Positions 1 through 64,000 of a DNA stretch of 64,000 nucleotides are shown here, in pieces. The DNA comes from Ktedonobacteria bacterium (lineage in GTDB: Bacteria; Chloroflexota; Ktedonobacteria; Ktedonobacterales; JACDGC01). Where the stretch lies: assembly GCA_027459785.1 (NCBI GenBank), contig DAIDGU010000013.1, positions 35,711 to 99,710 of the forward strand, read 5' to 3'. The first letter of the stretch is position 1. Every line of letters starts with the position of its first letter. Under the pieces are notes generated by a model, which had not been told where the DNA came from, did not search any database, and saw nothing but the letters and a program-made list of their open reading frames with translations. The position numbers and the translations under genes are program-made.

Positions 1-1
1 G

Positions 2-487
2 GCTGCGCTGCCCCAGGCGTTGGCCCAGAATTGGACGGTGGAGGAGAGCGATCCCGCCGCCACAGACCTCGCCGCGCGGCTGGCTGAGGCCGGCGCGGAC
101 GGCACGCCGGCGGCGCTGGTGGCGACAGCCGACCGGCACTGGCTGCTGCGCCTGGCACCGGCAGGCCAAGCCCAGCTGCGCGCGACCGGCGAAGCCGCCG
201 CCTGGCAAAAGCTGGATGTCGCCGCCGTCCACGAACTGATCGTCGATGCCGCGCTGGGCATCCCACGCGACGCCGTGGCCACCAGCGAGGGCATCAGCTA
301 TACGCGCGACGCGGCGGCGGCGCTGGCGGCGGTGGTGGAAGGCCGCGCCCAGGTGGCGATCCTCCTGAACCCGACGCGGCCCGATCAAGTGCGCGACGTG
401 GCCGAAGCGGGCGGGCGGATGCCGCAGAAATCGACGTATTTTTATCCAAAATTGATCACTGGGTTGGTGATCAATCCCGTTTGGTGA
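2..487 (+). CDS. DUF1015 family protein, C-terminal part (5' end outside window)
   Basis: The reading frame is open from the window edge, so only the last 161 residues are seen; the TTG at 20 is an internal Leu codon, not a start. The tail contains NPTRPDQV, followed by RMPQKSTYFYPK and TGLVINP, which is the characteristic ending of DUF1015 proteins (about 400-450 residues when complete). The biochemical role of this family is not settled. The stop lies 11 bases before the next start, so it is probably the first visible gene of a short operon with the flavoprotein and membrane-anchored protein downstream. Family assignment rests on recognition of the C-terminal motif only. Confidence 0.8.
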   Translation, partial: AALPQALAQNWTVEESDPAATDLAARLAEAGADGTPAALVATADRHWLLRLAPAGQAQLRATGEAAAWQKLDVAAVHELIVDAALGIPRDAVATSEGISYTRDAAAALAAVVEGRAQVAILLNPTRPDQVRDVAEAGGRMPQKSTYFYPKLITGLVINPVW

Positions 488-498
488 GGAGGGCTGGT

Positions 499-1767
499 AT
501 GATCATCATCGTCGGCGCGGGCCTGGCCGGCCTGACGTGCGCCAAGGCGCTGCATGCGGCGGGCCGCGATGTGCTGGTTTACGAGGCGGCGGACGGCGTC
601 GGTGGGCGCGTGCGCAGCGACCAGCGCGAGGGCTTCACGCTGGATCGCGGCTTTCAAGTGCTGTTCACGGCCTATCCCGCCGTCAAGCGGCACCTGGACC
701 TCACCACGCTGGGGCTGCGGCCCTTCCAGCCGGGCGCGGCCATCGCCCATGAGGGCAAGCTCTATGACGTGACGGACCCGACGCGCGATCATAATCCCGC
801 GCACGTGGCGGCGACGGTGACGAATCCGCTCATCAGCTTGAACGACAAGCTGCGCGTGCTGACCCTGCGCGGGGATGTCGCCAAGCGCAGCGTGGCCCAG
901 ATCTTCGGCGACGACCAGGACGACCGCACGATTGAGGCGGAGTTGCTGGCGCGGGGCTTCGCGCAAGACGGCTTCATCGACCAGTTCATCCGCCCATTTT
1001 ACGGCGGCATCACGCTGAACCGCGACCTGCACACCAGCGCCCGCTTTTTCCTCTTCGTCTTCAAGATGCTGGCTGAGGGGACGGTCGCCTTGCCGGCGGC
1101 GGGCATCGGCGCGGTGACGGCGCAACTGGCGGCGCACCTGCCGCCGGGGGCCATGCGGCTGAACGCGCCGGTGGCGGGCATCGTCACGCACGTGGGCCGC
1201 GCCGTGGGCGTGCGGCTGGCTGATGGCACTGAACTCGCCGCCGAGGCTGTCGTGGTGGCGACGGAAGCCCCCGCCGTCGCGCGCATCACCGGCATCACGC
1301 TCCCGCCCGCCGTCACGCCCGTTCCCGCCACCTGCGTCTATTTCGCCGCCGCCACCAGCCTGTACGAGGGGCCGAAGCTGGTGCTGAATCCCGCGCCGGA
1401 CGCCGTGGTGAACAACGTGACGCAATTGACCAACATCGCCCCCAGCTATGCGCCGGCGGGGCAACACCTGCTATCCACTGTGCTGCTGGGCGAACAAACT
1501 GGCGGCGATGCAGCGATCTACGCCCGCGCCCAGGCCGACCTGGCGCGCATGTTCCCGCGCGCGTCCCTCGCGGACCTGCGCCCACTGGCGATCTACCGCA
1601 TCCCTATGGCGCAATTCGATCAGCCGCCGGGCATCTATACCGCCTTGCCGACGAACCAAACCGAGACGCCGGGCCTTTTCATCGCGGGCGAATACACCGA
1701 GTCCAGCAGCATCCACGGGGCGATGCACAGCGGCGAGAAAGCGGCAGAAGCCGTGCTGGCAGGGTGA
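499..1767 (+). CDS. FAD-dependent amine oxidase / phytoene-desaturase-like oxidoreductase
   Basis: A 422-residue cytoplasmic flavoprotein. The N-terminus MIIIVGAGLAGLTCAKAL is a Rossmann ADP-binding fold, followed by the second FAD signature (EAADGVGGRVRSD, about residues 35-47). Near the C-terminus FIAGEYTESSSIHGAMHSG is the conserved FAD-closing motif of the amine oxidase/desaturase superfamily. Substrate is unknown; relatives oxidise amines, carotenoids or protoporphyrinogen. The start is ATG 499, because GAGGAGGG at 486-493 is correctly spaced; an in-frame codon at 481 has no such site. The gene follows the DUF1015 gene by 11 bases and precedes a membrane-anchored protein by 22 bases, consistent with one transcript. 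Confidence 0.85.
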   Translation: MIIIVGAGLAGLTCAKALHAAGRDVLVYEAADGVGGRVRSDQREGFTLDRGFQVLFTAYPAVKRHLDLTTLGLRPFQPGAAIAHEGKLYDVTDPTRDHNPAHVAATVTNPLISLNDKLRVLTLRGDVAKRSVAQIFGDDQDDRTIEAELLARGFAQDGFIDQFIRPFYGGITLNRDLHTSARFFLFVFKMLAEGTVALPAAGIGAVTAQLAAHLPPGAMRLNAPVAGIVTHVGRAVGVRLADGTELAAEAVVVATEAPAVARITGITLPPAVTPVPATCVYFAAATSLYEGPKLVLNPAPDAVVNNVTQLTNIAPSYAPAGQHLLSTVLLGEQTGGDAAIYARAQADLARMFPRASLADLRPLAIYRIPMAQFDQPPGIYTALPTNQTETPGLFIAGEYTESSSIHGAMHSGEKAAEAVLAG

Positions 1768-1789
1768 ACCCGTGAGGAGGCAGAGGGTG

Positions 1790-2968
1790 ATGCAGAGCGA
1801 TCCCGATTTCAGCGCGCCGGCGAACCTGGACGACGTGCTGGGCGAGGCTGGTTCGCGCCGTGCCTGGCGCGGGCGCTGGCTGGCGGCGGGCGCGACGTTG
1901 CTGGTGGGCGCGCTCCTGGCGGCGCAGCTCGCCGGATTGCGCCTGTTCCCTCAGCAGGTGCCAGCCGGCGCGACGTATACGCTGACGCTGGCGAGCAACG
2001 TCACCTGGACCATCTTTACCCTCACGCTGAACGACGATATCCGCGTTGTCGGCAACCGTGCCGCCGCGCAGATCATCCTGCATCAGCAAGCTGAACCTTA
2101 TGACCTGTGGCTTACGGCGGCAGCTCCGCCTTTCATGTCGCAAACCTGCCGTATCGTCATCCCGTTCACGCGCGCCAACACCTGCATGCTCGTCCGGGCG
2201 GGCCAGCAGTGGCGTGTGCTGTTCCCCTTCGCGCTACGCGACCTGCCCCCGCAGGAACAGGCGAGCGTGGCGGCGCTGGTGGCTGACTCCCTGGCGGCGA
2301 CCCAGCCCACGACCGGCATTCCCGCCGGCGGCCATTACGTCGTCGGTGACGTGCTGACGAGCAGCCTGATCGCGCCCGTCGCGCTCATCGCCAGCCTACG
2401 CACCACCCGCGCTCCCACTGATCTTATCCCCGACCCGACATGTCCCGATCTCTGTGCGCCAGCGGACATGGCCCAGTGGTCGCCGAGCGCGCTGGATCTC
2501 TGGCACGTGCGCACTTTCGTGCGCCAGGACTGGTACTTCGCCCGCAGCGCGGATGGTCGGGCGGTCGGCACCACCCACGAAAACCTCATCCCGCATGCCA
2601 TCCAGTTCGATCTGAATTACGACGCCGCGCAGGATACCTGGCTGACCGCGCCGCCGGACCAGGCCACCGCCATCGCCGCCGCCATCATCCCGCCGCTGTG
2701 CGCCGACGGGCATCTTTTCGTGGAATCGCTCTACTTCGTGCCGGCATCGGCGCTCGCCCCCTATCACCCCGTGCCAACCTATACCGACCACGGCCTGAAC
2801 GGCTGCCTGCTGCGCCTGGTACCGACCCAGACCAGCACCAGCACCGCCGCTGTCACGTTCCTCTGGCGCACCGGCCAACTCTATGCCGTCGGCACCGTCG
2901 CCCACGCCGCCGAACCCACGCTCCCCGCCGCCAGCGCGCTTGATCTGGCCGCCTTCGCGTCGTCTTAA
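1790..2968 (+). CDS. Membrane-anchored protein of unknown function
   Basis: A 392-residue protein I do not recognise. Residues about 25-45 (RWLAAGATLLVGALLAAQLA) form a single membrane segment after a short charged cytoplasmic N-terminus, and the remaining 340 residues would lie outside. Several Cys are present (FMSQTCRIV, NTCMLV, PTCPDLCAPAD, PPLCADG), suggesting disulfides. The start is ATG 1790: AGGAGG at 1775-1780 lies 9 bases upstream. The frame stays open further upstream only because it overlaps the flavoprotein gene. It closes the three-gene cluster and is followed by a repeat-filled spacer. No enzymatic motif is visible. Confidence 0.7.
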   Translation: MQSDPDFSAPANLDDVLGEAGSRRAWRGRWLAAGATLLVGALLAAQLAGLRLFPQQVPAGATYTLTLASNVTWTIFTLTLNDDIRVVGNRAAAQIILHQQAEPYDLWLTAAAPPFMSQTCRIVIPFTRANTCMLVRAGQQWRVLFPFALRDLPPQEQASVAALVADSLAATQPTTGIPAGGHYVVGDVLTSSLIAPVALIASLRTTRAPTDLIPDPTCPDLCAPADMAQWSPSALDLWHVRTFVRQDWYFARSADGRAVGTTHENLIPHAIQFDLNYDAAQDTWLTAPPDQATAIAAAIIPPLCADGHLFVESLYFVPASALAPYHPVPTYTDHGLNGCLLRLVPTQTSTSTAAVTFLWRTGQLYAVGTVAHAAEPTLPAASALDLAAFASS

Positions 2969-3020
2969 AGCTGCGTGGCGCTTGCATCAAGGTTCAGCTT
3001 CCACCGATTGCCGATCCCTA

Positions 3021-3256
3021 TGATACCCGATTTTGGGTACAGACAGTGGTCAGCGGGGCCGGACAGACAGGAATGTCTGTCCTCCGTGATGAGGGAGCAT
3101 GTCTGTCCTCCGGGGGGAACGTGACAGACAAGAATGGCTGTCCTCCGGGGGGAACGTGACAGACAAGAATGTCTGTCCTCCGGGGGGGAAGGTGGGCGGA
3201 TATGCCTGTCCGCTGCCTCGTACCCACACCACAGTCATTACCCAAAACACATATGA
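3021..3256 (+). repeat. Composite dispersed element, copy A (forward)
   Basis: The left end reads TGATACCCGATTTTGGGTAC, followed by AGACAGTGGTCAGCGGGGCC. Several hairpin units of the type ACAGACAGGAATGTCTGT with CCTCCGG follow. The right end (CATTACCCAAAACACATATG) is a diverged form of the family right end. Copies at 3320, 16874, 19856, 47330 and 62215 share the ends. The spacer 2969-3630 holds only this copy, copy B and no gene. Confidence 0.75.
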
Positions 3257-3319
3257 CCGGCTGTTCGCCTCTTGTTTTGCCAGTGTATGATAACGAGTGT
3301 AAAGCTGTTCTCAGCCGAG

Positions 3320-3579
3320 TTATACGCTTTGCGGGTGATTAGTATGGGTACCGGAGGACAGACATTCCTGTCTGTCACCTTCCCCCGGAGGACAGCTATG
3401 CCTGTCGGTCACGCTTTCCCGGAGGACAGCTATGCCTGTCGGTCACGCTTTCCCGGAGGACAGCTATGCCTGTCGGTCACGCTTTCCCGGAGGACAGACA
3501 TTCTCCATAACCACGGAGGACAGACATTCCTGTCTGTCCGGCCCCCCCTGACCACTGTCTGTACCCGAAATCGGTATTA
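3320..3579 (-). repeat. Composite dispersed element, copy B (reverse)
   Basis: Same family as copy A in the opposite orientation. It opens with TTATACGCTTTGCGGGTGAT (inverted right end) and ends with the inverse of the left end (CTGACCACTGTCTGTACCCG, then AAATCGGTATTA). Inside, a unit of 34 bases beginning GGAGGACAGCTATGCCTGTC is repeated three times in tandem (about 3390-3490). Copies A and B face each other, so the spacer is flanked by inverted repeats of about 60 bases. Confidence 0.75.
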
Positions 3580-3630
3580 CCGGGCGACCAGGATGGTTAG
3601 CCCCTAGCGTTCAGCAAAGGATTGCAACAG

Positions 3631-4668
3631 ATGCGCTATCTCGTCACCGGCGGCGCGGGTTTTTTCGGTAGCCTCTTGGTGGAAGATTTGGCCCGTGCCG
3701 GGCATGAGGTCGTCATTTTGGATCGCGTGGCGGATGCCCGCCTGGCGCGGCGCTTCCCCTTCGCGCAGGTGGACCTGCGCGATGCCGACGGGGTGGCGGG
3801 CGTCTTCGCGCAGCATGGCCGCTTCGACGGCATCTTCCATGTGGCGGCGTTGCTGGCGCACGCCATCAAGGACCAGCGTGAGCTGGTCGATTCCAATATC
3901 GCGGGGACACGCCACCTGGCCGCCGCCGCCGTGGCGCATGGCGTGCCGCACCTCGTCTTCACCTCCAGCAATTGTGTCGTCGGCAAACCGTTCAGCCAAC
4001 CGGTGCGCGAGGACGATCCCATCAATCCGCTGGAGATCTACGGCATCACCAAATGGCGCGGCGAGCAGGTGCTGGCGGAGTTTCAGGATCGCCTCAACAT
4101 CACGCTGATCCGCTGCCCGACGATCATGGGCGGCGGGCGGCTGGGGCTGCTCTCGATCCTCTACGAATTCATCCGCGAGGGGCGCAAGCTCTGGACGCTG
4201 GGCGACGGCGGCAATCGCTACCAGTTCATCGCCGCCGCCGACCTCAGCGACGCGATGCAGCGCGCCATCCGCCAGCCGGGCTTCCACCTCTATAACATCG
4301 GGTCCGACGAGGTGCCGACGCTGCGCGAGTTGTACCAGCGCGTGATCGACTTCGCGCGCACGCCGGCGCGGGTGGTGCGCGTGCCGCGCGGGCCAGCGGT
4401 GGCGGCGATGCAGGTGTTGCACCGGCTGGGCCTCTCGCCGCTGGGGCCGTATCATTATAAGATGCTGGCCGAGAGCTTCGTTTTCGACACGACGCGCATC
4501 AAGCGCGACCTCGCGTGGCAGCCGACCAAGACGAACACGCAGATGCTCATCGAGAGCTACCAGTGGTACATCGACCACCTGGACGACGTGTATCGCGCTG
4601 GCGAACGCAGCGCCCATCGCCAGCCGGTGAAGCTGCAAGCCCTGGCTCTGGTGAAACGGCTCTCTTGA
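3631..4668 (+). CDS. NAD(P)-dependent epimerase/dehydratase (extended SDR)
   Basis: A 345-residue soluble protein of the extended short-chain dehydrogenase family. MRYLVTGGAGFFGSLLVEDL is the TGxxGxxG cofactor-binding motif; SSNCVVG, then the active-site YGITK (YxxxK), and GNRYQFIAAADLSDAM, the typical substrate-domain motif of nucleotide-sugar epimerases. Length matches UDP-glucose-4-epimerase-like enzymes; the exact substrate cannot be read from sequence. ATG 3631 is chosen because AAAGGA at 3616-3621 is well placed; an in-frame TTG at 3622 lacks a site. It is flanked by repeats on the left and the ammonium channel gene on the right, with no obvious functional partner. Confidence 0.85.
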   Translation: MRYLVTGGAGFFGSLLVEDLARAGHEVVILDRVADARLARRFPFAQVDLRDADGVAGVFAQHGRFDGIFHVAALLAHAIKDQRELVDSNIAGTRHLAAAAVAHGVPHLVFTSSNCVVGKPFSQPVREDDPINPLEIYGITKWRGEQVLAEFQDRLNITLIRCPTIMGGGRLGLLSILYEFIREGRKLWTLGDGGNRYQFIAAADLSDAMQRAIRQPGFHLYNIGSDEVPTLRELYQRVIDFARTPARVVRVPRGPAVAAMQVLHRLGLSPLGPYHYKMLAESFVFDTTRIKRDLAWQPTKTNTQMLIESYQWYIDHLDDVYRAGERSAHRQPVKLQALALVKRLS

Positions 4669-4694
4669 CGCCCCCGCTGACAGAATGGTATACC
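4665..4694 (+). promoter_or_regulatory. Candidate sigma70-type promoter of amt
   Basis: TTGACG (4665-4670), an 18-base spacer and TATACC (4689-4694). It overlaps the stop codon of the epimerase gene and would give a leader of about 55 bases for the ammonium channel. Confidence 0.5.
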
Positions 4695-4753
4695 ACAGGC
4701 ACGGACCTTGCGCCCGGTTTCCCGCATTCTGTACAAAGGAGTACATAAGATTC

Positions 4754-6067
4754 ATGGGAGCCATCAATCCTGGCGACACCGCGTTCGTCCTGCTCAGCGC
4801 CGCCCTGGTGCTGCTGATGACCCCCGGCCTGGCGTTCTTTTACGGCGGGCTGGTGCGGCATCAGAACGTCCTCACCATCATCATGCAAAGTTTCATCTCG
4901 ATGGGGGTGGTAACCCTCCTCTGGGTGCTGGTCGGCTTCAGCCTCGCCTACGGTGGCGACCACGGCGGGATCATCGGTGATCTGCGTTATGCCGGCTTGC
5001 AGGGCGTGGGGCTGACGCCCAGCCAGCTCTATGCGCCAACCATCCCCTTCCTGGCGTTCTTCCTCTTTCAGGTGATGTTCGCCATCATCACCCCGGCGCT
5101 GGTGACGGGCGCGTTCGCCGACCGCGTCAGCTTCAAAGCCTACCTGATCTTCCTGGTGCTCTGGAGCTTGCTGGTCTACATCCCCTTTGTGCATTGGGTG
5201 TGGGGCGGCGGCTTCCTGGCGAAAATGGGCGTGGTGGACTTCGCCGGCGGCATCGTCGTGCATCTGAGCGCGGGCATGGCGGCGTTGGCCTCGGTCTTCG
5301 TCGTGGGCAAACGCATGGTGCGGCCCGGCGAGAAGTTCGCGCCGCACAACCTGGCCTATATGGCGCTCGGCACTGGCCTGCTGTGGTTCGGCTGGTTCGG
5401 CTTCAATGGCGGTAGCGCGCTGGCAGCGAACGGTGTGGCCGCGATTGCCTTCGTGAACACAAATGTCGCGGCGGCGGCGGGCATGGTGTGTTGGTTGCTG
5501 ATCGCGTGGCTGCGCGACGGCAAGCCCAGCGTTTCGGGCGCGCTGACGGGCGCAGTGGCCGGCCTGGCGACGGTGACGCCAGCGGCAGGCTATGTGCCAC
5601 CCGGCGCGGCGGTGCTGATCGGCGTGCTTGCGGGCGTCGTCTGTTACGGTGCCGTGCAATTCCGCTTGCGGCGCGACTGGGACGACGCGCTGGATGTCTG
5701 GGGCGTCCACGGTGTCGGCGGCGGTCTGGGGACGATCCTCACCGGCGTCTTCGCCCTCACGGCGATCAATGGCGTGCGCGGCCTGCTGGCCGGCGGCACC
5801 CATCAGTTCGTCGTCCAGGTAGCGGGCGTCGCCATCGCGGCAGCCTATGCCTTCGTCGTCACCTTCGGCATCCTCAAGCTGGTGAACCTTATCACGCCGG
5901 TGCGCGTTTCCGCCGCCACCGAACAAAACGGCCTGGACGCTGAATTGCACGGCGAGGCGGCCTATGATCCGCTCCCGGTGCCGCCCCCCGCCAGACCGAC
6001 CACTGTGCCACAGCAACGCGCCGGCACGCGCAAACCGGTTGGCAACCTGGCCGGCGATCTCAGCTAG
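4754..6067 (+). CDS. amt: Ammonium transporter (Amt family)
   Basis: A 437-residue integral membrane protein of the Amt/Mep/Rh family, which conducts ammonium/ammonia across the cytoplasmic membrane. MTPGLAFFYGGLVRHQNVL is the family start of helix 1; FVHWVWGGGFLAKMGVVDFA carries the first pore His and VVHLSAG follows; DVWGVHGVGGGLGTILTG carries the second pore His. Eleven hydrophobic segments are discernible and there is a hydrophilic C-terminal tail of about 50 residues rich in Pro. ATG 4754 is used because AAAGGAG lies at 4735-4741; the frame is open further upstream without support. No glnK (PII) gene is adjacent, which is unusual because amt and glnK are often linked. Confidence 0.95.
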   Translation: MGAINPGDTAFVLLSAALVLLMTPGLAFFYGGLVRHQNVLTIIMQSFISMGVVTLLWVLVGFSLAYGGDHGGIIGDLRYAGLQGVGLTPSQLYAPTIPFLAFFLFQVMFAIITPALVTGAFADRVSFKAYLIFLVLWSLLVYIPFVHWVWGGGFLAKMGVVDFAGGIVVHLSAGMAALASVFVVGKRMVRPGEKFAPHNLAYMALGTGLLWFGWFGFNGGSALAANGVAAIAFVNTNVAAAAGMVCWLLIAWLRDGKPSVSGALTGAVAGLATVTPAAGYVPPGAAVLIGVLAGVVCYGAVQFRLRRDWDDALDVWGVHGVGGGLGTILTGVFALTAINGVRGLLAGGTHQFVVQVAGVAIAAAYAFVVTFGILKLVNLITPVRVSAATEQNGLDAELHGEAAYDPLPVPPPARPTTVPQQRAGTRKPVGNLAGDLS

Positions 6068-6088
6068 CCGGCCTGGTAACGCACCACC

Positions 6089-6120
6089 GGACCACAGCAA
6101 CCTCCCGACCGCTGTGGTCC
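6089..6120 (+). terminator. Stem-loop downstream of amt
   Basis: GGACCACAGC (6089-6098) pairs perfectly with GCTGTGGTCC (6111-6120) around a 12-base loop, 22 bases after the amt stop. There is no T tract, so it may be a processing or REP-like hairpin and not a true intrinsic terminator. Confidence 0.45.
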
Positions 6121-6199
6121 TGGGCAGCTATGTCCAATACGCGATCTACGCGCAGAACCTGCTGAACCCGATGCGAATGTCTCTTTTCAATGGCTGAGG

Positions 6200-6229
6200 T
6201 TGTCTTTCCCCCGCCGCGTCTTGTACGAT
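6200..6229 (+). promoter_or_regulatory. Candidate promoter of the flavoprotein gene
   Basis: TTGTCT (6200-6205), an 18-base spacer ending in TG, and TACGAT (6224-6229) form an extended -10 promoter about 80 bases before the start at 6311. Confidence 0.4.
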
Positions 6230-6310
6230 TGAGAGAGCAGTATTTAGTAACCACCGCCGACCAGGCGCGACAGGGCGGCGGTGCCAGCGCAGCGAGGGAA
6301 GGATGCAGCG

Positions 6311-7594
6311 ATGCAACCACAAGCGGAACGCACAGTAGATTACCTGATCATCGGCGGCGGGCTGGCAGGCGCGACGGCGGCGGAAGAGATCCGCAAGCGC
6401 AACGCGCAGGGGACGATCCTCATCGTCACCACCGAAGCCTATAACCCGTATAATCGCCCGCCTCTCTCCAAAGAATATCTGCGGGCGGAGATCGGCGCGG
6501 ACGGCACGTATGGCAACGGCGGGGTGTATGTGCAACCGCCGGCGTGGTACGACGACAACACGGTCGAGGTGTTGCGCGGCGTGACGGCGCAAAAGCTGGA
6601 CCCGCGCGCCAAGACGGTGACGCTGGACGATGGCCAGGTGATCCATTACATCGCGCTCTTGCTGGCGACGGGCGGCAGGCCGCGCGTGCTGCGCGTGCCG
6701 GGCGCGGACCTGCCAGGCGTGCAGGTGTTGCGCACGCTGGACCAGGCGGATATCATCCGCGAGGCGCTCGCGCCGGGGCAGCGCGTCGTCGTCGTCGGCT
6801 CCGGCTTCATCGGCCTGGAAACTGCCGCCAGCGCCATCCAAAAAGGCTGCCAGGTGACGATTGCCGAGCCGTTCCCGCGCGCCTGGCCGCAGATGGTGTC
6901 GCCGGAGATCTCGCAGTTCTTCCAAAAGCAGTTCAGCGACCGGGGCGCGACGTTGCGCTATGGCTACACCGTCACCGGCTTCGGCGCGAATAAGGATGGC
7001 AGCGTGGGGTCCGTGCGCATCGCCAAGGCCGACGACCAGAGCCAGACGGAAGAGATCCCCTGCGATCTCGCCATCGTCGGCGTGGGCATCCAACTCAATA
7101 CCGAACTGGCGGCCTCCGGTGGCTTGGCGGTCGATCCCAAGCAAGGCATTGTGGTGGATGAGCGGCTGGAAACGGCCTCCGCTGGCGTCTTCGCTGCCGG
7201 CGATGTGGCGGCCTATCCGGATCCCGTCACGGGACGCATGCACTTCGAGCATTGGGATAACGCCATCGCGTCGGCCCAGGCAGCGGCGGCGAACATGAGC
7301 GGTGGCGACGAACCCTATCGCCACGTCCCCTACTTTTTCTCGGACCAGTTCGACCTGTCGATCAACATGCTGGGCTATCCTACCAGCCAGGCGCAGATTA
7401 CGGTGCGCGGCGACATGGCCGCGAAGAAGTTTACCGCGCTGTATGTGCAGGACGGCACGCTGCGCGCGGCGCTGATGGTCAACGACGACGCCCAGATGGA
7501 CCTGCTGCGCGACCTCATCGGCACAGGCGCGCAGGTGCAAGGCGACCTCGCGGATACTGGGCGCGAACTGGCGACGCTTTTCAAGACGGAATAG
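6311..7594 (+). CDS. FAD/NAD(P)-dependent ferredoxin-reductase-like oxidoreductase
   Basis: A 427-residue soluble flavoprotein of the rubredoxin/ferredoxin reductase and AIF-like group. VDYLIIGGGLAGATAAEEI binds FAD; VVVVGSGFIGLETAASAI (about residue 150) binds NAD(P)H; GVFAAGDVAAYPDP (about 290) closes the FAD site. There is no CxxC redox disulfide, so electrons probably pass from NAD(P)H through FAD to an iron-sulfur or other acceptor protein. The last 80 residues form the reductase C-terminal domain. ATG 6311 has AGGGAAGGA at 6295-6303. It stands alone between two promoter-bearing spacers; a P450 gene lies 2 kb downstream and could be a client, but no ferredoxin gene is seen. Confidence 0.88.
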   Translation: MQPQAERTVDYLIIGGGLAGATAAEEIRKRNAQGTILIVTTEAYNPYNRPPLSKEYLRAEIGADGTYGNGGVYVQPPAWYDDNTVEVLRGVTAQKLDPRAKTVTLDDGQVIHYIALLLATGGRPRVLRVPGADLPGVQVLRTLDQADIIREALAPGQRVVVVGSGFIGLETAASAIQKGCQVTIAEPFPRAWPQMVSPEISQFFQKQFSDRGATLRYGYTVTGFGANKDGSVGSVRIAKADDQSQTEEIPCDLAIVGVGIQLNTELAASGGLAVDPKQGIVVDERLETASAGVFAAGDVAAYPDPVTGRMHFEHWDNAIASAQAAAANMSGGDEPYRHVPYFFSDQFDLSINMLGYPTSQAQITVRGDMAAKKFTALYVQDGTLRAALMVNDDAQMDLLRDLIGTGAQVQGDLADTGRELATLFKTE

Positions 7595-7600
7595 AGACGG

Positions 7601-7639
7601 GAACACGAAAGCCACGAAGGAGACGAAAGCCACGAAAGG
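7601..7639. repeat. CACGAA-type repeat, single arm
   Basis: Short CACGAA-containing units (GAACACGAAAGCCACGAAGG and AAAGCCACGAAAGG) directly after the flavoprotein stop. They belong to the same family as 15150-15242, 42658-42750 and 52927-53020, but here only one arm is present. Confidence 0.6.
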
Positions 7640-7793
7640 TTGCGGGAAGCCGCACAGTAGCGTGCAAGCGCCGTGAGCGCAATTCACGCGGGTTATGCCA
7701 CAACTGCTGGACCATAAGATCGCCGGCAAAGCCGTGCTGACGGTCGGTGAATAATGGCGAACGATGATCAACAAAGTTAGGTGGTTTTGCGCG

Positions 7794-8702
7794 ATGAGCG
7801 AGCAGAGGCCATATCCGCGGACGGGGACCGTGCCAGCGCAGGGCGTGGCGCTGAGCTATCGGGATTGGGGCGGGCCGACGGCGGCGGGCGCGGTTGAGGG
7901 GGCGGTGCCGCTGGTGCTGCTGCACGGACTGGCATCCTCGGCGTGGATCTGGGAGCTGGTCGCGCCGATCCTGGCGCAAGAACGGCGCGTGGTGGCGCTG
8001 GATCAGCGCGGGCATGGGCGTAGCGCCAAACCGGACAGCAGCTATGACTTCGCCACGATCATCGCGGACGACCTCGCCGCCATCGAACAACTGGGGCTGG
8101 GCGAACGCTATGCCGTGGCCGGCCATTCGTGGGGCGCGAACGTGGCGTTGGAGTTCGGCGCAGCGCACCCGGACCGCGTGACGGCGTTGATCATGGTGGA
8201 TGGCGGCTTCGGCATGCTGCGCCAGCGCCCCGGCGCAACGTGGGAGCAGATCAGCCGCGATCTGGCCCCGCCAGAGTACGCTGGCACGCCGCGCGAGGTC
8301 TTCCTCAGCCGCGTGCGCGGCAACATCCCCACTACCGATCCGGCGTTGGACGAGATCATGCTCAACATCGTCGAATTGCGCGCGGACGACACCGTGGGGC
8401 CGCGCCTGGTGCGCGCCAACCATATGCAGATCTTGCGCGCGATGTGGGACGAAGATGCCGACGCGCTCTACGCCGCCATCCAGGCGCCGGCGCTCTTCGT
8501 GCTGGCGCAGCCGACGGGCGCAACGGCGGCCACCGACGGCTTCCTGGCACTGAAGCAGCGCGGCATGGAGCAAGCCGCCGCGCGCATGACCCGTTCCCCC
8601 CGCGTCGAGGTCGTCTGGCTGCCCGACACGGTACACGACATCCCCCTGCAACGCCCCGCCGCCCTGGCGCAACGCATGGGTGACTTCCTGCGCGTAGGAT
8701 GA
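7794..8702 (+). CDS. Alpha/beta-fold hydrolase
   Basis: A 302-residue alpha/beta hydrolase. The oxyanion segment VLLHGLASSAWIWELVAP and DQRGHGRSAKPD are followed by the nucleophile elbow GHSWGAN (Ser at about residue 110). VHDIPLQRP near the C-terminus supplies the catalytic His, and an acidic residue before it the third member. Substrate cannot be predicted; esterases, haloalkane dehalogenases and C-C hydrolases share this pattern. ATG 7794 is preferred over ATG 7764 because TTAGGTGG at 7779-7786 is well spaced. The gene is monocistronic or leads into the two small genes downstream. Confidence 0.85.
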   Translation: MSEQRPYPRTGTVPAQGVALSYRDWGGPTAAGAVEGAVPLVLLHGLASSAWIWELVAPILAQERRVVALDQRGHGRSAKPDSSYDFATIIADDLAAIEQLGLGERYAVAGHSWGANVALEFGAAHPDRVTALIMVDGGFGMLRQRPGATWEQISRDLAPPEYAGTPREVFLSRVRGNIPTTDPALDEIMLNIVELRADDTVGPRLVRANHMQILRAMWDEDADALYAAIQAPALFVLAQPTGATAATDGFLALKQRGMEQAAARMTRSPRVEVVWLPDTVHDIPLQRPAALAQRMGDFLRVG

Positions 8703-8733
8703 CAACAACAGGTACAAAACATTTCAATACAAC

Positions 8734-9204
8734 ATGGGAGTTGTGCCAGGCCAGACAAGCGAGATGCCTATGAATCCTACACCGCGCGTCGATCTCAACG
8801 TGATTCCCCTTGGAGAATTGATCATCCGTGCAGGGGATCTAAGCCTACCTAGCGCCAAAAAGGTGTTAATGGATGGCTACGAGCCAGATGCCCATCATTC
8901 TGATGTACATGGCTTGAGCGTCGTATTTCACCAAGGTGCCAGCCTTGATGCGCTAGCGCGGGCAGCACACTTTCCCCATCGCAAGTTAAGTTATTCCATT
9001 ATCAGCCGCATTCAGCACGAATTGGCCGTGCTGAATGCAGGATATGAGATGATCTTGTTCATTACCCCTTCAGGGCGCAATGCCGATCATCATACCCTTG
9101 GCATTCTGTGCAATGGGCAACTTGAAACCTCGCTATCCAGCCCAGCAGCAGATGCCTTGCTCCGGGCGTTCCTAGTGGTAGATAATCCTTATCAACAGCC
9201 ATAA
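8734..9204 (+). CDS. Hypothetical protein in an AT-richer patch
   Basis: I do not recognise this 156-residue protein. It is soluble, with no membrane segment, and begins after the hydrolase gene by 31 bases. Alternative in-frame ATGs at 8764 and 8770 are possible and none has a clear ribosome-binding site; if the later ones are used the N-terminus PRVDLNVIPLGELII is directly exposed. Base composition is visibly AT-richer than the neighbours, and codon use lacks the strong C/G third positions of the surrounding genes, which may indicate transfer. It is probably cotranscribed with the 80-residue gene at 9256. Confidence 0.6.
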   Translation: MGVVPGQTSEMPMNPTPRVDLNVIPLGELIIRAGDLSLPSAKKVLMDGYEPDAHHSDVHGLSVVFHQGASLDALARAAHFPHRKLSYSIISRIQHELAVLNAGYEMILFITPSGRNADHHTLGILCNGQLETSLSSPAADALLRAFLVVDNPYQQP

Positions 9205-9255
9205 GGGCTTAAAGGGCTGTTGGATCAACGTCTATAGTCCAAAGGAGAGCATTCC

Positions 9256-9498
9256 ATGCAAGAAGTATTTGCAGATTTTGCCCGCTTGGAAGACTGGCCG
9301 GCAGGAGGCGATGCGATTCCGCTCGGCCCGATTGTGCGCCATCCTGAACTGGCCGCACTGGAAGGCCAGACCGTTATGTTGGTGGAATGGGGCAACCTAC
9401 AGGCGCAAGGACGCATTGCACAGCGCGATGGCTGGTGGTACGGCGTGCTGACCGCCAAGATCCAAGACATTCATCCTGAGGCACAAGCCGCCAGTTAA
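9256..9498 (+). CDS. Small hypothetical protein
   Basis: An 80-residue acidic soluble protein with no recognised domain. It has a strong ribosome-binding site, AAAGGAG at 9241-9247, 8 bases before ATG 9256, which supports real translation. The sequence is rich in aromatic residues in the middle (MLVEWGNLQ, DGWWYGVL). It follows the 156-residue unknown gene by 51 bases and is the last gene before the P450 cluster. A small two-gene unit of unknown purpose is the most that can be said. Confidence 0.6.
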   Translation: MQEVFADFARLEDWPAGGDAIPLGPIVRHPELAALEGQTVMLVEWGNLQAQGRIAQRDGWWYGVLTAKIQDIHPEAQAAS

Positions 9499-9576
9499 TC
9501 AATTGAGTCCTGCTATTCCACCGTAGCCCGCGCGTGCTATGCTATAACAAGTGGGGGAGCGTTCGCTCTAAGCAGG

Positions 9577-10779
9577 ATGCTCCCCAGACCTTGCGTGAAA
9601 GCGGCTGTATTTCTGATGATGCTCCAGCGATCTCCCCTCGATCCGTATCCCTGGTACGATGAGATGCGCGCCCGCCACCCCGTCGTGCAACTGGGCGGGG
9701 CGTGGCACGTGTTCCGGTATGACGATGTGCAGCGCGTGCTGTCGGACTACGCGGCGTTTTCGTCGCAGCGGGGCGGGGGTGGGCCGCTGGCGAGCAGCAT
9801 CATCAGCCTCGATCCGCCGCGCCATCGGCAGTTGCGCACGCTCGTGACGCAAGCCTTCACCCCGCGCGCCGTGGCGCAGCTCGAAGGGCGCATCGCCGCC
9901 ATCGCGGCGGAATTGCTGGACGCCGTGGCGGCGCGTGGCACGGGAACGATGGATATCATCGCCGACCTGGCCTATCCGCTGCCCGTCATCGTCATCGCCG
10001 AATTGCTGGGCGTGCCGACCGCCGACCGTGAGCGATTCAAGGTGTGGTCCGATGCCATCGTGCAGGGCGGGCAAGCCGAGGCGGCGGCGCAGGCCACAGC
10101 GGCGCTGGGGGCGGACTGGTTCGGCGAGATGGTCGCCTACTTCAACGCCATGATCGCCCAGCGCCAGCGCGCTCCCCAGGACGATCTGATCAGCGCGCTC
10201 ATCGCTGCCGAGGTAGAGGGCCAGCGTTTGACGGCGCAAGAACTCGTCGGCTTCTGCATTCTGTTGCTGGTGGCGGGCAACGAGACCACCACGAACCTGC
10301 TTGGCAATGCGGTCCTGTGCCTCGACGAGCAGCCAGCCACCTATCGCGCGTTGCGCGCCACGCCGGAACGTCTGCCGGCGGCCATCGAAGAGGTGCTGCG
10401 CTATCGGTCGCCGGTGCAATCGATGTTTCGCAGCACGACGCAGGACGTGGCGTTCGGCGATGTGACCATCCCCGCCGGCAGTTGGGTTGTGGCATGGATC
10501 GGCGCGGCCAACCGCGATCCCGCCCAATTTCCTGATCCCGACCGCTTCATCAGCGATCGCGCGCCGAATCGGCACCTGGCCTTCGGCCACGGCATCCACT
10601 TCTGCCTGGGTGCGCCGCTGGCTCGGCAGGAAGCGCGTATCGCGCTGGGCGCGCTGCTGGCGCGCTATCCGGCGCTCCGGCGCGACGCGACGGTGGCGCT
10701 GGAGCCGCTGGGCGGCAACATCGTCTACGGCGTCCAGCGGCTACCTGTGATCTTACGTTCAACGGAGAACGATGCATGA
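9577..10779 (+). CDS. Cytochrome P450
   Basis: A 400-residue soluble bacterial P450 monooxygenase. The I-helix oxygen-binding motif is AGNETTTN (about residue 230), the K-helix ExxR is EEVLRYRSP, and the heme loop is FGHGIHFCLG with the axial Cys near residue 345. DPPRHRQLR is the C-helix heme-propionate motif. There is no membrane anchor. The start is uncertain: ATG 9577 is given, but ATG 9616 or 9619 would also make a normal N-terminus (RSPLDPYPWYDEM). The stop TGA overlaps the ATG of the MFS gene (ATGA), so the two are translationally coupled. Redox partners are not encoded beside it. Substrate is unknown. Confidence 0.93.
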   Translation: MLPRPCVKAAVFLMMLQRSPLDPYPWYDEMRARHPVVQLGGAWHVFRYDDVQRVLSDYAAFSSQRGGGGPLASSIISLDPPRHRQLRTLVTQAFTPRAVAQLEGRIAAIAAELLDAVAARGTGTMDIIADLAYPLPVIVIAELLGVPTADRERFKVWSDAIVQGGQAEAAAQATAALGADWFGEMVAYFNAMIAQRQRAPQDDLISALIAAEVEGQRLTAQELVGFCILLLVAGNETTTNLLGNAVLCLDEQPATYRALRATPERLPAAIEEVLRYRSPVQSMFRSTTQDVAFGDVTIPAGSWVVAWIGAANRDPAQFPDPDRFISDRAPNRHLAFGHGIHFCLGAPLARQEARIALGALLARYPALRRDATVALEPLGGNIVYGVQRLPVILRSTENDA

Positions 10780-12089
10780 CATCCGGCACCAGCACACCTA
10801 CGGAAACATCCCCCGCCGCTCCCCCGCAGCCAAAGTCGCAAGATTGGCGCATCTTGCTCGCGCTATTTCTGCTGGCGGGCGTCGTCGAATCGCAGGCGTT
10901 CGGCCACCTGGGCGCGTTCACTCCGCTGTTTCTGCAACAACTCAATGTCCCTGCCGGGCAGATCTCGACCTGGACGGGCATTCTGCAATCATTGGGCTTC
11001 GTCATCGGCCTGCCCTTGCTGCCCCTCTGGGGCGTGTGGGCGGATCGCTATAGCCGCAAGCTGATCATCGTGCGCAGCGCGTATGTGGAAGGCGTGCTGT
11101 TCACCCTCGCCGCCTTCAGCCCGAACGTCTATTTCCTGGCCGTGGCGCGCTTGCTGACGGGCTTCGTTTTTGGCAACACAGGCGTGATGCTCGCCATGCT
11201 GGCCGATGTTACCCCGCGCCAGCGGCTAGGGCTGGCGGTCGGCATCGCCAGTGCCAGCTTTCCCATCGGCTCGTCGGTTGGCCCGCTGCTGGGTGGCCTG
11301 GTCGCGCAACATTTTGGCATCCGCGCCTTGCTGGGGCTGGACGGCATCCTTTCCGCGCTGGTCGGCATCACCCTGACGTTGGCCGTGCGCGAGGTGCCGC
11401 GCATCAGTCGCACGGCTGGCTCCGCTTGGCGCGTGTTGCGCGCCGCCGCCCATGACATCCTGGCGACGCCCTCGGTCGCGCGCCTCTTCGCGCTCTACTT
11501 CCTGGCGACGTATGGCCTCTCGCTGACGACGCCCTTCATCCCGATCCTGTTGCAGCGCCTTGATCACGGTGATCCCATCTTGCTACCCAGCGTGATCGGC
11601 GCGACGCTGACGGCGGCGGGCGTGGCGATGGCGGTGACGACGCCGCTGTGGGGCAAAGCCGGCGATGTTTTCGGGCGCTGGCGCATCCTGCCGATCTGCC
11701 TGGCCGCCGTGGCCGTGGCGATCTGCGGCGAAGGGCTGGCTGGCGCGCTGCTGCCGCTGCAAGTGGCCATCGTCGCGCTGGGTCTTTTCCAGGGTGGCAT
11801 CACGACGACTTTGATCGCCCTGCTGGCGTTGCTGGCCCCCGAAGAGCGTCGCGCCTCGATCCTCAATTTCTCGCTGCTGCCCTCGCAACTTTCGTGGTTC
11901 CTGGGACCGCTCACCGGCGCGGGCCTGGCGGTGCTTTCATTGCGGCTGCCGTTTTTCGTCTGTGCCGGGCTGTTGCTGGTGGCAGCCATGATGGCGCTGG
12001 CGTTGCTGCGCCGTTCCTCTGTCGCCGCTGATGGTGCAGGCGCAGGTGTCGCTGAGGGTGCCGCTGACGGGGCCAGCGCGCCGGCCTGA
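10776..12089 (+). CDS. MFS transporter
   Basis: A 437-residue major facilitator superfamily transporter with about 12 hydrophobic segments in two halves. The loop after helix 2 reads GVWADRYSRKLIIVR, a variant of the GxxxDRxGRR/K signature, and the second half repeats it as GKAGDVFGRWRILPI. The profile resembles drug/metabolite exporters of the DHA1 group. GGAG at 10764-10767 precedes ATG 10776, and the ATG overlaps the P450 stop. Coupling with a P450 suggests export of, or resistance to, a compound that the P450 modifies; that is inference. Confidence 0.88.
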   Translation: MTSGTSTPTETSPAAPPQPKSQDWRILLALFLLAGVVESQAFGHLGAFTPLFLQQLNVPAGQISTWTGILQSLGFVIGLPLLPLWGVWADRYSRKLIIVRSAYVEGVLFTLAAFSPNVYFLAVARLLTGFVFGNTGVMLAMLADVTPRQRLGLAVGIASASFPIGSSVGPLLGGLVAQHFGIRALLGLDGILSALVGITLTLAVREVPRISRTAGSAWRVLRAAAHDILATPSVARLFALYFLATYGLSLTTPFIPILLQRLDHGDPILLPSVIGATLTAAGVAMAVTTPLWGKAGDVFGRWRILPICLAAVAVAICGEGLAGALLPLQVAIVALGLFQGGITTTLIALLALLAPEERRASILNFSLLPSQLSWFLGPLTGAGLAVLSLRLPFFVCAGLLLVAAMMALALLRRSSVAADGAGAGVAEGAADGASAPA

Positions 12090-12242
12090 TATTGTTATGG
12101 CTGAAAGCCGGGGAACGCAGAGGCTTTCCGGCATGATGTGACGCAGATCATTATCTGCATGCCAGCGCGGCTTGGGCGAGGGTGGTACAATACAAGCGTG
12201 AGAGCGCCAGCGCGATCTTGCGCTCGTGTTGAGAGGTCGTTT

Positions 12243-13112
12243 ATGCAGCCATCTGAGCAAGTCCTGCCGTCCCCTGCCGTTGCGCCCGTCCCAGTCCCCC
12301 AGCCTGTGTACGGCGCGGCCCCCGTAGCTTTTCCGGCGGATGCCGCTGTCGTGATGCAGAACCTGACGCGCGTCTTCGGCCATCAGGTCGCCGTGAATAA
12401 CCTGACCCTGGCCGTGCGGCGCGGCGAATTCTTCGGCTTCCTCGGCCCGAATGGCGCGGGGAAATCGACCACGATCAAGATGTTGATTGGCCAGATGCGC
12501 CCGACCGCTGGCGCGGCGTGGGTCGGCGGCTGCGACGTGCAGCGCGAACCGTTGCGCGCCCGCGCGCTGATGGGCGTGCTGCCTGAACAGATGAACCTGT
12601 ATGAGCGCCTGTCGGGCCGCGAGTTCCTGCGCCTGGCGGGCAATCTCTATCAGGTGCCACGCAGCGATATCCCCCCGCGTGTCGCCGCGCTGCTGGACGT
12701 GCTGGCGCTGACCGGCGACGCCGATAAGCTGATCGTGGATTACTCGGTGGGCATGCGCAAGAAGATCGCGCTCGCCGCTGCGCTGATCCATCGCCCGCAG
12801 GTACTCTTTCTGGACGAACCCTTCGAGGGCGTCGATCCGGTTAGTTCGCGCGTCATCCGCAACATCCTGCGCGACCTGACGAAAAGCGGCACGACGGTCT
12901 TCTTCTCGTCGCACATCCTGGAATTGGTGGAACGCCTCTGCACGCGCGTGGGCATTATCAACCAGGGCGTACTCGTCGCCGAAGGCACGCTGGACGAACT
13001 GCGCCAGTGGGCGAGCGGCACCGGCGACCACACCTCGACCACGCTGGAAGATGTGTTCTTGCAGGTGGTGGGGGCCGACACCGAACGGGGAGGGCTGGCA
13101 TGGCTGGAATAG
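12243..13112 (+). CDS. ABC transporter ATP-binding protein
   Basis: A 289-residue ATPase. GPNGAGKSTTIK is the Walker A motif, YSVGMRKKIALAAAL the family signature in the form common to exporters that end in GMRKK, VLFLDEPFEGVDP the Walker B and D-loop, and FFSSHILELVERL the H-loop. A Pro-rich leader of about 40 residues (with PAVAPVPVPQPV) precedes the domain and is unusual. ATG 12243 has AGAGG 6 bases upstream. The last 13 bases overlap the permease gene, so they form one exporter. The cargo is unknown. Confidence 0.9.
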   Translation: MQPSEQVLPSPAVAPVPVPQPVYGAAPVAFPADAAVVMQNLTRVFGHQVAVNNLTLAVRRGEFFGFLGPNGAGKSTTIKMLIGQMRPTAGAAWVGGCDVQREPLRARALMGVLPEQMNLYERLSGREFLRLAGNLYQVPRSDIPPRVAALLDVLALTGDADKLIVDYSVGMRKKIALAAALIHRPQVLFLDEPFEGVDPVSSRVIRNILRDLTKSGTTVFFSSHILELVERLCTRVGIINQGVLVAEGTLDELRQWASGTGDHTSTTLEDVFLQVVGADTERGGLAWLE

Positions 13113-14821
13113 CCGCCGGGCAGGCCGCGCCACGCGCCTTCACCCTGCGCCCGCGCGTCGTGCGCACGCTGCTGTGGCTACGCTGGCAATTGTTGCTACG
13201 CGGTTATGCGCGTTCGACCTCGCGCATTATCGGCGCGGTGCTGCTCTTCGTCTTCCTTGTGCCGCTGGCCGGCTTCCTGGCCTTCGGCCTGGTGGCGGGC
13301 TTCCAATCCCTGTTGCCGGGCCAACTGGATCTGGCGCAGAACCTCCTCTTTTATCTCCTGCTGGTCCTCTATATCATCTACGCCGTCTTGCCCTTGCTGC
13401 AATATTCGATCAACGAGGGGCTGGACATCACCAAACTGACGATCTATCCCCTGTCGCAACCGGAATTGATGGCCAGCCTGCTGATCTCGACCCTGCTGGA
13501 TATCCCCACGTTGGCGGTGATCCTGGTGTTCGTGGGCATCGGGCTGGGATGGGCGCACGACCTGCCGAGCGCGCTGGGCATCAGCGCGGCGCTGGTGCTG
13601 GCATACATCCATCTCGTCGGCATCAGCCAACTGTTGCTCTCGGCGCTGATGGGCGTGCTGCGCACGCGCCGCTACCGCGACCTGGCGCTGGTGCTGATCA
13701 CGCTGCTGGGCCTTTCGTGCTCGCTCGGCTCGCAAGCGTTCTCGCGCCTGATTCCGGCACAGAGCAGCGCGAACGGCATCATCGCGCTCTTGCATTACAA
13801 CATCGGCGCGTGGCTGCAATTCTTGCCGCCGGGCATGGTGGGCCGCGCGGTGGTCGCCTTCGCCACGAACCAGGCGGCGACGGGGGGCTTGTGGCTGGCG
13901 GCACTGGCCGGCTCCGCCTTCCTGGTGTTGTGGGCGTGGAGCGCGATCCTCACGCGCAGCCTGGCCTCGCCCGAAGAAGGTGGCAGTGTGCCGCGCCGCG
14001 CCCGCGCCGCGCGTGCGGGTAATGCTGCCGTGGCGCTGGCCGCGCCCGTGACCAACGTCGCGCCTGCCCGCGCAACGCTCATCCCCGCGCCCGTGCTGGC
14101 GCTGGCGGCGAAGGATCTGCGCTATTACTGGCGCGATCCCCAGTATAAGCGCGCCTTTCTGGGATCGCTCTATCTGGTCGGCATCCTGCTGCTGAACTTC
14201 ATCACGCAGGCGCGCAACGGTGTGGGCAGTGGCATCTCGCAATTTATCGTGACGGCAGCGCTTTTCCTGGTGCTGAACCTGACGGCATTCGGGTTCGGCT
14301 ACGAGGGGCCGGCGCTGACGACACTGGCGCTTTTTCCCGTGCGCGGAGCCTATCTCTTCCTGGGGCGCAACCTGGCGGCCTTTGTGGTGGGCATGGTGGA
14401 ACTGGCGCTCCTGCTCACCCTGGAAGGCTTCCTGACGCACAATTGGTATCAGACGGCAGTGCTTGCCATCACTGGCACGGGGGCATTGATCGCCGCGATG
14501 GGGCCGGGCAACGCCATCGCCGTGCTGTTCCCCATGCGTGTCGCGCGCCAGCGCGTGGGCGGGGCGCAGAGCGACGCGGGGACGGGCTTCGCGTCGGGGC
14601 TGCTGGTGTTGCTGGCGTACGGCGTGGCGATCATCCTGACCGCGCCCGTCGCGGCGCTGATCCTCGTCCCCCAACTGGTGGGGCGACCGGACCTGACGCT
14701 GGCGCTCGCGCCGCTGGCGCTCGTCTATGGCATCGGCATCTATGCCGGCGGCACGGCCCTGGCCGCCGGCCAATACTATCCGCGCCTGACCAAAATCATT
14801 GAAACGGTAACACGCGAATGA
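13100..14821 (+). CDS. ABC transporter permease, multi-pass
   Basis: A 573-residue integral membrane protein partnering the ATPase at 12243. It begins with a basic cytoplasmic segment followed by a first hydrophobic pair (about residues 40-70 and 90-110) and contains two similar halves separated by a basic, Ala-rich linker near residue 300 (RRARAARAGNAAVALAAP). A start at ATG 13100 is supported by GGGGAGGG at 13087-13094. It overlaps the ATPase gene by 13 bases and its own stop overlaps the ATG of the MazG-like gene, so three genes are coupled. It resembles the ABC-2-like permeases whose ATPases end in GMRKK. Cargo is unknown. Confidence 0.82.
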   Translation: MAGIAAGQAAPRAFTLRPRVVRTLLWLRWQLLLRGYARSTSRIIGAVLLFVFLVPLAGFLAFGLVAGFQSLLPGQLDLAQNLLFYLLLVLYIIYAVLPLLQYSINEGLDITKLTIYPLSQPELMASLLISTLLDIPTLAVILVFVGIGLGWAHDLPSALGISAALVLAYIHLVGISQLLLSALMGVLRTRRYRDLALVLITLLGLSCSLGSQAFSRLIPAQSSANGIIALLHYNIGAWLQFLPPGMVGRAVVAFATNQAATGGLWLAALAGSAFLVLWAWSAILTRSLASPEEGGSVPRRARAARAGNAAVALAAPVTNVAPARATLIPAPVLALAAKDLRYYWRDPQYKRAFLGSLYLVGILLLNFITQARNGVGSGISQFIVTAALFLVLNLTAFGFGYEGPALTTLALFPVRGAYLFLGRNLAAFVVGMVELALLLTLEGFLTHNWYQTAVLAITGTGALIAAMGPGNAIAVLFPMRVARQRVGGAQSDAGTGFASGLLVLLAYGVAIILTAPVAALILVPQLVGRPDLTLALAPLALVYGIGIYAGGTALAAGQYYPRLTKIIETVTRE

Positions 14822-15147
14822 GCGATGCGAACGAGCTGACGCTGCGCGCCGCGCAAGCCGAGGTGGATGCTTCGATCCTGCGGCTGGGCGGCTATTGGCC
14901 GCCGCTGGCGAATCTGGCGCGGCTCATGGAAGAGTGCGGCGAGGTGGCGCGCGTCGTGAACCAACTGCACGGCCCCAAGCGGCGCAAGGCCGACGAACCC
15001 GCGCCCGACCCCGCCGATGAACTGGGCGACGCGCTCTATGTGCTGCTCGCCCTGGCCAACTCGCTTGGTGTGGACCTGGACACCGCCCTGCGCGGCGTGC
15101 TGGCGAAATACCAGCGCCGCGACAAACCGCCTATTGTGGAGACGTAG
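14818..15147 (+). CDS. MazG-like nucleotide pyrophosphohydrolase
   Basis: A 109-residue all-alpha protein. LMEECGEVARVV (about residues 36-47) and DELGDALYVLLALAN (about 67-81) are the EExxE and ExxD metal-binding motifs of the MazG superfamily, which hydrolyses (d)NTPs to monophosphates and pyrophosphate. The size matches single-domain members. ATG 14818 overlaps the permease stop TGA in an ATGA arrangement; there is no strong ribosome-binding site, so translation probably depends on coupling. A house-cleaning role is usual for the family. Its tie to an exporter operon is unexplained. Confidence 0.82.
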   Translation: MSDANELTLRAAQAEVDASILRLGGYWPPLANLARLMEECGEVARVVNQLHGPKRRKADEPAPDPADELGDALYVLLALANSLGVDLDTALRGVLAKYQRRDKPPIVET

Positions 15148-15149
15148 AT

Positions 15150-15242
15150 CGAACACGAAGACCACGAAAAAGCACGAAAGCACACGAAGTCGTCTTCAAG
15201 TCTTTCGTGTCCTTCGTGAAAATTTCGTGGCTTTCGTGTTCG
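15150..15242. repeat. CACGAA-type inverted repeat hairpin
   Basis: The left arm carries CGAACACGAAGACCACGAAA and the right arm TTTCGTGGCTTTCGTGTTCG, able to form a long imperfect hairpin that fills the gap between the MazG-like and creatininase genes. Confidence 0.7.
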
Positions 15243-15269
15243 CTGTCTATTTCCATTTGGAGTGATCAC

Positions 15270-16205
15270 ATGTTGCATCTGGAAGATTTGACCTGGCCGG
15301 AGTTGGACGCGCTGGATCGCAAGAACACCGTGATCTTCGTCGCGTTCAGCCCGCTGGAAGAACATGGGCCGCACCTGCCCATCGGCACCGATGTCTATAT
15401 GGCCAACCATTTCGCCGAAGCCATCGCCCAGCGGGTAGAAGCGCAACGGCCCAGCCTCACCACCTTGTTGCTGCCGCCCGTGCCGCTGGGCGCGGGAACG
15501 GTGCCGATGCGCGGTAGCGTGAATGTGACGGTAGATCTCATCTTTGATATCGCCCGCCAGATCGGGACGGCGTATGCCCGCGATGGGTTCCAGCACATCG
15601 TATTCACCAACGGCCACCTGAGTCCCGCGCACATGATCGCGCTGGAAAACGCGGCACTCTGGCTGTGTCGGCGCCATGGCATGCAGGCGGTCGCGCCGTC
15701 CGCCAGTATCGCGCGGGCGGTGATTCAAAGTGGCGACATCAAGGACGCGGTAGGTGACCGGCTGAGCGCCGAGGAACTGAGCCAACTGCTGAGCGCGGAA
15801 CACGCCGGTACGCTGGAAACGTCGGTGATGCTGCACCTGCATCCCGATCTGGTGCGCGACAACTATACCGCGCAGCCGTCGCTGACGCGCCGGGCGATGT
15901 TGGGCTGGCGCGGGCGCACGCCGGCAGCCTGGGCTGGCTACGTGGGTAGCCCTGCGCTGGGCAGCGCCGAGTGGGGTCGCATCGCCGTGGATGCGCTGGT
16001 GGGGCGCGGCGCGCAACTGGTGCTGCGTATGGTAGACGAAGGCAAAGCGGGCGTGCAAGCGGGGCGTTTATTTCCGCGCGTGCCGTTCTGGTTGGCGGGC
16101 CGGCGGGCCTTGCTGCTGGGCGCGGCGGCGGCAGCGGGCATCAGCGCCACGTTGCTCGCCACCCAAGCATTGGGATCAGGAAGGAAGACACGCCGTGGCC
16201 GATGA
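15270..16205 (+). CDS. Creatininase-family amidohydrolase with C-terminal membrane segment
   Basis: A 311-residue member of the creatininase family, metal-dependent amidases acting on creatinine, formamides in deazaflavin/F420 synthesis or mycofactocin. FSPLEEHGPHLPIGTDVYM holds the metal-ligand Glu, His and Asp, FTNGHLSPAH is a second ligand region, and HAGTLETSVML contains the third Glu. Unusually for the family, the end (about residues 280-305, LLLGAAAAAGISATLLATQA) is a hydrophobic segment with a short basic tail, suggesting tail anchoring. ATG 15270 has TTGGAGTGA at 15255-15263. The last 11 bases overlap the thioesterase gene. Substrate is not predictable. Confidence 0.85.
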   Translation: MLHLEDLTWPELDALDRKNTVIFVAFSPLEEHGPHLPIGTDVYMANHFAEAIAQRVEAQRPSLTTLLLPPVPLGAGTVPMRGSVNVTVDLIFDIARQIGTAYARDGFQHIVFTNGHLSPAHMIALENAALWLCRRHGMQAVAPSASIARAVIQSGDIKDAVGDRLSAEELSQLLSAEHAGTLETSVMLHLHPDLVRDNYTAQPSLTRRAMLGWRGRTPAAWAGYVGSPALGSAEWGRIAVDALVGRGAQLVLRMVDEGKAGVQAGRLFPRVPFWLAGRRALLLGAAAAAGISATLLATQALGSGRKTRRGR

Positions 16206-16698
16206 AACTACTCCAACGCCTGCACACGAACACGCCGACTGGCTGAATGACACCACCGATTTTCAACGCTGCTTCGTCTGTGGCCAGAAAAATCCTTTCG
16301 GGCTGCAACTGCACTTTCGCAACGAGGGACCGCACATCGTCGCCGACTTCACCGGCACAGAGGCGTTCCAGGGCTTCCCTGGCGTGGTGCATGGCGGCGT
16401 GCTGGCCTCGATTTTAGATGAAGCGATGGGGCGCGTCTCGGTGCTGGAACACCGCTGGGTGATGACGGCACGGCTGGAACTGCGCTATCGCGCGCCGGCC
16501 AAGATCGGCGTTCCCCTGCGCGTCTTCGCCGAGGCGACCGACTCCCGCAGCCGCATGATCCGCGTCAAGGGCTGGATCGCATATGCCGATGCGCCGGCAG
16601 CCATCGTGTGCGAGGCCGAAGGCACCTTCCTGCCGCTGCCGCCGGAGGTGCGCGACCAGGCCATCGCCGCTTATCCAGGGCTGGCCGGTTTCTTTTGA
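16195..16698 (+). CDS. PaaI/YiiD-type hotdog-fold thioesterase
   Basis: A 167-residue protein of the hotdog superfamily. CFVCGQKNPFGLQLHF at about residues 25-40 is the typical N-terminal motif, and FPGVVHGGVLASILDEAMG (about 62-80) is the active-site helix with the His-Gly-Gly and acidic residue. It likely hydrolyses an acyl-CoA thioester. The start is GTG 16195, with AGGAAGGA at about 16178-16185. It overlaps the creatininase gene by 11 bases, so the two are coupled. Downstream lies a repeat-containing spacer. Confidence 0.85.
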   Translation: MADETTPTPAHEHADWLNDTTDFQRCFVCGQKNPFGLQLHFRNEGPHIVADFTGTEAFQGFPGVVHGGVLASILDEAMGRVSVLEHRWVMTARLELRYRAPAKIGVPLRVFAEATDSRSRMIRVKGWIAYADAPAAIVCEAEGTFLPLPPEVRDQAIAAYPGLAGFF

Positions 16699-16873
16699 GG
16701 GATGCCGGGAGTGAAACTTTCCGGTCCGATTGCCTCAAAAGACCCTGGTTGAAACGCCAACCTCTACCGGCGTAAGATGTCTCATCGATTTCTCCGCTTA
16801 GCAACACGAGGTCCATATGCTCTACAGGGTATATGGACCTGATTTAGTATGTTACAAAAATTGTTCGTGTATT

Positions 16874-16967
16874 ATACCTCTTTCGGGTAAAGACGGTGGT
16901 TTTTGGGATCGGACAGACAGGAATGTCTATCCTCCGTTTTCTATACCGATCACCAGCAAAGGGTATA
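16874..16967 (+). repeat. Composite dispersed element, copy C (short form)
   Basis: Left end ATACCTCTTTCGGGTAAAGA, one hairpin unit (ACAGACAGGAATGTCTATCC) and right end ATACCGATCACCAGCAAAGG with GTATAA. This is the minimal form of the element: both ends and one unit. The 439-base spacer 16699-17137 has no convincing gene; the short open frame across it is made of this repeat. Confidence 0.7.
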
Positions 16968-17020
16968 AGGGGTACATGTCATCAGGCGAACGGCTGTATG
17001 GGTGAATGGTACCAAAACTA

Positions 17021-17049
17021 CTGACGAGCCAACATATTTAGCTTAGAAT
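17021..17049 (+). promoter_or_regulatory. Candidate promoter of the DUF4012 gene
   Basis: CTGACG (17021-17026), 17 bases, TAGAAT (17044-17049). It lies in the AT-richer spacer about 90 bases upstream of the gene. Match is moderate. Confidence 0.35.
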
Positions 17050-17137
17050 AGAGCCGATTGTCCGTTTCTTCACGCAGGTACGTTGCCTCCACGAACACAT
17101 ATGTTGTGATCACCGCGACCGTGCGTTCAACGCCAGG

Positions 17138-19648
17138 ATGACCTATTCAGGGAGAACTACATTGGAAGACATACAAACGACGGAAGAAACCACTGTGCTG
17201 GCGGCTCCAACGGTGGAAGGGGACGCGGGTGCGGCATCGACAGCCCGCCTCGACTCGCCCGGCGGGACGGCACTGGCGCGTTTCGCGCGCTGGCGCGAGC
17301 AGCGGCGTGTGTGGCAACGCCTGGCGCGCATGCGGCGCTGGCGCTTGGTGTTAGTCATCATCTTTCTGTTCGCCTTCTTCGCGCCCCTGCTGACTCTGGG
17401 TGCATCGGCGCTCTATCAATATAATCAACTGAAGGGCTGGGGGCAGGACGGCGTCAGCCAATTGCTGGCGATTAAAGGCTTGTTGCCTTCGTCAGCGACC
17501 AGCGGTGCCTCCAGCGGCACGAATGGCACCGTGCAGAAAGCCAAGGATATCCTCAACAAAAGCACGCTGGCTGCGATCCAAAAACACTGCCAGGCGGCGC
17601 AGACGGACTTCACCGACATCAACACCGCCATCGCCAACCGTGACGGCATCATCGGCCTGGCGATGAACTTTGGTTACAAGGCGAAGATCCTGGCGGTGCA
17701 ACAGCTCGCGCTGGTCGGCATCGACGGCACGATCCTCTGTGGCAAGCTGACGGCACTGGGGATGGACTTCACCAGCACGTTCCAAACCTCGCCCTTTTCC
17801 TCCAGCGGCGGACCGATCTTAACGCAAAAGAGCTTCGCCGATCTGCAAACGGCACTGGATGACAGCCAGGTGTTGCTGACCGACATCCAGGTGCATGTGC
17901 AGCAGATCAACATCAACGATGTGCCGGTGAGCGCGAAGCAGCGCGGGCAGATCACGCAGATCACCGGCCAGTTGCCAAAATACCTCAAGGACTTGCAATC
18001 CTTCAAGCCCTATGTGCCGTTGCTGGGCTGGGCGCTGGGCGTTGGCACGCCACGCAATTATCTGATCCAAACGATGGATCGCGGCGAGTTGCGTCCCTCC
18101 GGCGGCTTCAACGGCCAGTGGGGCGTGCTTAATCTCAACGGCGGGCGCATCGGCAAGCTCTCGCTGGCGGATGTCACCTTCGTCGATTTCACCACCACCA
18201 ACACGCCCACGCTCTACCAACAAGCTCCCGTGCAATATCGCGCCTGGTGGCCGTTCGCTAACTGGGGCATGCGCGATGCCGACCTGTCGGGCGACTTCCC
18301 GACCACCGCGCAGATCATCATGGGAACCTTCCAGCGCGAAGAGGCCGCCGTCGATAATGGCATCAAGGTGCATCTGGACGGCGATATCCACTTCTCACCG
18401 CTGGTGATCGAGCATCTGCTGGTCAAATCGATCCTTGGCCCGCTCTTCATGCCCTGCTATAACATCACCATCACCTCGACGAACCTGGAAAGCGAGTTGC
18501 ATTACTTCCAGGAAGATCCCTCCTCCATCGCCATCCAGAATAAATGCTCGCCTTCCAAGGGCCAGACCTCGTTGCGCAAACGCTTCACCTCCGCGCTGGC
18601 ACAGGCGCTGGAAGACAAGGTGCGCAGCGCCGGTCAGGATAAGCTGCTGGCGATTATGGGCAGCTTACGCCAGGATCTGCTCTCGAAAGAGTTGGAGATC
18701 TACGTAAACAACCCGCAGATCGAAGGGTTGCTGGCGAAGGATCAGCTCAACGGCGCGATCAATACCGATCCCAAGGTGGATGGCACCTACGTGGTGCAGG
18801 CGAACGTCAGCGTCAACAAAGGTTGGACGCAGGTGACGGAGAAGGTCAACGAATACGTGGCGCTGGATGACAGCGGCGGCGCGTATCACGATCTGCAAAT
18901 ATCGCTGGACTACCATCCGACGCAGAACGTCTATGGCGAGGAGACGATGCGCGACTATATGCGCATCTATGCGCCACCGCAGGCGCGCTTCATCACCGGC
19001 TCCGGCTTCGACCAGAACATCGATCCGATGTATTCCCTGACGGACGCGCCGACGCCGGCCAAGCCGCTGTGTACCGCGCCCACGACGACCACGCCGCCAC
19101 CGACCGGTACCAAGCCGCCGCCCACAGGGACGAAGCCGCCGCCGACAACGACGCCCATTTTCCCCTGCACGCCGACGGAAGCGCCTTATTGCTATCAGGG
19201 CAAGTACGATCCGACCGGCCCTGTCAACGAGTGGTTGCCGCACACCGCCGGATCGAACAGCACGTACATCGACGACATCGGCGGTCCCACGAACTTCGTG
19301 AGCGACATGCCCAACCGGGCGATGTTCGGTGGCATGATCGTGATTCCGGGCTTCTGCGTGGCGACGGTGGATGTGCAGTGGTACGTCCCCGCCATCGCCG
19401 GTGACGGCGCGCACCACAACCTCCCCTATACGCACCTGCTGCAACGCCAGAGCGGCACGTTCGCCAGCTATCAGGTGCAGATCGTGCCGGCGCAGGATAC
19501 GAAGCTCGCCACGCTGAACGCGAGCGGCACCCTGACGACTGATACCGCCTGGTCGCTCAAGCCGGCTGCCGGTAAGCATGCGGATATCACTGATTCGCTA
19601 TGGTCAGGGCTGCGCGCGGGTTTCACCGCGACGCTCGGCGGCCTGTAA
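17138..19648 (+). CDS. DUF4012 domain membrane-anchored surface protein
   Basis: An 836-residue protein. After a basic segment (RMRRW) a single membrane helix (about residues 70-92, LVLVIIFLFAFFAPLLTLGA) anchors it; the rest is extracytoplasmic. RNYLIQTMDRGELRPSGGF (about residue 305), then FNGQWG, is the signature of DUF4012, a family found in Chloroflexota and Actinobacteria with no settled function. Near residue 650-670 a Thr/Pro linker repeats PPPTGTK. Several Cys lie in the C-terminal part (PLCTAPT, FPCTPTE, APYCYQG), suggesting disulfides. ATG 17138 is given, but TTG 17162 has a much better ribosome-binding site (AGGGAGA at 17149-17155) and may be the true start. Monocistronic. Confidence 0.82.
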   Translation: MTYSGRTTLEDIQTTEETTVLAAPTVEGDAGAASTARLDSPGGTALARFARWREQRRVWQRLARMRRWRLVLVIIFLFAFFAPLLTLGASALYQYNQLKGWGQDGVSQLLAIKGLLPSSATSGASSGTNGTVQKAKDILNKSTLAAIQKHCQAAQTDFTDINTAIANRDGIIGLAMNFGYKAKILAVQQLALVGIDGTILCGKLTALGMDFTSTFQTSPFSSSGGPILTQKSFADLQTALDDSQVLLTDIQVHVQQININDVPVSAKQRGQITQITGQLPKYLKDLQSFKPYVPLLGWALGVGTPRNYLIQTMDRGELRPSGGFNGQWGVLNLNGGRIGKLSLADVTFVDFTTTNTPTLYQQAPVQYRAWWPFANWGMRDADLSGDFPTTAQIIMGTFQREEAAVDNGIKVHLDGDIHFSPLVIEHLLVKSILGPLFMPCYNITITSTNLESELHYFQEDPSSIAIQNKCSPSKGQTSLRKRFTSALAQALEDKVRSAGQDKLLAIMGSLRQDLLSKELEIYVNNPQIEGLLAKDQLNGAINTDPKVDGTYVVQANVSVNKGWTQVTEKVNEYVALDDSGGAYHDLQISLDYHPTQNVYGEETMRDYMRIYAPPQARFITGSGFDQNIDPMYSLTDAPTPAKPLCTAPTTTTPPPTGTKPPPTGTKPPPTTTPIFPCTPTEAPYCYQGKYDPTGPVNEWLPHTAGSNSTYIDDIGGPTNFVSDMPNRAMFGGMIVIPGFCVATVDVQWYVPAIAGDGAHHNLPYTHLLQRQSGTFASYQVQIVPAQDTKLATLNASGTLTTDTAWSLKPAAGKHADITDSLWSGLRAGFTATLGGL

Positions 19649-19855
19649 CGCGCGAAAGATAATACCCCATAACCTTTGTCACGAATGGGACAAGTCACGC
19701 CGACTTGTCCTCATCTTTCTTGGCCTCATCTTTTCTCCCTTATAACCTATCTCAACCGTATTCGCCTTGTACGACCGTATGCTAGCCTCCTCAGCAGACG
19801 CCGCCTCAAGAGGAGCCGCTTGCCATCTGCTTGCCGGATCGACAGCAATGACGCC

Positions 19856-20010
19856 GATACCCATTGTCGCTACAGACGGTGGTCAGTGGGGCCGGGCAGA
19901 CGGGTATAGTAGTCCTCCGGGGAAGCGTGACAGACAGGAATGTCTGTCCTCCGTGGTGAGGGCGAATGGCGGTTCTCCGGTATCCATACTGATCACCCGC
20001 AAAGGGTATA
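19856..20010 (+). repeat. Composite dispersed element, copy D
   Basis: Left end GATACCCATTGTCGCTACAG, then ACGGTGGTCAGTGGGGCCGG, then two hairpin units (one intact at about 19925-19950), and right end TACTGATCACCCGCAAAGGG with TATA. Orientation is the same as copies A, C and H. Confidence 0.75.
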
Positions 20011-20029
20011 GCACGTTGCTTCACGCCGA

Positions 20030-20250
20030 CCATTACACTGTCACATACTAATGAAAGCACCAATTTTTAGTACTACAATTATTTCAAAATTAAAATGATG
20101 TTGTTTCAAAATAATTAAAGTAAAAGTAATATGATTTGTAATGATTATGATCTATACTTCTACCAGAGCATTAGCGATGCTCAAAAACAGCAAGGTATAG
20201 TATCATGTGAAAAACATGATTCTAGGCTTCGTGCAAGAAGGAGAAAAGTC
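20030..20250 (+). promoter_or_regulatory. AT-rich leader with hairpins before the secreted peptide gene
   Basis: The spacer 19649-20250 contains copy D and then a very AT-rich stretch. AATTATTT and AAATAATT near 20078-20120 form an inverted repeat around repeated TTTCAAAAT words. GAGCAT/ATGCTC (20166-20182) is a small hairpin, and ATCATGT/ACATGAT (20202-20220) is a perfect 7-base stem with a 5-base loop, 30 bases before the peptide start. TATACT at about 20152 and TATAGT at 20196-20201 are possible -10 boxes without good -35 boxes. These may be operators or an RNA control element. Confidence 0.4.
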
Positions 20251-20400
20251 GTGTTCAAGGTCATGCTCCTCGCATTGGCGTTGTTATTCAGCGTCGGCGG
20301 CGGACTCGCTGCATCCCACCCGCTGGTGAGCCACCAGCATGTAACGGCCACCCATGTGAAACCGTATTGCATCGGTGAAAATGGGCCGCCCTGCACGTAG
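20251..20400 (+). CDS. Small secreted peptide precursor (49 residues)
   Basis: A 49-residue product starting at GTG 20251, supported by AAGGAG at 20237-20242. Residues 1-22 (FKVMLLALALLFSVGGGL) are a classical signal peptide with a likely cleavage after LAA, releasing about 27 residues that contain several His (HPLVSHQH) and end in CIGENGPPCT, where two Cys could form a disulfide. It has its own terminator downstream and a structured AT-rich leader upstream. I do not recognise the family. The next genes encode TPR-like proteins, so a secreted signal or stress peptide is a possible role, but that is inference. An in-frame upstream ATG at 20131 has no ribosome-binding site. Confidence 0.55.
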   Translation: MFKVMLLALALLFSVGGGLAASHPLVSHQHVTATHVKPYCIGENGPPCT

Positions 20401-20415
20401 TGTTGCGTAGCAATC

Positions 20416-20454
20416 ATGAGTCTTAATGACAGATAATACGTTATTAAGACTCAT
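20416..20454 (+). terminator. Terminator-like stem-loop after the peptide gene
   Basis: ATGAGTCTTAAT (20416-20427) pairs perfectly with ATTAAGACTCAT (20443-20454) around a 15-base loop and is followed by GTTTCTCT. It begins 15 bases after the peptide stop and separates it from the promoter at 20549. Confidence 0.6.
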
Positions 20455-20548
20455 GTTTCTCTAGACGATTGTAGGGAAGTTTTGTTTGTCACATCCGAAC
20501 GCACCATATGCGATCCGTGCATGTGCTTATAAGATTACGCTATAACTC

Positions 20549-20578
20549 TTGACAACGCTATACAGAATCAGGTATAAT
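20549..20578 (+). promoter_or_regulatory. Strong sigma70-type promoter of the TPR gene cluster
   Basis: TTGACA (20549-20554), 18 bases, TATAAT (20573-20578): both boxes are perfect consensus. Transcription would start near 20585, giving a leader of about 75 bases before ATG 20659. Confidence 0.75.
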
Positions 20579-20658
20579 CAGAAACTAATCACGATGTTAT
20601 TCTTGATTACTGAAATCGAGCGGTTCACGGCTCACAAACAGATAAGGAGCGTAGTGGG

Positions 20659-21486
20659 ATGAAGGCAAAGACACCAGCGAAAAAGCCGGATCAGAGCGAC
20701 AGTTTGTTCCTTCTAACAACACAATCTTGGCTCACCGATCAGGAGGATCCTTATGATATCCAACGCAATCAAAGCTGGGAGTCAAAATTTCACGAGCTTG
20801 TACAAGCCATACGTTTAGCAACACCGGAGGCCGATGACCTGATACGCCAGGCCGAAGAGGCCGTTTTGAGCGAAAGGATCGTTATTTCACCCCGCCAAGA
20901 GGCACGCCTCTGGTTCACGATCGGCATGTATCAGGCACAACAGCGGCGCTATCATGACGCCTTCGAGGCCTTTTTCGGCTGCAAAAATTATATCAGCGAA
21001 ACGGATATCCTTGCTTCAATCATCGTGCGTGCCGCCCTGGCAGGTGCCGCCCAACATATCGATCTTCTTTCGGTCGCAGTACTAAATTATTCTCTCGTGC
21101 TTAGCGCCCTGCATTCGACGGCTTGGGAAGCCGTGGCTCCCTGGACTAACGACATGCGTGAAGAAATCATTTGCCAAATATTGCTCAATCGCTCTCACCT
21201 CGCATTGGATACTGCCGATCCCATCAGCGCGGAGCATGATCTCCAAGAGGCTTTTGCCATCGTCGCGCGCCATATACCTGTGACAAAAGGAATGCGCTTA
21301 GTTCAGGCGCACACTCGTCCACTAAGCAGGCGAAAGATACGAGGTTTGGCACATGCTTGGGAATGGCTCTATCACGAAATCCTTGAGCTAACACAGCAGC
21401 ACTTTCCAGAAATCTATGCTCTCTTTATCATCAAGCAATCCATGCCTTCTTTTTTATTACTCTATGATCAACCGACCGCCCGTTAG
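20659..21486 (+). CDS. TPR-like alpha-helical protein, function unknown
   Basis: A 275-residue soluble protein that looks entirely alpha-helical. Segments such as RLWFTIGMYQAQQRRYHDAFEAFF-type pairs (about residues 90-115) have the small/large spacing of TPR motifs: here the visible core is QQRRYHDAFEAFFGCK. The N-terminus is Lys/Pro rich. No helix-turn-helix or enzymatic motif is apparent. AAGGAGCG sits at about 20643-20650 before ATG 20659. A consensus promoter precedes it, and the larger TPR-like gene follows by about 110 bases with a similar motif (AFEYFLRCKEYMDG), so the two proteins are likely related. AT-richer than flanking operons. Confidence 0.65.
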   Translation: MKAKTPAKKPDQSDSLFLLTTQSWLTDQEDPYDIQRNQSWESKFHELVQAIRLATPEADDLIRQAEEAVLSERIVISPRQEARLWFTIGMYQAQQRRYHDAFEAFFGCKNYISETDILASIIVRAALAGAAQHIDLLSVAVLNYSLVLSALHSTAWEAVAPWTNDMREEIICQILLNRSHLALDTADPISAEHDLQEAFAIVARHIPVTKGMRLVQAHTRPLSRRKIRGLAHAWEWLYHEILELTQQHFPEIYALFIIKQSMPSFLLLYDQPTAR

Positions 21487-21597
21487 GTTTCGTAGGAAAA
21501 ATGCAGATCTTCTCCCTTGACGTAGCAATCATCTTCATTATACCATACAGGAAACCGGTCGAAGATGTCACGCTATCGGATGTAGGTGAGGTGCTTC

Positions 21598-23067
21598 ATG
21601 GTAGGGCTGCAATGGGAATTCGCTCACTCCGTCTCCGAGACGATCCGCAATTATGCTTCGCCCACTCCGTTTGAATCGTATCTCCAACAAGCGTTACGTG
21701 CTTTGGACATACATTCATTCGAGCAAGCCGAGCAGTATTTTCAACAAGCGCAAGCCCTCGTGGTACAGAATCCAACCCCGCCTTCACCCAACGCCATTAC
21801 CGCTGATCACCTGGTCTGCTATTACTTTTTAGGCGGGAAGATTGCCGAAGCGCTACATCAACATGAGACCGCCTTTGAATACTTCTTGCGCTGCAAAGAG
21901 TACATGGATGGTTCAACGCAAGAAACCAGCATCGCGCGAGCGATTGAAGTCAATTATAAACTGGTGGGTGCATCTAATAATTTGGGCTACTATTTGTCCG
22001 GCATTATTTGCTGTCGTTTTATCAAAACGCAGGCGCTCAATCGAACTTTGTGGCAAGGGATTATACGGTATGACGCTGATGCATTCCTTACCCGTGTGAA
22101 TCTACAGCATGCTGAACAATTGATCGGCATGGGCTTTTTCAATGGCGCACATGAAGTGTTAGCGCGAGTCCAAGCCCAACTCAACGGATGGGCTATGTTA
22201 CGCCTGCGCGCCATCGATCCAGCGCATGGCGATGAACTGATCGAACACTGGCTCACGCAAATGCGCTCAGCGCCACTCCCTGCGGCAATTCCGCTCACTG
22301 CGCTTGGCTTAGGCGATCTTAACACAACAGCGGTGAACGACCAGGTTCTCTGTAACTGGATCGGGTTACATATTTTCTCGCGCTGGCACCATTTCCGCAA
22401 CTATTACTGGGCCATGCGTGTCCGGAAAACCCCCTTCGATCTGGCGACGTGGCAGGCATTGCTACCGTTGCTTGATGCGGCGGTCGCCGATTTAGAGGCA
22501 TATATGCCAGACAGTGAAACAGCGGCCCGCTTCGCCCTTTTTCGCGTTGATTTTTTACTGCTTCCCTGTGAATTTCAACCGGCTAACCAATGGAATGTGT
22601 ATATCGCGGCGGCGGAACATAGCATGGTGCAGGCAATAGCAGCCGTCAATCGCGCGCTCAAAACGGCGGTCGTCGAACGTGGTGATGTGTTGCTCCTGTA
22701 TGAGTTAACGGATTTCGAGGTACAAAAGTGGAAAACCAACGAGGCGATCAAGACATTTGACCGACTGAAGGAATCTGAGCGCCTGTGGTTTCAAGAACGG
22801 TTGCAAGGGCTGGAAACCAAAACACAGCAACTGGGCGCAGAGGCCAGCAAAAACATTGATTATCTCCACATCGTGGGCCGCGCCCACATCCAGGCCATTT
22901 ACCTGGTGCGGTTGATGTTGGAACTCAATCCCGATGCCAGCCCAGCGGTGCGAAACGCACTCAAACTCCGTATCGAATCGCACAAAGCGGCGGCGCTGGC
23001 GATCTTCGAGAACAAACGCGGCGCGCATTTTTATCCACGTGTCGCAGAGATCAAGCAGATCACCTAA
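21598..23067 (+). CDS. Large TPR-like protein, function unknown
   Basis: A 489-residue helical protein sharing motifs with the preceding gene: SFEQAEQYFQQAQALV and HQHETAFEYFLRCKEYMDG resemble TPR helices, and the latter corresponds to AFEAFFGCKNYIS of the 275-residue protein. The C-terminal part contains a charged helix (about residues 390-430, KESERLWFQERLQGLE) that may form a coiled coil. There is no DNA-binding or catalytic motif. ATG 21598 is preferred over GTG 21586 because GTGAGGTG precedes it by 5 bases. RRNPP-type peptide receptors are TPR proteins but carry an HTH, which is missing here, so that role is not supported directly. Confidence 0.65.
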   Translation: MVGLQWEFAHSVSETIRNYASPTPFESYLQQALRALDIHSFEQAEQYFQQAQALVVQNPTPPSPNAITADHLVCYYFLGGKIAEALHQHETAFEYFLRCKEYMDGSTQETSIARAIEVNYKLVGASNNLGYYLSGIICCRFIKTQALNRTLWQGIIRYDADAFLTRVNLQHAEQLIGMGFFNGAHEVLARVQAQLNGWAMLRLRAIDPAHGDELIEHWLTQMRSAPLPAAIPLTALGLGDLNTTAVNDQVLCNWIGLHIFSRWHHFRNYYWAMRVRKTPFDLATWQALLPLLDAAVADLEAYMPDSETAARFALFRVDFLLLPCEFQPANQWNVYIAAAEHSMVQAIAAVNRALKTAVVERGDVLLLYELTDFEVQKWKTNEAIKTFDRLKESERLWFQERLQGLETKTQQLGAEASKNIDYLHIVGRAHIQAIYLVRLMLELNPDASPAVRNALKLRIESHKAAALAIFENKRGAHFYPRVAEIKQIT

Positions 23068-23111
23068 ACCTTGCCATTCTTAACCGCGCATAATCGTAGG
23101 AGGAAACTGCC

Positions 23112-23393
23112 ATGTACCAACCAGCACAGCCCCTTGGCCCGTATACGCCGGCCTATTATGCCGACTTGCTCACCAACTTGGAGAACCACCCGCCAGCCGC
23201 GCTTCTGCCAAAAGTCCGGGACATCGAAGAAGCACTTTTGACCTATGACTTCGAGCTGACGCAGGAAAATCAGATGGAACTTGCGCGGTGTTGGCGACTG
23301 ATCGCGGCAGTGTATCAGCGGCTGGAGATGCCGAATGAGGCTAATGATGCGGCCATTTTGGCAGATGCACAGACACGGGATACCGGAAGCTGA
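23112..23393 (+). CDS. Small hypothetical protein of the TPR cluster
   Basis: A 93-residue acidic soluble helical protein with no recognised family. AGGAGG at 23098-23103 is an excellent ribosome-binding site for ATG 23112. It follows the large TPR-like gene by 44 bases and is its likely operon partner. LARCWRLIAAVYQRLEMPNE near the end has TPR-like spacing (single repeat), so it could pack with the larger protein. The convergent lon gene ends 82 bases downstream. Confidence 0.6.
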   Translation: MYQPAQPLGPYTPAYYADLLTNLENHPPAALLPKVRDIEEALLTYDFELTQENQMELARCWRLIAAVYQRLEMPNEANDAAILADAQTRDTGS

Positions 23394-23475
23394 GCATCGA
23401 TCTGCTCTACCGTGACGCGAGTATACCAATCCGGCTGAACATACCTGCACCGTTGCCGGTTCATCGTATGCGCCC

Positions 23476-26058
<2,583 letters not shown>

Positions 26059-26154
26059 GGGATGCAAAACCTTTCTTCAGGCAAACTAGGAGGGAGATGG
26101 ATGGCAAGAACCAGCGGTCCTTGTGCAAATGGGGCGCGAAGAGTGACATCTTTA

Positions 26155-26183
26155 AGTATATACCGCGCGTTGTATTGCTGCAA
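26155..26183 (-). promoter_or_regulatory. Candidate lon promoter
   Basis: On the minus strand TTGCAG (26183-26178), 17 bases, TATACT (26160-26155). This gives a leader of about 90 bases. No CIRCE or other heat-shock operator was recognised nearby. Confidence 0.6.
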
Positions 26184-26227
26184 CCTGTTACGGGTCAATT
26201 CGCCCGAAATATGATAGGATTGATCAT

Positions 26228-27166
26228 GTGAGTACACACGCAAGGGCCGGTTGGGTGCGGGGCCGCTATGCTCCCAGTCCCACCGGCGAGCTACACCTGG
26301 GCAACCTGCGCACGGCGCTCCTCGCCTGGCTGTGGGCGCGCCGCGCCGGGGGGCGCTTCGTCCTGCGCATCGAAGATCTGGACCTGCCGCGCGTGCGCCC
26401 TGGTGCCACCGCTCGTATGATCAGCGATCTGCGTTGGCTGGGACTGGATTGGGACGAAGGCCCAGAGGTGGGGGGGCCATATGGGCCATATCACCAGAGC
26501 GACCGCGCTGCCCTGTATGACGACGCGCTGGCCCACTTGCGCGCCCAGGGCATGCTGTATCCCTGCTATTGCTCGCGGGCGGAGCTAGCGCGCAGCGCCT
26601 CGGCCCCCGCGCCCGGCGAGGAAGGGCCGCGCTATCCCGGCACCTGCCGCGCGCTGAGCGCCCGGCAACGGGCGGCGCACGAGCGCGCGGGGCGGCGACC
26701 CGCCTGGCGCTGCCACATGCCGGCGGGCCGCGTGGCCTTCACCGACGACCTCTGTGGTCCCCAGGTGCAGGACGTGGCGGCGGCGGTCGGCGATAGCATC
26801 GTACAGCGCAGCGACGGCATCATCGCCTATCAGCTCGCCGTCGTGGTGGATGATGGCTGGATGGGCATCAACCAGGTGGTGCGCGGGGCGGATTTGCTCG
26901 CTTCCACGCCGCGCCAGATCCTGCTGGCCCAGGCGCTCGGCTGGCCCATCCCGGCGTATGCCCATGTGCCGTTGCTGACCGATGCCACCGGCGCGAAGCT
27001 GGCCAAGCGCACGCAGGCCGCCGGCCTGGGGCCGGCGCGTGCCGCCGGCACGCCGCCGGAGGTCATCGTCGGCCAGCTTGCGGCCAGCGCCGGGCTGTTG
27101 CCTCAGCCGGAGCCGCTCACCGTCAGGGATTTACTGGATCGCTGCTCCCACCAAACGTCATACTGA
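26228..27166 (+). CDS. gluQRS: Glutamyl-Q tRNA(Asp) synthetase
   Basis: A 312-residue paralogue of the catalytic domain of glutamyl-tRNA synthetase that attaches Glu to queuosine in tRNA(Asp). YAPSPTGELHLGNLRTAL is the class I HIGH region, RIEDLDLPR follows, and YPCYCSRAEL with the downstream YPGTC gives the CxC...YxxxC zinc site specific to this group. The KMSKS loop is reduced to KLAKRT, and the anticodon-binding domain is absent, as expected. The start is GTG 26228, with ATAGGAT upstream. The stop is 13 bases before the FGGY kinase gene; the two are probably cotranscribed. Confidence 0.92.
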   Translation: MSTHARAGWVRGRYAPSPTGELHLGNLRTALLAWLWARRAGGRFVLRIEDLDLPRVRPGATARMISDLRWLGLDWDEGPEVGGPYGPYHQSDRAALYDDALAHLRAQGMLYPCYCSRAELARSASAPAPGEEGPRYPGTCRALSARQRAAHERAGRRPAWRCHMPAGRVAFTDDLCGPQVQDVAAAVGDSIVQRSDGIIAYQLAVVVDDGWMGINQVVRGADLLASTPRQILLAQALGWPIPAYAHVPLLTDATGAKLAKRTQAAGLGPARAAGTPPEVIVGQLAASAGLLPQPEPLTVRDLLDRCSHQTSY

Positions 27167-27179
27167 AAGGAACTACCTT

Positions 27180-28688
27180 ATGTTTCGTCGCTCGCCGTCG
27201 CCGCCCACACCCTACGTCCTGGCGCTGGATGTCGGCACGTCGTCCGTCCGCGCGCTGCTCTGCGATGCCACCGGCCAGGCGATCCCCGGCCAGACGGCGC
27301 AGCAGACCTACGCGCCCCAGACCAGCACAGACGGCGCGAGTACCTTTGATCCTGCCATGCTGCTCACCGCAACGACGACCGTGATCGACGCCCTCCTGCA
27401 TGGTGCCGGTAAACTGACGCATGAGATTCGCGCGGTGGCGCTGGATACGTTCTGGCACAGCCTCGTCGCGCTGGATGCCCAGGATGCGCCGCTGACGCCA
27501 GTTATCACCTGGGCCGACACACGACCTCGCCAGGCGGCACACGCCCTGCGCGCGGAACTCGACGCCGCCGCGTTGCATCAGCGCACCGGCGCACCGCTGC
27601 ACGCCAGTTATTGGCCGGCCAAGCTGCGCTGGCTGGCAGACGCCCAGCCCACGGTTGTCGCCCATGCGGCGCAGTTCGTTTCCGTCGGCGAATACCTACA
27701 CCGGCAATTTCTGGGCCGCTCGGTCTGCGCGCTCTGCATGGCGGCGGGGACGGGATTGCTGGCGACCCAGGCGCGGGCATGGGACGGCGAGCTGGTGGCG
27801 CTTTTGGGACTGCGTCCGACACAGTTGCCCCCGCTGGGCGATCTGGGCGATGCCCTCACCGGCCTCGCGCCGGACTACGCCCGCCGCTGGCCCGCGCTGG
27901 CGGCGGTGCCGTGGTTCCCGGCGCTGGGTGATGGTGCCACAGCGAACGTCGGTTCGGACTGCACGACGCCGGCACGGCTGGCGCTGACCGTCGGCACATC
28001 CAGCGCCATGCGCGTCGTCGCGCCTATGGATGCAAGCCCGCTGCCCGTCGGCCTGTGGCGCTATCTGCTGGACCGCGACCGCGCGGTGCTGGGCGGTGCG
28101 CTGAGCGAGGGGGGCAACCTGCTGGCCTGGCTCACGCGCACCTGCGGATTAGACGACCTGAACGCGGCGGAAGCACGCGCCGCGCAACTGCCGCCCGCCG
28201 CGCAGGGCATCGACGTGCTGCCCTTCATCGCTGGGGAACGCAGCCTCGGTTGGCACGACGACGCGCGACTGGTGATCAGCGGCATCACCGGCAACACGAC
28301 GCCCATCGATCTGCTGCGGGCGCTGCTCGAAGCGTTGGCCTATCGCCTGGGCGCGTTGCATACCGCGCTCGGCCAGGCGCTGCCGGCAACGGCATCGGCG
28401 CAGATCATCGCCAGCGGCGGCACGCTGCTGCGCTCCGCGCTGCTGCAACACATCGTGGCGGACGTGCTGGGCGACCCCCTGACGCTGACATCGGTGGATG
28501 AAGCCTCGGCGCGCGGCGCGGCGCTGTTGGCCTTGCAGGCGCTGGGCGCACTGCCCCCTGGCGGCGTGGCCCCGGCCCCCATCACCCGCACCGTCGCGCC
28601 CGATCCCGCGCACGCACCGGCGTATCGCCAGGCTGCCGCCCGCCAGCAAGCGTTGTATGCCGCCGTACTCGGCAATCCTCGCGGGTAA
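27180..28688 (+). CDS. FGGY-family carbohydrate kinase (gluconokinase-like)
   Basis: A 502-residue cytoplasmic sugar kinase. YVLALDVGTSSVRALLCDA is the N-terminal phosphate-binding motif; TWADTRPRQAAH resembles the gluconate/xylulose kinase substrate region; RLALTVGTSSAMRVVAP is the second phosphate loop, and IIASGGTLLRSALLQHIVAD the adenosine motif. The pattern of short insertions fits gluconokinases best, but xylulokinase cannot be excluded. GAAAGGA at 27165-27171 overlaps the stop of gluQRS and sets ATG 27180. No transporter or regulator for a sugar lies nearby. Confidence 0.85.
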   Translation: MFRRSPSPPTPYVLALDVGTSSVRALLCDATGQAIPGQTAQQTYAPQTSTDGASTFDPAMLLTATTTVIDALLHGAGKLTHEIRAVALDTFWHSLVALDAQDAPLTPVITWADTRPRQAAHALRAELDAAALHQRTGAPLHASYWPAKLRWLADAQPTVVAHAAQFVSVGEYLHRQFLGRSVCALCMAAGTGLLATQARAWDGELVALLGLRPTQLPPLGDLGDALTGLAPDYARRWPALAAVPWFPALGDGATANVGSDCTTPARLALTVGTSSAMRVVAPMDASPLPVGLWRYLLDRDRAVLGGALSEGGNLLAWLTRTCGLDDLNAAEARAAQLPPAAQGIDVLPFIAGERSLGWHDDARLVISGITGNTTPIDLLRALLEALAYRLGALHTALGQALPATASAQIIASGGTLLRSALLQHIVADVLGDPLTLTSVDEASARGAALLALQALGALPPGGVAPAPITRTVAPDPAHAPAYRQAAARQQALYAAVLGNPRG

Positions 28689-28981
28689 AACGTTCATTCC
28701 TGTCCACCGTCCCGTTTATCAAAAAATTCCGTTCATAGTAATCACCAGCGGCCCTCATAGTGATACCCCATGACGGCGGGTTGGTGGACGCCCCGCCGAC
28801 ATGCTGAAGCAATTTGCCGACAGGAGCGGATCTGCACTTATTGCGCCGAGCTACGCCTATTTCTCCTACGTTCCCTCAAATTTGTGCGAGTTATGCCGTA
28901 TACTATAGACAAGGTTAGGCGATCTATTTCCGACTGTATATCTAGCAATGCCGCGTGTATCTATGAAAGGTAGTTTGTGTT
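28689..28981. other. Intergenic spacer
   Basis: 293 bases between the kinase and hydrolase genes. Near 28737-28775 there is TAGTAATCACCAGCGGCCCT and GTGATACCCC, which look like decayed ends of the composite repeat. A TATACT box at about 28899 has no good -35 partner. No gene is seen. Confidence 0.4.
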
Positions 28982-30751
28982 ATGTCCCCTGCTCCGACGC
29001 CTACTTTGCTGCTGGCCACGTGCCGCGCCGAACCGTTCAGCCACGATCCGCATGATCACGTGCCGCTGCCGGCGGGAGCCTATCGCTTCCTGGTCGTGAA
29101 GCGACCTCCGCCCGCGCCCTCGGCGACGCCTGCCACGCCGTGGCGCTACCCTGTGGCGGCAATGGGCCGACGGGTCGCGCGGACGGTGGCACCACGCCTT
29201 GCCGCCCGGCGCTGGCACTGCCGCACCTGTGAACATGAGTTCAGCGTTATCGCCGGCGCACCGGACAGCGCGACCGAAGATGTGCGGCCCGGCACGCCCG
29301 CTGCTCGTGCGACCTTCACCGATCTCTGCCCCACCGGCGATGTCATCCTGGTCGTTCACGGCTTCAATTGCACCGAAGAATCCGGCATCGAGACAGCGTT
29401 CAACGTGCATGATGCGCTGGCCGCCTGGGGGTTGCCGCTGGCCCCGCCACCCGGCATGCTTGGCGCGCCCCACGACCATCGGGAGGACGGACATTCTTGT
29501 CTGTCACCTGGCGGGCAGGCATGGCCGCCCCACGAGGAGCAGATACCCCGCTCTGCCAATCCGCAAGTAATCGGTTTCACGTGGCCGTGTGAACACACGC
29601 TTTTCCCCGGCTACATGGCGGATAAAGAGGCGGTGGCGCGTTTCGCTGCGTTTTCGCTGGCGAACCTCATCACCGATCTGCGCGCCCGGCAACCACAGCG
29701 ACGTATCCATATCGTGGCGCACAGCATGGGGTGCTTCCTCACGCTCAAGGCGCTGAATATGCTGGCTGTGCTGCACGGCATCCATGCCCCGGCGGCTACA
29801 CCGCTGGTGGATAGCGTGATCTGGCTGGCGGCGGATATCAATGCCGACGCGCTGGAACGGTCCACGCCGGCGACGCTGCCGCTGCACGCCTGGCGGCATC
29901 CGGCGCATGTGCTGGGGATGGCGCGGCTGCGCGCCATTTTCACGCGCCCCCGCCCCCTCGCAGATCCGCCGCTGGCAGCGGTCCCCACGCATACCGCCTC
30001 GCCTGCATCGTCTGGCACCGCAGCTCCGGTCTATGCGCATCCGCTGGATGGTTACGGCTATGCGGCGTTAGATGTCGTGGGGGATCTCACCATCTATTCG
30101 TCGTTTCGTGATGAGGCATTATGGGCCTCGCCGCTGGCGAACCTGACGACGGAAGAGTCCGGTGGGACGGCATGGAGCATTCGCCTGGGCTGGTGCGGGC
30201 CGCTGCATCCGCGACTGATGATGGTGCCGGACGGGACACGCCCGCGCCGCGTAACGCTGGTAGATTGCACCGATTGCATCACCGAGCATGGCATGTATTT
30301 CTTTGTGCCTGCCGTGCAGCGCGACCTGGCGGCGCGGCTGGACGCCGCGCAACGCCGCCAGCGGGGGACCGCTGCCATGGTGGCCGCGCGTGTGACCGCG
30401 CCTGGTGGGGCGAAAGCGAGCGCATCCCCACGCCGCCCCGGCGTCGCACGCCGTCAACGCGACCGCGCGGTGATCACGCCGCCACCGGAGCGCGTCAGCC
30501 TGACTACCTGGCGCGCGGGGCGACCACTGGCCTTCCCCAGCGCGGGACACGCGTTGCCGGAAGGTCTGACGCTAGCGCAACTCCGCCGTCTGCCGTTGGG
30601 TGCGCAGACGCCACCCCGCACCGCCCGTGGTGCGCCAGCGATTCCGCCGCAGAGCGCGACGGCGTTCTTTGCGGCGCTGTGGCGTTGGCCGCTGACGGCG
30701 GCGCTCCTGGCGGCATGGGTCGGGTTGTGGCGCTGGTACTTCCGGGTTTAA
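28982..30751 (+). CDS. DUF900-type alpha/beta hydrolase
   Basis: A 589-residue protein. VILVVHGFNCTEESG (about residue 120) is the oxyanion strand of DUF900-like hydrolases and RRIHIVAHSMGCFLTLKAL (about 240) is the nucleophile elbow with Ser in AHSMG. A small double-Cys motif (CRTCEHEF) precedes the domain. The C-terminus has a basic Pro-rich stretch and ends in a hydrophobic helix (about 560-580, WPLTAALLAAWVGLWRW), so the enzyme may be tail anchored. Between the two hydrolase motifs, codons of 29481-29537 are a copy of the genomic hairpin repeat, read in frame. Its 3' end overlaps the convergent response regulator gene by 4 bases. Substrate unknown. Confidence 0.75.
   Translation: MSPAPTPTLLLATCRAEPFSHDPHDHVPLPAGAYRFLVVKRPPPAPSATPATPWRYPVAAMGRRVARTVAPRLAARRWHCRTCEHEFSVIAGAPDSATEDVRPGTPAARATFTDLCPTGDVILVVHGFNCTEESGIETAFNVHDALAAWGLPLAPPPGMLGAPHDHREDGHSCLSPGGQAWPPHEEQIPRSANPQVIGFTWPCEHTLFPGYMADKEAVARFAAFSLANLITDLRARQPQRRIHIVAHSMGCFLTLKALNMLAVLHGIHAPAATPLVDSVIWLAADINADALERSTPATLPLHAWRHPAHVLGMARLRAIFTRPRPLADPPLAAVPTHTASPASSGTAAPVYAHPLDGYGYAALDVVGDLTIYSSFRDEALWASPLANLTTEESGGTAWSIRLGWCGPLHPRLMMVPDGTRPRRVTLVDCTDCITEHGMYFFVPAVQRDLAARLDAAQRRQRGTAAMVAARVTAPGGAKASASPRRPGVARRQRDRAVITPPPERVSLTTWRAGRPLAFPSAGHALPEGLTLAQLRRLPLGAQTPPRTARGAPAIPPQSATAFFAALWRWPLTAALLAAWVGLWRWYFRV
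29481..29537. repeat. Hairpin repeat unit inside the hydrolase coding sequence
   Basis: GAGGACGGACATTCTTGTCT with GTCACC and GGCGGGCAGGCATGGCCGCC match the intergenic repeat units elsewhere in the window (for example GGAGGACAGACATTCCTGTC at 3354). It is read through in frame as a segment beginning EDGHSCLSPGGQAWPP. Confidence 0.75.
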
Positions 30752-31236
30752 AAGATCTCGCCGGGCATTTCTTCCAGCAGCACTTGCAGCTTCGCCAGGC
30801 GCTCTTCCGGCGTCACTTGCTGGGCGCGTTCGATGGCCGCCAGCAATTCATGCGCACGGAAAGGTTTGGTCAGATATTCATCCGCTCCGGAAAGTAAGCC
30901 CGTTTGTTTTTCGTTCGGGCGCACCAGCGCGGTGAGCATGATCAGCGCCGTCGCCGCTGTTGTGAGGTCGCCCCGTAGGCAGCGTAGGAACTGGTAGCCG
31001 TCCATGTTCGGCATCTTCGCATCGACGATGACACAGACGGGATGCTCAGCCTCGAAGGCTTCCAAGCCGGCGACGCCGTCATAAGCTACGATGGGTTGAT
31101 ACTTGCCATCGAGCTTGATGATGCGGCGAATGACATCAACGATGGAGGGATTATCATCAATGATCAGGATCTTCGGTTTCTGGGCCTGGGATGTAGCAGG
31201 TGCGTCCAACGTCTGCCCCCTTCCAACTTGGAACAT
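30748..31236 (-). CDS. Single-domain response regulator (CheY-like receiver)
   Basis: A 162-residue protein consisting of a receiver domain with short tails and no output domain. ILIIDDNPSIVDVI carries the acidic pair, VCVIVDAKMPNMDG the phospho-acceptor Asp (about residue 73), MLTAL the Thr switch and YLTKPFRAHELL the conserved Lys. Such proteins relay phosphate or act by protein contact. ATG 31236 is preceded by AGAAGGAC. Its stop overlaps the end of the convergent hydrolase gene. The nearest orphan sensor kinase is the one at 33798, on the other strand with a methyltransferase gene between, so a partnership is possible but unproven. Confidence 0.9.
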   Translation of the reverse strand: MFQVGRGQTLDAPATSQAQKPKILIIDDNPSIVDVIRRIIKLDGKYQPIVAYDGVAGLEAFEAEHPVCVIVDAKMPNMDGYQFLRCLRGDLTTAATALIMLTALVRPNEKQTGLLSGADEYLTKPFRAHELLAAIERAQQVTPEERLAKLQVLLEEMPGEIF

Positions 31237-31300
31237 GAAAAAGTCCTTCTCTATTATGCCACCTTCTCTGCCATTATACTAGGGGCTAGCGAATCCTCTT

Positions 31301-32086
31301 TCAGGATTTGATCCCGCGTGCGGCGAAAAGCTGGAGCATGACCAATGGATGGTGTTCGGCGACGAAGGCGCGCAACGCCTTGGCCCGGCTGTCTTCGACG
31401 CCTTCTTCCTGGCCGACGAGGGGCGCGAGCGCATCGAGGAACGGGGCGCTACCGACTAGTTCACTATGCAACAAGATTGTTTCAAAATGGGTGACGCGGA
31501 AGCCGGCATGGGACAAAATGTGCGGTAAGCGCCGCCCCACAAACCGGTTGCCGCCGCGCAACGCCTGGTGCATCGCTTGCGCCAGCCGCTGGCGCTGATC
31601 GTCGGGAAACGGCGGATCGAGCAGGATCGACCAGGCATCGTCGGTATCGATGATGACGAAGGGGCTACCCGGCGCGAGCGCCCGCCAGACCTCGCGCGCC
31701 GCGCCGACGGGATCGCTGAGGTGCTGAAAAAGGTAGCGTGCCAGCGCGAAGTCATGGCTGGCATCCGGCAATGGCAGCGCCATGATCGACGCCGTCAGCC
31801 CGGTCCTGTGGCCACCCGCGTCGCCGAGCATCTCGTCGGCATAGGTGGTCATGCGCGGGTCCAGGTCCAGCGCGGTGATGTGCGCTGCTGGCAGCAGATC
31901 TAGCAGCCGTTCGGTCACGTAGCCCGGCCCGCTGCCCAGCTCCAGGAATTGTGCGCTTTCCGCCGCACCCCAGCCGCGTAGGCGCGCGGCCTCTTGTGGC
32001 CAGGTGAACGCCACTTGCGCCCGCAGCCGCTGCGCCTCTTGCGCGAACTGTGCCTGCGCCACGCTGTATGATTGGTTGGAATCCAT
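31301..32086 (-). CDS. Class I SAM-dependent methyltransferase
   Basis: A 261-residue methyltransferase. AQFLELGSGPGYVTERLL (about residue 45) is motif I for S-adenosylmethionine, ALDLDPRM motif II, and LPLPDASHDFALARYLFQHL motif IV with the typical Asp-Ala-Ser core of small-molecule methyltransferases of the UbiE/COQ5 type. Substrate is unknown. ATG 32086 has GGGAGA 5 bases upstream. It is followed on the same strand by the receiver-domain gene with a 64-base gap, and it diverges from the peptide gene at 32382; the spacer between is AT-rich and carries the peptide promoter. Whether it belongs to the peptide locus is open. Confidence 0.85.
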   Translation of the reverse strand: MDSNQSYSVAQAQFAQEAQRLRAQVAFTWPQEAARLRGWGAAESAQFLELGSGPGYVTERLLDLLPAAHITALDLDPRMTTYADEMLGDAGGHRTGLTASIMALPLPDASHDFALARYLFQHLSDPVGAAREVWRALAPGSPFVIIDTDDAWSILLDPPFPDDQRQRLAQAMHQALRGGNRFVGRRLPHILSHAGFRVTHFETILLHSELVGSAPFLDALAPLVGQEEGVEDSRAKALRAFVAEHHPLVMLQLFAARGIKS

Positions 32087-32233
32087 ACCATCTCCCGCCG
32101 GTGTTGGCGTAAACGACCGCCTTTCGCGTACTCAAGTGGAAAGGCTGGGGCTATTATGTCATAGACCCACCGCTCGGTCTAGTACCAATTTCCACGAATC
32201 GCAAAGATCGGCCATTATTTCAAAAGAAAACGC

Positions 32234-32262
32234 TTGACATATCGCTTAATGCCAGGTACTAT
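32234..32262 (+). promoter_or_regulatory. Consensus promoter of the ComX-like peptide gene
   Basis: TTGACA (32234-32239), exactly 17 bases, TACTAT (32257-32262). Transcription would begin near 32269 and give a leader of about 113 bases that contains no other gene. It is among the best promoter matches in the window. Confidence 0.75.
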
Positions 32263-32381
32263 AGTGACAACAGGAGAAAACGGGTGAGGGATCACTGGCA
32301 CAGACAAGGGAGGGAACCGCAGCGGGCGGACCCCCGATTCGCTTTCATCATGTCGTCATGCCGACGACACGGAGGTTTTCG

Positions 32382-32570
32382 ATGTTTGACAAGTTGACTG
32401 CTATTGTTGAGCGCATCAGCACCGACCTGGGGTTCCGCGATCTGCTTCAGACACAGCCTGACGTGGCGCTGGCCTCCTATCAGCTTTCCCACGAAGAGAA
32501 GGGCGCGCTGAAAGATATGCTGGGCCGCGATCTCAAAGCCGTCCGCCCCAACAGTTTTTGGTGGCAGTAG
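32382..32570 (+). CDS. ComX-like peptide precursor (putative prenylated pheromone)
   Basis: A 62-residue precursor starting at ATG 32382, with CGGAGG at 32370-32375. It has no signal peptide. The leader is helical and acidic: FRDLLQTQPDVALASYQLSH and then EEKGALKDML, followed by a basic break and a short C-terminal core ending NSFWWQ. Trp 60 and Trp 61 lie at positions -3 and -2. ComX precursors (53-73 residues) end with a short core whose Trp near the C-terminus is prenylated by ComQ; the Bacillus RO-E-2 pheromone GIFWEQ has Trp at -3 after Phe, as here. A prenyl-synthetase-like gene and a sensor kinase follow. The leader pattern also resembles other RiPP precursors, so other modification is possible. 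Confidence 0.7.
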   Translation: MFDKLTAIVERISTDLGFRDLLQTQPDVALASYQLSHEEKGALKDMLGRDLKAVRPNSFWWQ

Positions 32571-32582
32571 TTTAAAATCGTA

Positions 32583-32641
32583 CTCTCATCGTGAAAGCAT
32601 TTTATCGCTTGTAACTTCCCTCACGATGAGAGGCTTTTTTT
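32583..32641 (+). terminator. Rho-independent terminator after the peptide gene
   Basis: CTCTCATCGTGA (32583-32594) pairs perfectly with TCACGATGAGAG (32621-32632) around a 26-base loop, followed by GC and a run of T to 32641. It lies 13 bases after the peptide stop and before the ComQ-like gene, so the peptide is mainly made from its own short transcript, with read-through possible. Confidence 0.85.
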
Positions 32642-32754
32642 TGTGGGTAAGATTATTATCATCTGATGACGATATGCTGATAGCTCGTCAAAATTAAATG
32701 GCAAAACGATGAAAGGGACATGCAGCATAACTCAGCACTGGGAAGGTGTTTCCT

Positions 32755-33777
32755 ATGTCTTTTTCAGCCCTTGTTAACCACGAGCTTTCCTGGCCATTCC
32801 CTGAAACCGATGCCGAAGCGATCGAAGCGCGATTACGACAGGTTGTGCAATACTTGGTATCGTTCATGAACCAGTGGGGCGCCCCTCGCAGCCTCCGCGC
32901 AATCATTGATGAAGCACTTCGTCAGCCAGGCAAGCTCCTTGTAGCTCCCATCTATGATGGCAAACACCTGCAACGGCAAGACGGTGGCCTATGGCCGCTG
33001 CATGCTGTGCTGATGCATGCGGCAGTCGCGCACATGGACACAGCGGCAGCGGTGGCGGCGGATTGGGAGACGGTGGTGCCGGTGGCGGCGGCAGTTGAAT
33101 TGCTGGGCGCGGCGCTGGATGTTTTTGACGATGTGCAGGACGGTGACGGCGACCTCAATGCCCGCTTTGGGGTGCCGATGATGATCAATGCGGCGATGGC
33201 GTTGCGCGAACTGGCACAGCAGGCACTGGCTGACCCGCGCATTCCCCGTGCGTTGCAAACAGTCTTGCAAGAAACCTGCGCATCTGATACACTGCGTGCT
33301 ATCGGCGGTCAAACGCTGGATGTCGCCTTCGAGCAACAGGCGCACGTGACACTTGACGAAGCCATCGACATGACCGAGCGCAAATCGGGCGCGCTCGTGG
33401 GCCTGGTTTATCGCCTGGGTGCGCTGGTGGGCCTCTATGGGCGCTATCGCGCGAAGCGTTTGCGTGCTGCCAGTGAAGACTTCGCCGCCTTTGGGCGCAC
33501 GATGGGCGTGGTCATTCAGCTTGAAAATGACTGGAATGACGCCCGCCGCGATGCGCCCAAAAGCGACCGCCAGCGCGGCAAAAAGACGTTGCCGCTGGTG
33601 GCCGAGGCGGAGAAAATGCCACCGGGGCTAACCGCTGAAGAAGGCGAATTGTTCGTTTTGCGTATGGTGCAGACGATGATCAGCCTCCATCGCCGCCGCG
33701 CCCGCGCGCAACTCGACGCGCTCGTTGCCACGTATCATTTTTCACCGCGTTGGCTATATTGGGTAGTCAGCGATTGA
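32755..33777 (+). CDS. Polyprenyl-synthetase-like protein (ComQ-like)
   Basis: A 340-residue all-alpha protein of the isoprenyl diphosphate synthase family. The first Asp-rich motif is DDVQD (125-129) within LDVFDDVQDGDGD; the second is NDWND (258-262), and GKKTLPLV (from 275) is the following loop. MTERKSGALVGLVYRLGA holds the conserved Lys of the middle region. Typical synthases make C10-C20 diphosphates; ComQ of Bacillus belongs to the same fold and attaches a prenyl group to Trp of ComX. Location between the peptide gene and a sensor kinase gene favours a ComQ role. ATG 32755 has GGGAAGG at 32740-32746. The kinase gene follows by 20 bases, so they share a transcript. An ordinary lipid role remains possible. 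Confidence 0.8.
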   Translation: MSFSALVNHELSWPFPETDAEAIEARLRQVVQYLVSFMNQWGAPRSLRAIIDEALRQPGKLLVAPIYDGKHLQRQDGGLWPLHAVLMHAAVAHMDTAAAVAADWETVVPVAAAVELLGAALDVFDDVQDGDGDLNARFGVPMMINAAMALRELAQQALADPRIPRALQTVLQETCASDTLRAIGGQTLDVAFEQQAHVTLDEAIDMTERKSGALVGLVYRLGALVGLYGRYRAKRLRAASEDFAAFGRTMGVVIQLENDWNDARRDAPKSDRQRGKKTLPLVAEAEKMPPGLTAEEGELFVLRMVQTMISLHRRRARAQLDALVATYHFSPRWLYWVVSD

Positions 33778-33797
33778 TGTGAATGGAGTCATTCGCT

Positions 33798-36479
33798 ATG
33801 GATAAACGTACTGGACAAACTCATCCACGATTGGCGCGCTCGTCGCGCGCGCTTCGTTGGCCACGCCTGATCGCGGCTGCTTCGGTAGGCATCTTGTGCT
33901 CCGTAGCGATCATCACAGGTATCATCCAATATGCGACCAGCACACCCGATTGGGGCATGACGCTCGATGCCAGTGGCCCGCAATCAACGTGCTATCCCGT
34001 CATTTGCACCACCTATGCCTGGCGCGTCGCCAGGGTGGATGTCGGCGGTTTGGCCTTCAACAATGGCATCAACGTCGGTACGGTCATCTGCGGCTATAGC
34101 GATTCCCAGATAACGCCAGGCAACGTGACGAGCATGACGAATGCCGCCAGCGTCATCATGGCGCAGCAACTTGTCATCCTCCAATCAGGCAATAAGAGCA
34201 ATGCTTGTCATCTGCCCTCGCTCACATCAACTGTTTCAGCCGGACAGGTGACGCTGCTTTCCGCGCTCGGCGATCTGTTGATCGAATTGATTAGCGCATC
34301 TCTAGCGATTTTGATCGTGCTGCACGGCACGCAACGCAACCTCGTCTGGCACACCGCCGCCTTTTTGGTAAGCATGGTGCTAACTTTTGGCACGCTGCCT
34401 CTGGTGACAAATAGCCCTGTATTAGAGATTGCCGCAGAAGTGATTGCCTCTCTCGTCACGCCAACACTTCTTGCCACCCTTCTCTGGCGCTTGCTGTTGT
34501 CAGCACCAACCCGTCCACTTGGCACGCAAGGACGTGCCATACTCTTTGCCCTGCTTTTTATCCTTAATGCCGCTTTAGCTGCCGGCCTGTTATTTGCAGT
34601 TGCCTTCCAACACGCCAACATTTATAATTTCCTCGTAAAAGTTGATCCCTTGCTCGTTGTCGTGAATGTTCTCATTACCTTGGGTACGGTTATCGGGATC
34701 GGCTTATTCAGCCGCGATGCTGTGCGGCGTGATAACGCACGCATTTTAGGCATCGGCACGCTGATCGCCTTGCTGCCTGTGCTCGTGTTCGCGGTGCTAC
34801 CGGCCATCATCCCGAATTTCCATCCGCTCATCGACTCGACGGCGGTGGCGACGAGCTTGGGTGTGTTCCCCCTGGCGCTGGCGTATGTCGTGCTGCGGCG
34901 CGACCTGCTGCATACGGACGTGCTGGTGCGCCGGACTGCTGTGCAGGCGATCTGGCTGATCTTCCTGGCCTTCACCAGCGCACTGTTGCTGACAGTGCTG
35001 GCGGGTGTGCTCAATATTTCCGCGCAGGATGCCGCGCTGCTTTTCGCCGGCTTGATCGTGCTGGGCCTGGTCGCGCCGTTGCTGAATAACAGCGCACGCT
35101 GGATCACCGAGGCCGGTATCTTCCCCGAAGTGCAACGCTATCGCCGCTTGCTGCGCCGCGCGCGCGTCGGTGGCCAGACGGAGGAGCGCGAGATCGCAGA
35201 CGCGCTGATCGGTGAAGTCACCATCGCCTTGCCGATTCGTAGCGCAACCTTGCTGGTGCGCCACGACGAGGTCGGTCTCTATGAAGTTGTCGGCGGGCTG
35301 GCGATTCCCCCGGTGACGGTGGATCATCCCATCCTCGCCGCCTTCACGAGCCGCCCGCTGGCCGTCGTGCGTGAGGATCTCGCCCCCTATGGCCCACTGC
35401 CTTTTGAGCCACCGCCAAGCTCTTTCTGGGAATGCTTCGTGCCGATTGTGTTGGAAAATAGGTTGGTGGGTCTGTTGTTGTTGGGACCACGCGACGACGA
35501 CATCGGCTATTCCACCACCGACCGCACGCAGCTCTTCCGTCTGGCGAACCAACGCGCGGTGGCGCTGGACTACCTGCGCGTCCTTTCGGCGCTGCGCGCT
35601 GCATTGGAAGAGCAGAAGCGCATCGACGCGCTGAAAGACCAGTTCATCATGACGGCGCACCATGAACTGCGCACGCCCCTGACAAGCATGATGGGCTATA
35701 TCGACATCGTAGCGCGCATGGGCGTCACTTCCTGGCAGCAAGATCCTGATGATGTGGAATTGATGGTGAGCGAGGCACTGCGGTCCGGCGAGGATTTGGT
35801 GCATCTGCTGGATACCTTGTTGGCGGCGGATCGCGCCAGCGTGCGTTCGCCCGTTCTGCACCCGGCCTACATCGCGCTCGGCGAGACATTGCGCCGCCTG
35901 GCGACGGATGCCATGATGGCCGGCGCGGAGCAAGCCGCGCGCATCAGCATCACCTGCCCGCCGGAACTGGTGGCCTATGCCGACCGCGACGCCTTCGGCC
36001 AGATCATCACCAATCTGTTGTCGAACGCGGCCAAGTATTCGCCGGAACACGCGCCCATCGAGGTCACGGTCTGGCGCAAAGAGGACGCGCCGCTGGTCGA
36101 GATCACCGTGCGCGACTATGGCGACGGTGTGCCGCTTGACCAACAGAGCGCGATCTTCGAGAAGTTCATCCGCCTGGAACGCGACTTGAACAGCACGATT
36201 CGCGGGACGGGCCTGGGCTTGGCGATTGTGCGCGACCGTGTGCAGGCGATGGGCGGCAATGTGTGGGTCGAAAGTACCGGCATCCCCGGCGAAGGCGCAA
36301 CATTCCATGTGACGCTGCCCAGCAGTGCCGCCGATGTCGCGCTCCCCGATGCCCCCACCGATCCGGCGCTTCCCGTCGCGGTCGCGGCAACGCCCGCCCA
36401 GCGCGATCTCAGCGCCGAACTCACCGATACGCTGCCCCGCCATAAGCTCGTTCGCTACGGACCGCCCGCCGAAGGGTGA
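33798..36479 (+). CDS. Multi-pass membrane sensor histidine kinase (ComP-like position)
   Basis: An 893-residue kinase. After TM1 (about residues 20-42) come about 105 extracytoplasmic residues with four Cys; RVDVGGLAFNNGINVGTVI (about 80-98) resembles a PDZ-type motif, as in the extracellular region of ComP. Eight to nine further membrane helices run to about 430, including YVVLRRDLLHTDVLVRRT, a motif common to ComP-like 7TM sensors. A GAF-like domain (about 455-590) leads to HisKA with HHELRTPL (His 622), the N box (NLLSNAAKYS), G1 (DYGDGVP) and G2 (GTGLGLAIV, about 803). Bacillus ComP instead uses HisKA_3. ATG 33798 is chosen because TGGAG lies 9 bases upstream. No response regulator adjoins. 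Confidence 0.9.
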   Translation: MDKRTGQTHPRLARSSRALRWPRLIAAASVGILCSVAIITGIIQYATSTPDWGMTLDASGPQSTCYPVICTTYAWRVARVDVGGLAFNNGINVGTVICGYSDSQITPGNVTSMTNAASVIMAQQLVILQSGNKSNACHLPSLTSTVSAGQVTLLSALGDLLIELISASLAILIVLHGTQRNLVWHTAAFLVSMVLTFGTLPLVTNSPVLEIAAEVIASLVTPTLLATLLWRLLLSAPTRPLGTQGRAILFALLFILNAALAAGLLFAVAFQHANIYNFLVKVDPLLVVVNVLITLGTVIGIGLFSRDAVRRDNARILGIGTLIALLPVLVFAVLPAIIPNFHPLIDSTAVATSLGVFPLALAYVVLRRDLLHTDVLVRRTAVQAIWLIFLAFTSALLLTVLAGVLNISAQDAALLFAGLIVLGLVAPLLNNSARWITEAGIFPEVQRYRRLLRRARVGGQTEEREIADALIGEVTIALPIRSATLLVRHDEVGLYEVVGGLAIPPVTVDHPILAAFTSRPLAVVREDLAPYGPLPFEPPPSSFWECFVPIVLENRLVGLLLLGPRDDDIGYSTTDRTQLFRLANQRAVALDYLRVLSALRAALEEQKRIDALKDQFIMTAHHELRTPLTSMMGYIDIVARMGVTSWQQDPDDVELMVSEALRSGEDLVHLLDTLLAADRASVRSPVLHPAYIALGETLRRLATDAMMAGAEQAARISITCPPELVAYADRDAFGQIITNLLSNAAKYSPEHAPIEVTVWRKEDAPLVEITVRDYGDGVPLDQQSAIFEKFIRLERDLNSTIRGTGLGLAIVRDRVQAMGGNVWVESTGIPGEGATFHVTLPSSAADVALPDAPTDPALPVAVAATPAQRDLSAELTDTLPRHKLVRYGPPAEG

Positions 36480-36633
36480 GGCGCACGGGGTACCAAATGT
36501 CTATCCTACGCTCAGAGCAGAGGCAGGGCGACCACATTGTGTAAAATATCATCATCGCGCCTATGATCTCCCCGCGCCAGCCGCCGCTGGTGCGCAGGGT
36601 TCCCGTGCCGCTCCGGGAGGGCCAGGGGTGAGG

Positions 36634-37059
36634 CTACGCGGGGGCCGGCACGCCGATGGAGTAGTGCGAGTGGATGATGCGCCAGGCGGCGTCGATCTTT
36701 TCCAGCACGAAGGTGACGCGCGTGTGGAACTGGAAGTAGCGGTGGTTGCTGGTCGTGCCGCTGATGCGCGCCTCGCCGACGACCCACGCCACGTTATCGC
36801 GCGCCTGAATCACGGGGCTGCCCGGCAGGAAATCGAAGGCCATGTCGGGGATGGTATGCGTGTGCTGCTCTTTCATCGCGCGCAGATAGGTTGCGCTGCC
36901 GACATAGGTCTCGTCGGCGGCGGTGCCGAAGTGAATCGCCGTGGGATCGTCGGCGAAGATCTGCATCATAGCCGTGCTATCCCAGGCACGGGCGGCGGCA
37001 AGCCATGCATGAATCGCCTGCCGAACTTCCTCGGCTTCCAGTAGATCGAGCGATGCCAT
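36634..37059 (-). CDS. SnoaL/NTF2-like protein
   Basis: A 141-residue small cone-shaped-fold protein of the SnoaL_3/DUF4440 type. ARAWDSTAMMQIFADDP (about residue 20) and WRIIHSHYSIGVP at the C-terminus are typical; WVVGEARISG and YFQFHTRVTFVLEKIDAAW form the curved sheet. Members are either small-molecule isomerases or ligand-binding accessory proteins, and no catalytic residues can be assigned here. ATG 37059 has GGAGGGG close upstream, so the longer open frame is not used. A good promoter lies at 37098-37126. It converges with the sensor kinase gene (154-base gap) and diverges from ilvE. Confidence 0.78.
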   Translation of the reverse strand: MASLDLLEAEEVRQAIHAWLAAARAWDSTAMMQIFADDPTAIHFGTAADETYVGSATYLRAMKEQHTHTIPDMAFDFLPGSPVIQARDNVAWVVGEARISGTTSNHRYFQFHTRVTFVLEKIDAAWRIIHSHYSIGVPAPA

Positions 37060-37097
37060 CGCTGTCCCCTCCTTACATTGGTGGCCGTTTGTGCCGC

Positions 37098-37126
37098 CAG
37101 TATAGCATAAGAAACCGTGGGATACA
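37098..37126 (-). promoter_or_regulatory. Promoter of the SnoaL-like gene
   Basis: Minus strand TTGTAT (37126-37121), 17 bases ending in TGC, TATACT (37103-37098): an extended -10 promoter about 40 bases before the start. Confidence 0.6.
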
Positions 37127-37204
37127 ACTTTTGGCAGCGTAGCTCCGCGCGCCATCATCCACCAACCATTGTACAGGTTGCACTATGCGTGCATCCCTCA
37201 TGGA

Positions 37205-37213
37205 TGCTATAAT
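37205..37213 (+). promoter_or_regulatory. Extended -10 box upstream of ilvE
   Basis: TGCTATAAT (37205-37213) is a perfect extended -10 element. No good -35 box lies 17 bases upstream. It would give a leader of about 95 bases containing the overlapping small frame at 37293. Confidence 0.6.
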
Positions 37214-37292
37214 ACACATCGTCACGTAAGCGTGGCACAGCGACGGTCCGCAGGTGAACGTTGGCCAGTTCCAAAAGGAGGAGCGCGCGACG

Positions 37293-37340
37293 ATGAGGTC
37301 GCGCCACAACGAACAATGGACGCCAAAGTGGTCCTTATGA
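37293..37340 (+). CDS. Possible 15-residue leader peptide overlapping the ilvE start
   Basis: ATG 37293 has the only strong ribosome-binding site in the leader (AAAGGAGG, 37274-37281). It encodes MRSRHNEQWTPKWSL and stops at 37340, 24 bases inside ilvE in another frame. It is not enriched in Leu, Ile or Val, so classical attenuation is unlikely; it may feed ribosomes to ilvE by coupling. No database support was available. Confidence 0.3.
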   Translation: MRSRHNEQWTPKWSL

Positions 37341-38296
37341 ACGGCAAGATCGTGCCGGCGGCGAAGGGCCGCGTCAGCATTTTGACGCATGGCTTTTCGT
37401 ATGGCACCGGCTGCTTCGAAGGTATTCGCGGCTACTGGAATCCCGACACCGAAGATATCTACCTCTTCCGTGTCCGCGAGCATTTCGAGCGCTTGCACCG
37501 CTCCTGCCGCATCCTCAACATGGCGTTGCCCTATACGCCGGATGAGTTGGTGCAGCAAGCGGTTGAGTTGGTGCGCCAGAACAATTGGCACGAGAATATC
37601 TATCTGCGCCCGATGGTGTATAAGGCGGATGAGATCATCGGCGTCAAGCTACACGACCTGCGCGATCATTACTACATGATCGCCGTGCCGATGGGCGATT
37701 ACGTTTCGACGAAGGGGCTGGAGTGCTGCGTCTCATCGTGGCGACGCATCGACGATAACGCCGTGCCGGCGCGAGCCAAGGTGACGGGTGGCTATGTCAA
37801 CTCCGCGCTGGCCAAGACCGAAGCGAACAGGAACGGTTTCGGCGAGGCGATCATGCTGAATGCCGACGGCCATGTCTCCGAGGGTAGCGGCGAAAATCTT
37901 TTCCTGGTGATGAACGGCGAGTTGCACACCCCCGGCGCGACGGAAAACATCCTGCTCGGCATCACCCGCGACACCGTGATGAAGCTGGCGCAGCGCGAGA
38001 TGGGGCGCATCACCCGCGAGCGCGTCATCGACCGTACGGAACTGTATATCGCCGACGAGATGTTCATGTGCGGCACCGGCGCGCAGATCGCTCCCGTCAT
38101 CTCGGTGGACCATCGCCCCGTCGGCACCGGCACGCTCGGCCCCATTTCCAGCGAGATGCAAACGCTGTATGCCGATGTCGTGCGCGGGCGACGCCCCGAA
38201 TATTTCGAGTGGCTCACCCCCATCTATAAACCCCTGCCGGTCGCCGCGACGAACGGCAACTTGCTGAATATCGAGGTGAGCGAGGTCATCGACTAG
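37316..38296 (+). CDS. ilvE: Branched-chain amino acid aminotransferase
   Basis: A 326-residue class IV PLP aminotransferase catalysing the last step of Val, Leu and Ile synthesis (and the first of their breakdown) with 2-oxoglutarate/glutamate. HGFSYGTGCFEGIRGYW is the N-terminal substrate motif; ARAKVTGGYVNSALAKTEA contains the PLP Lys; HVSEGSGENLF and GITRDTVMKLA are the conserved phosphate-cup motifs, and LYIADEMFMCGTGAQIAPV closes the family signature. Length fits BCATs of about 300-340. ATG 37316 gives the family-typical N-terminus but has no ribosome-binding site of its own. A CCCC/GGGG hairpin element starts right after the stop. Confidence 0.95.
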   Translation: MDAKVVLMNGKIVPAAKGRVSILTHGFSYGTGCFEGIRGYWNPDTEDIYLFRVREHFERLHRSCRILNMALPYTPDELVQQAVELVRQNNWHENIYLRPMVYKADEIIGVKLHDLRDHYYMIAVPMGDYVSTKGLECCVSSWRRIDDNAVPARAKVTGGYVNSALAKTEANRNGFGEAIMLNADGHVSEGSGENLFLVMNGELHTPGATENILLGITRDTVMKLAQREMGRITRERVIDRTELYIADEMFMCGTGAQIAPVISVDHRPVGTGTLGPISSEMQTLYADVVRGRRPEYFEWLTPIYKPLPVAATNGNLLNIEVSEVID

Positions 38297-38341
38297 CGGC
38301 CCCACCCCCCGGCCCCCTCCCCATCGGCGATGGAGAGGGGG
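38297..38341 (+). repeat. Stop-codon-adjacent CCCC/GGGG hairpin element (copy 1)
   Basis: CGGCCCCACCCCCCGGCCCC, then CTCCCCATCGGCGATGGAGA and GGGGG, directly after the ilvE stop. CCCCTCCCCATC pairs with GATGGAGAGGGG. Same family as 43226, 44981, 47148, 48068 and 55969, each placed in the orientation of the gene it follows. Confidence 0.75.
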
Positions 38342-38480
38342 TGATCACTTGGAAAGGGGGTAGCTTCGATGAGGGGTGTTACGTGCCGGCCCATGTACGC
38401 ATAGTTGTAGTGAGGGCGATGATGCTGATGTTCGCCCATTGGCCGGATGGACATTTCATCGCAAAGGATACCGCTACGTT

Positions 38481-39419
38481 ATGCGTCCGCGTGAACTCGC
38501 TGTGCTTGGCTTATTGGCGCTCATCTGGGGCGCGAGCTTTCTGTTCATCCGCGTCGCCGTGTTGGCGATCAGTCCCTTCACGCTGGTGCTGTGCCGGCTG
38601 GGGCTGGCGGCGCTGGTCTTGCTGCCCGTCGCGCTCGCGCGCCCGCGCCTGGTGCGCGGCTGGGGGCGTTATGTGCCGGGCTTCATCATCGTCGGCCTCT
38701 TGAATGCCGCGCTGCCCTATACCCTTTTCGGCTTCGGCGAAACGCGCGTGCCGAGCGGCCAGGCATCGATCCTGAATGCGACGACGCCGCTCTTTGCCGT
38801 GATGTTGACGGCGCTCTTGCCGGGCTTCGTCCACGAGCGGCTGACGGTGGCGCGCGGGGTGGGCGCGCTGGTGAGCTTCGCTGGCGTGCTGGCGCTGGTG
38901 GGGCCGAGCGCCTTCGCGGGGCGCGGCGAATTGCTGGCGTACCTGGCATGCTTCCTCGCCGCCGCGATCTATGCCGTCGCTGGCATCGCGGGCCGCCTCA
39001 CCCTGAAGGGCGCGCCGTTGCTGGCGCAAGCTCTGGGCGTCAACATCGCCGGCTTCTTATGGATCGCGCCGGTCGCGGTCGCCACGGGGTTGCCCACGCA
39101 GGTGCCGGCGCTGCCGGTGATCGCCGCCGTCGCCACGCTGGCGATCCTGGGAACCGCCGTAGCCTACCTGCTCTATTACTGGCTGCTGACGCACGTGGGC
39201 GTGACGCGCACGGTCATCGTCACCTACCTGTTGCCCTGCACGGCGCTGGTGTGGGGCGCGCTGTTGCTGCACGAGGCGCTCACCCTGAACGTCATCGCCG
39301 GCCTGGTGCTGGTGCTGTTGGGCATCGCCATCATCAACAACACCTTCGCGCCGCTCTTCGCGCGCCGCGCGGTTCCCGCGCCGGTGCCGCTGGGGGAGAG
39401 CAGCTCTCCTCCATCCTAA
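38481..39419 (+). CDS. EamA/DMT-family transporter
   Basis: A 312-residue membrane protein with ten hydrophobic helices in two EamA repeats. ALIWGASFLFIRVAV (helix 1) is the family start; the second repeat begins near AYLACFLAAAIYAVAGIAG, and TYLLPCTALVWGALLLHEAL is the characteristic end-of-repeat motif. Substrates of the family are amino acids, nucleotides or metabolites and usually exported. ATG 38481 has AAAGGAT at 38462-38468. It is probably transcribed on its own, in a spacer after the ilvE hairpin, and converges with the ROK gene with a 10-base gap. Confidence 0.88.
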   Translation: MRPRELAVLGLLALIWGASFLFIRVAVLAISPFTLVLCRLGLAALVLLPVALARPRLVRGWGRYVPGFIIVGLLNAALPYTLFGFGETRVPSGQASILNATTPLFAVMLTALLPGFVHERLTVARGVGALVSFAGVLALVGPSAFAGRGELLAYLACFLAAAIYAVAGIAGRLTLKGAPLLAQALGVNIAGFLWIAPVAVATGLPTQVPALPVIAAVATLAILGTAVAYLLYYWLLTHVGVTRTVIVTYLLPCTALVWGALLLHEALTLNVIAGLVLVLLGIAIINNTFAPLFARRAVPAPVPLGESSSPPS

Positions 39420-39429
39420 GACGGGGGCC

Positions 39430-40242
39430 TCAATGCACGATCATCGCTTCGTCGATGCCGGGCAGGAGGGTGGCACCGATGAGCGGGGCGTCCGCGCTCA
39501 GCGCGGCGGGGACGAGCGCCAGCGGCAGGTTGCGCAGCCGTGCCGCCACGTGCGCCCGCACGCGGTCCAGCAGCTCGCCCCGGTGGAGCGCGATGCCCCC
39601 GCCGACGGCGACGACTTCCACGCGCGTCAGTTGCGCCAGGTTGACCAGCCCCAGCGCCAGTTTTTCCGCCACGGCTTCCCAGAAGGCGGGATCGCTGATC
39701 GCTTCCGGTGCGCGTTTCGCGCGGATCTCGATCTGGCGTCCGCCGGTGTAGGTTTCCAGGCAGCCGACCTGGCCGCACAAACAGATCCGCGCGTTGCCGT
39801 CCAAAATTTGGTGGCCGAACTCGATGGAGACGAGCCGGTCGCGCAGCAGCACTGCCGCGCCCGTGCCGGTGGAAACGGTGAGGTAGGCGCAGCGCGCTTG
39901 CCCCCGCAGCGCACCCTGCCGCCATTCCGCCAGCAGCCCACAGACCGTGTCGTGCGCCAGCCGCACCGGTGCGCCCGCGATCCGCGCCAGGTCGTCGCGC
40001 AGCGCCCGCCCCTGGTAGTCCCGCAGATTCGGCGCTTCGGCCACCCCGCCGCCATCCGCCCGCACCCGCGCCCCCACGCTCACGCCGACGGCCTCCCGCG
40101 CCGGCCCGCCCACCAGCGCCCCCGCGATGGATCGCAGTTCGCCGGCATAGTCGGGATCGGTGGGGAAGCTTTGTCCCAGCAGCCGCGTGGTCGTCCCCCC
40201 GATGTCGATGCCGATGACGCCCCGCGCCCTATCCTCGCTCAC
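39430..40242 (-). CDS. ROK-family sugar kinase
   Basis: A 270-residue ROK (repressor, ORF, kinase) protein without an HTH, so likely a glucokinase-like enzyme. GVIGIDIGGTTTRLLG is the ATP phosphate-1 motif; LTVSTGTGAAVLL follows; GHQILDG and CLCGQVGCLETYTGG supply the zinc-site His and the three Cys, with the catalytic acidic region at LAHDT. The start is GTG 40242, whose bases overlap the TGA of the upstream STAND gene (GTGA), so it is coupled to that gene. Why a sugar kinase is coupled to a signalling ATPase is unclear. Confidence 0.85.
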   Translation of the reverse strand: MSEDRARGVIGIDIGGTTTRLLGQSFPTDPDYAGELRSIAGALVGGPAREAVGVSVGARVRADGGGVAEAPNLRDYQGRALRDDLARIAGAPVRLAHDTVCGLLAEWRQGALRGQARCAYLTVSTGTGAAVLLRDRLVSIEFGHQILDGNARICLCGQVGCLETYTGGRQIEIRAKRAPEAISDPAFWEAVAEKLALGLVNLAQLTRVEVVAVGGGIALHRGELLDRVRAHVAARLRNLPLALVPAALSADAPLIGATLLPGIDEAMIVH

Positions 40243-42563
40243 GCCCCGCACCCCAACTCGCGGATCAGGTCGCGCGCATCCTGCGCCTGGGGCATGCCCA
40301 TCTGGGTGAAGAGCCGTTCGGCTTCGTGCAGCATCGCGCATCCCTCCGCCTGATTCCCTCGCTTCGTGATGAGCAGTTGCCCCAGAATTAGCGATCCCAT
40401 CGCTACATTCTGCATATCCGGAATAGCGCGCAAAACCGCGATAGCTTGGCGATAACTCGCCTCCGCCTGCTCAGCGTGTCCCTGGCCCTCAGCAACTTGA
40501 CCAAGTTTGAACAGCGCCACGCCCTCTTCGCGCTGGTCGCCGACCTGGTGCATGATCTGCTGAGTCTGCTGGTACGCCGCCTCGGTCCCCGCCACGTCGC
40601 CGCGTTGCAGCAGGATGTCCCCTAGATCGCTGAGGGCGATGGCGGCACTACGCTCTTCGCCGATCTCCTGAAAGATGGTGCGGCTGCGGGTGAAAGCGCG
40701 CTCTGCGGCGTCGGTCTGGCCGGTGGTGTTGAGGACGGCGCCATAAGCGCGTTCCAAGCTGGCGAGATTGCTTTTGTCGGCGCGGTCGCTGGTCTGGTTG
40801 GCAATGGTTTCCGCCGCCGCGATGCCCCAGGGCAGGTAGCGCCGGCTGAGCGGTGTGCGCGAGCGGTCGCGCCAGTAATTGCGCATGCCCATGCAGAGGC
40901 CCACCACCAGCGCGGCGGCAGCGTGGTCGTGCGCCCATTCGATGGCGGCAGAAATGTTCGCCTCATCGGCGGCGAGCGTTGGATAGGCTTCCCCGTTTTC
41001 GTTCGCGTAGTCGGCGTAGAAGGCGGCGCTGGCGCGGCGGGCGGCGTCCTGGTCGGTGGCGGGCCAGGCGGCGAGTTTGGTGGCGGCGAAGGCGCGCAGC
41101 AGGGGATGCAGGCGCACGCGCATGCGGTCGGCGTCTTCGGGCAAGGTCAGGGCAGGTTCGACGGTGAGCATGGCGCGGCGGGCCAGCAGGGCCAGCGCGT
41201 CGTCGGCCTCGGTCGCGCTCAGGCCGCTGCCCGCGCCCACGGCCAGCGCGGCGCGGCGGCCCATTTCGCCCGTGCCAAAGGCGGCCAGCGCGACGAAAAG
41301 GCGCTGCGCGGCGGGCGTCAGCGCGTCATAGCTGCCGGCGAAGACGGGGGCCAGGTCGCGCTGCGGATCGTCGCCGTGGATCGCCAGCGCCAGGGCGGGC
41401 TGGGCCGCTAACTCCGCCGCCAGGCCGGCCAGGTCGCCGGCGCGCGTATCGGCGGCGCGGCCCGCCACGAGCTGGATCGCCAGGGTGTGATAGCCCAGCG
41501 CGGCCACGATGCGCGCGGCGTTCCGGTCGAAATCCGGCGGGCGCGATGCGAAGGGCTGGGCGAAAAGGGCCACGGCCTGGTCGGGCGGCAATACGTCCAG
41601 CGTCAGGCCGGCAGTGGGCGGCACGACCGAGGATGGCAAATCCTGGCGGGCGGTCAGCAAGAGCGCGGCTCCGGCCTCGTGCAGCGGCGCGACGAGGTGG
41701 CGCAGCGCCTCCGGCGGCAGGTCCGGCTCGATGTTATCCAGCATGATCAGGGCATGCTTGCCACCCAAGAGGCGATGCGCGGCGTCGCCCAGGCCGTTCC
41801 AGTCGGTGGCATCCGGCGGGCGGCGGTGCGGATCGAAGCGCGTCAGGGTGTCGCGCAGCACGTTCAGCGCATCATCCGCCGTCCGTTTGTCGTTGCACGC
41901 CATGAAGACGATCCCGTCGGGGAAGGCGTGTGCGTCGCGCAGTTCGCGCGCCACCTGCGCCGCCAGCGTCGTCTTGCCGATGCCGCCCACGCCGCGCACA
42001 GCGGTGATGCCCGCCACCTGCCCGCCCGCGAGGGTATTCTTGATCGCCGCGATCTCGTCCGCGCGCCCGACGAACTGGGGCGCGGTGGGCAGCGCATCGA
42101 AGGGCGGGCCGACATCCGGCACCACGGGGCCGGCGATCTCGCGGAACTGCGCTTCCAGCGTATCTACCCGTGTGACCACGGGGCCGACGACACCTTGCGC
42201 GGCCACCTGCGCCGTCGCCGCCATCTTTTCCGCCTGCCGGCTCTCTTCTTCTTGCGCCAGCCAGCGATCATAGATCGGCCCGGCGATCCCCAGGCCGACC
42301 AGCGCCGCCAGCAACGGCCAGAAGACGAGCGGCTGCTGCCGCGCCAATTGCACGATATAGACCTGCTGAAGCTGATCCCACGTGGGCAGCGCCGCCTGGC
42401 CCGACGCGACAATCGACTGGATGAAGCCAGCGACGATATTCAACCCCAGGAAGCTATAGACCACCAGATAGGCGCGATGGACGACGCGATGCCAGCGCCC
42501 GATGCGCCGACGCGGCGCGGCGACGGCAGGCGGGGCATCCACAACGGCGACGGGGGACGGCAT
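40239..42563 (-). CDS. Membrane-anchored NB-ARC STAND ATPase with TPR repeats
   Basis: A 774-residue protein. Two membrane helices lie near the N-terminus (about 31-52 and 79-98), followed by a coiled stretch and an NB-ARC nucleotide-binding domain: FVGRADEIAAIKNTL, P-loop GVGGIGKTTL (191-200), Walker B ALIMLDNIE (271-279) and the sensor LLLTARQDLP. A winged-helix-like region follows, then TPR repeats from about 600 to the end (AERAFTRSRTIFQEIGEERS, AEASYRQAIAVLRAI). STAND proteins are signal-driven switches in regulation and defence. ATG 42563 has GGAGGTG 6 bases upstream, so the longer open frame, which crosses a repeat, is rejected. It overlaps the ROK gene start. Confidence 0.88.
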   Translation of the reverse strand: MPSPVAVVDAPPAVAAPRRRIGRWHRVVHRAYLVVYSFLGLNIVAGFIQSIVASGQAALPTWDQLQQVYIVQLARQQPLVFWPLLAALVGLGIAGPIYDRWLAQEEESRQAEKMAATAQVAAQGVVGPVVTRVDTLEAQFREIAGPVVPDVGPPFDALPTAPQFVGRADEIAAIKNTLAGGQVAGITAVRGVGGIGKTTLAAQVARELRDAHAFPDGIVFMACNDKRTADDALNVLRDTLTRFDPHRRPPDATDWNGLGDAAHRLLGGKHALIMLDNIEPDLPPEALRHLVAPLHEAGAALLLTARQDLPSSVVPPTAGLTLDVLPPDQAVALFAQPFASRPPDFDRNAARIVAALGYHTLAIQLVAGRAADTRAGDLAGLAAELAAQPALALAIHGDDPQRDLAPVFAGSYDALTPAAQRLFVALAAFGTGEMGRRAALAVGAGSGLSATEADDALALLARRAMLTVEPALTLPEDADRMRVRLHPLLRAFAATKLAAWPATDQDAARRASAAFYADYANENGEAYPTLAADEANISAAIEWAHDHAAAALVVGLCMGMRNYWRDRSRTPLSRRYLPWGIAAAETIANQTSDRADKSNLASLERAYGAVLNTTGQTDAAERAFTRSRTIFQEIGEERSAAIALSDLGDILLQRGDVAGTEAAYQQTQQIMHQVGDQREEGVALFKLGQVAEGQGHAEQAEASYRQAIAVLRAIPDMQNVAMGSLILGQLLITKRGNQAEGCAMLHEAERLFTQMGMPQAQDARDLIRELGCGA

Positions 42564-42657
42564 GAGCGGCACCTCCAATACGAGCGCAAAAAACGACGAT
42601 ACCGATGAACAACGCTTCTCACAATTGCGCACAGTATAGCACACGGGCGAAAGGACG

Positions 42658-42750
42658 GGAACACGGAAGACACGGAGGATACGGAAGACACGGAGAAGGA
42701 CGGGAACACGAAGGCCACGAAAATCCACGAAGGCCACGAAGAAAGACGCA
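42658..42750. repeat. CACGAA/CACGGA repeat cluster
   Basis: GAACACGGAAGACACGGAGG units followed by GAACACGAAGGCCACGAAAA units, upstream of the STAND gene. Same family as 7601, 15150 and 52927; here no inverse arm is present. Confidence 0.65.
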
Positions 42751-42797
42751 GGGGACGAAGGCGGTGCGTCCTAGCCCGGAGGGGTTCCTGTTCCGAG

Positions 42798-43051
42798 CCG
42801 GGGGGTTCAACCCCCGGCGGGCGGGCGGCGGTGGGCATGCTGGCATGGCGGGCGGGCGATGGACGGGCGGTTGAAACCGCGCCGGTGGGGCGTGCCGCCA
42901 CAAAACCCGCCGTCGCGGGTTGCCAGCCGGCCAACGTCACCGCGTGTGGGAACGATGCGTTGGGGGCAACGTGGTACGGTCGGGTATGGTGGAAACCCAT
43001 GACGATGGGTTTCGTCGTCGCCAGACGTTCAGGCGCGGTTTCAACCGCCCG
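42798..43051. repeat. Cluster of nested hairpins bounded by a 20-base inverted repeat
   Basis: CGGGCGGTTGAAACCGCGCC (42864-42883) is the exact inverse of GGCGCGGTTTCAACCGCCCG (43032-43051). Between and around them are smaller palindromes: CCGGGGGGTTCAACCCCCGG (42798-42817), AACCCGCCGTCGCGGGTT and GAAACCCATGACGATGGGTT. The spacer 42564-43303 contains only repeats and no gene. Confidence 0.65.
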
Positions 43052-43196
43052 CCGTGTGGTCGTCGGGGGCATAATCGGCATATAGGGGCAAGCATCATTA
43101 CCGCGCTGGTGGGACGTGTCCACCCGTAGCCCGTCTACACGGGGTTCCAGCAAACATAACCGATGGTGCCGCCGATGATCGGTAGCGTGCAGGAAC

Positions 43197-43296
43197 GGGG
43201 CGGCGGACAGGAATGTCCGCCCCACGTCTGATCTCCCCTCTCCATCCGCAGATGGGATGTAGGGGCGATGCCTTGTGCTCGCCCTGGGGTGGGGCC
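43197..43296 (-). repeat. Hairpin unit plus stop-codon-adjacent element (copy 2)
   Basis: GGGGCGGCGGACAGGAATGT with CCGCCCC is a hairpin unit of the dispersed family. It is followed by a block of about 71 bases (43226-43296) that begins GTCTGATCTCCCCTCTCCAT and ends CCTGGGGTGGGGCC, nearly identical to 44981-45052. It ends 8 bases from the histidine kinase stop. Confidence 0.75.
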
Positions 43297-43303
43297 ACCG
43301 CGT

Positions 43304-44938
43304 TTACAGCGGCAGGCGGATGGTGAAGGTCGTGCCAGCGTCGATGGCGCTGGTGCAGGTGAGCGTGCCGCCGTGCTGTTCCACGATGGCGCGCGCTGCC
43401 GCCAGGCCCATGCCGCCGCCGTTTTTGCCCAGGCGCGCGGTGCGCTCGGCATCGTAGTCGCGGTCGAAGATGTGCGGCAGGTCATCCGGCGCGATGCCGA
43501 TGCCGGAATCCGCCACGGAGAGCAGCAGCGCGTCGCCGGCTTGCCACGCGGCCAGGCGAACCGTGCCGCCCGCCGGCGTGAACTTGATCGCGTTCGTCAC
43601 CAGATTCATGATCGCCTGGCGCAATCGCGTGCGGTCGCAGCGCAGGGGCGGCAGATCGTCCGGCGCGGCGCGTTCCAGGCGCAGCGGCACAGCCGCTGCC
43701 GCCAGTGCCAAATGTTGCTCGACCTCTTCCAGCAACTCCCCCGCCGCCAGCGTATCCACCAGCAGCGGTGCTTGGTCGGCATCGCGCCGCGTCAGATAAA
43801 GCAGATTCTCGATATACTCCATCAGCTCCAGCGAACTGTTGTGGGCCATGCTGAGCATCGCGCGCTGGCTGGCGGTGATGGGATGCTGGTGATCGGTGGC
43901 GACGAGTTCCACGAACCCGTTGATCGAATTGAAGCGGTTGCGCAGTTTGTGGGCTAATTCCGCTAAGAAGCGTTCGCGCTGCTGTTCCGCCGTCGGCGGC
44001 GCGTGGCTGGCGCGCATGACGAGCGCGTGTTGTGGCGCATGGCCGGCGGGCGCGGGGAGCGCGATGGCCCCGATGGTGACGGCGCGCTCCGTTTGCCCAT
44101 TGCCGCCGATCAGCGCGGGCGCGCGGGGGCTGGGCTGGTTCTGGGCCGCCGGCTTCGCGCCATACAGCGGGCAATGCACCGTGCCACAGAACGGCACGCC
44201 CTGCTCGTCGTGGCAGCGCATGACTTCCTGGCACGTCTGGCCGATCAGCGCGGCGTCCCAGCCGGTCAGCGCATGCACGGCGGGATTCAGCGCGCGGATG
44301 GTGAAGTCGGCATCCAGCAGCAAGAAGGCATCGTCCGTGGCCTGAAAGAAGGCGTGGAGCGCGGCGGGCGGCAGCGTGGCGGGCGCGGTGGGGGGATCCG
44401 CCGTGGCGGCGAGGGCGGCGGCGAGGTGGCGTGTCAGCCCGGCGAGGGTGATGAGGTCGTCGGCGGCGAAGTCGCGCGTGCGCCGTCCCAGCACCAGATA
44501 ACCGATGCTCGCGCCCGCCGCATCGCGCAGCGGGGCCACCAGATGCGCCCGCCAGGCGGCGCTCGTGCGGGTGGCACGCTGCACCTGCACCGCTGTCGCC
44601 CCCTGCGCCTGCGCGGCCAGGCGCTGCAATCGCTGACGCAGGGCGGCGCTGGGTTGGCGGAGGCTGGCCGGCGTGCCGGCGTGGGCATCGGCAGGCTGCC
44701 GCTCCACCGCGCCAGCGCAGACCAGGCCGCCCGGTAGATCCAGGAAGATGCAGGCGACCTCCGCCGGTAGACCTTCCACCAGCGCCCGCGCCAGCGCCTT
44801 CGCGCGCTGCGGCACGGTGCCGTGTGCCGCGCGGATGCGCCGCGCCAGTTGTTCGCGGTGCGCCTGCACGCTCTCTTCCAGCAGCGCGGCCAGCGGAATC
44901 TCCGTAGAGGAAGACGCGAAAAGATCGGGGGTGGTCAT
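43304..44938 (-). CDS. Soluble GAF/PAS sensor histidine kinase
   Basis: A 544-residue kinase with no membrane segment. A GAF-like domain (about 40-185, ending SIGYLVLGRRTRDFAADDL) is followed by a PAS domain (about 205-320, FQATDDAFLLLDADFTIRAL) with a small Cys cluster (CQEVMRCHDE, FCGTVHCPLYG) that could bind a metal or sense redox. HisKA has LAHKLRNRFNSINGF, a variant in which Lys and Asn replace the usual Glu and Thr-Pro after the His. N box NLVTNAIKF, G1 DSGIGI and G2 GGGMGL complete the ATPase. It follows the OmpR-type regulator gene on the same strand, so they form a pair. ATG 44938 has no clear ribosome-binding site. Confidence 0.85.
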   Translation of the reverse strand: MTTPDLFASSSTEIPLAALLEESVQAHREQLARRIRAAHGTVPQRAKALARALVEGLPAEVACIFLDLPGGLVCAGAVERQPADAHAGTPASLRQPSAALRQRLQRLAAQAQGATAVQVQRATRTSAAWRAHLVAPLRDAAGASIGYLVLGRRTRDFAADDLITLAGLTRHLAAALAATADPPTAPATLPPAALHAFFQATDDAFLLLDADFTIRALNPAVHALTGWDAALIGQTCQEVMRCHDEQGVPFCGTVHCPLYGAKPAAQNQPSPRAPALIGGNGQTERAVTIGAIALPAPAGHAPQHALVMRASHAPPTAEQQRERFLAELAHKLRNRFNSINGFVELVATDHQHPITASQRAMLSMAHNSSLELMEYIENLLYLTRRDADQAPLLVDTLAAGELLEEVEQHLALAAAAVPLRLERAAPDDLPPLRCDRTRLRQAIMNLVTNAIKFTPAGGTVRLAAWQAGDALLLSVADSGIGIAPDDLPHIFDRDYDAERTARLGKNGGGMGLAAARAIVEQHGGTLTCTSAIDAGTTFTIRLPL

Positions 44939-44980
44939 ACACGCGCACCAGGCCATCCACCAACGCGATCACCGTACACT

Positions 44981-45052
44981 GTCTGATCTCCCCTCTCTAT
45001 CCGCAGATGGGATGTAGGGGCGATGCCTTGTGCTCGCCCTGGGGGTGGGGCC
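44981..45052 (-). repeat. Stop-codon-adjacent element (copy 3)
   Basis: Begins GTCTGATCTCCCCTCTCTAT and ends CCTGGGGGTGGGGCC, differing from 43226-43296 by about two bases. It lies 4 bases after the stop of the response regulator gene, so the kinase gene is bracketed by direct repeats. Confidence 0.8.
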
Positions 45053-45055
45053 GGC

Positions 45056-45754
45056 CTATCCTTTCGTGCTGAATTTATAGCCCGCGCCGCGTACCGTGCG
45101 TATATATAACGGATTAGCGGGGTCGGTCTCGATCTTGCGCCGCAGCTTACGGATATAGGAATCGACGATGTTGCTCGCACCGGGGAACTCATCGCCCCAT
45201 ACGGTGGCCAGCAGATCGTCGCGTGTTACCACTTGCTCGGCATGTTGCATCAGATGCATCAAGAGCTTCAGTTCGGTGGGGGCCAGGTTCGCGGGCCGGC
45301 GGCCTTTCACCGTCACCAGCAGGTTCGGCACATCCAGTTCGATGCCCTCGAAACGCCACTGCGGCTTCGCCTGGCTCATCGCGCGCTTATAGGTGCGGTG
45401 CAGCACGCTTTTCACGCGGGCAGCGACCTCGGCGGGGGCATAGGGCTTGGTGATGTAGTCATCCGCGCCCATGTTGAAGCCTTCCAGCTTGTCTTCCAAC
45501 TCGTCGCGCGAGGTCATGAAGATCACCGGCACATCGATCTGGCGGCGTTTGAGTTCCTCGAAGAACGCGAAGCCGTTCATGTGCTTGGGGCCGAAGTTGA
45601 CATCCAACAGGATCAGGTGGGGCGCGCGGCGTTCGACCATCTGCAACGCGCCGCGTGGGTTATCCACCTCTTCGACCTCATGCCCCTCGGTGCGCATCAG
45701 GTGCGCCACCATCGAGCGGTTATAGAAGTCATCTTCGACGACCAGGATGTGCAT
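45056..45754 (-). CDS. OmpR/PhoB-family response regulator
   Basis: A 232-residue transcription factor. The receiver domain has ILVVEDDFYNRSMV (acidic pair), LILLDVNFG (phospho-Asp about 52), FMTSRDE and YITKPYAP (Lys). The receiver includes an insertion with HMNGF after the Asp loop. A winged-helix output domain follows (about 140-232): LAPTELKLLMHLM, VVTRDDLLATVWGDEF and the recognition region VDSYIRKLRRKIETDP. ATG 45754 has AAGGAAG 7 bases upstream. It is cotranscribed with the GAF/PAS kinase downstream. Targets are unknown. Confidence 0.93.
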   Translation of the reverse strand: MHILVVEDDFYNRSMVAHLMRTEGHEVEEVDNPRGALQMVERRAPHLILLDVNFGPKHMNGFAFFEELKRRQIDVPVIFMTSRDELEDKLEGFNMGADDYITKPYAPAEVAARVKSVLHRTYKRAMSQAKPQWRFEGIELDVPNLLVTVKGRRPANLAPTELKLLMHLMQHAEQVVTRDDLLATVWGDEFPGASNIVDSYIRKLRRKIETDPANPLYIRTVRGAGYKFSTKG

Positions 45755-45950
45755 CGCCGCTTCCTTAGAGTAGATTCATGAACTCGTCAAGGGCGCGCTG
45801 AAGCGTACCCCGCCACAGTTCATTTGCAAAAAACAGTCGCACATTTCTAACAGTACGCCCCCGTGGCAACCTTGTCAAACAGAGCAACCTGGAAGTCCCA
45901 GCGCATGGGTAAATGTTTGGTGAAAGATTGGTCAGATCGGTGGCGCGCCA

Positions 45951-45979
45951 TTGCATACCGCGCGTGCGCATGGTACGAT
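45951..45979 (+). promoter_or_regulatory. Candidate promoter of ccsB
   Basis: TTGCAT (45951-45956), 17 bases, TACGAT (45974-45979), giving a leader of about 40 bases. The divergent regulator gene starts 270 bases away. Confidence 0.55.
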
Positions 45980-46024
45980 GAAAGATGAGATGGCCACCCC
46001 GCAGAAAGGGAGCAACGATCACAC

Positions 46025-47146
46025 ATGGGTGTCATGTACCTCGCGTTTTTCAACGCATCCGTAGTGCTCGCCGCGCTGGCGGCGCTCGCCTACTTTATGT
46101 ATACCTTCAATCAGTACCGCGTGGCGCAGGATGCGAAAAACGCGCGTCGCCGTGGCGGCAAGGGGGCGCGGGCGCGTGCCGCGCTGCAACCGGCGCTGGC
46201 GACCGTCGGCGGACCGCTGGCCGTCGCGCGGGCGCTGCGCCTGGTGCCAGGCTACGTGGCGAACCAGTCGGCGCAGATGTCGGCGACGGTGCAGCGCGTG
46301 CGCGGCGTCGGCCAGGGCGGCGCGGTCGCCGTGCCAATGCGCAGCGAGTTCGAGGTGGCGGATGGCGCGCTGCCCATCAGCGAGGCCGGCGCGGCCTTCG
46401 GGCGGCTGGGGACGATTCTGTCGTGGCTGCTGGCTTTCACGCTGGCGGTGGCGCTGCTCATGCGCACGCTCATCACCGGCCATGCGCCGTGGACGAACAT
46501 GTATGAGGCCAGCATCGCCCTGGCTGAATTCCTGACCATCGCCTACATCTATTTCGAGATTCGCTATAAGACGCGCACACTGGGGCTGGGTGCCTCGGTG
46601 ATGGCCGTGATCCTGATGGCCTCCGCCGTCTGGGTCGGCGCGGCGTTCAACCAGGCGGAGCCGGTGCAGTTCCAGAAGATCATGCCCGCCCTGCAAGACA
46701 ATCCCATCCTGACGATCCACGTCTCGATGATGATCGTCTCGTATGCCTTCTTCATCGTCGGCTTCATCTGCGGCGTGATCATGCTGGTGCAGGGCGACGG
46801 CCCTCAGCCGCGCTATGCCTGGCTGCCCAGTGGCGAGGCCGCCGACGAACTGGGCTATCGCAGCGTCACCATCGGCTTCCCGCTGCTGGCGCTGGGGATC
46901 ATCCTGGGTGCGTATTGGGCGAACTACGCCTGGGGCCACTATTGGAGTTGGGACCCCAAGGAGACCACGGCGCTGATCACCTGGCTGATCTACGCGATCT
47001 ATCTGCACGCGCGGGGCTTGCGCGGCATGCGCGGCAAAACGATGGCCTGGCTACTGATCGGCGGCTTCGCGGCGACGCTCTTCACCTATTTCGGTGTCAG
47101 CTTCATCGTGCCAGGGCTGCACAGCTATGCCGGCGTGAAGTCGTAA
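46025..47146 (+). CDS. ccsB: Cytochrome c biogenesis protein CcsB/CcsA-type (heme handling)
   Basis: A 373-residue membrane protein of the CcmF/CcsA heme-handling family (System II cytochrome c assembly). The WWD signature is WGHYWSWDPKETTALI (about residue 305), flanked by helices carrying the conserved His of the family (TIHVSMMIVSYAFF). An unusual basic cytoplasmic insert of about 80 residues (from DAKNARRRGGKG) separates helix 1 from the rest. About eight hydrophobic helices are visible. AAAGGGAG at 46006-46013 sets ATG 46025. The partner ResB/Ccs1 gene is not in the neighbourhood, which is unusual as they are often linked. Confidence 0.9.
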   Translation: MGVMYLAFFNASVVLAALAALAYFMYTFNQYRVAQDAKNARRRGGKGARARAALQPALATVGGPLAVARALRLVPGYVANQSAQMSATVQRVRGVGQGGAVAVPMRSEFEVADGALPISEAGAAFGRLGTILSWLLAFTLAVALLMRTLITGHAPWTNMYEASIALAEFLTIAYIYFEIRYKTRTLGLGASVMAVILMASAVWVGAAFNQAEPVQFQKIMPALQDNPILTIHVSMMIVSYAFFIVGFICGVIMLVQGDGPQPRYAWLPSGEAADELGYRSVTIGFPLLALGIILGAYWANYAWGHYWSWDPKETTALITWLIYAIYLHARGLRGMRGKTMAWLLIGGFAATLFTYFGVSFIVPGLHSYAGVKS

Positions 47147-47147
47147 A

Positions 47148-47196
47148 CGGCCCCACCCCCCGGCCCCCTCCCCATCTGCGGATGGAGAGGGGGTGA
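47148..47196 (+). repeat. Stop-codon-adjacent element (copy 4)
   Basis: CGGCCCCACCCCCCGGCCCC and CTCCCCATCTGCGGATGGAG with AGGGGG begin directly after the ccsB stop. Confidence 0.75.
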
Positions 47197-47200
47197 TCAG

Positions 47201-47274
47201 ACGTGGGGCGGACATTCCTGTCCGCCGGGTGACAGACAAGAATGACTGTCCTCCAAGGATCGTGGGGCGGATAT
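47201..47274. repeat. Tandem hairpin units
   Basis: GGGGCGGACATTCCTGTCCG and ACAGACAAGAATGACTGTCC, two isolated units of the dispersed hairpin family without the element ends. The spacer 47147-47706 holds only repeats and terminators. Confidence 0.65.
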
Positions 47275-47298
47275 GCACAATGAGAGGCAACCTCTCTA

Positions 47299-47326
47299 CC
47301 CAGCAGATGCTATTCTGCTGGGTTTT
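47299..47326 (+). terminator. Rho-independent terminator downstream of ccsB
   Basis: CCCAGCAGA (47299-47307) pairs with TCTGCTGGG (47314-47322) around a 6-base loop, followed by TTTT. It lies after the repeats that follow ccsB. Confidence 0.75.
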
Positions 47327-47329
47327 GTG

Positions 47330-47428
47330 TTATACGCTTTGTGGGTAATTACTCTACCACCCGGAGGACCGTCATTCCATACCTGTCTGTCCGGCAATGG
47401 CCACCGTCTGTACCCGAAAGGTGTTTTA
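47330..47428 (-). repeat. Composite dispersed element, copy E (reverse, short)
   Basis: Opens with TTATACGCTTTGTGGGTAAT and ends with the inverse left end (CACCGTCTGTACCCGAAAGG). One diverged hairpin unit lies inside. It starts 4 bases after the terminator. Confidence 0.7.
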
Positions 47429-47512
47429 CGCACCGTTGGTATGACGTAGGAAAAGGAACCTCTCCAAGTTGTCGCTGCGCTCAATCATAAAATTCTAGCT
47501 TGCACCCTACCA

Positions 47513-47562
47513 GGACAAAAAACAGGCGTGGAGCAACTCTAGCTATGTGCTCGACGCCTGTT
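47513..47562 (-). terminator. Terminator of the CsbD-like gene
   Basis: On the minus strand AACAGGCGT (47562-47554) pairs with ACGCCTGTT (47529-47521), with an inner AGCA/TGCT pairing, followed by TTTTGTCC. It would end minus-strand transcripts from 47928. Confidence 0.65.
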
Positions 47563-47568
47563 GCACCC

Positions 47569-47655
47569 GTTACGGGTGATCAGTGTGAATACCCGGAAGA
47601 CAGACACGAAAGGCTGTCCTCCAGGTGGGCATGAGGCAAACATTTTTGTCCGCCG
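47569..47655 (-). repeat. Composite dispersed element, copy F (degenerate)
   Basis: GTTACGGGTGATCAGTGTGA is the inverted right end. ACAGACACGAAAGGCTGTCC is a diverged unit. The left end is not clearly present. Confidence 0.5.
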
Positions 47656-47706
47656 ACTCGTGTCCCCATGACCGACATCACCTGCGATGGGTAGTATGCC
47701 AGGCAA

Positions 47707-47928
47707 TTAGGAATTTAGCTTGTCGTCGATCTTGCGCTCGACATTGCCCGCACCTTGCTGGAAGTTGCCTTTCGCCTGGCGGCCCATCCCTTGGCCTTCC
47801 ATCCGGCGATTACCGAAGATGCGCCCGATGAAGCGCTGGATGCCACCAGTGCCACGATTCGCCGCGCCGCGTCCGCTATCTGCGGCTCCGCGCTGCCCCA
47901 AAGGACGATTGTTAGGATTATTGTTCAT
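47707..47928 (-). CDS. CsbD-like small stress protein
   Basis: A 73-residue basic, Gly/Asn/Gln-rich protein. The C-terminal half (GQGMGRQAKGNFQQGAGNVE, then RKIDDKLN) resembles the CsbD family, whose members accumulate in general stress responses and have no known activity. The N-terminus (MNNNPNNRPLGQRG) is low complexity. ATG 47928 has AAGGAG 11 bases upstream, so a longer frame starting at 47982 is not needed. It is monocistronic, with a terminator at 47513-47562. Confidence 0.6.
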   Translation of the reverse strand: MNNNPNNRPLGQRGAADSGRGAANRGTGGIQRFIGRIFGNRRMEGQGMGRQAKGNFQQGAGNVERKIDDKLNS

Positions 47929-48067
47929 CGCGTTCACTGCTCCTTCGCTGACGCTTTCACTTGCCACGGATGCCCCATCCATACGCGCACCCTCGCGCGT
48001 CGGTGGCTCCGCTTAGGGGGGATATATGCATAAAGGATGCCAGTGGACAAGCATATCCGCTCCACAT

Positions 48068-48117
48068 CAAGACTCCCCTCTCCATCTGCGATGGGGAGGG
48101 GCTGGGGGTGGGGCTGC
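48068..48117 (-). repeat. Stop-codon-adjacent element (copy 5)
   Basis: CCCCTCTCCATCTGCGATGG, GGAGGGG and GGGGGTGGGGC, 2 bases after the stop of the kinase gene on the minus strand. Confidence 0.7.
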
Positions 48118-48118
48118 C

Positions 48119-50023
48119 TCACCGTCGCCAGCGCATGACCAGGCCGTGGTCGCCCACCGCCCATGCCTCGTCGTCGTTCAGCCAGGCGACGGCGCGCAGC
48201 GTCGTGGGGACGGGGCGTTCGGCGTGAACGGACCAGTCGGTGCCGTCGAACCAGGCCAGCGCACCCTCTTCACCCACCGCCCAGCCCTCGCCCAGCCGGT
48301 TGAAGGCGACGGCGCGCAGCGTCGGCAGGCCGAGATCCTGCGCGACCTGCCAGCCGGTGTTATCCAGGTGCAGCAGCAGGCCGTTGGCCCCGACGGCCCA
48401 GGCATCGTTGTCGCCGCAGTGATCTACGCCCCAGAGATCGCCCCAGCCGGTCGCGTTCGTGCGCGCCTTCCAGGTGCCTTGCACCAGACGCAGCAGCAGC
48501 GAGTCTTTGCCCACCGCCCAGCCGTCGCCCAGGTCGTCGATGGCGATGTGGCGGATCTGCCCGCGCCGCACCGGCAGCGGTTCCAGCATCAGGTCGCGCA
48601 GGTCCACCAGCGCGCCGGAGGCACCAGCGATCCAGCCGGAGATGGGCGAGTCGAGTGCGATGGCGTGCAGCGAATCTTCGACGTTGCCCTGCAAGACGGA
48701 CCAGCGCCCGTTGGTGAAGTGCAGCACCGTGCCGAAATCGCCGACGGCCCAGATGTGGCCGGTGGCGGAGGCGACGGCGTGCAGGGTATAGGAGGTCGCC
48801 ATCGGCAGGGCCACCCATGTGTCGTGGTTATGGACGAGTACCAGGCCGCGTTCGCCGCAAGCTACCAGGCCGTGACCAGGGCGACCCGCCACGCTGAGCA
48901 GCACTCCACCGGCAGGGCCGGCCATGATCTCCCAGCCGTGGCGCTTCGGTCCGGCGGGTGGGGCCGGCAATACGTCGCGCAGCATGCCGCTGGCCGTCGT
49001 AGGGATGATGCGCGTCGGCAGGTCGATCTCGATGGTCGGCGCGGCGGCCCCGCAGCGCACGCAATAGGCCGCGTCGGCTGTGTTGCGCGCCTGGCAGATG
49101 GCGCACCACCACTGCCCCGCCAGCAGTTCGCCGGTGCCGGCGCGCAAGCCGCCTGTCGCGCTCAGCGGCGCGCTCTGGCGCAACACGCCCGTCTGGCGCG
49201 TGGGTGAGGTGGGGGGCAGCGTCGCCGCCAGCGCCCAGCGCATATCCTCCGCCGTCTGGAAGCGGTCGCTGGGACGCAGTTCGAGCGCGCGCAGGATGAC
49301 CTGCTCCATCACCGGCGTGATGTCGGGCTGGTACTGGCTGGGCGGGATGAGCGTATCCGTGGCGACACGGCTGGGGGCATCCGGCGGAATGACGCCGGTC
49401 AGCAGGTTATAGAGCGTCGCGCCCAGGGCGTAGATGTCGGATCGCGCATCCGTACTGCCCTGACCGTACTGCTCCAGCGGCGAAAAGCCGTCCGTCACAG
49501 CCCGCGCGGCCACCTGGGTGTTGTTACCGACCTGATAGAGCTTGGCGATGCCGAAGTCCACCAGCACCGCGCGCCCATCGGGCGTGATCTTGATGTTCGC
49601 CGGCTTGATGTCACGGTGAATGATCGGCGGTTGGTGGGTATGGAGGGCCGTCAGGGCATTGCAGATCTGTTCCACCCAATCGCGCACCAACTCTTCGCCG
49701 ATGGCACCGCTCATATCCAGATGGCTTTCGAGATCTTCACCTTCGATGTATTCCATCACCAGATACAACCCGCCGGCATGTTGAAAGTAGTCCCACACGG
49801 CGGGCAGATTCTCATGGCGCACGCCGGCCAGGATGTCAGCTTCCAGGCGGAATTGTTCGGCGCTGTCCGCCGACGGATCGAAGGTCTCCTTGACGGCGCA
49901 ACGCTTGTGCTGGCGCGTATCCTGCGCCACATACACCGCGGCGAAGCCGCCGGCCTTAATCAGCCGTTCGATGCGATAGCGGTTGGCCAGCAGCGTGCCG
50001 GATACCAATGCCTTGTGCGGCAT
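48119..50023 (-). CDS. Ser/Thr protein kinase with zinc ribbon and C-terminal propeller
   Basis: A 634-residue PknB-type kinase. The kinase domain (about 15-275) has a P-loop reduced to KAGGFAAVY, the Lys in CAVKE, catalytic loop IIHRDIKPANIKI and DFGIAK. No membrane helix is present. A zinc ribbon follows (CAICQARNTADAAYCVRCG, about 320). The C-terminus has about seven repeats with the core WAVGxxGxLLxL (for example DAWAVGANGLLLHL, EGWAVGEEGALAWF, EAWAVGDHGLVMRW), predicted to form a beta-propeller for protein binding. ATG 50023 has GGAGGAT 11 bases upstream. The PHP gene lies 50 bases upstream on the same strand. Confidence 0.9.
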   Translation of the reverse strand: MPHKALVSGTLLANRYRIERLIKAGGFAAVYVAQDTRQHKRCAVKETFDPSADSAEQFRLEADILAGVRHENLPAVWDYFQHAGGLYLVMEYIEGEDLESHLDMSGAIGEELVRDWVEQICNALTALHTHQPPIIHRDIKPANIKITPDGRAVLVDFGIAKLYQVGNNTQVAARAVTDGFSPLEQYGQGSTDARSDIYALGATLYNLLTGVIPPDAPSRVATDTLIPPSQYQPDITPVMEQVILRALELRPSDRFQTAEDMRWALAATLPPTSPTRQTGVLRQSAPLSATGGLRAGTGELLAGQWWCAICQARNTADAAYCVRCGAAAPTIEIDLPTRIIPTTASGMLRDVLPAPPAGPKRHGWEIMAGPAGGVLLSVAGRPGHGLVACGERGLVLVHNHDTWVALPMATSYTLHAVASATGHIWAVGDFGTVLHFTNGRWSVLQGNVEDSLHAIALDSPISGWIAGASGALVDLRDLMLEPLPVRRGQIRHIAIDDLGDGWAVGKDSLLLRLVQGTWKARTNATGWGDLWGVDHCGDNDAWAVGANGLLLHLDNTGWQVAQDLGLPTLRAVAFNRLGEGWAVGEEGALAWFDGTDWSVHAERPVPTTLRAVAWLNDDEAWAVGDHGLVMRWRR

Positions 50024-50073
50024 ACGTCAGAGATCCTCCATGCTATCGATCAAGCCAATGGTATGAGCGTGGA

Positions 50074-51039
50074 TTAAGCGGTGATAGGATACCCCAGCCG
50101 CGCGAGCAACGGCGCGACCTGGCCGGCGGGATAGGCGATGGGATACCGTTGGCGCGGGCCATGCGAGTCTGAGCCGCTGCTGGCAAGCCAGCCGTGTCGC
50201 GCGCAATACGCCGCGTACTCGCGTACCTGCTCCGGCGAGTGGCGCGGATAATAGGCTTCCAGGCCGTCCACAGGGATGGCGTCGGCGCGCAGTTCGTCCA
50301 GCACCGGCGGATCGTACCACGTTTCGCTTTCGTGCCGGCCCGGATGGGCGATGATGGCGATGCCGCCATCGGCATGCGCGGCGGCGACGGCCTCAGCCAG
50401 CGGCACGGCGACGGTGCGATGCCCGGCCTCCTGCACCAGCCGCAGCCCCGCCTGGAAGTCCGGTGCGTAGCCATGTTCGCGCAGCAAGGTGATGTTATCC
50501 AGCGGATGATTGAGCGCCCCACCTTTGTCTGCCAGCACCGTTGCCATGCGAGGGAAAGCATAGCCCTGGTGCTGCAACGCCGCGTTGACAGCGCGGGCAT
50601 TGGCTAGCTGGCCGTCGCGCACGCCCTGTGTCACGGCAGCCAGCGCGCCGCCCGCTGGATCGAAGCCCAGGCACAGCAGGTGGGTGATGCCATCGCGCCA
50701 ACTGGTCGTCACCTCCACGCCCGGTACGATGGTGATGCCGCGCGCCGCGCCCAGCGCCCGCACGTCGTCCACCGTGTCCACGCGGTCGTGGTCGGTGACG
50801 GCCACCAGCGCGAAGCCGTTGGCCGCCAGATAGTCGCAGAGCGCCGTGGGCGTCCAATGCCCATCGCTATAGATCGTATGCATATGCAGATCGACAGCGG
50901 ACTGCGCGGTGATGGACCGTCCTGTATATGGCTGTGAAATCACCGGTTGCTCCCAAGTATGGCTGGCTGCCGCGCCGCTTGGCGCTGGTTGCGCCGGCTG
51001 GTTTGGCTTAGTCAGTATAGCACGAATCTTGTCTTCCAT
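50074..51039 (-). CDS. PHP-domain metal-dependent phosphoesterase
   Basis: A 321-residue PHP phosphoesterase. VDLHMHTIYSDGHWTP (about residue 50) and AVTDHDRVDT are metal-binding motifs, PGVEVTT a third, IIAHPGRHE and SSGSDSHGP the last His/Asp ligands. This order matches the YciV/TrpH group, enzymes acting on 3',5'-nucleoside bisphosphates or RNA 5' ends. A Pro/Ala-rich N-terminal tail of about 45 residues precedes the domain. ATG 51039 has no strong ribosome-binding site, so the true start may be later. Probably cotranscribed with the Ser/Thr kinase. Confidence 0.88.
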   Translation of the reverse strand: MEDKIRAILTKPNQPAQPAPSGAAASHTWEQPVISQPYTGRSITAQSAVDLHMHTIYSDGHWTPTALCDYLAANGFALVAVTDHDRVDTVDDVRALGAARGITIVPGVEVTTSWRDGITHLLCLGFDPAGGALAAVTQGVRDGQLANARAVNAALQHQGYAFPRMATVLADKGGALNHPLDNITLLREHGYAPDFQAGLRLVQEAGHRTVAVPLAEAVAAAHADGGIAIIAHPGRHESETWYDPPVLDELRADAIPVDGLEAYYPRHSPEQVREYAAYCARHGWLASSGSDSHGPRQRYPIAYPAGQVAPLLARLGYPITA

Positions 51040-51142
51040 CTATAAGATACAACCAACGTGCTACGCGGCAGTAGCATTGTGTACCGGTGGTCCTGGTACT
51101 TTCAGCCAACGCCGCCCGCTCGTTGCACACCTCCGCCGGTAC

Positions 51143-51275
51143 GATACCGTTTATGGGTAATCACGAGGTAGAGGAAACCTTGACAGCCAGGAATGGCTGT
51201 TCTCCGGATGATGGTGACAGCCAGGAATGGCTGTCCTCCAGTGATAGCGTGTTTACCCGCATAGAGTGTGATATA
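51143..51275. repeat. Composite dispersed element, copy G (two right ends)
   Basis: CCGTTTATGGGTAATCACGA and GTTTACCCGCATAGAGTGTG are both forms of the element right end, in inverse orientation. Between them are two units of the type ACAGCCAGGAATGGCTGT. The spacer 51040-51411 has no gene. Confidence 0.65.
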
Positions 51276-51339
51276 TTCCTGTTTTCGCCATAATCCTGCG
51301 TAATTTTTGATTTGCTGATCATGGCCAGTGTGTCTTGCA

Positions 51340-51390
51340 TCCTTAAAAACACACCCAGGGATCGCTATACCTGATAGCGATCCCTGGGTG
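51340..51390 (-). terminator. Rho-independent terminator of the YtxH-like gene
   Basis: CACCCAGGGATCGCTAT (51390-51374 on the minus strand) pairs perfectly over 17 bases with ATAGCGATCCCTGGGTG (51368-51352), followed by TGTTTTTAAGG. Very strong terminator. Confidence 0.85.
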
Positions 51391-51411
51391 CATGCTCGTA
51401 TGCTTGCGGCA

Positions 51412-51687
51412 CTACTCGGCGGTGCCGTTGAGGGTCGTCTGGGCCTGGTCCAGTGTGGAATTAGCCGATGTCTGGGTGCGGTTGAGCGTCGAGTTGACGC
51501 CCTGGCGAACCTGCTCAATCATGGGTGACGATTTTTCGCGCAGGTCGCTGACGCGCGTCTGCGTCTCTTGCTGCAGGGTGTTCAGCCGTTGCTGCACCTG
51601 GGCGCGCGTGAGATCGCCGCGTTGGGGCGCGAACAGCAAGCCGATCGCCGATCCGGCGACCAGACCCCAGAAAAAGCCTTTGAACAT
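51412..51687 (-). CDS. YtxH-like membrane protein
   Basis: A 91-residue protein with the YtxH beginning MFKGFFWGLVAGSAIGLLFA, a single membrane helix with a Gly motif followed by PQRG. The rest is a long amphipathic Gln/Thr-rich helix (RAQVQQRLNTLQQETQTRVS and further), probably a coiled coil. The family is linked to general stress responses and has no known activity. ATG 51687 has GAGGAGAG upstream. A strong terminator follows. The 509-base spacer upstream holds no other gene. Confidence 0.8.
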   Translation of the reverse strand: MFKGFFWGLVAGSAIGLLFAPQRGDLTRAQVQQRLNTLQQETQTRVSDLREKSSPMIEQVRQGVNSTLNRTQTSANSTLDQAQTTLNGTAE

Positions 51688-52087
51688 AGCGTATACTCTC
51701 CTCGTAGTGGTGTTGGGTGGTTTTTCCAGTGCATCGTTGCCATCAGATGCAACACTGCATCGAACAGGCCAGCAAGTTCTATGCCACCAGTCAAACAAAT
51801 CAGTGGTGACGAAAGTCACGTAGACAGTATATCTTTTTGCACTGGCGGTGTGCGCTGGTTCGTTCCTACAGTACAGTATAGCAGCAGATTCATAGCCTCT
51901 GCTGTGCAGCGGGACGCTTTTCCTACTTCTTTTCAGTGCAATGCAGGGCTGGGAGATGCGAAGAAGGGATTTTCACGGATTTCGCCACAGATCTGCCACA
52001 ATGGCGTGACACATCTTTCACGCTTCTCTCATACAATCGGAGTATGCTGTACCAGGACGGTAAACGATGTCTTGATCCGTTCGTGAT

Positions 52088-52117
52088 TTGCATAAGCGGT
52101 GCTGCTGATGCTAGGAT
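52088..52117 (+). promoter_or_regulatory. Candidate promoter of the MacB-type ABC operon
   Basis: TTGCAT (52088-52093), 18 bases, TAGGAT (52112-52117), about 80 bases before the ATPase start. Moderate match. Confidence 0.4.
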
Positions 52118-52196
52118 AGGGGCAAGAGACGCTTGGATGTTACAGGCATCTCGCTCGGCCCCACACGCACACAACCAGAGAGGACTTTTTATTCTG

Positions 52197-52913
<717 letters not shown>

Positions 52914-52926
52914 AAAGAGACGAACT

Positions 52927-53020
52927 CGAACACGAAGGCCACGAAGCAGCACGAAAATAACGAAAGGATCTTTCAAAAATTTTCGTGACTTTCGTGAATC
53001 TTTCGTGGCTTTCGTGTTCG
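52927..53020. repeat. CACGAA-type inverted repeat inside the ABC operon
   Basis: CGAACACGAAGGCCACGAAG and its inverse CTTTCGTGGCTTTCGTGTTCG-type arm (core TTTCGTGGCTTTCGTGTTCG, 53001-53020) face each other between the ATPase and permease genes and can form a long hairpin. Confidence 0.75.
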
Positions 53021-53049
53021 GTTGTCTTTGCAGATAGAGAGTAACTGTT

Positions 53050-55899
53050 ATGCGCTTAGGACTCTATTGGAATTACGCCACGCGCTCGCTCATCCGTAGC
53101 GGGCAGCGGACGGTGCTGGCGATCTTCTGCATCGCGGTGGGCGTGATGGCCATCGTCGCGCTGCAACTCGTCGGCCTCAGCATCAACCTGGCCCTGACGA
53201 CGAATGTGGTGCAGGCCAACGGCGGCGATATCAACATCTCCACCATCAACACGCCGCTGTCGCCGGGCGATCTCGCCAAGGTCAGCACCTTCAAGCAGAA
53301 CGGGCAGATCACCGATTACGCGACGGCGTACCGCACGGCTGGCCAGATCACTCTGCCCGACGGCAGCATCGTCAGCCCTGATCTCATCGGTGTTTCCAGC
53401 AACTTTCCCCTGGTTGGCGATGCCAATTTCATCGCGCCGAGCAGCAACCTCAACACCCACACGCTGCTGACGGGCAATAATGTCATCCTGGATGACAGCA
53501 CGTATAACGCCCTGAATGCCCACATCGGCGAGAGCTTTCAGGTGAAGACACAGGATGGCCGCCTCGTTCCCGTGACCCTCGCTGGCGAATACAAGGCCGG
53601 TAGCGGGTTCGGCAACGGCGACATCTATATCGCCGCCGCGACGCTGGCCGCCATTCCCGATGCTGCCGGCAAGCCGGTGGCACCATCCTACTCGGATATC
53701 TACATCACCGCGCCCAGCGGGAATGTGGATAGCGTGAAAAACGCGCTGACCACCGCTCTGCCGACGGCGAACGTGCGCTCGGCGAGCGATCTGCTGAAGC
53801 AGCGGCAAGATCAGGTCAATCAGATCCGCCTGTTCTTGCAGATCGTCGGCTTGCTGGCGCTTTTCATCGGCGGCATCGGCATCATCAACACGATGCAGGT
53901 GTTGCTGCGCCGACGACGCGTCGAGATCGCCATGCTGAAAACCGCCGGTTACAGCCAGCGTAGCCTCTATGGCTTCTTTGGGCTGGAAGCGGCTTTGCTG
54001 GGCCTGCTCGGTGGCATCCTCGGCACGTTGCTGGCGCTGCTGGCGAGCAATCTGGTGCGTGGCGTGGTGGAAAACGCCTTCCAGGTGCAGTTGCCCGTCA
54101 TCCTCGACGGTTTTACCATCGCCTCTGGCGTCGCCATCGGCTTTTTCACGGCGCTGATCTTCGGCATCTTGCCCATCGTGCAGGCCAGCCAGGTGCGCCC
54201 GCTTTCCGTCCTGCGCGAGAGCGACGAGGGCGCGGGACGCAGCTCCTTTGCGCTAACAGGCGCGTTGCTGGTGCTGCTGCTGGCGCTCTTCGTGGGCCTG
54301 GCCACCTCGATTATCGGCAATTTCCTGAATGCGCTGCTGATCGTGGTCGGCGGCGTCATCATCCTGGGCCTGCTCGCCGCCGGTTTCGGCGCGCTGGTGC
54401 TAGCGATCTCGAAGCTGCCAATTTATGAGCGTCCCAGCCCCAAGATCCTGCTGTGGATTCTGGGCGCGTTCGGCGGCATCCTGGCGGCGGGCATCGTTTC
54501 CGGCATCCTGGGCGGCATCGGCTTCCTGTTGTCCAAAGTCGGTTCTCAGGTCGGCGGCGTCTTCGGCAACTTCGTCAGCTACGCACAGATTGGCCTGACG
54601 GGCCTGGGCGTGATCCTTTTCGGCGGCGCAGGCGTCTTCTTCCTGGCGACGCTCATCGACGCGGTCGTGATGTTCCTGCCGAACTCGTGGAAAAACGCCG
54701 TCATGCTGGCCTATCGCAACATGGGCCGCCAGCGCATCCGCACGACCATCACGCTCACCGCCCTCTTCGTGGGCGTCTTCGCCATCGGCATCGTGCTGCT
54801 GGTGGGCCAGGGCATCAAGGACGCCATCAACGGCTTCCTGAACACCCAATTGCAATACAACGTTTTCGTGCTTGCTCCCGAAAGCCAACATGCGGCACTG
54901 GCCGCGCAGGTGCCGGGGCTGCCGGGTCTGCAAAACAACACCTACACCGAAAACACGGCGATGGTGGGCCTGAACCCGATCAGCATCAACGGCACGCCCT
55001 TCAGCGTCATTCTGGCGCAGTTGCCGAATGGCGGCAAGGAGCGCGGTGGCAAAAACGAATTGCTGGCGCTACTGGGCAGCATGGAAGGCTTCAACCTGAG
55101 CAGCACGAGCGCCGGTAGCACGCCTGATCCCGCTGTAGCGATCACCGGGCGCGATCTGACGGCGGCGGACGCCGGCACGAATAACGTCATGCTGAACGAA
55201 GGCTTACACATCGCCCCCTTCAATTTGCAGACGGGCGCTACCGTGGTGGTGCAAAACCTGCAAGGCAAGCAGGAAACGCTGACGGTGGTGGGCTTCTGGG
55301 GCGGGGCCAAGGCCGCCACCTCCTTCGCCACAATCTACGCCGACTCCAAGCTGACCGAGACGCTCGGCGGATCTCAGACGCTGGATGTCTATTCGTTGAA
55401 GGTCGATCCGGCTAAGGCGATTGCGTTGCGCAAGCAACTCAACAGCAGCCTGCCGGTCGCGCAGGTGGTCAGCATCGCTGATCTCACCACGCTCATCAAT
55501 CAGGTGCTGAACGGCTTGATCTCGATGCTGACGACCATCGCCTCTCTGGCGCTGATCGCCGGTCTGATCATCATTGCGAACGCCGTGGCGCTGGCGATGC
55601 TGGAACGGCGGCGCGAGATCGGCATCTTGAAATCGGTGGGTCACACCAGCGGCTCGGTGCTGGCGACAGTGCTGATCGAAAACGGCCTGGTTGGTGGCCT
55701 GGGCGCGCTGGTGGCGATGTTGCTGGTCGGCACCGTGCTGGGCATCCTCACGCTGCTTTCCGGCGTCAACTTCGGCTTCAACCCGCCGATCATCGCGCTG
55801 ATCATCGCGTCGTCCTCCATCGTGACGATGCTCATCTCCGCGCTGGTGGCGTGGAGCGCGACACGCGTGCGCCCGCTGGAAGTGCTGCGCTACGAGTAA
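53050..55899 (+). CDS. FtsX/MacB-family ABC transporter permease, duplicated
   Basis: A 949-residue permease partnering the ATPase at 52197. Two FtsX-type modules are visible: the first has TM1 near residues 20-45, a MacB-like extracytoplasmic region (about 45-245), and FtsX helices beginning FLQIVGLLALFIGGIGIINT; the second repeats the plan (TM near 575, extracytoplasmic domain, helices from MLTTIASLALIAGLIIIANA). RRRRVEIAMLKTAGYS and ERRREIGILKSVGHTSGS are the coupling loops that contact the ATPase. RPLSVLRE and RPLEVLRYE end the two FtsX modules. The fused double form replaces a permease dimer. Cargo is unknown; lipids, peptides or signals are usual. Confidence 0.88.
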   Translation: MRLGLYWNYATRSLIRSGQRTVLAIFCIAVGVMAIVALQLVGLSINLALTTNVVQANGGDINISTINTPLSPGDLAKVSTFKQNGQITDYATAYRTAGQITLPDGSIVSPDLIGVSSNFPLVGDANFIAPSSNLNTHTLLTGNNVILDDSTYNALNAHIGESFQVKTQDGRLVPVTLAGEYKAGSGFGNGDIYIAAATLAAIPDAAGKPVAPSYSDIYITAPSGNVDSVKNALTTALPTANVRSASDLLKQRQDQVNQIRLFLQIVGLLALFIGGIGIINTMQVLLRRRRVEIAMLKTAGYSQRSLYGFFGLEAALLGLLGGILGTLLALLASNLVRGVVENAFQVQLPVILDGFTIASGVAIGFFTALIFGILPIVQASQVRPLSVLRESDEGAGRSSFALTGALLVLLLALFVGLATSIIGNFLNALLIVVGGVIILGLLAAGFGALVLAISKLPIYERPSPKILLWILGAFGGILAAGIVSGILGGIGFLLSKVGSQVGGVFGNFVSYAQIGLTGLGVILFGGAGVFFLATLIDAVVMFLPNSWKNAVMLAYRNMGRQRIRTTITLTALFVGVFAIGIVLLVGQGIKDAINGFLNTQLQYNVFVLAPESQHAALAAQVPGLPGLQNNTYTENTAMVGLNPISINGTPFSVILAQLPNGGKERGGKNELLALLGSMEGFNLSSTSAGSTPDPAVAITGRDLTAADAGTNNVMLNEGLHIAPFNLQTGATVVVQNLQGKQETLTVVGFWGGAKAATSFATIYADSKLTETLGGSQTLDVYSLKVDPAKAIALRKQLNSSLPVAQVVSIADLTTLINQVLNGLISMLTTIASLALIAGLIIIANAVALAMLERRREIGILKSVGHTSGSVLATVLIENGLVGGLGALVAMLLVGTVLGILTLLSGVNFGFNPPIIALIIASSSIVTMLISALVAWSATRVRPLEVLRYE

Positions 55900-55968
55900 A
55901 CGCGCTGGCGTGGGATGTGGGGTGTGCAACTCTCTGAAATGAACATCCGCAACGCTTTCGGGGCTAGC

Positions 55969-56056
55969 GGCCCCACCCCCGGCCCCTCCCCATCTGCGGA
56001 TGGAGAGGGGAGATCAGGCGGGCGAACCTGTGTTCCTGGTGGACATGCCTGTCCGC
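55969..56056 (+). repeat. Stop-codon-adjacent element (copy 6) with hairpin units
   Basis: CGGCCCCACCCCCGGCCCCT and CCCCATCTGCGGATGGAGAG with GGGG, about 70 bases after the permease stop, followed by a diverged unit GTGGACATGCCTGTCCGCC. No gene is seen in 55900-56172. Confidence 0.65.
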
Positions 56057-56172
56057 CAGCGTGTCGCTTGATAGTGCAGGGAGGCGGCGAGTCGGCGAGT
56101 GGACGCGCTGCATCACGCACACATATAATGTTGCAAAGGGATTTCGTGGTTATAATTGGGGACAGGAGGGCG

Positions 56173-56550
56173 ATGCACTTGGATGATGATCCGCGCCTGA
56201 GCCGGGTTGCGGCGCTCTGCCTGGCGCTGCCGGAGACGACGCGCCAGCCGTTCGGCTTGCACGCGCGCTTCCTGGTGCGTGCCAAGTCCTTCGCCTACTA
56301 TATGGATAATCATCACGGCGATGGCATCGTTGGCCTCTGCTGCAAAGCCGCGCCGGGGATGAACACGGCGATGGTCGCCGCCGATCCCGCGCGCTTCTAC
56401 CTGCCCGCCTACCTGGCCTCTAATGGCTGGGTGGGCTTGCGCCTGGATGGCGACGCAATCGATTGGGACGAGGTGGCCGCCCTCGCCGTCGATAGCTATC
56501 GCCTCATCGCGCCCAAGCGCCTCGCCGCGCGCCTCACGGACGGCGGGTGA
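56173..56550 (+). CDS. MmcQ/YjbR-family protein
   Basis: A 125-residue protein. LPETTRQPFGLHARFLVR and the helix-strand repeat with FAYYMDNHHGDG match the MmcQ/YjbR DUF, a CyaY-like fold often described as a DNA-binding candidate. GLCCKAAPG (about residue 55) and RFYLPAYLASNGWVGLRLDG are the central family words. ATG 56173 has AGGAGGG close upstream (56164-56170); in-frame codons further upstream run into repeat sequence. Function of the family is unknown. It appears monocistronic. Confidence 0.8.
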   Translation: MHLDDDPRLSRVAALCLALPETTRQPFGLHARFLVRAKSFAYYMDNHHGDGIVGLCCKAAPGMNTAMVAADPARFYLPAYLASNGWVGLRLDGDAIDWDEVAALAVDSYRLIAPKRLAARLTDGG

Positions 56551-56706
56551 TATGTGGCAACGCAAGGAGGCACATCCAGCGTGGGCCGTGAGAGGATAAA
56601 ATCCCCTCGCTCGGCAAAGCCGCCCTCGTGGGCTACCGGCGGCGATTATCGCGCATAACAAAGCGATTTGCGATAGGTTTGTACGAGCGCTTGCATTTGC
56701 TATTGA

Positions 56707-57420
56707 ATGTCAAAAATATGCTATTTTAGAGTTCTCTGCGACTGGTACGATACAGCGGAGGCAGCAGTGGGACTTTATCCTGAAATCGACCGCGCCACCT
56801 TCGCGCAGATGACTGCCTGGTGGTGTGATCCCATGCTGCCGGCGTGGTTGTTGGCGGAGGTGGATGACGCATATTCCTGGGACGAAGCGCGTAGTGTGTT
56901 TTGCACTGAACTTGCGTTTTGCTTAGCTGAATCTGAGGAAGGTCGGGGATTTCTCACCAACTATTTTTATCTATCTGATGTGGCCCAACGATGCGCGGCC
57001 CTTATTTCCCTGGCGCATAAAGACCATGCCGATGCTGCAATCATCGCAGCTATGATCGCCGCGTTCCATGCGCAGCCGGCGAAATTGCGCATCACGGCCC
57101 TCATGGGCTGTTGCGCGCTCGATCATTATCCCCTGCCCCGCGACGAGGTAGCTTCCCTCATAAATGATGCCGATGGCCTGCTGGCCGCGTGGGCGATAGT
57201 CTATCTCAGTCGGTCGAATCCCTCTATGGCGCTGACGCTCTTGCGCCGTGCGCTGGCCGATCCGCGTCCGCTTGTCCGCGAGTGCGCGTGCGATGAAGCC
57301 GGCGACCGCGCGTTCACTGAACTCACCGAAGCGATTGGACAACTGCGCATTGATTCCGACGCCAATGTACGCAAAGCCGCCAGCATCAACTATCTCATCC
57401 TCACTGATACCTACCTGTGA
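56707..57420 (+). CDS. HEAT-like helical repeat protein, function unknown
   Basis: A 237-residue helical protein. Helical pairs such as MALTLLRRALADPRPLVREC and ELTEAIGQLRIDSDANVRKA have HEAT-like spacing with the Asp-x-x-Val/Arg turn of HEAT repeats. About three to four repeats are visible. The N-terminus starts at ATG 56707 with no good ribosome-binding site, so the start is uncertain. There is no catalytic motif. Moderately AT-richer than its neighbours. It is a likely scaffold or protein-interaction protein; no partner is identifiable nearby. Confidence 0.65.
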   Translation: MSKICYFRVLCDWYDTAEAAVGLYPEIDRATFAQMTAWWCDPMLPAWLLAEVDDAYSWDEARSVFCTELAFCLAESEEGRGFLTNYFYLSDVAQRCAALISLAHKDHADAAIIAAMIAAFHAQPAKLRITALMGCCALDHYPLPRDEVASLINDADGLLAAWAIVYLSRSNPSMALTLLRRALADPRPLVRECACDEAGDRAFTELTEAIGQLRIDSDANVRKAASINYLILTDTYL

Positions 57421-57805
57421 TATTCGTGCATCTCTGTTACGTGCTGCCATGCTATCAGCATTGCGTGCTAATTTTTTAATGAACCCTGTTCTCCTCGCCG
57501 TTAGCCCAGCGGGCGTCTATATCGAGCGAGGTGGCTTCAGCCCCTCGCGGCCCCATCCGGCCCACTCCACGATCTCGTTTTTCTCGCGCGAACCGCCCCG
57601 TCCCAGGCTCCGCAGGGAGCCTTCGTGATCGAAGCCAAGCGGGTTTACCCGCCGGCTGGGCCTGCCACGCGATCCTGTTCCCCTTGGCCGCTCACCCCGC
57701 CGGCTGGGCGCGGGGCAATGGGTTTATAACCTCCCCGTGTCCCTTTCCAGTGCGGATGATATGATGCGTAGAACAAGATATCATTCTCAAAGGGAGCGAC
57801 CAACG
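57421..57805. other. Intergenic spacer with hairpins
   Basis: 385 bases. Contains palindromic words such as GGCTCCGCAGGGAGCC and GCGGGTTTACCCGC. Open frames here are not supported by any ribosome-binding site. The NAD(P)HX gene starts at 57806. No gene is seen. Confidence 0.45.
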
Positions 57806-59392
57806 ATGCGGATCGTCACCGTCGCGCAGATGCGCGCCATCGAAGCGGAAGCGGAGCGGATGTTTGGGTTGGATGGGCCGACGTTGATGGCGGCTGCCGG
57901 CCACAGTGCGGCGGTGATCGCGCGGGATTGGCTCGGCGGCGCTGTCGCCGGGCGGCGTGTGTTGGTGCTGGTGGGGCCGGGCAACAATGGCGGAGACGGG
58001 CGCGTGATGGCCGGCCATTTGGTCGAGATGGGCGCGACGGTCGCTTTCTATGACTGGCAGACGCGCGCCTTGGAACGCGGCTCCAGCACAGCGCCGATCG
58101 ATTGGGACGCCCCCGACGCGCTGGATCGTCTGCTGGCAGAGACGGACGTGGTGGTGGACGCGCTGCTGGGCATCGGCGTCTCGCGGCCCCTGAGCGCCGA
58201 GATGCAGGCGCTGAACAAGCGCGTGCGCGATGCGCGGCTGCGGCGCGGCGACGCGCCTCAGATCATCGCCGTCGATCTGCCCTCCGGCGTGAATGCGGAT
58301 ACCGGCGAGGTCAGCGTCGGCACGCTGGCGGCGGACCTCACCATCACGCTCGGCGCACCCAAGATCGGCCTCTTCTGGTATCCGGCAGCGGCCTATCTGG
58401 GCGCACTGCGCGTCGGCGACATTGGCCTGCCAGCGGAAATGGACCTGGGTGGTGTGGCGTCGATGGTGACGCCGACGGCGGTCGCGGCGCGCTTGCCCGA
58501 ACGCAAAACGGATGCAAACAAGGGGACGTTCGGCAAGGCGCTGTGTGTCGCGGGGTCGCCGCGCTTCCCCGGCGCGGCGCTGATGACGGCGACCGGCGCG
58601 GCGCGCGTGGGCGCGGGCCTCGTCACCATCGCCACCACCCCCGCATTGGCGCAAGCCTACATCGGCGCGTTGCCCGAAGCGACCTATGCATTGTTGCCGG
58701 ACGATCCCCAGGCCCGCGCCCAGGCGATCCTGGCGGCGGCGCAGTCGGTGGACGCGCTCTTGATCGGGCCGGGCATCGATCAGGAACCGGCGACGCGGGA
58801 ATGGTACCTGGCGGTCCTCAGCGGCCTGCGTGATCTGCCGGATGAGCAGCGCCCCCACCTGATTCTGGACGCCGACGCGCTGAATTTGCTGAGCAAGGAA
58901 ACGGATTGGTGGCGCTTGCCGCCGCCGCGCACTGTGCTGACGCCGCACCCCGGCGAGATGGCGCGGCTGATGGGGCGCGACGCGCACCTGGCCGGCAGCG
59001 GCTTGGAGCGCCTGGCGACGCTGCGCGACCTGGCCGCGCACTGGGGCCATGTGATCCTCCTCAAAGGCGCGATCACCACGATCATCCCGCCCGACGGCCC
59101 GCACCACACGCGCCCCTGGCTGAACTTCGCGCCGAATCCCGCGATGGCGACAGCGGGGATGGGCGATGTACTCAGCGGCATCATTGTGGGCCTGCTGGCG
59201 CAGGGCATGGCACCGGAAGATGCGGCGCTGGCCGGAGCCGCGCTGCATAGCGCCGCTGGTCGCCGCGCCGCCGACGCGCAGGGCGGCATCCTGGCGGGGC
59301 TGCTGACGATGGACCTCGCCGCCCAGATCCCCGCCGCCCGCCACGCGATCCAGGGAACCTCATCTCCCGCCACCACTAGCGATCACGCCTAG
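57806..59392 (+). CDS. nnr: Bifunctional NAD(P)H-hydrate repair enzyme (epimerase + dehydratase)
   Basis: A 528-residue two-domain enzyme that repairs hydrated NAD(P)H. The N-terminal YjeF epimerase domain (about 1-215) starts MRIVTVAQMRAIEAEAE and has VGPGNNGGDGRVMAGHL; the C-terminal dehydratase domain (about 235-525) has NKGTFGKALCVAGSPRF, TPHPGEMARLMG, LLKGAITTIIP and the nucleotide-binding NPAMATAGMGDVLSGI. Length matches the fused bacterial form. AAAGGGAG at 57789-57796 sets ATG 57806. It is followed by a repeat-filled spacer. Confidence 0.95.
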   Translation: MRIVTVAQMRAIEAEAERMFGLDGPTLMAAAGHSAAVIARDWLGGAVAGRRVLVLVGPGNNGGDGRVMAGHLVEMGATVAFYDWQTRALERGSSTAPIDWDAPDALDRLLAETDVVVDALLGIGVSRPLSAEMQALNKRVRDARLRRGDAPQIIAVDLPSGVNADTGEVSVGTLAADLTITLGAPKIGLFWYPAAAYLGALRVGDIGLPAEMDLGGVASMVTPTAVAARLPERKTDANKGTFGKALCVAGSPRFPGAALMTATGAARVGAGLVTIATTPALAQAYIGALPEATYALLPDDPQARAQAILAAAQSVDALLIGPGIDQEPATREWYLAVLSGLRDLPDEQRPHLILDADALNLLSKETDWWRLPPPRTVLTPHPGEMARLMGRDAHLAGSGLERLATLRDLAAHWGHVILLKGAITTIIPPDGPHHTRPWLNFAPNPAMATAGMGDVLSGIIVGLLAQGMAPEDAALAGAALHSAAGRRAADAQGGILAGLLTMDLAAQIPAARHAIQGTSSPATTSDHA

Positions 59393-59423
59393 CTGCTTAG
59401 TATGCGCCGGCCAGCAATCATCG

Positions 59424-59530
59424 TGAGGCGGACATTCCTCATCGTAGGCCGGACATTCCTGTCCGCCATGTGACCGACACGAATGTCTATCCTCCAGATT
59501 TACTCGCGGGGCGGTCATTCCTGTCCGCCG
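59424..59530. repeat. Cluster of hairpin repeat units
   Basis: GGCGGACATTCCTCATCGTA, GGCCGGACATTCCTGTCCGC, ACCGACACGAATGTCTATCC and CGGGGCGGTCATTCCTGTCC are four units of the dispersed family without element ends. Confidence 0.7.
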
Positions 59531-59659
59531 CACCCGGTCACTGTTGATTGTTGCGAAATACGTGCTTGCTGCTGCTACCCATTCCTTGCGCAATCGGTGC
59601 GGATATTGCGCGCTCCCAAGGCGGATGTCACGGCGCAGAGCGAGGAGGGGGTAGCATGC

Positions 59660-60637
59660 ATGGGTAACTCTGGACCGCCATCGTTGACCATCGCGTTGTC
59701 GGCGTTTCGCGGTCGGCAGGTGCATCTGGTGGAGGCGCACGATGCTGGCATGCGCATGCTCGCTGCGCTGTTGGAGCAAGCGGGAGCGCGTTGTTCCCCC
59801 TGCACACAACCAGTCCAAGCGGCGATGGGAAAACCCTGCGACCATATGCAGGCGAACGGAGCCGATCTGGTCGTCGCACCGCCGGCGGTGCAGCAACAGC
59901 CAGCGACCGCACCCGACCTCGCGTACGCCGAGGCGCATCAGATTCCCGTCGTCGCCTGGCCCGCGCTGCTGGGCATGGTGCTGGCCGATCAATGTGTCTG
60001 CGCTGTCGTGGGGCCGGCAGCAACCCAAACCGCCACGCGGCTCGTACAGATTTTGCGCCATGCAGGTGAAGATCCGAGCTACGCCATTGGGTCGCAGGAA
60101 AACGGCGGCGTGCATCAGGGGCGGACGGCGTTGTGGATCGTGACGACGGACGCGGCCTACGGCAACCTGCGTCACTTGCATCCCCGGCTGGCGCTCATCA
60201 CGCATGTTCCCGACGAGGCGGTCGCCGGCTACAATGATCCCGCCGAGGTGCAGCGCACCTTCGATGCCTTCGTCGCCGGTATGGATCTCTATCAGCCTTG
60301 GCCGTATGCGCCGACCCTGATCCTCAATGGTGATGATCCAGGGTGTCGCTTGCTGGCCGCTCGTATGGCCGCCTGGCCGGGTCAGATCGTTCGTTTCGCC
60401 CTCACGACACCAGGCGTTGAAATCCAGGCGACCCCAGTACCGGGTAACGTCCAGAGCTTGCGGGTGCGCGAGCAAGGCGGCGGGCGCGGCTATCGTATGC
60501 CTGTGTCGGCGGCGGATCCTTCTCTGGTAACGGCGACTTTTGCGGCGAGTTGCGCCGCGCGCCACCTTGGTGTGGGGCTAAGTGTGATCGCCCAGTCAAT
60601 CAGCGCCATGCAACCAACACCTGAGACAGCTACGTAA
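59660..60637 (+). CDS. MurC-like protein lacking Mur ligase catalytic motifs
   Basis: A 325-residue protein that follows MurC plan by position: an ADLVVAPPAV region, then IPVVAWPALLGMVLADQ, then the ATP loop, then GEDPSYAIGSQENG, then LALITHVPDEAVAGYNDPAE and LILNGDDPG. In MurC these are SSAIP, the P-loop GTHGKTTT, the DPTFVIGG segment, VTNIExDHLD and a DDP motif. Here the P-loop is GPAATQTAT (118-126), the acidic EADE is TTDA, and the His of NIExDH is missing, so ATP-dependent ligation is unlikely. It is also shorter than MurC (about 450-490). ATG 59660 has GAGGAGGGG 9 bases upstream. Role unknown; a binding or regulatory pseudoenzyme is plausible. Confidence 0.6.
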   Translation: MGNSGPPSLTIALSAFRGRQVHLVEAHDAGMRMLAALLEQAGARCSPCTQPVQAAMGKPCDHMQANGADLVVAPPAVQQQPATAPDLAYAEAHQIPVVAWPALLGMVLADQCVCAVVGPAATQTATRLVQILRHAGEDPSYAIGSQENGGVHQGRTALWIVTTDAAYGNLRHLHPRLALITHVPDEAVAGYNDPAEVQRTFDAFVAGMDLYQPWPYAPTLILNGDDPGCRLLAARMAAWPGQIVRFALTTPGVEIQATPVPGNVQSLRVREQGGGRGYRMPVSAADPSLVTATFAASCAARHLGVGLSVIAQSISAMQPTPETAT

Positions 60638-60699
60638 ATCCCATGTAATAGGTAGGGTGGCCAAGCCTGTTTGCCCACCCAGTAGAGGAAGGGATCAGC

Positions 60700-61101
60700 A
60701 TGGATCTATATCCACCCAATCGGCAACCCGCTGATAGCCCACTTGCCCACGAAGATATCGTCGAATTCACCGAAGGCACCGCCTCCCAGGGCAGCTTCGA
60801 GCCGGCGCTGGTCGATACCGCCGGTGATGCCGACACACGCAGGGCGGTGCAAGACATTCGCACGGCCTTGAGCGAGAGCCTGGATATGCCCTTAGCCGCC
60901 CTCAATCAAGAAGTGGTTGTCGGCATCATCGAGCCGGTGGACGCCCCCTCAGCCCCAGTAGCGCCCGCCGCGCCACTAACGCCGCGCCAACACAGCGCCT
61001 TCCAGCCGGATGTCCGCTGGTTGGCCCTCAGCGGTCTGTTCGCCATTGCCCTCGGCGGTGGAAGCTGGCTGGTGTGGCAATGGCTGAAAGACGAACGTTA
61101 G
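60700..61101 (+). CDS. Small tail-anchored membrane protein
   Basis: A 133-residue protein with an acidic N-terminal region (DIVEFTEGTASQGSFEPAL), a Pro/Ala linker, and one hydrophobic segment at about residues 108-128 (WLALSGLFAIALGGGSWLVW) followed by KDER-like basic/acidic end, so it is anchored by its tail. GAGGAAGGGA at 60685-60694 supports ATG 60700. I do not recognise the family. It lies 62 bases after the MurC-like gene and 25 before the SDR gene, and all three are probably in one transcript. Confidence 0.65.
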   Translation: MDLYPPNRQPADSPLAHEDIVEFTEGTASQGSFEPALVDTAGDADTRRAVQDIRTALSESLDMPLAALNQEVVVGIIEPVDAPSAPVAPAAPLTPRQHSAFQPDVRWLALSGLFAIALGGGSWLVWQWLKDER

Positions 61102-61126
61102 TTTACGCACAAGGAGAAAGTCACTC

Positions 61127-62134
61127 ATGCCCAAATCGTTGCAGGATATGGTGGTCGTCATCACCGGCGCATCGAGCGGCATTGGCCGCACCACCGCCCA
61201 TGCCTTCGCCAAGCAGGGCGCGACCGTCGTACTGGCCGCGCGCAGCGAGGCTAGCTTGCGCGACGCAGCGACCGAATGTGAGCAGCAGGGCGGCAAGGCA
61301 TTGATCGTCCCGACCGACGTAACCGACGAAGCCGCGGTCAACGCCCTGGCGCAACAGGCGCGCGATGCGTTTGGCCACGTTGATGTCTGGGTGAACGATG
61401 CCGCCGTCATCCTCTTTGGCCGCTTCACCGAAGCGCCCTCCGATGCCTATCAACATGTCATCGAGACCAATCTTTTCGGGACCATCCACGGTGCGCGGGC
61501 GGCGCTGCGTCTTTTTCAGGATCAAGGCCACGGCACGTTGATCAATATCGCCTCCGTGGAAAGTAAGATCGGCGTTCCGTATACCAGCGCGTATGCGATC
61601 TCCAAACACGGCATCCGTGCGCTTTCTGAATGCTTGCGGCAAGAGATGGCACTGGCCCATGCCAAGGACATCCATATCTGTGCCATTCTCCCCGCCACCA
61701 TCGACACACCCTTGTTTCAACACGCGGCGAATTACACCGGCTTCGCGGCGCAAGCCATGCCGCCGGTCTACGCGCCGGAGCGCGTGGCGCAAACGGTGCT
61801 GAACTGCGTGCGGCGTCCGCGCCGCGAGGTCGCCGTGGGCGGTGCCTCACGGATGTTCCAGACGCTGCACGCGCTCATGCCCGCCGTGGCGGAACGCATG
61901 ATGGCCTTTCAGGCTGATAAAACGCATCTCAATCATGCTGTCGCCCAGGCTGCGACAGCCGGCAATCTCTTCACGCCACAGCCGCAGCTCGATGCGCCCA
62001 CCGGCGGCTGGAAGCAGCCCCGCGCGCGGCAACTGCCGCAGTGGTTGCGCAAGACACCGGGCCAGGTGGCGGCCACTGCCGTCACCACCGCCGGCATCGC
62101 TGGCGCATGTCTCTTCCTGGTGCGCGGGCGCTGA
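61127..62134 (+). CDS. Short-chain dehydrogenase/reductase with membrane tail
   Basis: A 335-residue classical SDR. VVVITGASSGIGRTTAHAF is the TGxxxGIG cofactor motif; WVNDAAVI is the NNAG variant; INIASVES provides the catalytic Ser; YAISKHGI is YxxxK. The last 25 residues contain a hydrophobic segment (VAATAVTTAGIAGACLFLV), so it is probably membrane bound, like the gene before it. AAGGAGAAAG upstream sets ATG 61127. A rho-independent terminator follows. Substrate unknown. Confidence 0.88.
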   Translation: MPKSLQDMVVVITGASSGIGRTTAHAFAKQGATVVLAARSEASLRDAATECEQQGGKALIVPTDVTDEAAVNALAQQARDAFGHVDVWVNDAAVILFGRFTEAPSDAYQHVIETNLFGTIHGARAALRLFQDQGHGTLINIASVESKIGVPYTSAYAISKHGIRALSECLRQEMALAHAKDIHICAILPATIDTPLFQHAANYTGFAAQAMPPVYAPERVAQTVLNCVRRPRREVAVGGASRMFQTLHALMPAVAERMMAFQADKTHLNHAVAQAATAGNLFTPQPQLDAPTGGWKQPRARQLPQWLRKTPGQVAATAVTTAGIAGACLFLVRGR

Positions 62135-62157
62135 AACAGGGAATGTTAGATACGGCA

Positions 62158-62210
62158 ACGCCACCACCGTCAGGGATGATCCTCTCTGGTGGTGGCGTCT
62201 ATTTTTTATG
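62158..62210 (+). terminator. Rho-independent terminator after the SDR gene
   Basis: ACGCCACCACC (62158-62168) pairs with GGTGGTGGCGT (62188-62198) around a 19-base loop, followed by CTATTTTTTATG. It lies 23 bases after the stop. Confidence 0.85.
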
Positions 62211-62214
62211 TATG

Positions 62215-62356
62215 TGATACCAATTTTGGGTAGAGACTGTGGTCAGCGGGGCCGGACAGACAGGAATGTCTGTCCTCCGGGGTGAGGGAGAATGGCGGTC
62301 CTCCGGGGAATGTAGCGACAGACAGGAATGTCTGTCCTCCGGTACCATATTGATTA
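62215..62356 (+). repeat. Composite dispersed element, copy H
   Basis: Left end TGATACCAATTTTGGGTAGA, then GACTGTGGTCAGCGGGGCCG, two intact units ACAGACAGGAATGTCTGT, one partial unit, and right end GTACCATATTGATTAGATGA. It ends about 6 bases from the 3' end of the tRNA gene. Confidence 0.78.
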
Positions 62357-62362
62357 GATGAA

Positions 62363-62438
62363 TGGTTGCGGGGGCCGGATTCGAACCGACGACCTCCAGG
62401 TTATGGGCCTGACGAGCTAACCACTGCTCTACCCCGCG
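62363..62438 (-). tRNA. Initiator tRNA-fMet (CAU), with unusual anticodon arm
   Basis: 76 bases including an encoded CCA. The acceptor is CGCGGGG paired with CCCCGCA, so C1-A72 are unpaired, the hallmark of bacterial initiators, and A11-U24 is also present. Anticodon CAT lies in the loop CCCATAA, where base 33 is C in place of the near-universal U. The anticodon stem is TCAGG/CCTGG, so the first of the three G-C pairs (29-41) is A-U. It is on the same strand as the 16S gene and about 160 bases downstream of it. Confidence 0.88.
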
Positions 62439-62558
62439 TCAGTTGCACATTTCGAGCGCCTCCCGTGCAGGAGGGGGGGGCGGGCAACTTAACGACTGAA
62501 GAGTGAGAAAGAGGCGAGGGATAGGAAAGATTTGAGCGATCAGCGCGATCGACCTAGG

Positions 62559-62585
62559 ATGGTTGCCGGTACAAAGGGCAACCAT
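62559..62585 (-). other. Hairpin directly downstream of 16S rRNA
   Basis: ATGGTTGCC (62585-62577 on the minus strand) pairs with GGCAACCAT (62567-62559) around a 9-base loop, about 10 bases beyond the 16S 3' end. It may be a processing signal. The rest of 62439-62595 shows no gene. Confidence 0.5.
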
Positions 62586-62595
62586 ATATCCCTAG

Positions 62596-64000
<1,405 letters not shown>

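What the first reader, a model, noticed from the sequence alone, without database searches (positions are those of the whole stretch)
32234..36479. Candidate ComQXP-like prenylated-peptide signalling locus outside the Firmicutes
Seen: a 62-residue peptide ending FWWQ, then a prenyl-synthetase-like gene with DDVQD and NDWND motifs, then 20 bases later a multi-pass membrane histidine kinase with an extracytoplasmic region. Known: ComQXPA of Bacillus consists of an isoprenyl transferase (ComQ), a peptide prenylated on a C-terminal Trp (ComX), a multi-pass kinase with an extracellular domain (ComP) and a regulator (ComA). Inference: the locus is a quorum-sensing system of this type in an organism that looks like Chloroflexota. 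Gene order (X-Q-P), HisKA type and the missing ComA differ, so it may be an independent or divergent version.
Basis: partly seen in the sequence, partly recalled or inferred. Interest (0 to 1): 0.95.

Follow-up and report, generated by a model that had tools for sequence, protein, structure and literature searches.

The report
Prenylated-peptide signalling cassette in Chloroflexota
A bacterium, likely of the phylum Chloroflexota, carries three neighbouring genes that are predicted to make a lipid-tagged signal peptide and the membrane sensor that would detect it, a kind of chemical communication known from Bacillus and relatives; similar gene sets recur in related genomes, and in some of them the sensor is joined to enzyme domains predicted to control the second messenger c-di-GMP.

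Summary
The window encodes X (32382-32570, 62 aa, ending NSFWWQ), Q (32755-33777, isoprenoid-synthase family) and P (33798-36479, membrane histidine kinase) on one strand. X has no match to the ComX family; its leader resembles the NHLP/Os1348 RiPP leaders (below curated cut-offs). The closest described system is therefore PalX-PalQ-PalP of Paenibacillus alvei, with ComQXPA next. Q leaves the ordinary prenyl synthases: it lacks their arginine pair after the first Asp motif and has Asn for the first Asp of the second motif, as three of four fetched ComQ do. A tree separates 25 Q/ComQ-like rows from 8 ordinary synthases at 99/98. The X-Q-P order recurs in many genomes of the phylum; most X homologues carry Trp within their last five residues. 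Ten of 22 P scanned have a Pfam PDZ domain, as one of two ComP has; the window's P has none by Pfam. Output domains vary: HisKA, HisKA_3 with a LuxR-type regulator, hybrid kinase, HD-GYP, or HD-GYP plus GGDEF. Prenylation, export and sensing are inferred. I call it a new variant of a known kind and found no report of it in Chloroflexota in the open-access library.

The parts
32234..32262 (+). sigma-70-like promoter (TTGACA, 17 nt, TACTAT) before X; predicted
   Evidence: 10 of 12 consensus bases; 4 such sites found in the region scanned, 1.9 expected by chance
32382..32570 (+). X: 62-aa precursor peptide, NHLP/Os1348-type leader, Trp60-Trp61 at the tail (NSFWWQ)
   Evidence: NF038399 E 5e-7 and TIGR04509 E 8e-5, PF14407 E 1e-4, all below the curated cut-offs; homologues P0039-P0042
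32583..32642 (+). hairpin with a 12-bp exact stem followed by eight T, between X and Q; predicted terminator or attenuator
   Evidence: (z -3.18); the scan did not list it (its loop is too long for that scan); a hairpin without a clear T run is visible in the printed G001 sequence
32755..33777 (+). Q: isoprenoid-synthase-fold enzyme, predicted Trp prenyltransferase
   Evidence: PF00348; motifs; tree; AlphaFold model pLDDT 89 and PDB matches
33798..36479 (+). P: multi-pass membrane histidine kinase with a PDZ-like outer region, GAF-like region, HisKA and HATPase_c; predicted receptor (first ATG in frame at 33783)

Best explanation
X, Q and P form a three-gene cassette, found again in related genomes, that likely works as a prenylated-peptide signalling system: Q is predicted to put a prenyl chain on a tryptophan at the tail of X, the tail would then be cut off and released, and the kinase P would sense it outside the cell. 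Shown by sequence: the gene order and its conservation, the conserved leader with a variable Trp-containing tail, the loss in Q of the arginine pair of ordinary synthases, and the domain order of P. Inferred: that the substrate of Q is X, that Trp60 or Trp61 is the acceptor, the chain length, the proteolysis and export by unknown host proteins, and that P binds the mature tail through its PDZ-like loop or membrane helices and phosphorylates a regulator not encoded beside it. A single receiver-domain protein lies 1.1 kb upstream on the other strand. By analogy with PalX the leader would help Q to bind X. A terminator-like hairpin after X would make more X than Q and P.
For: Order X-Q-P conserved: an HMM of 6 peptides (5 from the window's clade plus G001) found the peptide upstream of Q in 16 loci outside its training set (E 2e-9 to 0.016), and 16 of 16 have Trp in the last five residues; several are from the same genus. 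A P-like gene starts within about 160 nt after Q in 25 of 25 X-bearing loci that I opened wide and whose contig goes on. In a wider count an X-HMM hit lay upstream of 26 of 39 distinct prenyltransferase-type Q with at least 700 nt held, against 0 of 32 ordinary synthases and 0 of 13 unclassed ones (partly circular, caveats in the full report). Motifs: arginine pair after the first Asp motif in 8 of 8 ordinary synthases and 0 of 25 Q/ComQ-like rows; second motif begins with Asn in 23 of 25 and with Asp in 8 of 8 ordinary ones. Tree branch 99/98. Leader identity 84% against 27% in the last 12 residues; P outer loop 30% against kinase 59%. PDZ domains by Pfam in 10 of 22 Chloroflexota P scanned and in one of two ComP. 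PalXQP chemistry from PMC10853753.
Against: No prenylation, peptide or response was measured. NHLP leaders occur in RiPP precursors generally (recalled), and the parts of the PalX paper that I read show no signalling role. The one NHLP exporter family searched has no match over its cut-off in the genome, and no response regulator is in the operon. The window's P has no Pfam PDZ hit, and the direct profile comparison with ComP failed (0.4%). The f4 kinases looked at have no PDZ-like region. The X-HMM missed 13 of 39 Q-type loci; for two opened wide (G140, G259) and four with short flanks I found no X at all. The structure model of P is poor (pLDDT 61).
Confidence: 0.75

Rival explanations
1. 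X is the precursor of a prenylated antimicrobial or otherwise secreted RiPP, and P merely regulates its production or senses envelope stress.
For: The leader belongs with RiPP-precursor leaders; the P. alvei cluster was found as a RiPP cluster by antiSMASH (PMC10853753).
Against: No immunity gene or ABC exporter among the 8 neighbours scanned (an EamA-type transporter lies 1.9 kb downstream), and the one NHLP exporter family searched is not over its cut-off in the genome. Sensors with quite different outputs, including HD-GYP and GGDEF, stand in the same place after Q, as expected for a receptor of the product.
Confidence: 0.13
2. Q prenylates X, but the lipidated peptide stays in the cell or membrane and P senses something else.
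For: P was not shown to bind X; the window's P has an outer loop with several Cys and no Pfam PDZ hit.
Against: A P-like gene follows Q in 25 of 25 X-bearing loci opened wide whose contig goes on; the tail of X and the outer part of P are both the variable parts.
Confidence: 0.07
3. Q is an ordinary short-chain prenyl diphosphate synthase that lies beside X and P by accident.
Against: Tree branch 99/98 and loss of the arginine pair; the genome already has two ordinary synthases; X is found beside 26 of 39 Q-type and 0 of 32 ordinary enzymes.
Confidence: 0.03

Closest known systems
PalX-PalQ-PalP of Paenibacillus alvei (PMC10853753; first two of four parts and passages read)
   Same: Three genes: NHLP-type precursor with a Trp at the tail, trans-IDS-like Trp prenyltransferase, histidine kinase.
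   Different: PalX ends in Trp and PalQ works best with it there, while Trp here is second and third from the end (one relative, G530, does end in GGW). PalQ keeps Asp at both ends of the second motif (D200, D204); here the first is Asn. Sequences of PalQ and PalP could not be fetched, so homology was not measured.
ComQXPA of Bacillus (census PMC4008528: none outside Firmicutes; passages and one section read)
   Same: Trans-IDS-like enzyme without the arginine pair, a short peptide with a Trp near its end, a kinase with TM1, outer domain and many helices. Real loci were fetched as controls; two of these four (L082, L084) show the complete Q-X-P-A set, L080 has its kinase annotated in two pieces, and L081 shows Q and X only.
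   Different: Order Q-X-P-A there and X-Q-P here; X not matched by the ComX family; HisKA here, HisKA_3 in one of two ComP scanned; no ComA gene here.
NHLP-clan / Os1348-family RiPP precursors (NF038399, TIGR04509, PF14407)
   Same: Leader match in X and relatives.
   Different: Scores of the window's X lie under the curated cut-offs (29.7 of 40; 22.6 of 34; 23 of 48); of 10 relatives scanned one, G510, passes (45.6 of 40).
Ord1, a free-Trp farnesyltransferase (PDB 9v4h; function from PMC13290415)
   Same: Same fold; Gln three residues before the second motif (inferred from the mutant names).
   Different: Acts on free Trp; no peptide or kinase gene known to me.

Membership tests
ComQXPA | ComX-family precursor (PF05952) | tested here: not met
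   No PF05952 match in X at E up to 1. The genome-wide search gave only weak hits elsewhere; the model also missed its cut-off in the B. subtilis control, so the model itself is weak.
ComQXPA | ComQ-type enzyme: Asp motif 1 kept, arginine pair lost, motif 2 altered | tested here: met
   tree branch that holds Q and 4 fetched ComQ, 99/98
ComQXPA | ComP: PDZ-like outer domain and many TM helices | tested here: inconclusive
   Topology fits. The window's clade matches PDZ-bearing relatives at 97.5%, these match ComP at 96.8%, but ComP against the window's clade directly is 0.4%.
ComQXPA | HisKA_3 kinase with an adjacent ComA | tested here: not met
   HisKA in P; no regulator gene follows P. Relatives G196, G420 and G119 have a HisKA_3 match (only G119 over the cut-off) and a LuxR-type regulator.
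PalXQP | NHLP-type leader | tested here: met
   NF038399 E 5e-7, below the cut-off; 7 of 10 relatives at E 1.3e-7 or better, 3 of 10 weak (0.007 to 0.06)
PalXQP | acceptor Trp is the last residue | tested here: not met
   Window tail FWWQ; in the window's clade Trp is second from the end in 5 of 5
PalXQP | Q homologous to PalQ more than to ComQ | not tested
PalXQP | in vitro prenylation of the Trp | not testable with these tools
   needs enzymology
ordinary trans-prenyl diphosphate synthases | arginine pair after motif 1 and Asp at the start of motif 2 | tested here: not met
   8 of 8 ordinary rows have both, Q has neither

The most novel reading that the evidence does not exclude
Chloroflexota use a phylum-wide prenyl-peptide quorum-sensing system in which one receptor body (TM1, PDZ-like outer domain, membrane helices) is joined to interchangeable outputs: transcription through HisKA or HisKA_3 kinases with regulators, hybrid phosphorelay, or direct c-di-GMP control through HD-GYP and GGDEF domains. 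ComQXPA of Bacillus and PalXQP of Paenibacillus would be two branches of it. A prenylated peptide that directly gates a c-di-GMP enzyme has, to my knowledge, not been described.
Probability: 0.5. Interest if true: 0.9.

Novelty: new variant of a known kind. Interest (0 to 1): 0.8.

Why it matters
Peptide quorum sensing by Trp prenylation has been described in Bacillus relatives, and the 2014 census found it nowhere outside Firmicutes (PMC4008528). A conserved cassette in several Chloroflexota groups would give these poorly understood bacteria a testable cell-cell signal, a new source of peptide prenyltransferases acting near, not at, the last residue, and a natural series of receptors in which one input domain drives a kinase, a hybrid kinase or c-di-GMP enzymes. 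It also makes the origin of ComQXPA testable.

Tried and rejected
ComX family: PF05952 gave no match to X and no useful one in the genome or 20 relatives; it did not reach its cut-off even in the B. subtilis control. Structure as a discriminator: the Q model is good, but Foldseek and VIA-align list ordinary synthases first and Ord1 close behind, so fold does not tell the acceptor. The P model is too poor for a fold search, so I ran none. Own-genome search with one NHLP exporter family gave only matches under its cut-off. Plasmid search with Q gave one partial match, annotated polyprenyl synthetase. A generic terminator scan did not list the hairpin after X; folding found it. Common origin of Chloroflexota Q and ComQ: the tree does not settle it. 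Idea that X-Q-P loci generally have a terminator after X: rejected, 1 of 23 loci has a long stem with a T run. The Gln before the second motif as a mark of Trp enzymes: it is also in the ordinary rows.

Literature on Chloroflexota: searches listed no report of such a locus. The library is open access only, lists were capped, and I could not read supplementary files.
Full report
What is there. On the + strand the window holds X (32382-32570), Q (32755-33777) and P (33798-36479, or from 33783), with ordinary-looking genes on both sides: a methyltransferase on the other strand upstream and a SnoaL-like gene, aminotransferase, EamA transporter, ROK protein and NB-ARC/TPR protein downstream. A consensus-like promoter lies before X and a 12-bp exact hairpin with eight T lies between X and Q.

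Where it comes from. The genome G000 has 4.84 Mb in 88 contigs. It lies in a class of 47 genomes, one of which has 13.7 Mb. Ktedonobacter racemifer has 13.66 Mb and two Thermogemmatispora strains 5.56 and 5.61 Mb (PMC6497799, passages), which fit members of this class.

X. NCBIfam finds an Os1348-family NHLP leader (E 5e-7) and an NHLP-related RiPP leader (E 8e-5), Pfam the Frankia peptide family (E 1e-4), all below the curated cut-offs. The protein search, which reaches only relatives sharing short words, found four homologues, 71-79% identical. Over the window and these four, residues 1-47 are 84% identical on average and the last 12 are 27%; the ends are WWQ, WWQ, FWA, WWA, WWS, so Trp is second from the end in 5 of 5.

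Q. It is an isoprenoid-synthase-fold protein (model pLDDT 89). In an alignment of 33 rows the arginine pair (RR or RH) after the first Asp motif is in 8 of 8 ordinary synthases and in 0 of the other 25 (20 Q, four ComQ, one Acaryochloris protein); the second motif starts with Asp in 8 of 8 ordinary ones and with Asn in 23 of the 25, the exceptions being B. velezensis ComQ (Gly) and Acaryochloris (Asp). The pair binds the IPP diphosphate in ordinary enzymes (recalled), so its loss fits a non-IPP acceptor. The review PMC13290415 (section 2.4) says that the second motif is repurposed for Trp in such enzymes and that a Gln just before it is shared; Q has this Gln (Q255), but so do the ordinary rows, so the Gln does not discriminate. 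In the tree a branch with 99/98 support separates the 8 ordinary rows, two of them from G000 itself, from the 25. ComQ are one clade (100/100); the relation of Chloroflexota Q to ComQ is unresolved. Four rows have long branches (L083, L086, L080, L061) and seven an odd letter make-up, the four ComQ among them.

P. TM1, an outer region of about 105 residues, many helices, a GAF-like region, HisKA and HATPase_c. Within the window's clade the outer loop is 30% identical and the kinase 59%, the pattern expected of a receptor that follows a changing ligand, though drift of an unconstrained loop would look alike. Relatives from other families show a PDZ-like region at this place. Of 22 Chloroflexota P proteins scanned (window; 8; 10; 3 new ones, the last at a stricter limit), 10 have a Pfam PDZ hit with E up to 0.01 and 12, the window's among them, have none; of two ComP controls one has. 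Profile comparison joins the window's clade to the PDZ-bearing ones (97.5%, E 7e-12) and these to ComP (96.8%, E 3e-10), but not window to ComP directly (0.4%). TM segments may inflate the first two values.

Conservation of the cassette. Searches covered the class (47 genomes), 400 genomes of the phylum and the classes of G349 (158), G284 (294, drawn from more) and G196 (29); the sets overlap. I did not open every match: only top ones were fetched wide, and the lower ones that I looked at were mostly ordinary synthases. An HMM trained on the five window-clade peptides and G001 found the peptide upstream of Q in 16 loci outside its training: G349, G284, G020, G021, G019, G467, G510, G672, G530, G713, G266, G347, G278, G082, G231 (contig 245) and G531 (E 2e-9 to 0.016); all 16 have Trp within the last five residues. 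They are not 16 independent cases: G020/G021, G349/G467 and G266/G278/G082 share a genus. The same HMM gave weak hits (E 0.16 to 0.99) to a Trp-tailed peptide in G037-G040 and G042, not counted. In a systematic count with an HMM of 15 X, hence partly circular, 26 of 39 distinct prenyltransferase-type Q with at least 700 nt upstream have an X hit with E under 0.01; six of the 26 share the tail MWWWHP (one genus). One of the 26 (L145) has no Trp tail and no visible second motif and is probably false. Ordinary synthases: 0 of 32; unclassed ones with Asp: 0 of 13. Of the 13 misses, G022, G027 and G420 have Trp-tailed frames with other leaders; G196, G224 and G119 have small frames with Trp about 11 residues from the end, and G231 contig 42 has one between Q and P, all read by eye; for G140, G259 and four loci with short flanks I found none. 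Three further Q rows lacked 700 nt upstream and are not in the 39; one of them (G672) has X. A P-like gene starts within about 160 nt after Q in 25 of 25 X-bearing loci opened wide whose contig goes on; not each of these was scanned with Pfam.

Outputs. Among the 22 P scanned: HisKA kinase in 9 (window, L018, G001, G019, G020, G038, G510, G672, G231), hybrid HisKA plus receiver in 3 (G713, G266, G082), HisKA_3 in 3 (G196, G420, G119; only G119 is over the cut-off), HATPase only in 1 (G224), HD-GYP in 3 (G284, G218, G530), HD-GYP plus GGDEF in 2 (G349, G467) and only GAF in 1 (G022). The five HD-GYP sequences keep HHExx(D/N)GxGYP and the two GGDEF ones GGDEF; the upstream HD(I/L)GK pattern was found in four of five, not in G530. 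G196, G420 and G119 have a LuxR-type regulator right after P, so ComQXPA-like four-gene sets exist in this phylum (X of G196 and G119 by eye); G224 shows a receiver-like frame after P, read by eye.

Mechanism. The best reading is PalXQP-like chemistry (NHLP leader, trans-IDS-like Q, Trp near the tail; PMC10853753) coupled to ComP-like sensing. PalQ lost activity when residues were added after its Trp (PMC13290415), so the window's Q, if it uses Trp60 or Trp61 before the final Gln, would differ in acceptor position. Shown: sequence, order, motifs, tree, conservation. Inferred: acceptor, chain, cleavage, export, sensing, partner regulator.

Novelty. The 2014 census found comQXPA-like loci in no phylum but Firmicutes (PMC4008528). 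[quoted passage not shown] 'Chloroflex' occurs 0 times in the main texts of PMC10853753 and PMC13290415. My searches listed no paper on this cassette in Chloroflexota.

Noticed in passing
30748-31236 (-): Single receiver-domain protein (E 4e-22) 1.1 kb before X on the other strand; possible partner of P. Receiver-only genes also lie near X-Q-P in G672 and G530.
   Followed up: partly
L066:4537-6948 (G196): Receiver-GGDEF-EAL gene directly upstream of the X-Q-P-regulator set, another link to c-di-GMP.
   Followed up: no
L085 and hits H2, H3: Two plasmids labelled Stenotrophomonas rhizophila hold a stretch 31.8% identical to ComQ, an unexpected host; the records may be mislabelled (not tested).
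   Followed up: no
L082 (Anoxybacillus amylolyticus plasmid): Complete comQXPA-like set beside a thiopeptide-type biosynthesis gene and skfA/skfB.
   Followed up: no
L083:4333-5280 (Acaryochloris plasmid): Divergent Q-like protein without the arginine pair but with Asp in motif 2; long branch; no peptide or sensor annotated beside it.
   Followed up: no
L160, L163 (G140, G259): Q-type enzymes with a DDLxDGE motif and no X found nearby; perhaps another substrate.
   Followed up: partly
40239-42737 (-): NB-ARC/AAA plus TPR protein (STAND type).
   Followed up: no
   Followed up: no
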